Shown here piece by piece: positions 1 to 32,367 of a DNA stretch of 32,367 nt. Position numbers and translations under genes: made by a program. This stretch comes from Bacteroidia bacterium (lineage in GTDB: Bacteria > Bacteroidota > Bacteroidia > NS11-12g > UBA955): assembly GCA_023268875.1 (NCBI GenBank), contig JALRKL010000188.1:1-32367 (forward strand), read 5' to 3'. Each line of letters opens with the position of its first letter. Positions within the stretch are counted from its first letter, which is position 1. Below the pieces are notes generated by a model, which was given only the letters and a program-made list of their open reading frames with translations, searched no databases and was not told where the DNA came from.

Positions 1-1449
1 AGCTTCAAAATTATCACGCAGAATTATGCGCCCATCGACTAAATTATTACTATTGTGATCGTATTGAGGAGGAATTGATTTGAATTGCAATAACTCTTCT
101 TTTTCCATTGAATAAAGTTGAGAGGAAATTTTTTCATTTAACTCTTGGTTCAAAGTGTTAAACCAAGATTTAAATTCTTTTAGGGGGGGAAACCCTTGTT
201 GACTTATTCTTAAATTAATTTGACGGGCTGTAGAAATTACATCACGGTAGCCTAATTCTTGTACATGCTCCAATTGTGATAACAAGTGATAAACTTGAGG
301 ATCGTTGTGCGTGTGTTTTTTTAAGATATCTGTAAAATCTTGAAGATTTTTAAGTTGTCTTTCAATTGGTTTTTGATAAGATTCCCAAGCATTTCTTCTT
401 GCAGCGCGAGCTTGATGTGCAGCCTCTTTTTCAATTTTTTCTAAAATAGATTCATTTGAAATGCCCTCTGCTAAAATCCATTGTCGCATTTTTAAATTAC
501 AATCAAATTCCCTTTCCCAGGCCAATCGTTCATCTGTTTTATAGCGTTCATGGGATCCAGAGGAGGAATGCCCAAGGGGCTGAGTTAGCTCAGTAACATG
601 TATTAATACAGGAACATGTTCCTCACGAGCTAATGTAGAAGCTTTTTCATATGCTGTAATTAATTTCAAATAATCCCACCCTGGAACAGTTATAATTTCA
701 AATCCTTTCTGGGTGGCTGTGCGTTGAAATCCTTCAAGGGCTAGAGATATACTTTCCTTTGTGGTTTGCTCATCGTTAGCTACGGATATACCATATCCAT
801 CGTCCCAAACGCTAACCACCATAGGTACTTGCATAACACCAGCTGCATTAATAGTTTCAAAAAACATTCCTTCGCTTGTGCTTGCATTTCCAATTGTTCC
901 CCATGCAATTTCATTACCATTATTTGAAAATAAAGGAGCCTTTTTAGTAGAATATTCCCTATATATTTTAGAGGCTTGTGCAAGTCCAAGCAATCTAGGC
1001 ATCTGTCCTGCAGTAGGAGAAATATCTCCACTGTGGTTATATTGATCTACTAGGGGAATCCAATTTCCTTTTTCATCTTTTATCGGAGTCACAAAATGCC
1101 CTCCCATTTGCCGTCCTCCAGACATAGGTTCACGACTTTTATCTAAATCTGCATATAGTGCTGCAAAAATATTTTCAGCCGTAAGAAGTCCTTGAGCCAT
1201 AAGTAAGGTTTGATCTCTGTAATAACCGGCTCTAAAATCACCTTTTTTAAAAAAATGGTTCATAACCAATTGAGGAACTTCTTTACCGTCTCCAAATATT
1301 CCAAATTTACCTTTTCCAGAAAAGACTTCTCTTCTGCCAATTATACTGCATTCGCGACTTAAAACGGCAATTTTATAGTCATGCAATACACGTTCTTTAA
1401 ATGTATCAAAGCTGATATTAATAGATTCGTCTTGGTTTTGAAAATTCAT
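1..1449 (-). CDS. 2-oxoacid (branched-chain type) dehydrogenase E1, TPP-dependent, probably alpha/beta fused; 3' end outside window
   Basis: Reading the minus strand from ATG at 1449 gives MNFQNQDESINISFDTFKERVLHDYKIAVLSRECSIIGRREVFSGKGKFGIFGDGKEVPQL...YYRDQTLLMAQGLLTAENIFAALYADLDKSREPMSGGRQMGGHF...AWGTIGNASTSEGMFFETINAAGVMQVPMVVSVWDDGYGISV..., open to the window edge. It is missing from the ORF track because it runs off the edge. Confidence 0.88.
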   Translation of the reverse strand, partial: MNFQNQDESINISFDTFKERVLHDYKIAVLSRECSIIGRREVFSGKGKFGIFGDGKEVPQLVMNHFFKKGDFRAGYYRDQTLLMAQGLLTAENIFAALYADLDKSREPMSGGRQMGGHFVTPIKDEKGNWIPLVDQYNHSGDISPTAGQMPRLLGLAQASKIYREYSTKKAPLFSNNGNEIAWGTIGNASTSEGMFFETINAAGVMQVPMVVSVWDDGYGISVANDEQTTKESISLALEGFQRTATQKGFEIITVPGWDYLKLITAYEKASTLAREEHVPVLIHVTELTQPLGHSSSGSHERYKTDERLAWEREFDCNLKMRQWILAEGISNESILEKIEKEAAHQARAARRNAWESYQKPIERQLKNLQDFTDILKKHTHNDPQVYHLLSQLEHVQELGYRDVISTARQINLRISQQGFPPLKEFKSWFNTLNQELNEKISSQLYSMEKEELLQFKSIPPQYDHNSNNLVDGRIILRDNFEA

Positions 1450-1522
1450 ATGGTTCGACGAAAATACAAAAAAAATTACGGTAGCTTAAATAGGGTTTTA
1501 AGTGAATTTATAACCTATTAAT

Positions 1523-4321
1523 TTAAAACCATTTACGCGTAAATAAACTGCTAATAGTATTTAAACGTGGAGTGAAAATAAATCTAATTTTAGTGGCATA
1601 ACGAGATTGTGTGGGTTCAAATCCATTTGAAGAATACAATGGGAAAAAAATTTCAAAATAATCAGGCACAAGATTAAATTTTACTCCAGAATCAAAATAT
1701 CCAACAGCGTTGCGGTTTTGGTTTTTCAAAACCCCTAAATCTCCATAAAATTCAATCCATTTCCATAGTCCAATTGAACCATTCAAAGAGACCATATAAT
1801 CATTTGCAGAAGATTCTTCAAAAAATGCTTTAAAACCGCCCTCTACAGGGATAAATTGTTGACTATAAATGCCTGAATCTTCAGATCGCCCTAAATAATC
1901 GTAACGAAACAAATAGTCTGGTGAACGGTTTAGATTAAAATCAAAAAATTGAGTTTCAGTTCTATTATGCCATAAAAACTTACCTGCAAAAAAACGCAAC
2001 GAAAGTTGTCGTCCACTTCGAAAGAGTTTTCTATACTCACTACTAAAATAGATTTTAGCGAAATTATTAGCGATTTCTGCGTTAGAATTAGTAGAAAAGG
2101 TATTTACTGCATTACTATTTTCATACCTGTGTAATAAGCTTATAATACTATAATCTGGACTTACTTCAATCTCCGGATTTCGATCACGAAAAACATTATA
2201 CCATGATACATTCAATAGTTGCCTTTTGTTCGACTGCAGATTATAAGGTCTAAAATACATTGAAAATGAGGGTTGAATTGAAGTGTATCTTAGGTTAGTA
2301 TTATAATGATAGCTTTTTCCTGTTAAAAAAACTTGATTGAGGTAATTTTTACTTTTATGGTTTATAAATCGATATCGTGTTCGAAAAAAACCGACCCATT
2401 CACTCTCTTTAATTGAGTATTGAGGATGTAAATCCAATTCAAAGGGTTGATTTTTTACTCGTGTATTATAAATTCTCATACCTGCAGTAAAGCCATCATA
2501 AATATTAAAATCAGATATTGGATGATAAAAGATTTGATTTCTTTTTAAGTTTTCGCTATCACCGTAAAATGTAAATTGTAAAGGCTTTAGTCCGGTTGAA
2601 GATTGTAAAAATTTCCAATTATTCAAATGGTTTTTATCTGGCAAAAATTGATTTGAATTGATGGCCACAAAATCAATTTCTTTGTCGCCAGGAAAGGTAA
2701 TTATTGTGTCTTTTCCAGTGAATTCAATCCATTGTTCATAAATGAGTTTATCTTTTTGAATTAAATCTAGTTTTACAGGAGCTGACTTATCGTTTTTTTC
2801 ACTTAATGTAATTTCGATTTCAGTTGGTTTTTTGGTTACCTTTTTTATGAAAAAATCATGGGCTTCTCTGTCAGAAAGGTATGTTTTAAAAAACCAATCA
2901 AGATTTTTTTCTGTATAATTTGATAATGATTTTTGAAGTTCTTTTTTACCCCGTTGTTTGGAAAAATCTAATAGGCCTTTTTTAATGACGTCTTCATCCA
3001 AAAAAGCATCTAAATAGTGAAGTCCACTTCCCACATGATAAGGGGATGCGTAAAGTTCATTTGATTTGGTAAGTTTTTCTTTTCCTAATGTATCCGATTG
3101 TTGTCGGTTTGCATGTTCACTAAATTCATAGATAAATGAAAAACTTTCGTTATATCCTATATTTGCAGCACTATAATTTTTAAATGGTCTTATTCCAAAT
3201 ACTGAAAAGGATTGCAATTCCCCTAAAAATTTAGAATCAGGATAATATGTATCTACATATTTCATAAGGATATAGGTTTGAATTCCACCAGGAATCCAAT
3301 GATTTTTTCGTTTGTCAATCACCAAAAGTTCATTTAAATATGAAGCTAGATAAGCTTTTAAAAATTTAGTTTCATAGATAAATTCTTCAGGGAAAGGTTC
3401 TAAAAAAGAAAGCGCTTCACTTATACCTACTATAGGATTACGATTATAATCCTTTTTTAATACCATAATTTTATTATTTGGAATAGGACTCAAATATTTT
3501 TTTATGAAAGTATCAATCCGATTCACAGATGAGACTAGATCAATTGAAGAATTTTTACTTGGTAGAATATCGGTAAGAATGTAAAAAGAATCAGTTGTTT
3601 TTATTTCTTGAAAAGTGTTTTCCAATTGGAAAACGAACTCAGGACAGCTCAATTCATTAGAGCTAAAGGTTTCTGTTTTAATTAAATTAGAAATATTTTT
3701 TTCACTAGAAAGTAATTGTAAGTTAGTATGAAGCACATAACTATTTGGGAATGTAAATTTAATAGAGAATTGACTAGGTAAAATACTGTTATCACGAAAA
3801 CCTAGATTACTGTTTAAGAGCCAATCATCTTCAAAAAGAGGTGCCACAGTAATAAATGTATCTCTCAATAAAAAACTTTTATCAGATTGAATCCCTACAC
3901 CAGTGAAAGTATCATCTGGAATTTTAATTTCATACGCTACTTTAATTTCTATTGATGCATCTGGCGCTAAAGGTTTTTCTAAAATCACTTTAAGCACATC
4001 GATTTGATAATCAAGACGATTATATAATAATTCATTTGAATTATTACTTATAGATTGGATTTGTGTATAGCCTAGTTTACTTTTTGAACGCAAATAAAAA
4101 CTTCGATTAAATTGATTTGCTAAATGATCGGCTAGGGGAGAGGGGGCACCTTTATATGAATTAGACCAATCATAGAGATATAAATAAGATAACGGAGCTT
4201 TAGATGTGTTTTTGAAATAAATGGTTTGAGAAACAGTTATACTCGCTGAGTTTGGTTCTAATAAAGCATCAATTGAATATTGTGTCTGGCTCCATAAGGG
4301 CAGGTTCATATAGAGGCCCAT
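1523..4321 (-). CDS. M1-aminopeptidase-like (gluzincin fold) protein with a C-terminal outer-membrane-barrel-like region; apparently lacks a signal peptide
   Basis: 932 aa ORF. The N-terminal half resembles Bacteroidota M1-like proteins (FLKAYLASYLNELLVIDKRKNHWIPGGIQTYILMKYVD). The C-terminal half is rich in alternating aromatic beta-strands and ends ...FIFTPRLNTISSLFTRKWF. N-terminus MGLYMNLPLWSQTQYSID has no full signal peptide. Confidence 0.65.
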   Translation of the reverse strand: MGLYMNLPLWSQTQYSIDALLEPNSASITVSQTIYFKNTSKAPLSYLYLYDWSNSYKGAPSPLADHLANQFNRSFYLRSKSKLGYTQIQSISNNSNELLYNRLDYQIDVLKVILEKPLAPDASIEIKVAYEIKIPDDTFTGVGIQSDKSFLLRDTFITVAPLFEDDWLLNSNLGFRDNSILPSQFSIKFTFPNSYVLHTNLQLLSSEKNISNLIKTETFSSNELSCPEFVFQLENTFQEIKTTDSFYILTDILPSKNSSIDLVSSVNRIDTFIKKYLSPIPNNKIMVLKKDYNRNPIVGISEALSFLEPFPEEFIYETKFLKAYLASYLNELLVIDKRKNHWIPGGIQTYILMKYVDTYYPDSKFLGELQSFSVFGIRPFKNYSAANIGYNESFSFIYEFSEHANRQQSDTLGKEKLTKSNELYASPYHVGSGLHYLDAFLDEDVIKKGLLDFSKQRGKKELQKSLSNYTEKNLDWFFKTYLSDREAHDFFIKKVTKKPTEIEITLSEKNDKSAPVKLDLIQKDKLIYEQWIEFTGKDTIITFPGDKEIDFVAINSNQFLPDKNHLNNWKFLQSSTGLKPLQFTFYGDSENLKRNQIFYHPISDFNIYDGFTAGMRIYNTRVKNQPFELDLHPQYSIKESEWVGFFRTRYRFINHKSKNYLNQVFLTGKSYHYNTNLRYTSIQPSFSMYFRPYNLQSNKRQLLNVSWYNVFRDRNPEIEVSPDYSIISLLHRYENSNAVNTFSTNSNAEIANNFAKIYFSSEYRKLFRSGRQLSLRFFAGKFLWHNRTETQFFDFNLNRSPDYLFRYDYLGRSEDSGIYSQQFIPVEGGFKAFFEESSANDYMVSLNGSIGLWKWIEFYGDLGVLKNQNRNAVGYFDSGVKFNLVPDYFEIFFPLYSSNGFEPTQSRYATKIRFIFTPRLNTISSLFTRKWF

Positions 4322-4489
4322 TGGAGTATTGATTTAGCTTTCTTTCTGCTGAGTTTAATTTCAAGCATTTGGTTGATTGCAAATCCGACATTGGAGGATT
4401 CAAACATATTAAAGAAAGTAGCTATTTTATTCGCAGCACTGCCGATTTTGATAACAATGCTTATAATCATATTGTTGGCCTTTTTGTAG
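4322..4489 (+). pseudogene. Possible remnant of a small membrane protein (open frame without start codon)
   Basis: Plus-strand frame WSIDLAFFLLSLISSIWLIANPTLEDSNILKKVAILFAALPILITMLIIILLAFL* (stop TAG 4487-4489). No ATG/GTG upstream before the stop at 4295-4297. Two hydrophobic segments separated by a charged loop. Confidence 0.3.
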
Positions 4490-4619
4490 GGGGGTGACGA
4501 AATAGCTACGATAATATCGCCATCCAATATATTTAAATTCAAATTGATTTAGAATTACCCGAATTATCGGTATTACAAAAGGCACCGACTGGTCCAACAC
4601 TAATCTAGAATTATTAACT

Positions 4620-5288
4620 TTATTTTACGAGATAACTATAAAGGTTATCCTCAACGGGTTTATCTAATTTGAATTTAAAATGCACTACTGGCGAATTAGT
4701 TTTGGGCATTTTGCCTTGCTTAATGCTACTTGGAACTATTTCAACGTCGCCGTTATAATAGAAATCAACCCCTTCCGAATCTGCTTTTTTAATAAACAAT
4801 AATATTCGCTCAGAGTTAATTACATTTTTGAATTCATCACTATCGATTTTCCGATTTGAACGCGACTCCCAAGCAAACACTTCTTGGTTAATAAAATGGT
4901 CATTATAATTGATATCTCCCTCTAAATCTTCTGATTTGTTATAGGTAACAAAACAAGGCGTGGCCTTATCTCTTGTTCGATATCCATATATGGTGCTCGA
5001 GAAATCATTATCCCAATTCAAAATACGACAAACATCTCTTCGACTGTATTTTTCAATTGTAAGAAATCCACTGACATTCTCTGATCGGTGAAATGCTTGT
5101 TCAAATTTGTTCTGTGAATAATTGATATTATCCGTTAAAAACAATCTAAAATAGGCACTTCTCAATTGTTCTTTGAAAAAATCAGTCAGTATAAATTGAT
5201 CTTTGCCGTATCCAATTATCGGTTCTACTTTCGCCTTGAAAAAGTTAAAATTCAGTACATTCAACAGCTGATTAATGTCAGAATGCAC
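4620..5288 (-). pseudogene. DUF3427-containing C-terminal fragment of a DEAD/DEAH (SNF2-like) helicase; catalytic parts missing
   Basis: EKYSRRDVCRILNWDNDFSSTIYGYRTRDKATPCFVTYNKSEDLEGDINYNDHFINQEVFAWESRSNRK...LFIKKADSEGVDFYYNGDVE matches the DUF3427 pattern normally at the C-terminus of about 1000-aa helicases. The frame continues upstream of the GTG start as ARSLVALQERLLELYKIKL before a stop at 5346-5348. Confidence 0.7.
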
Positions 5289-5401
5289 AAGCTTAATTTT
5301 ATAAAGCTCTAATAATCTTTCTTGAAGGGCGACTAAGCTACGCGCCTACTGAGACACAAAGTATTCTCAAACCTCAAGCGTTCGGTAATTTTATGAGCAG
5401 G

Positions 5402-5620
5402 AATAAGAGAAGCATGACTCATAATATTGCTTAATTATAAAAATATATGCAAAATAAGCCACCTTTATAATGCTTAATATGTACAAAAATGTAATAATAA
5501 GCCGTTTATTGCCTAAATATGTATCTAATCCAACAATGTAAAAATAAGCCATGTATATAGTGCTTATTATGCACAAAAATGTAATAATAAGAAATTTTCA
5601 AGATTGAAACATGCTTAATT
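5402..5620. repeat. AT-rich array of five imperfect AATAAG(C)...TGCTTA dyad units
   Basis: AATAAG starts at 5402, 5453, 5496, 5543 and 5586 (steps 51/43/47/43). Each is followed by TGCTTA or TGCCTA. Segments 5451-5501 and 5541-5591 are 51-bp copies with about 6 mismatches, exactly 90 bp apart. Confidence 0.7.
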
Positions 5621-5646
5621 CACACATTTTAGCTCCAAATGGGCAC

Positions 5647-5674
5647 AAAAAAAGGCCACCTTTCGGTGGCCTTT
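5647..5674 (-). terminator. Rho-independent terminator of tRNA-Lys
   Basis: 10-bp stem AAAGGCCACC/GGTGGCCTTT (5651-5660/5665-5674) with TTTC loop, followed on the minus strand by a T run (5653-5647). Confidence 0.85.
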
Positions 5675-5675
5675 G

Positions 5676-5748
5676 TGATCCCGCTGGGACTCGAACCCAG
5701 GACCCATACATTAAAAGTGTATTGCTCTACCAACTGAGCTACAGAATC
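5676..5748 (-). tRNA. tRNA-Lys (anticodon UUU)
   Basis: Minus strand GATTCTGTAGCTCAGTTGGTAGAGCAATACACTTTTAATGTATGGGTCCTGGGTTCGAGTCCCAGCGGGATCA: complete cloverleaf, anticodon stem ATACA/TGTAT, loop CTTTTAA, T-arm CTGGG-TTCGAGT-CCCAG. Confidence 0.96.
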
Positions 5749-5786
5749 ATTCTGTTTTCGCGATGTGTTATCGTTCTAACAGGGTG

Positions 5787-5817
5787 CAAAAATAGAACGG
5801 AGATTTTAAAAAAGCAA
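5787..5817 (-). promoter_or_regulatory. Bacteroidota sigma-A-type promoter for tRNA-Lys
   Basis: Minus strand TTGC (5817-5814), 19 nt, TATTTTTG (5794-5787), matching TTG-N19-TAnnTTTG; about 38 nt upstream of the mature 5' end. Confidence 0.6.
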
Positions 5818-5823
5818 CCTATT

Positions 5824-6936
5824 TCAAGAAAAATTCTTCAAATACGTGTGATGGGTCTTACTCAGTTGCGCTCCCAAGGCTTTTAACATACTGAGCATCT
5901 TAGGATTGAAATCGCCAATCCACGACAATTCTACTTTATCGAAACGATTAATTTTTTTCAGGACCTCGTAAGACTTCATGATTAATCCTGCTTCTATCCC
6001 TTTGTTATGGTAATCGGGTGTGATGCCAAATACAATGCCACGAGCCGTTCGTATACGTTTACGCCGCATTAGAAACAACAATTTCTGCCACAAACCTAAC
6101 TTGCCATCAAAATCTTTGAAAACCTCATTTAGCTCAAGAATGCTTATAAAAAAACCAATTGGTCGATCGTTGTGGTACGCAAAAATCCCTAATTCGGGCA
6201 ACATAGCCGATTTCATTTTTCGAAACTGCTGCTGAATACCTGCACGGTCTAAAGGCTCAAAATCTTCATGAAAACACCATGCCTCATTATACACTTGAAC
6301 AAAGTCGTCTGCAAAGCGATCCATTTGTGCGAAATCTAGAATTCGGTAATCGTAGGAATCATTCCCAAAGGTGCGCTCCGAAATTTTCTTAAAGCGATCC
6401 ATTTGAAATGTTTCTTGGTCAATCTCATAGGTAGTTTGTTCGATTTCAAGTTCATAACCGGCCCCTTCAATAAAAGCTCGGTAATATTCGGGATGGTAAT
6501 TTTCTTGATAACTTGGATGCCTAATTCCTGAGATCCATAGTCCCCAAAATTGATCTCTAGAACCAAAATTCACAGGCGCTTGTGCACTCGCACAGCCTTT
6601 GTTTTTAAGCCAGCTTTCAGCTGCCTCAATTAAAGTGTTTGCATATAGAGGGTTTTGCTCACACTCGAAAAATCCCCAAGCACCGCGGCGCTTACCCGCT
6701 TTGTCTTGGTAAAAAGCGGCAATGCGGCCTACAGGCGTTAATTCGTCTTCCCCCAAGAGGATAAATCGCACGGCCTCTCCCCTTTTGAAGTTGGCATTCC
6801 TTTTGGGGTCGAATTTTGACTCTACATCGTCAATTATAGGTTTTATATACAAAGGATCGTCTTTGTATATTCGATCGCAAACGGCGTGAAAAAGCGATAT
6901 ATACGCCGTATTATGGCTTACTTCTAGTAGTTTCAT
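5824..6936 (-). CDS. GNAT-fold N-acetyltransferase-like protein
   Basis: 370 aa; MKLLEVSHNTAYISLFHAVCDRIYKDDPLYIKPIIDDVESKFDPKRN...GRIAAFYQ; C-terminal GIVFGITPDYHNKGIEAGLIMKSYEVL resembles GNAT motif A. Confidence 0.65.
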   Translation of the reverse strand: MKLLEVSHNTAYISLFHAVCDRIYKDDPLYIKPIIDDVESKFDPKRNANFKRGEAVRFILLGEDELTPVGRIAAFYQDKAGKRRGAWGFFECEQNPLYANTLIEAAESWLKNKGCASAQAPVNFGSRDQFWGLWISGIRHPSYQENYHPEYYRAFIEGAGYELEIEQTTYEIDQETFQMDRFKKISERTFGNDSYDYRILDFAQMDRFADDFVQVYNEAWCFHEDFEPLDRAGIQQQFRKMKSAMLPELGIFAYHNDRPIGFFISILELNEVFKDFDGKLGLWQKLLFLMRRKRIRTARGIVFGITPDYHNKGIEAGLIMKSYEVLKKINRFDKVELSWIGDFNPKMLSMLKALGAQLSKTHHTYLKNFS

Positions 6937-8329
6937 CGGTTCTTAAAGATATATTTTCATCGCCGGGCTGATAGCCCACATAAGTTATGATAAATTGGAA
7001 CATTTCATCGGTAGCTTTCATGCTCGAACCACCGTATTCATATCGTTCGGAAACGGTTTGAGGCGGATTGAAGGGATTAAATGGATTTTTTACCGTATTG
7101 TCGAACACCGCAATCACTTCAATTCTACTGCCCCGGGGAATTTTCAGCATTTTTTCATAGGTGTAAAAATATTGCCAGCGAAAGTCCCATTTGGGAATTC
7201 GAATCATCGGAATCGTATCGCCATTGGGTTTAATGGCATACGCCGTGATTGATTTCCCCAAGAGATGCAAGTGGGGATTAACCGTTAGTACGGAGATATC
7301 TTCGGGTACGGTGAACTGCGTTTTGTGCTCGGTTACTCGATTGGGCGGGATAACCAATGGAGGCTCAATTTTACTAACCCCGTTGGTGCCTAACATCAAT
7401 TCTCCGAGTCCTCTTTTTGGGGGAATTTTCGTAAAAAATAGGTTGATTTTAGAACGGTCGGTACAAGTTTTGGCACTTGGACCGTAATGGACGTCATTAC
7501 CAATTATACTGAATTGCGAATTTACTTCGAATGTACCTATACCCTCGGGATACATTTGTCCGATTACACCGGGCAAATAATTCACCACAGAATGCACGCG
7601 TTCGGGAATTATACCATTATCGGTCATTAAATCCAGGTCGGCCGTTTGGCTTTTTACCGAGTTTGGAGTGATTTCAACTTTAAGGGGTTGGGTATTGAAA
7701 TTTGATTTTGCACCGGGTGTATAATTGATTAAGTGGCCGTTAAAATGGTGCATTAATTGCCGTTGGCCCGGCACCAATTCAACGGCTCTGATATAGGTTT
7801 TTTCCGGCAGCTGCGCCGATGCCTTCATTAAGAAAAAGCGATCTTGGTCGCCTTGTTGCAGCGTAACCGAATCCAAATACATTACATAATCGGGCGTGCC
7901 CAAGGCGCTTTGAAAGGGTTTCACATTGGCAAGTAATGCTCCCGGATTCTTTCCAGGTGCACAACCTTGTTTCACCCAATTTTGAATGGTTTGGATTTGT
8001 GCCTCACTCAATCTTTTTTCACCAATAAAATGGGAATAAGATGGATCGGCCGGCCAAGGGGGCATGTACCGAAGTGCGGTAACTTTGGCAATGGTTTTGG
8101 CTTTTTTTCGTATTTTTTCGTAGGAAGTTAACGTAAACGGTGCTCCTCCGTTTTCGCGATGACAAGGAATACAATTCTCAACCAATATAGGTTCAATATG
8201 GGCATCAAAAACGGGCTTGGCCACACCTAATTCTGATTGACTTTCACCGCAGCTGCTGTAGAAGCATGCCACGCTAAGGATCACTAAAAGCGATATGGAT
8301 GAAGCATTAATCGGTTTCATTGTATTCAA
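6911..8329 (-). CDS. Secreted c-type cytochrome domain fused to a copper type II (PHM/DBM-like) monooxygenase domain
   Basis: 472 aa with lipoprotein-like N-terminus (LLVILSVACFYSSCG). One CxxCH heme motif (NCIPCHRENGGAPF...YMPPWPADPSYSHF), then LMHHFNGHLINY and HLHLLGKSITAYAIKPNGDTIPMIRIPKWDFRWQYFYTY, typical of the copper type II monooxygenase fold. Confidence 0.75.
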   Translation of the reverse strand: MNTMKPINASSISLLVILSVACFYSSCGESQSELGVAKPVFDAHIEPILVENCIPCHRENGGAPFTLTSYEKIRKKAKTIAKVTALRYMPPWPADPSYSHFIGEKRLSEAQIQTIQNWVKQGCAPGKNPGALLANVKPFQSALGTPDYVMYLDSVTLQQGDQDRFFLMKASAQLPEKTYIRAVELVPGQRQLMHHFNGHLINYTPGAKSNFNTQPLKVEITPNSVKSQTADLDLMTDNGIIPERVHSVVNYLPGVIGQMYPEGIGTFEVNSQFSIIGNDVHYGPSAKTCTDRSKINLFFTKIPPKRGLGELMLGTNGVSKIEPPLVIPPNRVTEHKTQFTVPEDISVLTVNPHLHLLGKSITAYAIKPNGDTIPMIRIPKWDFRWQYFYTYEKMLKIPRGSRIEVIAVFDNTVKNPFNPFNPPQTVSERYEYGGSSMKATDEMFQFIITYVGYQPGDENISLRTDETTRSKP

Positions 8330-8849
8330 TATAACAACCTTTGGCCTTGGGAAAGGGTTTGGCTATTGATTCGCCTTTTTCAATTTTATCGATGGCTTCG
8401 AGCAGATAGTCGCGGGTTTTAACCGTTTTGGCAAGTCCGGTTTCATGCGCTCTATCGTCAAGGGCCCCCTTATAGCAAATATGCGCATTAGAATCCAAAA
8501 TCAATGCCTCCGGATAAATTTGCACGTTCAACTGCCTACACCAATTTCCGGTGGAGTCGTGAATAATTTCCCCCGAAAAGAGTTCAATACCGTCAAAATC
8601 CCATTTTTCTTCAGGCAACACTTTTAGAAGTCGAAAATTCCAATTTTTCGGAAAAGATTTGCGGATTTCGCGGATATACGAGGTGTATCGAATACAAAAC
8701 GGACACTCGTTTGAGTAGCTAATAAGCAGTGTATATGGGGCTTTTTGTAATTCTTTTTTCACTTCGGGGGAAGCTATTTCAGGCCTTGAACCAACACAGA
8801 AAATTAGTGCGGTACTAAGAATTATCAAAAAGGCGGTTTGTTTTAGCAT
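8307..8849 (-). CDS. Thioredoxin-fold (redoxin) protein with CPFC motif
   Basis: MLKQTAFLIILSTALIFCVGS...APYTLLISYSNECPFCIRYTSYIREI...LNVQIYPEALILDSNAHICYKGALDDR. Internal ATG preferred over the 205-aa ORF start because it gives a signal-peptide-like N-terminus. Overlaps the monooxygenase start by 23 bp. Confidence 0.75.
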   Translation of the reverse strand: MLKQTAFLIILSTALIFCVGSRPEIASPEVKKELQKAPYTLLISYSNECPFCIRYTSYIREIRKSFPKNWNFRLLKVLPEEKWDFDGIELFSGEIIHDSTGNWCRQLNVQIYPEALILDSNAHICYKGALDDRAHETGLAKTVKTRDYLLEAIDKIEKGESIAKPFPKAKGCYIEYNETD

Positions 8850-9354
8850 AGTCCCAAAGTAACATTCCAAACGAAACAGCCACATTAAAGGAGTGCTTAG
8901 TTCCCAATTGTGGAATTTCGACACAATAATCGCAGGCGTCGATAACTTCTTGCGCTACGCCGTCGATTTCATTGCCCAATATAAAGGCGACCGGCGAATA
9001 TTCCAACGGGTGCTTCATTAAATCGAGGGAAGCGTCGGCTTGTTCGAGGGCAATTAGCGTATACCCTTCAGATTTGAGCTTTTGTAAGGCCTCAAGGGTT
9101 GATTTTTCGTATTCCCAGTGAAGCGATTTCTCAGCTCCGATGGCTGTTTTGGTAATTTCGCGATGTGGAGGCGTTCCGGTTATGCCGCAGAGGACCAATT
9201 TTTCAACCAAAAAGGCGTCGGCTGTTCGAAAAATAGAACCGACGTTATTCATACTGCGCACATTGTCTAACACCACTACTATGGGCAGCTTAGGATGGTC
9301 GTGAAACTGCTCGATTGTTTTTCGATGCAGTTCGGCGTTCCGCAATTTCCTCAT
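8815..9354 (-). CDS. SpoU/TrmH-family RNA 2'-O-methyltransferase
   Basis: MRKLRNAELHRKTIEQF...PIVVVLDNVRSMNNVGSIFRTADAF...AFILGNEIDGVAQEVIDACDYCVEIPQLGTKHSFNVAVSFGMLLWDY contains the SPOUT motifs. Start chosen at the ATG at 9354. Confidence 0.9.
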   Translation of the reverse strand: MRKLRNAELHRKTIEQFHDHPKLPIVVVLDNVRSMNNVGSIFRTADAFLVEKLVLCGITGTPPHREITKTAIGAEKSLHWEYEKSTLEALQKLKSEGYTLIALEQADASLDLMKHPLEYSPVAFILGNEIDGVAQEVIDACDYCVEIPQLGTKHSFNVAVSFGMLLWDYAKTNRLFDNS

Positions 9355-9358
9355 AATG

Positions 9359-9366
9359 CAAAGATA
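9359..9366 (-). promoter_or_regulatory. TAnnTTTG -7 element immediately upstream of the methyltransferase start
   Basis: Minus strand TATCTTTG-CATT-ATG, 4 nt between motif and start codon. Confidence 0.45.
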
Positions 9367-9437
9367 CATATGCTTTTGTTGAATAAAGGGGGAAAACTGA
9401 GGTGGTTTTCGCCGATGTAGAGACTTATTTTCGTAGG

Positions 9438-12050
9438 ATGAGTTCGGCGAGCACATCGAAGAAGGAAACGCCTTTGATGAAACAATACAACCAAATTAAG
9501 TCGCAATACCCCGGAGCGATTTTGTTATTCCGTGTGGGCGATTTTTACGAAACATTCGACGAAGATGCGCGAATTGCGAGTAAAGTTTTGGGTATTGTTT
9601 TGACCAAACGTTCCAATGGAGCGGCATCGGAAATGGATTTAGCCGGATTTCCTCATCATTCCCTAGACACCTACTTGCCCAAGTTGGTTCGCGCAGGATA
9701 TCGCGTGGCTATTTGCGATCAGCTTGAAGACCCTAAACTCACGAAAACCATTGTAAAACGTGGGGTTACGGAGTTGGTTACTCCTGGGGTTAGCTACAAC
9801 GATAAAATATTAGAATCTAATGAGAGTAATTATCTGGCTTCCCTGCATCATACAGATGGCAAATGGGGAATTGCGTTCTTAGATATCTCAACGGGCGATT
9901 TTCGCTGTACGGAAGGGGATTTATCATTAATTCAGAAAATGATTGCGAGCTTTCGGCCCAAGGAGTATGTATTCTCAAAAGCCCAAAGCAAGCGAATATT
10001 TGAGCATTTTGGTAATTTCAAAAGCCAACAATTACTCGAAGATTGGGTGTATCAATTTGAACATGCCGAAGGAAGTTTAAATAAGCAGTTCAAAACGCAA
10101 AATTTAAAGGGTTTTGGGGTTCAAGCATTAGAAATTGCCGTTGTTGCCGCGGCAGGAGCTTTGCATTATTTAGAGCAGACGCATCACCATCAAACGGCCC
10201 ATATTCAGGAAATCAAGCGAATCGACGACAGCCAATTTGTTTGGCTGGATGGCTTCACCATCCGAAACCTCGAGTTGGTTCGTCCTATATACCCAGAGGG
10301 CAAGAGCCTACTGGAAATAATTGACCAGAGCACAACGCCTATGGGCAGTCGTTTGCTTCAACAATGGATGCTTCTTCCTTTAAAGGATTTAAATTCCATT
10401 CAAGAGCGATTGGATACCGTTGGTGTTTTTGTTTCTGATACCGATTTACTCACAGGAATTCAGCGGGAATTAAAAGATATTGGTGATTTGCAACGCTTGT
10501 GTTCAAAGGTGGCGTTACGACGCATTAACCCTAAAGAAATGTTGCAGCTTTCGCGCAGCCTAAAAGCATTGGAATCGCTTAAAAAATTGATTTCCAATAG
10601 TCCATCGAAACGATTACAATCACAGGCTTCTGCGCTCCGGGATACCCATTCCATATTTCATTCTATTGACGAACACATTTCAAGTGAAGCCCCAATTAAC
10701 ATCAGCAAGGGTGGCATTTTCAATGCTTCGGTAAACGAAGAATTGCGGGAGTTGCGTACCTTATCGGTTAGCGGTAAGGACCGACTTATTGAAATTCAAC
10801 ATCGGGAAATTGATATTACAGGTATCAGTTCGTTAAAAATTGGCTTTAATAATGTTTTTGGATATTACTTAGAAGTCACCCATGCCCATAAAGACAAAGT
10901 TCCTGAAACTTGGATTCGCAAACAAACTCTTACGAACGCAGAGCGATACATCACTCCTGAACTAAAAGAATACGAAGAAAAGATATTAAATGCCGAAGAC
11001 CGCATTCATCAAATAGAGCTTCAACTGTGGGAAGATTATTTGAATGTTATGGCGGAAGCAATTTTACCCATACAGCAGGACTGTCAAAGAGTGGCAGAAT
11101 GGGATGTATTAGCCGGTTTTGCTTCAGTTTCAATAAAGAGAAATTATGTACAACCCAGAGTTAGCGATTCCCACGTTCTGCAATTAAAACAATGCAGGCA
11201 TCCGGTTATAGAGGCCTTAATGCCTCCTGATCAAAGTTATGTTCCAAATGATATCTATTTAGACAATCAAACCCAACATATGATCATTTTAACCGGTCCG
11301 AACATGAGCGGTAAAAGCGCGGTTTTACGACAAACAGCACTAACGGTTTTGATGGCTCAAATGGGATGTTTTGTACCCTGCAGTGACGCTGAAATTGGAC
11401 TAATAGACAAAGTTTATACCCGCGTGGGGGCTTCCGACAACATCAGTTTGGGAGAAAGCACGTTTATGGTAGAGATGACAGAAACGGCGAGTATTTTGAA
11501 TAATTTGAGCGACCGCAGTTTGGTACTATTAGATGAAATTGGTCGCGGTACCTCCACGTATGACGGGGTAAGTTTGGCATGGAGCATTGCCGAATATATA
11601 CAAAGTCACCCTGGAAAACCCAAAACCTTATTTGCCACGCATTACCACGAATTGAACGAATTGGAAGCGAAACTTGAAGGGGTTAAAAACTATCATATTG
11701 CAGTTCGCGAAAGCGGACAGAATATCGTATTCCTGCGCACATTGGAACCAGGAGGCAGCGAACATTCCTTTGGTATTCAAGTGGCACAGTTGGCGGGCAT
11801 CCCAAATGCGGTTTTAATCAGAAGTTCGGAAATATTAAAGCAATTAGAAGATTCTAGATTAAAAAATCAACAACGCAGCACATTAAAGAATACCGAAACA
11901 AAGCCCGTTTATCAATTAAACATGTTTCAAACTGCCGATCCGAAATTCGAAGAAATCAAGAGAAAAATCGAAAAACTCGACATCAATACCTTGTCCCCAA
12001 TTGAAGCGCTATTGGAATTGCAGAAACTTCAATTAATGGTTAATGGTTAA
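9438..12050 (+). CDS. mutS: DNA mismatch repair protein MutS
   Basis: KKETPLMKQYNQIKSQYPGAILLFRVGDFYETFDEDA; Walker A GPNMSGKSAVLRQ; LVLLDEIGRGTSTYDGVSLAWSIAEYI; ATHYHELNELE. Start taken at MSSASTSKKE (9438). Confidence 0.97.
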   Translation: MSSASTSKKETPLMKQYNQIKSQYPGAILLFRVGDFYETFDEDARIASKVLGIVLTKRSNGAASEMDLAGFPHHSLDTYLPKLVRAGYRVAICDQLEDPKLTKTIVKRGVTELVTPGVSYNDKILESNESNYLASLHHTDGKWGIAFLDISTGDFRCTEGDLSLIQKMIASFRPKEYVFSKAQSKRIFEHFGNFKSQQLLEDWVYQFEHAEGSLNKQFKTQNLKGFGVQALEIAVVAAAGALHYLEQTHHHQTAHIQEIKRIDDSQFVWLDGFTIRNLELVRPIYPEGKSLLEIIDQSTTPMGSRLLQQWMLLPLKDLNSIQERLDTVGVFVSDTDLLTGIQRELKDIGDLQRLCSKVALRRINPKEMLQLSRSLKALESLKKLISNSPSKRLQSQASALRDTHSIFHSIDEHISSEAPINISKGGIFNASVNEELRELRTLSVSGKDRLIEIQHREIDITGISSLKIGFNNVFGYYLEVTHAHKDKVPETWIRKQTLTNAERYITPELKEYEEKILNAEDRIHQIELQLWEDYLNVMAEAILPIQQDCQRVAEWDVLAGFASVSIKRNYVQPRVSDSHVLQLKQCRHPVIEALMPPDQSYVPNDIYLDNQTQHMIILTGPNMSGKSAVLRQTALTVLMAQMGCFVPCSDAEIGLIDKVYTRVGASDNISLGESTFMVEMTETASILNNLSDRSLVLLDEIGRGTSTYDGVSLAWSIAEYIQSHPGKPKTLFATHYHELNELEAKLEGVKNYHIAVRESGQNIVFLRTLEPGGSEHSFGIQVAQLAGIPNAVLIRSSEILKQLEDSRLKNQQRSTLKNTETKPVYQLNMFQTADPKFEEIKRKIEKLDINTLSPIEALLELQKLQLMVNG

Positions 12051-12110
12051 TGATGAGTGATGAATGATGAGTGATGAATTATGAGTGATGAATTATGAAT
12101 TATGAGTGCC
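12034..12110 (+). repeat. Heptanucleotide tandem repeat, about 11 diverged units (TAATGGT / GAGTGAT / GAATTAT family)
   Basis: From 12034: taatggt taatggt taatgat gagtgat gaatgat gagtgat gaattat gagtgat gaattat gaattat gagtgcc, exact 7-bp register. Confidence 0.85.
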
Positions 12111-12147
12111 GTAACCATTCATAATTTACCATTCATAGTTCATAATT
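12077..12147. repeat. Imperfect inverted repeat between convergent genes, built from the heptamers and their complements
   Basis: Right arm aaccattcataatttaccattcatagttcataatt has reverse complement aattatgaactatgaatggtaaattatgaatggtt, which aligns with the left arm aattatgagtgatgaattatgaattatgagtg. Confidence 0.65.
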
Positions 12148-14446
12148 AAAAAGCGTACGTACAGCCGATTGAAGGCATGAAGGGCAGCTGATTCACACGG
12201 GTATTTCGTATCCTATCGTAATAAAAGATATTGGCGCGGTCATACACATTCACTATGGAAATAATGGCCTTAAATTCACGCTCTTTCGGCAGGTTCCATA
12301 CCTTACTGGCCGAAATGTCCAAACGGTGGTAATACGGAAGTCTACCTTGATTGATACTTCCGTATAAGATTCCTAAAGAGCCATTTTGAGAGGTATAATC
12401 GGTGGCTATACCGTCTTTAAAGTCATATTTCTCATAGTATCCTTGGGTTTGGGTAAAGGGAAACCCACTGCCTAAATTCCAGCGTATTGATAAATCAGTA
12501 GGATTCTTTTTATTGAAAGTATAACTCACCACAAAATTGGCATTGTGACGGCGGTCAAAAATGGGCTGATAGGTTTGGTACCCATCAAATCGGTTCACAT
12601 AGGTGAGCGAGTACACACTCCATATATACCAATGTTTGTCTTGGTATTTTAATGAAATATCCCCTCCATACGCATCGCCTGTTTCGATCACGAAATCTTG
12701 TCTGATGCGTTCAGGCTTATCTTGATTGAACTGATCGTTTTCAAATAGTTTATCGCGGTTAATATTGGTGATTTGATTAAAAATCTTAACAAAACTCTCA
12801 ATATTTAGGGTCATGTTTTTATTCAATCTGAAATCGGTACCTATTACGGCGTGTTCTGCTTTTTGTAGCTTGTGGGTAACGGGTTGTCCATTAAAGGACT
12901 CTGGCAAATTATCGGGTCCTGAAAGGAATCCATAAAATAGATTTACGACATCTCTATCGCTTATTGCGGAGAGCAAATTCTGCGAATATCTTCCGACAGC
13001 CATCTTAAGTCCCCAACCTTTAAAGGGGGTGTAACGCATTTGCAAACGCGGTTCCATGCTTCCATTAGCAAGAGAGGCGTAATATTGGGCACGGTAACCT
13101 ATATCGGCAACGAATTTTTTACGCACTATCCTATAATTCACAAAGGCATTTAACTCGGTTGTGCTTTCCAATTGGGTAATGCGTCGGTTATTGCTATTGA
13201 ATATCTCGAAATTCGTTTGAAACCCATTTATTTCCAATCCCCATTTTAAGGCATCCTTCCGGAAATTATAATTAAAGTTCATACCCAAATTGAAGCCACC
13301 GATATCGCTACTTCTTGGCTTATTATCGGATTCAAGTTGTTGGATATTATAGTTGCTGTAGAGGAAAAATCCATCAACACGGGTTTTTGCTTGTTCGGGA
13401 ACTACAAGAAACTTCCCTCCAACGCCATACGATTTCCAACCGTAACTCGTGGTATTGGGGAAATCTACCATATCACTGAAGTAAAAGCCATACAATCGGC
13501 TGTAACCTCCGTTTGCAGAATTATTGGAAAATTTAAAAAAGAAATCAGCAAAATTATACGGCAATCTATCGGGGTTGGCATAATTGTAAAGCAATCTAGA
13601 GGATTGTTTTAAAAAGGAATTTCTAAAAGAAAAGGCCAAACTTGAATTGCTTTCACCGGGTTTGAATTTTTTCAATGGTCCTTCAAGTATCACTTTCGAT
13701 GTGAAAGTGTTAAGTCCGAGTTTAGACCGCCATCTATTGCGATCTCCATCGCGGGTTTTAACATCCACCACCGCAGATATTCTACCTCCATATTCTGCGC
13801 CAAATCCTGCTGTGTAGACATCCGTACTCTGCATTAAATCTGGATCGAACACCGAAAACAGGCCGATTGAGTGAAAGGGATTATAGATGGTCATGCCGTC
13901 AAGCATAACCTTATTCATTACTGGGGAACCTCCTCTTATATATAGCTGTCCGCCTTGATCGCCAGAAAAAACCACACCTGGAAGTACTTGTAAGTATTGG
14001 ATCAAATCTGGTTCTGCTCCCACTGAGGGCAATTTGGCTAGAATTTTAGCATCAAAACTTTGAACCGATACTTGTGCATCTTTACGTTGGGCTTTAGCCG
14101 AAATCGAAACCTCTTTTATGGCTATGATCGGTGTCAAAAAAAGGTCCTTTTTTGTATTGCCCCCCGGATTCACAGTAATTTGGGTCACCAAGGTATCGAA
14201 ACCCGGTTTAAAGGCTACTAAAAAATACGTCGCCGGTTTTAATTTGGGTATGGCGTAAAATCCATCAGATTCAGATTGGGTTAAAGCGGCTTCCTCAACA
14301 ACCAAGATTTGCGCCTCCCCTATGCGATCTCCGTTTTGACTGTTGTACACAAATCCCCTTATATCTCCTGTTTCTGTTTGCTGAGCTGTGCTCGTATTTC
14401 CCCAAAGAAGAAGAAATAGAAACAAGAATTTCCCTATCGTTCTCAT
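12146..14446 (-). CDS. TonB-dependent outer-membrane receptor with N-terminal carboxypeptidase-like domain
   Basis: Signal peptide; GDIRGFVYNSQNGDRIGEAQILVVEEAALTQSESDGFYAIPKLKPATYFLVAFKPGFDTLV; plug LPSVGAEPDLIQYLQVLPGVVFSGDQGGQLYIRGGSPVMNKVMLDGMTIYNPFH; beta-barrel ending ...SIGCTYAF. Confidence 0.92.
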   Translation of the reverse strand: MRTIGKFLFLFLLLWGNTSTAQQTETGDIRGFVYNSQNGDRIGEAQILVVEEAALTQSESDGFYAIPKLKPATYFLVAFKPGFDTLVTQITVNPGGNTKKDLFLTPIIAIKEVSISAKAQRKDAQVSVQSFDAKILAKLPSVGAEPDLIQYLQVLPGVVFSGDQGGQLYIRGGSPVMNKVMLDGMTIYNPFHSIGLFSVFDPDLMQSTDVYTAGFGAEYGGRISAVVDVKTRDGDRNRWRSKLGLNTFTSKVILEGPLKKFKPGESNSSLAFSFRNSFLKQSSRLLYNYANPDRLPYNFADFFFKFSNNSANGGYSRLYGFYFSDMVDFPNTTSYGWKSYGVGGKFLVVPEQAKTRVDGFFLYSNYNIQQLESDNKPRSSDIGGFNLGMNFNYNFRKDALKWGLEINGFQTNFEIFNSNNRRITQLESTTELNAFVNYRIVRKKFVADIGYRAQYYASLANGSMEPRLQMRYTPFKGWGLKMAVGRYSQNLLSAISDRDVVNLFYGFLSGPDNLPESFNGQPVTHKLQKAEHAVIGTDFRLNKNMTLNIESFVKIFNQITNINRDKLFENDQFNQDKPERIRQDFVIETGDAYGGDISLKYQDKHWYIWSVYSLTYVNRFDGYQTYQPIFDRRHNANFVVSYTFNKKNPTDLSIRWNLGSGFPFTQTQGYYEKYDFKDGIATDYTSQNGSLGILYGSINQGRLPYYHRLDISASKVWNLPKEREFKAIISIVNVYDRANIFYYDRIRNTRVNQLPFMPSIGCTYAF

Positions 14447-14496
14447 TAATTGAGCGAAAATACGGAAAGTGCAATAGATTCTCTAATTTTGCGGCA

Positions 14497-15132
14497 ATGG
14501 TTTACCGTTTTAAAGTATGGTTTGAAAACTTCGATGAAGTGATCCGATGGATTGACATCAAACCGAGCAGCAGTTTTAAGGACTTCCACGAAATAATTCA
14601 AGATTCTATAGGATTTGACAAGAAAGAATTGGCAAGTTTTTATGTGAGCGATACCCGATGGAAACGCCTTTTCGAAATTATGTTGGAAGACATGACCGAC
14701 GGCGATTGCGATTCTGAAGATGCATTACCCGTGGTAACCATGACCCAAGCGAGATTGCGAGATTATGTGAACGATCCGCATCAGCGATTCGTTTACGTAT
14801 CGGACTATTTGGCAAACTGGACCTTATTATGCGAGTTGGTTTCTATCGAGGAATCGAAGACCAATGTTGCATATCCCTTGGTGCACCGCAGTGAAGGTAA
14901 AGCACCCCGCCAACGCGAGGATAGTAAATTTAAAATGCTCGACGACAGTGAATTTGATGCACTTGCCGCAAAAATTTTGGCGTCAAAAGGTATAAAAAAC
15001 GATTTAACCGAAGAGTTTAATCAATTTGGAATCGACGAAGAGGATGAAACCGATGGAGAAATAAGCGACGACGAAGGCGACGACGACGAATTCAATTCTT
15101 TTAATGCTGCCGGAGAGGACAGCGATTTCTAA
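14497..15132 (+). CDS. IS1096 passenger TnpR / pRiA4b ORF-3-like family protein with acidic C-terminus
   Basis: MVYRFKVWFENFDEVIRWIDIKPSSSFKDFHEIIQDSIGFDKKELASFYVSDTRWKR is the pRiA4b ORF-3-like pattern; tail DEEDETDGEISDDEGDDDEFNSF. Confidence 0.7.
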   Translation: MVYRFKVWFENFDEVIRWIDIKPSSSFKDFHEIIQDSIGFDKKELASFYVSDTRWKRLFEIMLEDMTDGDCDSEDALPVVTMTQARLRDYVNDPHQRFVYVSDYLANWTLLCELVSIEESKTNVAYPLVHRSEGKAPRQREDSKFKMLDDSEFDALAAKILASKGIKNDLTEEFNQFGIDEEDETDGEISDDEGDDDEFNSFNAAGEDSDF

Positions 15133-15140
15133 CAGCTATT

Positions 15141-16025
15141 ATGGAACATAAGGTCATCGTAGTTGCCGGTCCTACTGCATCGGGCAAAACCGCTTTGGCC
15201 ATTAGTTGGGCCCAACGTTTAGGAACCGAAATTATTAATTTTGACAGCCGACAGGTTTATCAAGAACTATGCATAGGAGTTGCCCGGCCGAGTGAGGAGG
15301 AACTGAATATCATCCCCCATCATTTCGTGGGAAGTCATTCCATACAGCAACCCTTGAATGCTGCTAAATTCAGTGAAATAGCACGTATTAAAGCAATAGA
15401 CTTGATCGAAAGATTCGGCTCGGTTGTATTAGTAGGTGGCACAGGGCTCTATTTACAAGCATTTTTAGAGGGTCTGGATTCTTTCCCGGAAATCAGTCCT
15501 GAATTGCGAGAAGAAGTAAATGAATTATATAATTCAGAAGGTATTAATGGACTTGCTATGGCCTTATATGCGCTCGACCCCAAGGCATTCGAATGGGTAC
15601 AAAAAGACAATCCAGCCCGACTCATGAGGGCTTTGGAAATTACCCGAGCCTCCGGCATACCTGTTTCTGAATGGCGCAAAAACAAAGGAGAAACTTTTCC
15701 ATTTCCCGCAAAAATATATTGTATCGATTGGCCTAGAAAGGAACTTTACCAACGAATAAATTCAAGGGTTGATCAGATGATCGAATTGGGTTTAGAGAAG
15801 GAAGTGCAGGGATTGATGGCATTTAAAGAAATGCCCGTAATGCGTACCGTTGGTTACAGCGAAATGTATGCACATTTAGAAGGCAATTTGAACCGAGAAG
15901 AAGCTATCGATCTAATAAAACAAAAAACCCGGAATTACGCCAAACGTCAGATCACATGGTTTAAAAATAAAACTTCATCGGAGTGGCAAGACATAGAAGC
16001 CATGAAAAAATTATATTTGAGATAA
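15141..16025 (+). CDS. miaA: tRNA dimethylallyltransferase MiaA
   Basis: VIVVAGPTASGKTALAISWAQRLGTEIINFDSRQVYQEL; VGGTGLYLQAFLEGLD; MRTVGYSEMYAHLEG; TRNYAKRQITWFKN. Confidence 0.96.
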   Translation: MEHKVIVVAGPTASGKTALAISWAQRLGTEIINFDSRQVYQELCIGVARPSEEELNIIPHHFVGSHSIQQPLNAAKFSEIARIKAIDLIERFGSVVLVGGTGLYLQAFLEGLDSFPEISPELREEVNELYNSEGINGLAMALYALDPKAFEWVQKDNPARLMRALEITRASGIPVSEWRKNKGETFPFPAKIYCIDWPRKELYQRINSRVDQMIELGLEKEVQGLMAFKEMPVMRTVGYSEMYAHLEGNLNREEAIDLIKQKTRNYAKRQITWFKNKTSSEWQDIEAMKKLYLR

Positions 16026-16029
16026 GTTT

Positions 16030-16731
16030 ATGAACGATGCACTAATTAGCCTGTTTACCCTTACTATTTTAGAAATCGTATTGGGTATAGATAATATCAT
16101 ATTTGTTACCATTTTGGCGGGTAAAACTACCATTGAAAAACAAGGTCGTGCGCGCACAATTGGATTGTTAATGGGAATGGTAGTTCGTATTGTGCTGTTG
16201 TTTGGAATTAATTGGATTCAGCGACAAGATCATACCATTTTTGAATTGGCCGGTCATGAATTCTCCGGTATGTCGCTTTTATTGCTTGCTGGAGGTTTGT
16301 TTTTACTATTTCAAAGCGTACGAGAAATCCATTTAAAAATGGTAGGCGCAACTCCCGAAGTTCAAGAAAAAGGTAAAACGTATAGTTGGAGCGCGCTAAT
16401 GTTGCAGATGCTCTTGATAAATGTCGTTTTCAGTTTAGACAGTGTAATAACGGCTATTGGTATGGCCGATCAATTGTGGGTGATGATTGCGGCTGTCTTG
16501 ATTTCTATGGTGGTAATGCTCGCTGCGAGCCGTCCTATTGCCGAGTTTGTAAATGCCAACCCATCTATTAAAGTTTTAGCATTATCTTTTCTCGTATTAA
16601 TCGGCGTTTCCCTATTGGGGGAAGCCTTTGAACAGCATATCAACAAAGGATATATCTACTTTGCGATGGCATTTTCGTTCACCTTAGAATTAATTAATCT
16701 ACAAATCGATAAGAAATCAAAGCGTATCTGA
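16030..16731 (+). CDS. TerC family integral membrane protein
   Basis: LTILEIVLGIDNIIFVTILAGK; VVFSLDSVITAIGMADQLWVMIAAVLISMVVMLAAS; conserved TerC acidic residues in membrane segments. Confidence 0.92.
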   Translation: MNDALISLFTLTILEIVLGIDNIIFVTILAGKTTIEKQGRARTIGLLMGMVVRIVLLFGINWIQRQDHTIFELAGHEFSGMSLLLLAGGLFLLFQSVREIHLKMVGATPEVQEKGKTYSWSALMLQMLLINVVFSLDSVITAIGMADQLWVMIAAVLISMVVMLAASRPIAEFVNANPSIKVLALSFLVLIGVSLLGEAFEQHINKGYIYFAMAFSFTLELINLQIDKKSKRI

Positions 16732-17370
16732 TTGTGAGTCTGTGAATTGATACTTATAAATTGGATCAATTTCAGAGTTTTTATCACACTCTACTAAGGA
16801 AGAAACCAAGCCGGTTTCCATATCATAAATCCAACCATGGATGGTTACATTCACGCCCTTATTCCAAGCCTTTTGAATAACGCCTGTCTTAACCAAATTA
16901 TTGACTTGTTCCAAAACGTTCAATTCGACTAATTTATTTACTTTATCTTCTTCGTTTTGTATTGGTGCAAGTTCCTCTTTGTGATGATAGTAAACATCTT
17001 TTAGATTCCTTAACCACTTGTTTAACAGGTCAAAATTCGATTGTGACAAAGCCGCCTTAATACCTCCACATCCGGTATGTCCGCATAATATCACATGATC
17101 CACTTTCAAATAGTTTACCGCATATTCCAGAACGCTCAGAAGGTTCAGGTCGGTATGAACCACCATATTGGCAATATTCCTATGTACAAATAATTCTCCT
17201 GGTTGTGCCCCAATAATTTCATTTGCGGGTACACGTGAATCAGAGCAGCCAATCCATAAATAATTTGGTGCTTGATCTTTGGCTAATTTCTTAAAATATT
17301 CGGGATCGCTTTTTTGTTTTTCTTTGGCCCAAGCTTTATTGCTTAAAAAAAGTTTTTCTTTCTCTTTCAT
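16717..17370 (-). CDS. Beta-class carbonic anhydrase
   Basis: YLWIGCSDSRVPANEIIGAQPGELFVHRNIANMV; VILCGHTGCGGIKAAL: zinc ligands C, D/R dyad, H and C all present. Confidence 0.95.
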   Translation of the reverse strand: MKEKEKLFLSNKAWAKEKQKSDPEYFKKLAKDQAPNYLWIGCSDSRVPANEIIGAQPGELFVHRNIANMVVHTDLNLLSVLEYAVNYLKVDHVILCGHTGCGGIKAALSQSNFDLLNKWLRNLKDVYYHHKEELAPIQNEEDKVNKLVELNVLEQVNNLVKTGVIQKAWNKGVNVTIHGWIYDMETGLVSSLVECDKNSEIDPIYKYQFTDSQSDTL

Positions 17371-17371
17371 A

Positions 17372-18946
17372 TTATAAGCGGGTTAAAATACGTGTTTTTT
17401 GAACTTCGTCGTGGAATTTCATTTCTACGACAATGTGCTGACGTTCGGCATATTCACAAAAATCTCCAATCATATCAATAATATCGGTATCTATAAACGA
17501 GTTGTTCGAAAAATCAAAAATAACAGAACCATTACTCGGTATGCGTGAAATTCGTTCTTTCACGGACGCTTTGTTCATAAAACTTGTTTGACTGTGAAAC
17601 CTCACTAAATAATCGTTTCCTTCATTTACGACGCTCACAGCGTCTACATAATTGGTTCTAAGAACGAAAATATAACCCACTACTATCCCCACCATTATTC
17701 CTACGAGCAAGTCAGACAATAGTATGGCAATGATGGTAATAACAAATGGAATTATTGCGTTTATTCCTCGTAGGTATTGTTCCTTGAACAATGCGGGCTT
17801 GGCTAATTTATATCCCACAAAAATCAAAACCGACGCCAAAGCCGCTAAAGGAATCTGATTCATTAATTTGGGTGCAAATACCACAAATAACAACAGCCAT
17901 AATCCGTGCATGATAGTGGACCCTCTTGTTTTTGAACCTGCGTTAACATTGGCCGAAGTTCGCACAATCACCGCTGTAACCGGTAGTGCTCCTATGAATC
18001 CTGCTAAAATATTCCCGACCCCTTGGGCCAACAATTCGCGATTGGGATCTGAATTTCTTTTTTGGGGATCGATCTTATCGCCTGCCTCTAAAGACAAAAG
18101 CGACTCGACGCTCGCGATAACTGCTATTAACGCAGCTAATTTCCATACAAATAAATTTGATAGCGACGGCCAATGAGGGAAATTAAAAGATTGGTACAAA
18201 CCAGCGAAGGCCCCTGTATTTTCATTTGCAAAGATGGGAATATTCACCATATGACTGTTCATGATAGCCCAATCGGGAGCATAGTGAAGGGCATAATTAT
18301 TAATAACAATACCCGATACAACTACCAATAAAGGGGCTGGAATAAAGGTTTTCCATTTCGCATTTTTTAGCCATTTGAAATCGTAAGCGACTTGCAGAAT
18401 AATGCCCCATATACCGATAATTACGGCCAATGCGGTCGGCGACTTAATTGCATAATAAATTTCTGTAAACGTATTATGTCCGTCCTTCTGAATGAACTGA
18501 TCATCTCCAAACGCGTCTCTATCGTAACCAACTAAATGGGGAAACTGCTTTAAGATTAGCATAATCCCTATTGCCGCTAACATCCCTTTAATCACAGACA
18601 CGGGGATAAAATCCGCAATGCTCCCCAGCTTCAAAGCGGCAAGAACCAACTGAAAGAGTCCTGAAATCAATACGGCTAATGCAAAAACACCAAAATAATG
18701 AACAGGTTCAAATACCTTAATATCATTAAATGCTGTTTCTACAATTACGATTAATCCTGCCGCAGGACCTGACACACTCACGTGCGACCCACTCATTGCT
18801 CCTACAACCATTCCCCCAATCACACCCGCCATGATACCTTGAATTACGGTACCCCCAGAGGCCATAGCCACGCCCATGCACAAAGGCAATGCCACTAAAA
18901 ACACCACAATTGATGCAGAAAAATCATGCTTCAAATCCCATTTCAT
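17372..18946 (-). CDS. SulP-family inorganic anion (probable bicarbonate) transporter with C-terminal STAS-like region
   Basis: DFSASIVVFLVALPLCMGVAMASGGTVIQGIMAGVIGGMVVGAMSGSHVSVSGPAAGL; NILAGFIGALPVTAVIVRTSANVNAGSKTRGSTIMHG; STAS-like SVIFDFSNNSFIDTDIIDMI. Directly upstream of the carbonic anhydrase gene. Confidence 0.92.
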   Translation of the reverse strand: MKWDLKHDFSASIVVFLVALPLCMGVAMASGGTVIQGIMAGVIGGMVVGAMSGSHVSVSGPAAGLIVIVETAFNDIKVFEPVHYFGVFALAVLISGLFQLVLAALKLGSIADFIPVSVIKGMLAAIGIMLILKQFPHLVGYDRDAFGDDQFIQKDGHNTFTEIYYAIKSPTALAVIIGIWGIILQVAYDFKWLKNAKWKTFIPAPLLVVVSGIVINNYALHYAPDWAIMNSHMVNIPIFANENTGAFAGLYQSFNFPHWPSLSNLFVWKLAALIAVIASVESLLSLEAGDKIDPQKRNSDPNRELLAQGVGNILAGFIGALPVTAVIVRTSANVNAGSKTRGSTIMHGLWLLLFVVFAPKLMNQIPLAALASVLIFVGYKLAKPALFKEQYLRGINAIIPFVITIIAILLSDLLVGIMVGIVVGYIFVLRTNYVDAVSVVNEGNDYLVRFHSQTSFMNKASVKERISRIPSNGSVIFDFSNNSFIDTDIIDMIGDFCEYAERQHIVVEMKFHDEVQKTRILTRL

Positions 18947-19008
18947 CGAGGCACAATATAGTTATATTATTGCAAAAAAATGGCTAAATAATGATGATTT
19001 TATGACAA

Positions 19009-20571
19009 CTATTTTGACACCAACCAAAGATAGCCGTCGGGCCAATTGGTTATTTCAGGAAAGCCCCCTAATTTAAAATCCCACTCCATCCAAAATAAAT
19101 TTCGTTCTAAGGGAGACTTCTCATTGAACGCGCTAGATTTAAGTGCTTTTAATTGTTTTACTTTCGGGGCAATATGCGTATCAAATCCGTCTTTAAGAAA
19201 ATCATCATGGGTGTTTTGTAAAGATTTAAGTACCCCTTGGTGCTCCTTTTTAATTTCTTTTAGTTTGGGATGTTTTAACTGGTAAAGAGACTCCCAAATC
19301 GATTCAAATTGTTCTTTTAATTTAGGTATTTGTTGCGTGAGCGACAAATTGCCGAATTCGTTTTCCATTAGACGTTCAAGTAGCGAATCCTCCGTATCGA
19401 ACCAATCGCATTTATCCCATGGGAAATTGAGTAATTTCTTTTCGATTGACGGCGCGCTCAAATGCATTAGAACTCGCAGTTGCAAGAGTGGTACAACTCC
19501 TTTGTGGACCCTAATTAAATCTGGTACTTGCAACCAATATAGACATTCAGCGGGTCCACCGATATACATCAAATTTGGCAAAATTCGTTGTTGATAGGCC
19601 GGCCTTAATAGGGCATTTGCTGAAAACCGCTCGGGAAATGATGCAATTTCCTCTTTTAACTGTTCGGTATCCCAACTAAACTCCCCACCCGACGTTTGAA
19701 ACGCATCATTTTTTTTGTCTATGCGTAATCGGAGCTCATTCCCATAATAAAACATTGATGTTTGGCGCGGTGTTATGGGAGCTTTCAATCCAAGTTCTTT
19801 TAATTTATTTGCTTGAACAGAAAGCGCTTCAAAGGGTTGCTCTCCTAATTCTCGCAACCAAATATCTTGCGTATGCTTTTTCCAAATAGCCTCATTGGGA
19901 TCTACAATTAATAAGCCGGTTTCACCGAATAATTTTTGAACCAATTGTCTAGAGGCTTCTGTTAATGATATTCCCTTGCCATATATCCCTTCAAATTGAC
20001 TTAGAAAGTCCAACACCTTTTCATCGTGTTGAAAATCTATTTTCATTTGTTCGAAAATAGTAGCAACTCCTTCGGTATCTAAATTGCCAACTGGTCCTCC
20101 ATGAGAAACATTCCAATGGTATTGTTTACCTAAAAAAGGCACGCTTGAAATTTCCTCAAAATCGTGATCTTCTGTAGCCATCCAAAATACTGGAACCACT
20201 GGGACTCCTAATTTCGATGATAATTCTTTCGATTTTAATATTGTACTCGTTACTTTAGCCCAAACAAAAGCAGGACCCAAAAAGGGGTGTATTTGTTGGC
20301 CGGTAGTTACTGTAAGGGCATTCTTATTGCGTAAGGCGTGAATGTTAAATTCTTGATTGGGAGTTAGTTTTACGCCTTGGTGCTGCTTAACCAGGACTTC
20401 GTGTAAAAGATCTCTTTCCCGGGTATTCCAAAAAGATTGAAGTTCTGATTGGATTTGATGAACCTGATTATCGGTTTGGGTCGGGTAAATAGAATCAAAG
20501 TGCCCATTTAAGAATTGCCTCAGCGATTGAGAAATTAAATTAGCTGGTATTGCACTGAAGGAAAAAGACAT
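19009..20571 (-). CDS. bshC: Bacillithiol biosynthesis cysteine-adding enzyme BshC
   Basis: ALTVTTGQQIHPFLGPAFVWAKVTSTILKSKELSSKLGVPVVPVFWMATEDHDFEEI; LRPAYQQRILPNLMYIGGPAECLYWLQV. ATG at 20571 (MSFSFSAIP) preferred over the ORF start at 20667. Confidence 0.93.
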   Translation of the reverse strand: MSFSFSAIPANLISQSLRQFLNGHFDSIYPTQTDNQVHQIQSELQSFWNTRERDLLHEVLVKQHQGVKLTPNQEFNIHALRNKNALTVTTGQQIHPFLGPAFVWAKVTSTILKSKELSSKLGVPVVPVFWMATEDHDFEEISSVPFLGKQYHWNVSHGGPVGNLDTEGVATIFEQMKIDFQHDEKVLDFLSQFEGIYGKGISLTEASRQLVQKLFGETGLLIVDPNEAIWKKHTQDIWLRELGEQPFEALSVQANKLKELGLKAPITPRQTSMFYYGNELRLRIDKKNDAFQTSGGEFSWDTEQLKEEIASFPERFSANALLRPAYQQRILPNLMYIGGPAECLYWLQVPDLIRVHKGVVPLLQLRVLMHLSAPSIEKKLLNFPWDKCDWFDTEDSLLERLMENEFGNLSLTQQIPKLKEQFESIWESLYQLKHPKLKEIKKEHQGVLKSLQNTHDDFLKDGFDTHIAPKVKQLKALKSSAFNEKSPLERNLFWMEWDFKLGGFPEITNWPDGYLWLVSK

Positions 20572-21878
20572 TAAAGAGATCCTTTTAAATCGTAGTGAGA
20601 GGCTTCTGTTATCTTCACCTCCGCAAAATCGCCCATTCGCACGTAGTTTTGAGCTACGGGAATCCACACTTCATTATCTACTTCCGGACTATCAAATTGG
20701 GTTCTACCCACAAAGTGGTCGCCTTCGAGTCTATCGAACAAGACCTTTTGGGTGGTTCCAACCAAACTTTGGTTGAATTGCCAACTGATATCCATCTGTT
20801 GTTCCATCACGCGATTTGCACGATCTTGCTTTTCCTCTTGGCTTATAATATCGGGCAAGGTATGAGCGTGGGTATTATCTTCATGCGAATAAGTAAAAAC
20901 GCCGAGGCGCTCAAATTTCATTTGGGCTAAGGCCTCCAACATTTCATGTACGTCTTCTTCCTCTTCTCCTGGATGACCGACCAACATGGTAGTTCTCATG
21001 GCGATTCCAGGAACGCGGCTGCGAATATTTTCAACCAGTTCCATGGTGCGTCGTTTGGTAATTCCGCGACGCATTGACTTGAGCACTCTATCGGTTATAT
21101 GCTGAATGGGCATATCTAAGTACTTACAAATATTTGATCGTTCGGCCATTACGTCGAGCACGTCCATTGGGAATTGAGAAGGATACGCATAATGTAGACG
21201 GATCCACTCCAATCCGTCGACGTCGCTTATGTGCTTCATTAAATCTGCCAATTTGCGTTCGCCGTATAGATCTAAACCATAGTAGGTAGAATCTTGCGCA
21301 ATCAACATTACCTCTTTGGTTCCATTAGCAACAAGCCCCTTAACTTCTTTTACTAATTGTTCTATGGGCTTTGAAACATGCTGACCTCGCATCAATGGAA
21401 TAGCGCAAAACGAACACGGACGATTACATCCCTCCGATATTTTCACGTAGGCATAATGTTTAGGCGTGGTTTGCATTCGCTCTCCTAGCAATTCGTGTTT
21501 ATAATCAGCGCCGACGCTTCGAAGCAATTGCGGTAATTCAAGGGTACCAAACCATTGATCAACTTCTGGGATATCGGCTTGTAAATCGTCTTTATATCTA
21601 TGCGACAAGCAACCGGTAACGATTAGTTTCTCAAGTTTACCTTGGTTTTTTGCCTCTGCATATTCCAAAATAGTATTGATACTTTCTTCTTTGGCATTAT
21701 CTATAAATCCGCAGGTATTAATGATTACAATATCGGCATTATCATTTGTGTTTTCGTGTTTTACATCGAATTCATTGGCTTTAAGCTGTGCCATTAACAC
21801 TTCAGAATCAACGGTATTTTTACTACAACCCAGGGTAATTACATTTACTTTGGGAGATTTTGCAAATTTGGTTTTCAT
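20571..21878 (-). CDS. rimO: Ribosomal protein S12 methylthiotransferase RimO
   Basis: NVITLGCSKNTVDSEVLMAQL; radical-SAM KISEGCNRPCSFCAIPLMRGQHVSKPIEQLVKEV; YLDMPIQHITDRVLKSMRRG; C-terminal TRAM-like domain. Confidence 0.96.
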   Translation of the reverse strand: MKTKFAKSPKVNVITLGCSKNTVDSEVLMAQLKANEFDVKHENTNDNADIVIINTCGFIDNAKEESINTILEYAEAKNQGKLEKLIVTGCLSHRYKDDLQADIPEVDQWFGTLELPQLLRSVGADYKHELLGERMQTTPKHYAYVKISEGCNRPCSFCAIPLMRGQHVSKPIEQLVKEVKGLVANGTKEVMLIAQDSTYYGLDLYGERKLADLMKHISDVDGLEWIRLHYAYPSQFPMDVLDVMAERSNICKYLDMPIQHITDRVLKSMRRGITKRRTMELVENIRSRVPGIAMRTTMLVGHPGEEEEDVHEMLEALAQMKFERLGVFTYSHEDNTHAHTLPDIISQEEKQDRANRVMEQQMDISWQFNQSLVGTTQKVLFDRLEGDHFVGRTQFDSPEVDNEVWIPVAQNYVRMGDFAEVKITEASHYDLKGSL

Positions 21879-22840
21879 GCAGAGAATATGGAGGAAATAA
21901 ATGCGGGTTTATCAAATAATTTTAAGTCGCTGGCTTGTTCGCCTAATCCCATGTATTTAACAGGAATATTAAAGGTATGACTCACCCCAATAAGAACACC
22001 ACCCTTAGCGGTACCATCGAGTTTGGTTACTGCCAATGTGTTCACTTGAGTTGCTTGTGTAAAGGCTTTTGCTTGTTCAAAAGCATTTTGCCCTGTGGTG
22101 GCGTCCACTACGAGTAATATTTCATCTGGAGCGTCGTCTTTGAACTTTTGAATTACCCGTTTAATTTTAGCGAGTTCATTCATCAATCCTACTTTGTTAT
22201 GTAATCTTCCGGCGGTATCAATAATAACCACATCGGCGTTGGATTCTACTCCTTTTTTTACCGCATCGAATGCCACGGCCGCCGGATCGGCATTCATACC
22301 ATGACTTACAATTTCAACGCCGGCTCGATCTTTCCAAATGCCTAATTGGTCTACAGCAGCCGCTCTAAAGGTATCTGCCGCACCTAAAATGACCTTATTC
22401 CCATTTTGAGCATACTGATGCGCCATTTTACCAATAGTCGTTGTCTTGCCCACTCCGTTCACTCCCACTACTAAAACCACATAAGGTTTATTGACCGCGC
22501 TTAAATCAAAGGTATCGGCTACGGGTGCGGAAATGTCGGGCATTAATTGATCTACGATTTCAGCGAGCCACTCATTAATATCACTGGCTTGTTCAAAGCC
22601 CGTATTCTTAGCTCTGTGTTTCAACGCATCAATGATCGTTTCTGTGGTCTCTATACCCACATCGGAGGTTATCAAAGCCTCTTCAAGTTCGTCGAGCACA
22701 TCGGCATCAATTTTACTTTTACCAGTGAGTATAAGTCCGATTTTCGACAACAGACTGCTACGCGTTTGTTTTAGAGCCTCTCGGGTAGCGGATAGGTCAT
22801 CGGGACTTGCCTTTGATTTCTTTTTGAACCAGCTTAACAT
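21875..22840 (-). CDS. ftsY: Signal recognition particle receptor FtsY
   Basis: VVLVVGVNGVGKTTTIGKMAHQYAQNGNKVILGAADTFRAAAVDQL; VIIDTAGRLHNKVGLMNEL; AVTKLDGTAKGGVLIGV. Start at MLSWFKKKSKAS. Confidence 0.96.
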   Translation of the reverse strand: MLSWFKKKSKASPDDLSATREALKQTRSSLLSKIGLILTGKSKIDADVLDELEEALITSDVGIETTETIIDALKHRAKNTGFEQASDINEWLAEIVDQLMPDISAPVADTFDLSAVNKPYVVLVVGVNGVGKTTTIGKMAHQYAQNGNKVILGAADTFRAAAVDQLGIWKDRAGVEIVSHGMNADPAAVAFDAVKKGVESNADVVIIDTAGRLHNKVGLMNELAKIKRVIQKFKDDAPDEILLVVDATTGQNAFEQAKAFTQATQVNTLAVTKLDGTAKGGVLIGVSHTFNIPVKYMGLGEQASDLKLFDKPAFISSIFSA

Positions 22841-22857
22841 AGTATTTATAGGTATAA

Positions 22858-22886
22858 ACAAAAAAAGCCCCGTTTTGGGGCTTTTT
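22858..22886 (-). terminator. Rho-independent terminator after the rpmB-rpmG-DUF4295 cluster
   Basis: AAAAAGCCCC-GTTTT-GGGGCTTTTT hairpin (22862-22871/22877-22886); T run on the minus strand. Confidence 0.75.
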
Positions 22887-22902
22887 CGGGTAAAAATTTA
22901 CA

Positions 22903-23058
22903 TTATTTTTTACCAAGTATCTCTTGAACACGATCAGCGGTAACGATTTCTTCGCGGAACGTGTAAGCACCGGTTTTAGGAGATTTGATGGTACGGATAA
23001 CCTTTACCATCTCTACGCCACCTTCTTTTTTAAGTGTTGCTACTACCTTCTTTGCCAT
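22903..23058 (-). CDS. DUF4295 small protein
   Basis: 51 aa, absent from the ORF track (below its size limit): [51 protein letters not shown]. Adjacent to rpmG/rpmB as is usual in Bacteroidota. Confidence 0.9.
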   Translation of the reverse strand: MAKKVVATLKKEGGVEMVKVIRTIKSPKTGAYTFREEIVTADRVQEILGKK

Positions 23059-23240
23059 TACTTGATTTCTTTATGTAGGGTTACTTTACGCATGTAGGGA
23101 TTGAATTTTTTCAATTCAATTCTCTCGGGCGTGTTTTTCTTATTTTTGGTTGTTATATAACGGCTCATGCCGGGAACACCACTACCTTTTTGCTCAGTGC
23201 ATTCCAATATAACCTGTACGCGATTGCCTTTTTTTGCCAT
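23058..23240 (-). CDS. rpmG: 50S ribosomal protein L33
   Basis: [60 protein letters not shown]. Confidence 0.97.
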
Positions 23241-23243
23241 CTC

Positions 23244-23477
23244 TTAGATCTTACCTTTCTTGAACAAGTTGTTTAAACACGCGGATACGCCTTTTTTATC
23301 GATGGTTTTAATCGTCGAAGCGGATACCTTCAATGTAATCCACTCACCTGTTTCCTCGATAAAGAACTTCTTAGTCTGTAAATTCGGATAGAATCTACGC
23401 TTCGTTTTCTTATTCGAGTGAGAAACACGGTTTCCTTTTAAAGCCTTTTTGCCGGTTAAATCACAAACTCTAGACAT
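23244..23477 (-). CDS. rpmB: 50S ribosomal protein L28
   Basis: MSRVCDLTGKKALKGNRVSHSNKKTKRRFYPNLQTKKFFIEETGEWITLKVSASTIKTIDKKGVSACL; start at 23477. Confidence 0.96.
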   Translation of the reverse strand: MSRVCDLTGKKALKGNRVSHSNKKTKRRFYPNLQTKKFFIEETGEWITLKVSASTIKTIDKKGVSACLNNLFKKGKI

Positions 23478-23491
23478 AGTTTTTGGGGTTG

Positions 23492-23522
23492 CAAATATAC
23501 GAAAAATGTTTAAAAACTCAAT
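23492..23522 (-). promoter_or_regulatory. Promoter of the rpmB-rpmG-DUF4295 cluster
   Basis: Minus strand TTG-N19-TATATTTG, exact match to the Bacteroidota TTG/TAnnTTTG layout, 14 nt upstream of the rpmB ATG. Confidence 0.75.
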
Positions 23523-24768
23523 TAATTGCAGAAATCTTTTTATTATTTTCTCGATACTGCACAATCGTCTGAAAGACCGCACACACAAGGATAACGCTTA
23601 AGGTACCTGCTTGTCGCTGCGCGATACTTTCAAACATGGATGCTGCCCAAATCGGCACTCCCAACATCAACGAGCCCATTAGGCCCAATTGAGAGCCTAA
23701 AAGCACTATTAATAATGCGTACCAAATCACGGTAACAGGAAATCCATAAGTGGCCATCCATTGTAATGTTTGATTGTGAGGACCTATGCGATTGCTCAAA
23801 AATAATTTTGAGTTTTGACGCTCGTAAGATTCAAATAAAACCGATTCGAATTGGGTGCTGCCCACACCCGTTAAAAAATTGTCCGGCTGAGCGATGATTC
23901 CCATAATCGCCTTCCATGCCTCTACCCGCTGTCCGAGGCTCTTATGATTCACATCTCCCCCATTAACAAGCACACGCAAATCTTCGGTGGTATTTACCAT
24001 TCTATTTTTGAGACTCGGAATCTGCATCAATGAAATCAAAATGAATATAAAAATTCCGATCGCGTAGATGGGTTTGATCTTTTGCCAAACAGACTTTGAT
24101 TTAAGCTGATAAATCACCCATATGCCCATACCTAACCAATAACTTAAAAGTCCGGTTCGTGCGGAAACCATATGCAACGAAATAAACAATAAAATATAAA
24201 TACTATAAAAAGTGAATCCCGCTTTTTTCACTAATACTTCCGAGAAAACAAAAGTCATTCCTAAAAGTACCACCGTTAAAAGCAAACTGAATTCGATATG
24301 ATAAACTTCGGTATATAAGGGCAAAGGCTTCGACTCTAAAACCATTTGTGATAAAAATTCAAAATCCGCTGTATAATTTAACATGGAAGCCCCTGAAATC
24401 CACCAAAGCGGAATAGCCAATACCATCAATAATTTTTCAGGATACGATGGAAGTATTTTGGGAACCACACAAATCGCGGGTAAAAAAAACCAAGGTATCA
24501 TCACTTGGATAGCGCTAAAGGAGCCTTGAATTGAGTTACCAGCGAACATATCAAGAATCAGCATCACCCCCATTAATCCTAAAAACGCTATTTGTAAATT
24601 TCGCAAACGACGTTCAGAGGCTTCCCCCAAAAGAACTCCTATACCCACAGCAATCATAATAATTAGGCCTATTGAGGAGAGTGCCGGTGAAAAATGAACA
24701 CCTGCAGCAGCCACAATAAGAGCGCCGAAATAAACGCGTGAAATATGCTTAGGGCTTGGGTACCACAT
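23518..24768 (-). CDS. O-antigen ligase/polymerase-like (Wzy/WaaL-type) membrane protein
   Basis: 416 aa polytopic protein; VSARTGLLSYWLGMGIWVIYQ, GQRVEAWKAIMGIIAQPDNFLTGVGSTQFESVLFESYERQ...IGPHNQTLQWMATYGFPVTVIWYALL. Confidence 0.85.
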   Translation of the reverse strand: MWYPSPKHISRVYFGALIVAAAGVHFSPALSSIGLIIMIAVGIGVLLGEASERRLRNLQIAFLGLMGVMLILDMFAGNSIQGSFSAIQVMIPWFFLPAICVVPKILPSYPEKLLMVLAIPLWWISGASMLNYTADFEFLSQMVLESKPLPLYTEVYHIEFSLLLTVVLLGMTFVFSEVLVKKAGFTFYSIYILLFISLHMVSARTGLLSYWLGMGIWVIYQLKSKSVWQKIKPIYAIGIFIFILISLMQIPSLKNRMVNTTEDLRVLVNGGDVNHKSLGQRVEAWKAIMGIIAQPDNFLTGVGSTQFESVLFESYERQNSKLFLSNRIGPHNQTLQWMATYGFPVTVIWYALLIVLLGSQLGLMGSLMLGVPIWAASMFESIAQRQAGTLSVILVCAVFQTIVQYRENNKKISAIN

Positions 24769-25585
24769 ACTGAATTTTCAGTTCGGTGGCAGGCGATTTC
24801 AAACCCAGTTTTTCTGCCATAAAGGGGGTTAGAACGATGTTTTCTGCCGACTGCTTATCGCGTTTGCCCTGATTTAGGCCGTAAGCCATTTGCGCAGTTT
24901 CCGTATTAATTACACAGATAACTTGATTAGCGGGTACTCCGGCGACCCAAACAAATGCCTTGTGGGCGTAAACGGAAGAATTAGCTGACGTTGTATCTAA
25001 AAACTCGGCTCTTTTAGTGTCGTTTTTGGCCATGAATTCCGTTTTGGTTGATCCTGTTCGCTTTTCAATAATCCCTCCTTTAATATCGTCACCCGACTCA
25101 CTTTCTGCTAATTTTTTCACCGACTCCATCACCACCGCTTTCTGCTCTTCTGCAAAGCTTCTGGTGTTTGGTTTTGTATCTGCCGAAGTTTCATCAACAA
25201 CTTCGATTTCACTTGGTATTTTTAATACTTGACCGATTGAAATTTTGTTATCCAAAAGACCATTAGCCTCTCTGATCTCACTAACTTTTACTTTATAATT
25301 TTGCGATATCCGGTAAAGCGTCTCCCCTTTTTTTACCTTGTGCTCAATATGGTGTTTTTGTCGTGACTGAACTTCAATTTTCTTGATTACCATAAGCTTC
25401 ATTCCGGGTTGTAGAATTCCAACCTGAGGGTTTAGTTCACGAAGTTCAGAAACCGTCATTTCGTAATCTCGGGAAATTTTGTAGAGGGTCTCGCCTTTTT
25501 TTACCACGTGGGTTACCTTTAAAGGGGTTTGAGCACCCAAGATATTTGCGGCAAAGAACACAACAACTAGAATAAGCGTACGCAT
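24749..25585 (-). CDS. Secreted protein with two LysM domains
   Basis: Signal peptide; THVVKKGETLYKISRDYEMTVSELRELNPQVGILQPGMKLMV and EHKVKKGETLYRISQNYKVKVSEIREANGLLDNKISIGQVLKIP. Confidence 0.92.
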   Translation of the reverse strand: MRTLILVVVFFAANILGAQTPLKVTHVVKKGETLYKISRDYEMTVSELRELNPQVGILQPGMKLMVIKKIEVQSRQKHHIEHKVKKGETLYRISQNYKVKVSEIREANGLLDNKISIGQVLKIPSEIEVVDETSADTKPNTRSFAEEQKAVVMESVKKLAESESGDDIKGGIIEKRTGSTKTEFMAKNDTKRAEFLDTTSANSSVYAHKAFVWVAGVPANQVICVINTETAQMAYGLNQGKRDKQSAENIVLTPFMAEKLGLKSPATELKIQYVVPKP

Positions 25586-25648
25586 ATTTCAAAAATACAA
25601 CTATTGCTCCAAGCGCCCAAGTTCGATTTCCACAGCCTGAACGGGTGT

Positions 25649-27148
25649 TCACACAGGCATGTGTTGCAGCCATTCCTCTGGAATTTCCTTTATTTGTCCG
25701 CGTTCTAAGAAAATCATTTTATCGGCTACATGGCTGGCCACAGCCAAATCATGTGTAATAAACACAAATATTAGCTGACGTTCTTTTTGTATTTTTTTCA
25801 AAAGTTTTAATACTTGCTCCTGCACCAAAGGATCTAAGGCAGCGACGGCTTCATCTAAAATCAAAATCTTCGGATTTGAGGCCAATGCTTTGGCGATGCA
25901 CAACCGTTGTCGCTGGCCACCGCTCATTTCTGTTGGTCTCTTTTGCCATAATTCACGATCAAGGGCCACTTCATCTAGTCCTTGTTCTACCCATTTTATG
26001 CGCTCTGCATCGGCTTCCTTAGGGAAACATACCTTTCTCACCTCTAACATGGCATTAATGGCTGTATGTCTTTTATTTAAAGAAGAGAATGGGTCTTGAA
26101 ATACCATTTGTATTCCCGTAGGAGGAATTTGCGATAAGGGCTTCCCATTTAAAGTTATCTTTCCCTCGCTAGGCGTTTCAAGCGCCACCAGTATTTTTGC
26201 TAACGTAGACTTTCCAGATCCCGAAGTACCAATAACGGCCAAAGTTTCACCCGGAGCTAAATTTGAATTAAACTCATGCAATGCCCTGGTATGGTTTGGA
26301 TATACTTTCCCGAGGTGTTCAATGGATAATGATGGTACATCATTATTGGCCTCCACCTGTTTCTTTTTGGGTATGGCATTTAATAATTGCGTGACATATT
26401 CATGTGGGGCTTTGGTTAAAACTTCCTTTACGGAACCCGATTGTATTAACTCCCCTTTTCTTAAAACCGTTATGGTATCTGCAAAATCTGCCACTACGTC
26501 AAGTTCGTGTGTTACCCAAATAAGGGTGGAATTAAATTTTCGAATAACATTTACCAAATCTGTGAGAACCCGTTTTCGCGAAAAAAAATCCAAAGCAGTT
26601 GTAGGTTCATCTGCTAGTATTATTCGCGGCTTATGAAGGGTGGCCATGGCAATAACAACCCGTTGTCGTTGACCACCACTCAATTGATGGGGATACGACT
26701 TTAATATTCTTTCAATATCTACTCCGAGCCCTACATCGGATAAACGCTCTCTTATTTCAGATACTGATTTTTTATCTTTTGTTTCGGCATGAATGGCCCA
26801 AGCCTCAGAAAGTTGTGCACCACATGTCATTTGCGGATTCAAGGCGCTTAAAGGTTCTTGAAACACCATACCGATGTGTTTACCTCTAATTTGTTCCCAA
26901 TTTTTTCTACTCCAATGATCCTTTACATTTAGATTGGGTTGTTGAAACTCAATATTAATATTTCCTTTCGCCGTTAGATTGTCGGGTAACAGTCCTATTA
27001 AACACTTTAAAAGCAGCGATTTCCCGGAACCACTTTCACCCAATACAGCATGTACTTCTCCCAATGTAGAAGTAAATGAAGGCAAATTGAGCAAGCGTTT
27101 GCCTTTTGCTTCTATTAGTAAGTTATCAATTGAAATGAGATTTGGCAC
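25649..27148 (-). CDS. ABC transporter ATP-binding protein with two fused NBDs (dipeptide/oligopeptide type)
   Basis: Two Walker A (GESGSGKSLLLKCL, GTSGSGKSTLAKIL), two signatures (LSGGQRQRVVIAMA, MSGGQRQRLCIAKA), two Walker B. ORF opens at 27187; GTG at 27148 (PNLISIDNLL) is the likelier start. Confidence 0.9.
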   Translation of the reverse strand: MPNLISIDNLLIEAKGKRLLNLPSFTSTLGEVHAVLGESGSGKSLLLKCLIGLLPDNLTAKGNINIEFQQPNLNVKDHWSRKNWEQIRGKHIGMVFQEPLSALNPQMTCGAQLSEAWAIHAETKDKKSVSEIRERLSDVGLGVDIERILKSYPHQLSGGQRQRVVIAMATLHKPRIILADEPTTALDFFSRKRVLTDLVNVIRKFNSTLIWVTHELDVVADFADTITVLRKGELIQSGSVKEVLTKAPHEYVTQLLNAIPKKKQVEANNDVPSLSIEHLGKVYPNHTRALHEFNSNLAPGETLAVIGTSGSGKSTLAKILVALETPSEGKITLNGKPLSQIPPTGIQMVFQDPFSSLNKRHTAINAMLEVRKVCFPKEADAERIKWVEQGLDEVALDRELWQKRPTEMSGGQRQRLCIAKALASNPKILILDEAVAALDPLVQEQVLKLLKKIQKERQLIFVFITHDLAVASHVADKMIFLERGQIKEIPEEWLQHMPV

Positions 27149-27174
27149 GCAGAACAAAGTTACGTTTATGATAT

Positions 27175-27205
27175 AAAAAAAGGCCATTTCTTTTGGAAAT
27201 GGCCT
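27175..27205 (-). terminator. Rho-independent terminator after the tonB operon
   Basis: AGGCCATTTC-TTTTG-GAAATGGCCT stem, T run on the minus strand. Confidence 0.8.
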
Positions 27206-27226
27206 TAAACAAATATCTGTACACTT

Positions 27227-28060
27227 TTATTCTACGGTCAGGCGAATTGGAATTTCGCGCCATGAAACGACGAAACGCCCTTTGTTTTGACCAGGAATCC
27301 AACGTGGAGAACGTTTCAACACGCGGATGGCTTCTTCAGTAAATTCGGGACAACTTTTAGTTTCCTCAATAGCTGTTACGCGAGAGATACGACCGGATTG
27401 GTCTACCACAAAACGAAGTACTACTGAACCGTTGATACCCTCGTCTTGACAACGCACAGGATATTGAAACTCGTTAGCCACGTAATCTCTGAAGGCCGTT
27501 TCTCCTCCAGGAAAGGCTGCCTTAACCGCTACGTTAGCCGTAGGACCTTCATCGCCGCCCGAGATGGGACCTTGATCGCCAGTGCCTAAGTCAGGAGCGG
27601 TAGGATCGGTAATTCCTGCAATATTTTTCACACCCGTATTCGAAACAACATCGGGAGGATTAATAGGAGCATCCTCATCGGCATCCGGATTAATTTTAGG
27701 TGCTACATATGCTTGTTGAGCTACCGGTTCTGGTTCCTTTAACTTTGGCGGCTCTTTTGGCTTCTCTTCTTCCTCTTCGATAGGCGATTCAATATCATCT
27801 AAATTGGTAACAATTTTAATGGTTTTGCGCTCTTTCGTTTCCCCTTTAGACAAAGCATCTATAATTCTAGGAGTTGAGGCGAACAGTATTGCCAGGGCAC
27901 AAGCGGCAAGAGTTGCTATTGCTTGCGATTTTCTAAACAACAACCTTATTTGGTAGGCGCCATAGTCTTTGAAACGTTTTTCAAAAACCAGATCTAACCG
28001 CGATTGTGCATCAGGCAAATCCCAGCGGTTGAATACTTTTGATAATGCGTTTTCTTCCAT
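27227..28060 (-). CDS. Energy transducer TonB
   Basis: One TM segment, Pro/Glu-rich linker (EEEEEKPKEPPKLKEPEP), C-terminal TonB domain FPGGETAFRDYVANEFQYPVRCQDEGINGSVVLRFVVDQSGRI...RSPRWIPGQNKGRFVVSWREIPIRL. Confidence 0.93.
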   Translation of the reverse strand: MEENALSKVFNRWDLPDAQSRLDLVFEKRFKDYGAYQIRLLFRKSQAIATLAACALAILFASTPRIIDALSKGETKERKTIKIVTNLDDIESPIEEEEEKPKEPPKLKEPEPVAQQAYVAPKINPDADEDAPINPPDVVSNTGVKNIAGITDPTAPDLGTGDQGPISGGDEGPTANVAVKAAFPGGETAFRDYVANEFQYPVRCQDEGINGSVVLRFVVDQSGRISRVTAIEETKSCPEFTEEAIRVLKRSPRWIPGQNKGRFVVSWREIPIRLTVE

Positions 28061-28063
28061 AGC

Positions 28064-28693
28064 TTAGTCGTTTAATTGCTCCTGTATTTTAGCCGTTTCT
28101 ATTGGATCCAAGCCTGGATCAACCACGAAGTATTTTGCCACCTGAGTAATCAAAAACTCATCGACTACATCGATTACGTTTTCATAGGTAGCATCTTTAT
28201 CGTGTTTCACCAAAACGACCAATTTAGATTGCATCTGCTCGTCTTTGGCTTGTCGTTCGATACGATTGCGATTTGCTGTATCGCCTTCTTTAACATCGGC
28301 TAGTTCAATTTGTAACTTCTTTAACTTTTCTATCAATGGAGCGTTTTTCTCAACGAGAAGCTTTCTCAAACCGTTCTTGGTGTAGTCGGTACGAATTATC
28401 TCAGTTTCTTTATTTAATGCACCTTGATAGTAAAATATGTTATCGTTAGCGGTTAGAAGTATGGTAAGACCGTCTTTAATTTCCGGAGGTTTTACATTTG
28501 GGTTGTCTTTCTCTAGTTTCTCAGGGAAAATCATCCGTAAAACTTTCGGCTTAGAAAAGGTAGAGGTCAAAACGAAGAACGTTAAAAGCAAAAAGGCTAA
28601 GTCTACCAATGGGGTCATGTCTACCCTGGTACTTTGCTTTTTGGCTCTTTTTTTACCGTCGCCACCGCCACTATTTTGTTGTATTTCTGCCAT
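28064..28693 (-). CDS. ExbD/TolR-family biopolymer transporter (copy 1)
   Basis: RVDMTPLVDLAFLLLTFFVLTSTFSKPKVLRMIFPEK; DATYENVIDVVDEFLITQVAKYFVVD. Confidence 0.92.
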   Translation of the reverse strand: MAEIQQNSGGGDGKKRAKKQSTRVDMTPLVDLAFLLLTFFVLTSTFSKPKVLRMIFPEKLEKDNPNVKPPEIKDGLTILLTANDNIFYYQGALNKETEIIRTDYTKNGLRKLLVEKNAPLIEKLKKLQIELADVKEGDTANRNRIERQAKDEQMQSKLVVLVKHDKDATYENVIDVVDEFLITQVAKYFVVDPGLDPIETAKIQEQLND

Positions 28694-28705
28694 AGTGATT
28701 CGTTA

Positions 28706-29386
28706 TTAACTTTCGGGGGCACTCTCCAAGCCCGTTATCATCTGAAATTCTTTTACTTTCGCTTCGCGGAATACGTCAATGATGTATTGAATTTTATCCC
28801 ATTTTGCATTGCTCGCTGCCTTGATGGCAAACTGGATATAATTCGACTTATCAAATTCCATATTTCGAAGTTTGGCCTCTTCTTCGCGCTGCTTGTAATC
28901 ATTATGCGCTTCGATTTTGGTAAAATATGCCCAGTAATAAAGTTCGCTATTTTTGATATTTGCGGCTGCAGTATCGTAAGGAACTCCACGTTGTTCATAT
29001 GCGGTTCTTTCGGTTGACTCAAGCTCCATGAATGTGGGTATCTCCGCCATGCGCAATCCAATCGGACCTACGCCAGCAAATTTATTGATATCCTCTTCGG
29101 AAAGTCCTCCGGTTTTAAACTGAGACATCATCTTTTTCAACACTTTCGACTTTACCGCTGCGTTGGTAACGTCTACAAATGCCCTTCCGTCTTCGTCGAT
29201 CATAATTAAAAACACCTGCTTAGGTATTTGTTGTTCGGTGGTAGAAGATGGAGGATCTAAAATAATGGGTTCAGGTGCCCGGAAACTTGATGTCAACATA
29301 AAGAACGTAACCAAAAGAAACGCCAAGTCTACCATTGGAGTCATATCCAATGCAGGGGTTGAACGAGGCATTTTTACTTTAGGCAT
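28706..29386 (-). CDS. ExbD/TolR-family biopolymer transporter (copy 2, long periplasmic insertion)
   Basis: PALDMTPMVDLAFLLVTFFMLTSSFRAPEPIILDPPSS...AASNAKWDKIQYIIDVFREAKVKEFQMITGLE. Confidence 0.92.
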   Translation of the reverse strand: MPKVKMPRSTPALDMTPMVDLAFLLVTFFMLTSSFRAPEPIILDPPSSTTEQQIPKQVFLIMIDEDGRAFVDVTNAAVKSKVLKKMMSQFKTGGLSEEDINKFAGVGPIGLRMAEIPTFMELESTERTAYEQRGVPYDTAAANIKNSELYYWAYFTKIEAHNDYKQREEEAKLRNMEFDKSNYIQFAIKAASNAKWDKIQYIIDVFREAKVKEFQMITGLESAPES

Positions 29387-29436
29387 GTCTTAATGTTTTT
29401 CTTTTATACGTTAAACTAACAAAAGGTAAATAAACC

Positions 29437-30273
29437 TTAAGCTGCATTCGCTTGGAAGTTAGATACAATTGAGTATCCCGCTTCGTCCATAGAATGCGTC
29501 ATACCGTCGATGCGGTTGGTGAAATAGTTGTAGGAAATAATCGCTAAAGTAGATGCAATGATACCAAAGGCCGTGTTTACCAAGGCCTCAGAGATACCTG
29601 TTGCAAGGGCTGCTGTATCAGGTGCACCGGCGTTTGCTAAAGCGGCGAAAGCACGAATCATACCGAATACTGTTCCGATCAAACCAATAAGAGTACCCAC
29701 AGATGCACAAGTAGAAACAACTACCAAATTGCGAGAAAGCATAGGCAATTCCAAACTTGTAGCCTCTTCTAGTTCTTTTTCGATAGCGGCTTTCTTTTCG
29801 TCGCGGTTTAAGGAATCATTTCCTTTTACAATCTTATAACGAGTTAATCCACTTTTAACCACATTGGCTAATGAACCTTGTTGAACGTCGCATGCTTTGA
29901 TAGCACCATCAATGTCGTTGCTGGCTAACATACCCTGCATTTTGTGAACGAATTCGCTTGCGTTACCTTTTCCAGCTGCTGCAGCCAAAGTAATAAAACG
30001 CTCGATGCTTACGATGATAACCGTAATGTTTACCGCTAACAGCAAAGGTACGATTACGCCTCCACGGTGAATGATACCTAAGATGTTCTTTGGATGGCCC
30101 TTTTCAACGATTTCTTCAGGTTTTAAACCTGCTCCTTCAAAATTGTCGGGGTTACCCATGATAAACATAAAAATTACGACACCCGTTAATAGGGCTACAA
30201 GGATGGATGCACCTGCAAAATATGCGGCGAATAGGTTCCTTCCTGACTTCTTGGTGTTTTTCTGATTACTCAT
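29437..30273 (-). CDS. ExbB/TolQ/MotA proton channel family protein
   Basis: RGGVIVPLLLAVNITVIIVSIERFITLAAAAG; LSRNLVVVSTCASVGTLIGLIGTVFGMIRAFAALANAGAPDTAALATGISEALVNTAFGIIASTLAIISYNYF. Confidence 0.94.
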   Translation of the reverse strand: MSNQKNTKKSGRNLFAAYFAGASILVALLTGVVIFMFIMGNPDNFEGAGLKPEEIVEKGHPKNILGIIHRGGVIVPLLLAVNITVIIVSIERFITLAAAAGKGNASEFVHKMQGMLASNDIDGAIKACDVQQGSLANVVKSGLTRYKIVKGNDSLNRDEKKAAIEKELEEATSLELPMLSRNLVVVSTCASVGTLIGLIGTVFGMIRAFAALANAGAPDTAALATGISEALVNTAFGIIASTLAIISYNYFTNRIDGMTHSMDEAGYSIVSNFQANAA

Positions 30274-30477
30274 TGTACAGATTGTTTTTAAAATGTTGCA
30301 ATAATAACCCCGAGGGGACTTTTAAACAAGTGCTTTTGTTATGTAGAAACGAAATAACGTTCATTTCATTATTCGTTCAATCTTGACTTGGTGTCAGAAG
30401 TACGTCATCTAAAATTGACAAATCCTATCACAACCACCTAAAGCTATGAAAATCACAAAATTGACGACATTTTTAAT

Positions 30478-30504
30478 AAAAAAAGCCCAAACGATGTTTG
30501 GGCT
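30478..30504 (-). terminator. Rho-independent terminator of the ECF sigma operon
   Basis: AGCCCAAAC-GAT-GTTTGGGCT perfect stem followed by a T run on the minus strand. Confidence 0.8.
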
Positions 30505-30591
30505 TTGCTAAAGATTATTGTTAACAATGATTTAACATTGATGCAATCTTAAGAGTGAAAGTTAATATCTATTCAATCGGCAATAAAAGGC

Positions 30592-31071
30592 TCACTTTTT
30601 TCGACCTTTCTTTCGCTTTTTCTTGATATTTAATTCATTGGCTTTCGCCAATAACAAGGGTTTAATCTCACGTTCTACTTTTTTAATTCTTACGGCCTTA
30701 GACCAACCAATGGCAGCAGCTATTTTAGGACCGTATTCATTTAACAAATCATTTTCTTTTTGCTGTAAGTCAAGAGCATCTTTAAAATATTCTTTTGCTT
30801 CTGATGCATTTAGATTATCGATATCTTTGGTATACCACTTGCGCCGGAAACTTCGTTTTGCTGTGCGAAGGGCTAATTGATGTTCGTTATAGATTGGTAA
30901 AAACGCGTTAAACTCTTTGTCATTTAAATTCAGTTTTGACTTTAACAGCTCTTTGCGATACTCCTTAACGGCATCTATTTTATCGATATTACTTGAATCA
31001 AAACGTTGAGCCGATAGCGAATAACTAAAGAGCCAAACCGAGAAGAACAAAATCAACTTTTTCATAACCAC
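30592..31071 (-). CDS. Secreted small helical protein of the kind annotated as sensor of ECF-type sigma factor
   Basis: Signal peptide MKKLILFFSVWLFSYSLSAQ, charged helical body YRKELLKSKLNLNDKEFNAFLPIYNEHQLALRTAKRSFRRKW, last gene downstream of an ECF sigma factor. Confidence 0.6.
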   Translation of the reverse strand: MVMKKLILFFSVWLFSYSLSAQRFDSSNIDKIDAVKEYRKELLKSKLNLNDKEFNAFLPIYNEHQLALRTAKRSFRRKWYTKDIDNLNASEAKEYFKDALDLQQKENDLLNEYGPKIAAAIGWSKAVRIKKVEREIKPLLLAKANELNIKKKRKKGRKK

Positions 31072-32021
31072 TGATCATCAAAAATGTCGTCTTCTAATTC
31101 CATTATCAACAAACCATTATTTTCCATCTCCACCATACTCACCTTAGATTGCTCATCCATTTGTGTGAAATGCGGAAAATCTTTATTTGGAGTTAAGCCA
31201 TTTATCTCATCCTCTTCTAATACTAAATCTGCTACCAATTGTGATTCCTCCGACAATTCCTCGAAAGCTACAGTAGCTTCCACAATATTTGCAGGTGAGG
31301 GTGTTTCTATGGTTCTTACTACGGTGGTTTGGCGGCTGATTTCAGCTATTTGTTCCACACTCACAGGCGCTTGTATTAGATTCCATACCCACCAAGCCGT
31401 TGCGATGGCTCCAATAGAAGCTGCAACTCCCAATATGCTTGTCCAAGGCAACCCTTTAGGTTTATCTTCTTGCACGGATTTATTGATAGGCACATAATCG
31501 GAGCGCGATTCATCTAACAATGCGGCGTAACGTGCCGCTGCCTCCGCTCTCTTGCGTTCCACCTCGGCAGAACGTAATTTCTCTGCTTCAATTTCCTCAG
31601 GACTCGGCTCGGGAACCGTGGCAGTTATGGCGGCTTTATTCAACGCTGGTATACCTTGAGATTCCGCACTGACTTCATCTGTTTGGGTATCGGCTACTTC
31701 ACCCACGGTTACGTTGCTATCGGATTCAAAATTGTCTATTTCCGATGTTTCCGCTATTTCTGATTGAGAAACTTCTTCCTCAACCTCAGCCTCAGCCGTT
31801 TCGATATAGGTATTTTCTGGGGCCTGTGCCACGTATGAGTTACCGAATTCCACACTCAATTGAATTGGATTTCTGGGCAAAACCGGCTCTTTTAACTCAG
31901 GCTTTTCAAACAGTTCTTGTGGGTCTATTCCAACTTTACGTTGAATACGCATCGCCAAATCCGACATGTGGTCGTGTTTGGGATAAAATGGAGATTTGAT
32001 TTTTGAAAATTCAATGTTCAT
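31062..32021 (-). CDS. Uncharacterised single-TM protein, candidate anti-sigma factor
   Basis: 319 aa; acidic linker; one TM segment WTSILGVAASIGAIATAWWVWNLI; located between the sigma factor and the secreted small protein. Confidence 0.55.
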   Translation of the reverse strand: MNIEFSKIKSPFYPKHDHMSDLAMRIQRKVGIDPQELFEKPELKEPVLPRNPIQLSVEFGNSYVAQAPENTYIETAEAEVEEEVSQSEIAETSEIDNFESDSNVTVGEVADTQTDEVSAESQGIPALNKAAITATVPEPSPEEIEAEKLRSAEVERKRAEAAARYAALLDESRSDYVPINKSVQEDKPKGLPWTSILGVAASIGAIATAWWVWNLIQAPVSVEQIAEISRQTTVVRTIETPSPANIVEATVAFEELSEESQLVADLVLEEDEINGLTPNKDFPHFTQMDEQSKVSMVEMENNGLLIMELEDDIFDDQWL

Positions 32022-32030
32022 GGCTTCGAT

Positions 32031-32367
32031 TTAAAGTACTCCCAAATAAATTTCAATCTTTTTTACCGCATGATGGTAGCTTGATTTAAGCGCGGAAACT
32101 GACGTTTGCGTTAAATCACTGATATCGTCGTAAGGCAAATCCTCAAAATACCTAAGAACAAATACCAATTTCTGTTTAAAAGGCAGATAGCAGAGGGCTT
32201 TTTGCAGTTTCGCTTCAATTTCTTTTTCTGAAATTGAATCATCTTGTAGCAATGCATCTACCATAAACATCTGCGCTGAATCAAAATCGATTTCCGGACG
32301 CTTTTTGCGAAGAAAAGAAATGGTTTCGTTTGATGCGATTCGATAAATCCAAGTACTTAACTTGCTC
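32031..32367 (-). CDS. ECF sigma-70 family RNA polymerase sigma factor (5' end outside window)
   Basis: Minus-strand frame is open to the window edge: SKLSTWIYRIASNETISFLRKKRPEID...LQKALCYLPFKQKLVFVLRYFEDLPYDDISDLTQTSVSALKSSYHHAVKKIEIYL: regions 2.4 and 4 of an ECF sigma. Confidence 0.92.
   Translation of the reverse strand, partial: SKLSTWIYRIASNETISFLRKKRPEIDFDSAQMFMVDALLQDDSISEKEIEAKLQKALCYLPFKQKLVFVLRYFEDLPYDDISDLTQTSVSALKSSYHHAVKKIEIYLGVL

Follow-up and report, generated by a model that had tools for sequence, protein, structure and literature searches.

What is an ordered array of inverted repeats doing beside a tRNA-Lys gene? The window, by which we mean the whole stretch of 32,367 nucleotides that was analysed, is one entire contig of a 2.14-Mb Bacteroidia genome in 228 contigs. 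An earlier note on this DNA had described five repeat units and had offered integrase arm sites, iterons, a multi-site operator or folded structural repeats as possible readings. Comparison with related genomes makes it probable that the array is the promoter and autoregulatory, subfamily-specific operator of an AAA_14-DUF4143 ATPase gene (PDC-S01 type), a gene that has been deleted here but for 29 codons, leaving the operator orphaned.

The repeat array and the gene remnant behind it

The arrangement reported earlier was largely reproduced. AATAAG starts at 5402, 5453, 5496, 5543 and 5586 (spacings 51, 43, 47 and 43 bp), unit 4 is a perfect 7-bp dyad, AATAAGC-N12-GCTTATT, at 5543-5568, and the 51-bp copies at 5451-5501 and 5541-5591 lie 90 bp apart and are 88% identical. 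The partner TGCTTA was found at the offsets claimed for four units (26, 18, 18 and 26 bp) but not in the middle one, which has TGCCTA at offset 14. TRF called a period of 43. This density is beyond chance, as none of 1000 dinucleotide-preserving shuffles of the region 5395-5645 reached five AATAAG or four dyad pairs (mean 0.013 dyads per shuffle against the four pairs observed), and the best self-repeat score was 33, whereas 300 shuffles gave at most 13. The source genome contains the array once, which rules out a dispersed genomic repeat.

The earlier statement that the region holds no convincing gene was incomplete, because the minus strand carries a gene remnant starting at 5422. The remnant (5336-5422, minus strand) consists of the first 29 codons of an AAA_14-DUF4143 ATPase gene (MSHASLIPAHKITERLRFENTLCLSRRVA) followed by a stop, with 66% identity over 29 amino acids to the intact gene that the closest relative has at this tRNA-Lys locus (L038:2144-3604, E 6.6e-8); a whole-genome search also recovers it (E 4.3e-5). 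The whole array (5402-5636, minus strand), as delimited by the sequence itself, self-comparison, TRF and shuffles, is the 5' region of this remnant, with 5402-5422 as its coding start. The AATAAG of unit 1 corresponds to CTT-ATT, codons 6-7 of the remnant, so the near symmetry of offsets to which the earlier note had drawn attention is partly accidental.

Read towards the remnant, the proximal operator-promoter unit (5424-5509, minus strand) runs GCTTATT(5502-5496)-N17-ATTAAGC(5478-5472)-N12-GCTTATT(5459-5453)-N17-ATTAAGC(5435-5429)-AATATT-ATG, and it is matched by the sequence model R1 described below and aligns with 78 orthologues. Between its last two half-sites, TATATTTT (5440-5447, minus strand) takes the place of the Bacteroidota -7-like box in the orthologue alignment and differs from the consensus TAnnTTTG at one base. 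An upstream duplicate of the operator (5541-5619, minus strand), 90 bp from the proximal one, comprises AATAAGC(5568-5562)-N12-GCTTATT(5549-5543) with TCTTATT at 5592-5586; it was recognized by self-comparison and gave a weak R1 match at 5522-5598. The five units of the window are thus the operator plus this duplicate.

The tRNA-Lys(TTT) gene (5675-5748, minus strand; Rfam match to tRNA) is followed 3' by a terminator-like hairpin at about 5672-5648 on the same strand and then by the array. Beyond the remnant, at 4620-5288 on the minus strand, is the C-terminal fragment of a DUF3427/type IV methyl-directed restriction enzyme gene (PF11907, E 1.9e-59; positions 729-952 of 953 of the PADLOC mREase_IV profile), which presumably came to adjoin the ATPase remnant via a deletion. 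Two decayed defence-type gene fragments are therefore adjacent at this locus. No intact DUF4143 gene was found in the source genome, which is about 97% complete, and the family has left there only the remnant and, on another contig (C202), a C-terminal match of 61 residues. As no intact DUF4143 protein was found, the operator in this genome is most likely an orphaned relic.

The proposed operator layout in front of intact ATPase genes

A search of the family genomes with the array DNA returned one clear relative, on contig C3 of G064, the closest relative, with 73.7% DNA identity to the window over 5352-5502. The order there is the end of an acetyltransferase gene, which borders tRNA-Lys in the window as well, then tRNA-Lys, an aminotransferase gene, a similar array and the ATG of an intact ATPase gene. 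The product has 487 amino acids with both AAA_14 and DUF4143, and the array is directly 5' of the ATG, 1.8 kb from tRNA-Lys. The intact protein matches seven PDC-S01 profiles in PADLOC (best E 4e-60); full-length AAA_14 plus DUF4143 proteins of this type are found in the relatives, and the source genome retains 29 codons. A third member of the genus (G058) has the ATPase gene directly after tRNA-Lys. The gene adjoins tRNA-Lys in three genus members and is placed elsewhere in other genomes, and the tRNA-Lys neighbourhood of the array is incidental. At one further locus (L053), about 500-600 bp upstream of the ATPase gene, there is a sequence resembling a partial tRNA 3' end (GTTCGAATCTCGCCATCCCGACT), where ARAGORN called no tRNA.

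Relatives of the gene were retrieved at 79 public genome loci, nearly all from Bacteroidota, and orthologues are present in about eight family members; phage records yielded only distant relatives. Most of the approximately 79 orthologues are 57-79% identical to the closest relative's protein, and they have a common layout of AWTARR-N12-14-YYTAWT, a TAnnTTTG box, often a third half-site, and the ATG. TAnnTTTG is known as the -7 promoter element of Bacteroidota. The dyad lies at -85 to -35 in 58 of the 79 orthologues (1.5% in shuffles) and the box at -48 to -12 in 66 (4% in shuffles), while a third half-site near the ATG is present in 50. The half-sites are AATAAGC/GCTTATT in the window and AATARR/YYTATT in relatives, with spacers of 12 bp and about 17 bp that bracket the promoter box. 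In one Myroides locus (L107) the array continues outward as half-sites that alternate at spacers of 12, 17 and 20 bp, and so resembles that of the window. Only 13% of the orthologue repeats stand out by repetition within their own sequence, so the case for operators in the orthologues rests on conservation. Of the readings offered earlier, it is the multi-site operator that is supported.

The specificity of the operator for this gene was assessed with R1, a sequence-only model of the upstream region built from 72 sequences, none from the source genome; a site was called strong at E < 1e-3. In 20 whole genomes all strong sites were at the ATPase gene and none elsewhere. Eighteen of the 20 had a single strong place, in front of the gene, and two Myroides genomes had extra copies before or after it. 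Across 69 family genomes, strong sites were found at the gene in G063, G041, G025, G058, G064, G067 and G020 and at the window remnant (E 1.9e-4), directly before the start codon of the remnant reading frame (5422-5336, minus strand) and with the conserved arrangement of half-sites and box. The sole exception was a chance match within unrelated coding sequence in G004, and apart from that match the array was not found in family relatives lacking the ATPase gene; a weak DNA match in G043, inside a DEAD-box helicase gene, was likewise attributed to chance. In these genomes the array follows the ATPase gene and does not depend on the tRNA locus.

A linked regulator gene was considered and rejected, as no neighbouring gene is conserved across 73 loci (the largest shared family occurs at four), and therefore no regulator except the product travels with the gene. 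Together with the restriction of R1 sites to the gene, this indicates that the operator would be read by the ATPase or by some factor dedicated to it.

At six loci (L089, L107, L119, L126, L134 and L155) the operator array occurs again 3' of the gene, and in L107 this downstream copy takes in a similar terminator-like hairpin, its loop being inverted. In L246 and L273 an array of the type that belongs to a different DUF4143 subfamily (seen in L230) precedes that of the gene itself, as though one gene had taken the place of another. Sites resembling attC (GCACAAC...GTTGTGC) occur just 3' of the ATPase gene in L095, L103, L109, L123, L083 and others, and also about 140-165 bp 5' of it, which suggests that in many Bacteroidota the gene is carried, promoter included, as an integron-type cassette. 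No attC site was recognized by eye beside the window's locus.

Arrays of other DUF4143 genes

More distant DUF4143 members within this order have their arrays at the corresponding position but with other sequences. The array of L249 has four copies of TTACCCTAACTTTGTGACA, that of L231 has three GTCAGTTGGCTGACTAAATTAATAG-like units and that of L229 is TTGCGATTATGTTCGCAA, and in L069 TGTCGTTTATATTCGACA and its inverse flank the promoter box. Significant promoter-proximal repeats (repeat score against shuffles, threshold z 3) were present in 81% of 57 such DUF4143 genes, whereas the rate was 10% among 110 control upstream regions taken from the retrieved loci, both percentages being approximate because start codons were chosen by rule rather than annotation and the controls came from partly different genomes. 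Among pairs with 60-80% protein identity, 76% had upstream sharing above the 99th percentile of shuffles; the rate was 33% at 45-60% and at or near chance below 45%. Each DUF4143 subfamily thus appears to have its own operator sequence. What the sequences establish is where the array lies, that it is conserved, and that it is specific to the gene and to the subfamily. That such family-specific repeats usually lie just before the start codon suggests that each ATPase may control its own gene.

In other phyla, arrays or long palindromes were present in Acinetobacter, Moraxella, Haladaptatus and Calditerrivibrio, and no upstream array was found in the Thermus, Wolbachia, Sulfuricurvum and Eubacterium members examined. 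One member, on an Acinetobacter plasmid, shares 48% identity with the protein of the closest relative, and its 46-bp palindrome includes AATAAG-N14-CTTATT, with half-sites identical to those of the window; this palindrome has runs of A and T on either side and could be a terminator. If most DUF4143 genes have subfamily-specific promoter arrays, as found in this Bacteroidota order, the DNA target of each protein could be read from its own upstream region, its binding, regulation and trigger would become testable gene by gene, and orphan arrays could be used to trace lost copies.

The ATPase as candidate reader and alternative explanations

The structure of the intact relative was predicted from an alignment of 68 diverse members with pLDDT 86 and pTM 0.86 (with 28 close orthologues as input, pLDDT had reached a poor 60.6). 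The model has an AAA+ core, helices and strands in winged-helix order at residues 271-341, and a C-terminal PD-(D/E)XK-like domain whose E366, E394 and D396 show no or almost no variation across the 68 members, with E412 and K414 completing the PD-(D/E)XK-like pattern in orthologues. Its closest folds are 2qen, ORC/Cdc6 and MalT; Foldseek matches include 2qby, 1w5t and 1fnn, at query TM-scores of about 0.27-0.35 that denote modest global similarity. The likeness of the predicted fold to DNA-binding or regulatory ATPases is consistent with, without proving, binding to its own operator. We propose that the winged-helix domain would contact the half-sites, with the ATPase probably forming an oligomer across several of them, and that the ATPase would thereby repress its own promoter until released by a signal, which could be nucleotide state or infection.

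Autoregulatory operators are a known kind of element. Toxin-antitoxin and restriction-control (C protein) genes are autorepressed through multiple inverted half-sites at their own promoters, a layout shared by the array studied here; they differ in that the window type has no separate small regulator gene, its presumed regulator being the ATPase. Archaeal Orc1/Cdc6 proteins have origin-recognition boxes near their own genes, and the ATPase resembles them in combining an ORC-like AAA+ core and winged helix with repeats adjoining its gene, although there is no sign of an origin, the fold similarity is modest as noted above and the ATPase has the additional PD-(D/E)XK-like domain. Integron cassettes with their own promoter offer a further parallel for the many orthologues beside attC-like sites, but not for the window's locus, where no such site was recognized by eye. 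The gene behind the array has the ATPase plus PD-(D/E)XK-like layout described for PDC-S01 in PMC12988326, of which the window retains the 29 codons only. According to that paper, PDC-S01 ranks fourth in frequency among defences across all prokaryotes and is a phage-defence candidate, most such candidates still awaiting validation. The passages on PDC-S01 consulted make no mention of an operator, autoregulation or DNA target, and subfamily-specific promoter arrays on candidate defence ATPases were not found in the literature searched, which took in few subscription journals or preprints.

A wider idea, to which we give a small chance, is that ATPases of the PDC-S01/DUF4143 class read their subfamily-specific arrays both for self-repression and for self-marking or mobility through the nuclease-like domain; the arrays would then be a barcode deciding which copies coexist or replace each other, and orphan arrays would be fossils. 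The arrays could also be end or target sites for homing- or transposition-like movement of the gene, with the PD-(D/E)XK-like domain acting there. The high conservation and patchy phylum-wide spread of the gene would suit such movement, as would the copies 3' of the gene, which an operator does not need, and the foreign-subfamily array in L246 and L273. However, a downstream copy occurs in only six of about 78 loci, the placement of the arrays follows the promoter box and start codon, and mobility is already explained for the many orthologues that sit between attC-like sites; we consider this reading unlikely.

Less probable again, and in our judgement a poor candidate, is an operator for a host-encoded regulator common to many genomes. 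The array does have the layout known from classical bacterial operators that overlap a promoter, but there is one strong place per genome, at the ATPase gene, and related genomes differ in specificity between subfamilies. Structured RNA, whether a leader or small RNA repeats, is very improbable: the perfect dyads could form hairpins, yet in orthologues the -7-like box is downstream of the central dyad, so a transcript starting at the box would exclude the dyad, and covariance models (Rfam) matched only the tRNA in the window. A small RNA or riboswitch was rejected on the latter ground, and the earlier options of iterons and folded structural repeats lose their footing on both. Integrase arm sites, or the attachment region of a tRNA-Lys island, can be set aside almost entirely, for although the array is placed 39 bp beyond the 3' end of the tRNA gene, where GC content is low, it was not found in those relatives that lack the ATPase gene, it tracks that gene wherever it is located, other family members have no tRNA beside the gene, another gene separates array and tRNA in the closest relative, and there is no linked recombinase gene, the only two tyrosine-recombinase genes of the source genome being off the window's contig.

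The operator reading thus remains the preferred one for the array. Elsewhere in the window, GC content drops from about 43% to about 30% left of tRNA-Lys (1-5600), as in an acquired region, and this low-GC region encodes a 932-amino-acid protein (1523-4321) without a Pfam or NCBIfam match. A tandem repeat of AATGATG, with about eight units, lies at 12042-12105, immediately 3' of mutS.
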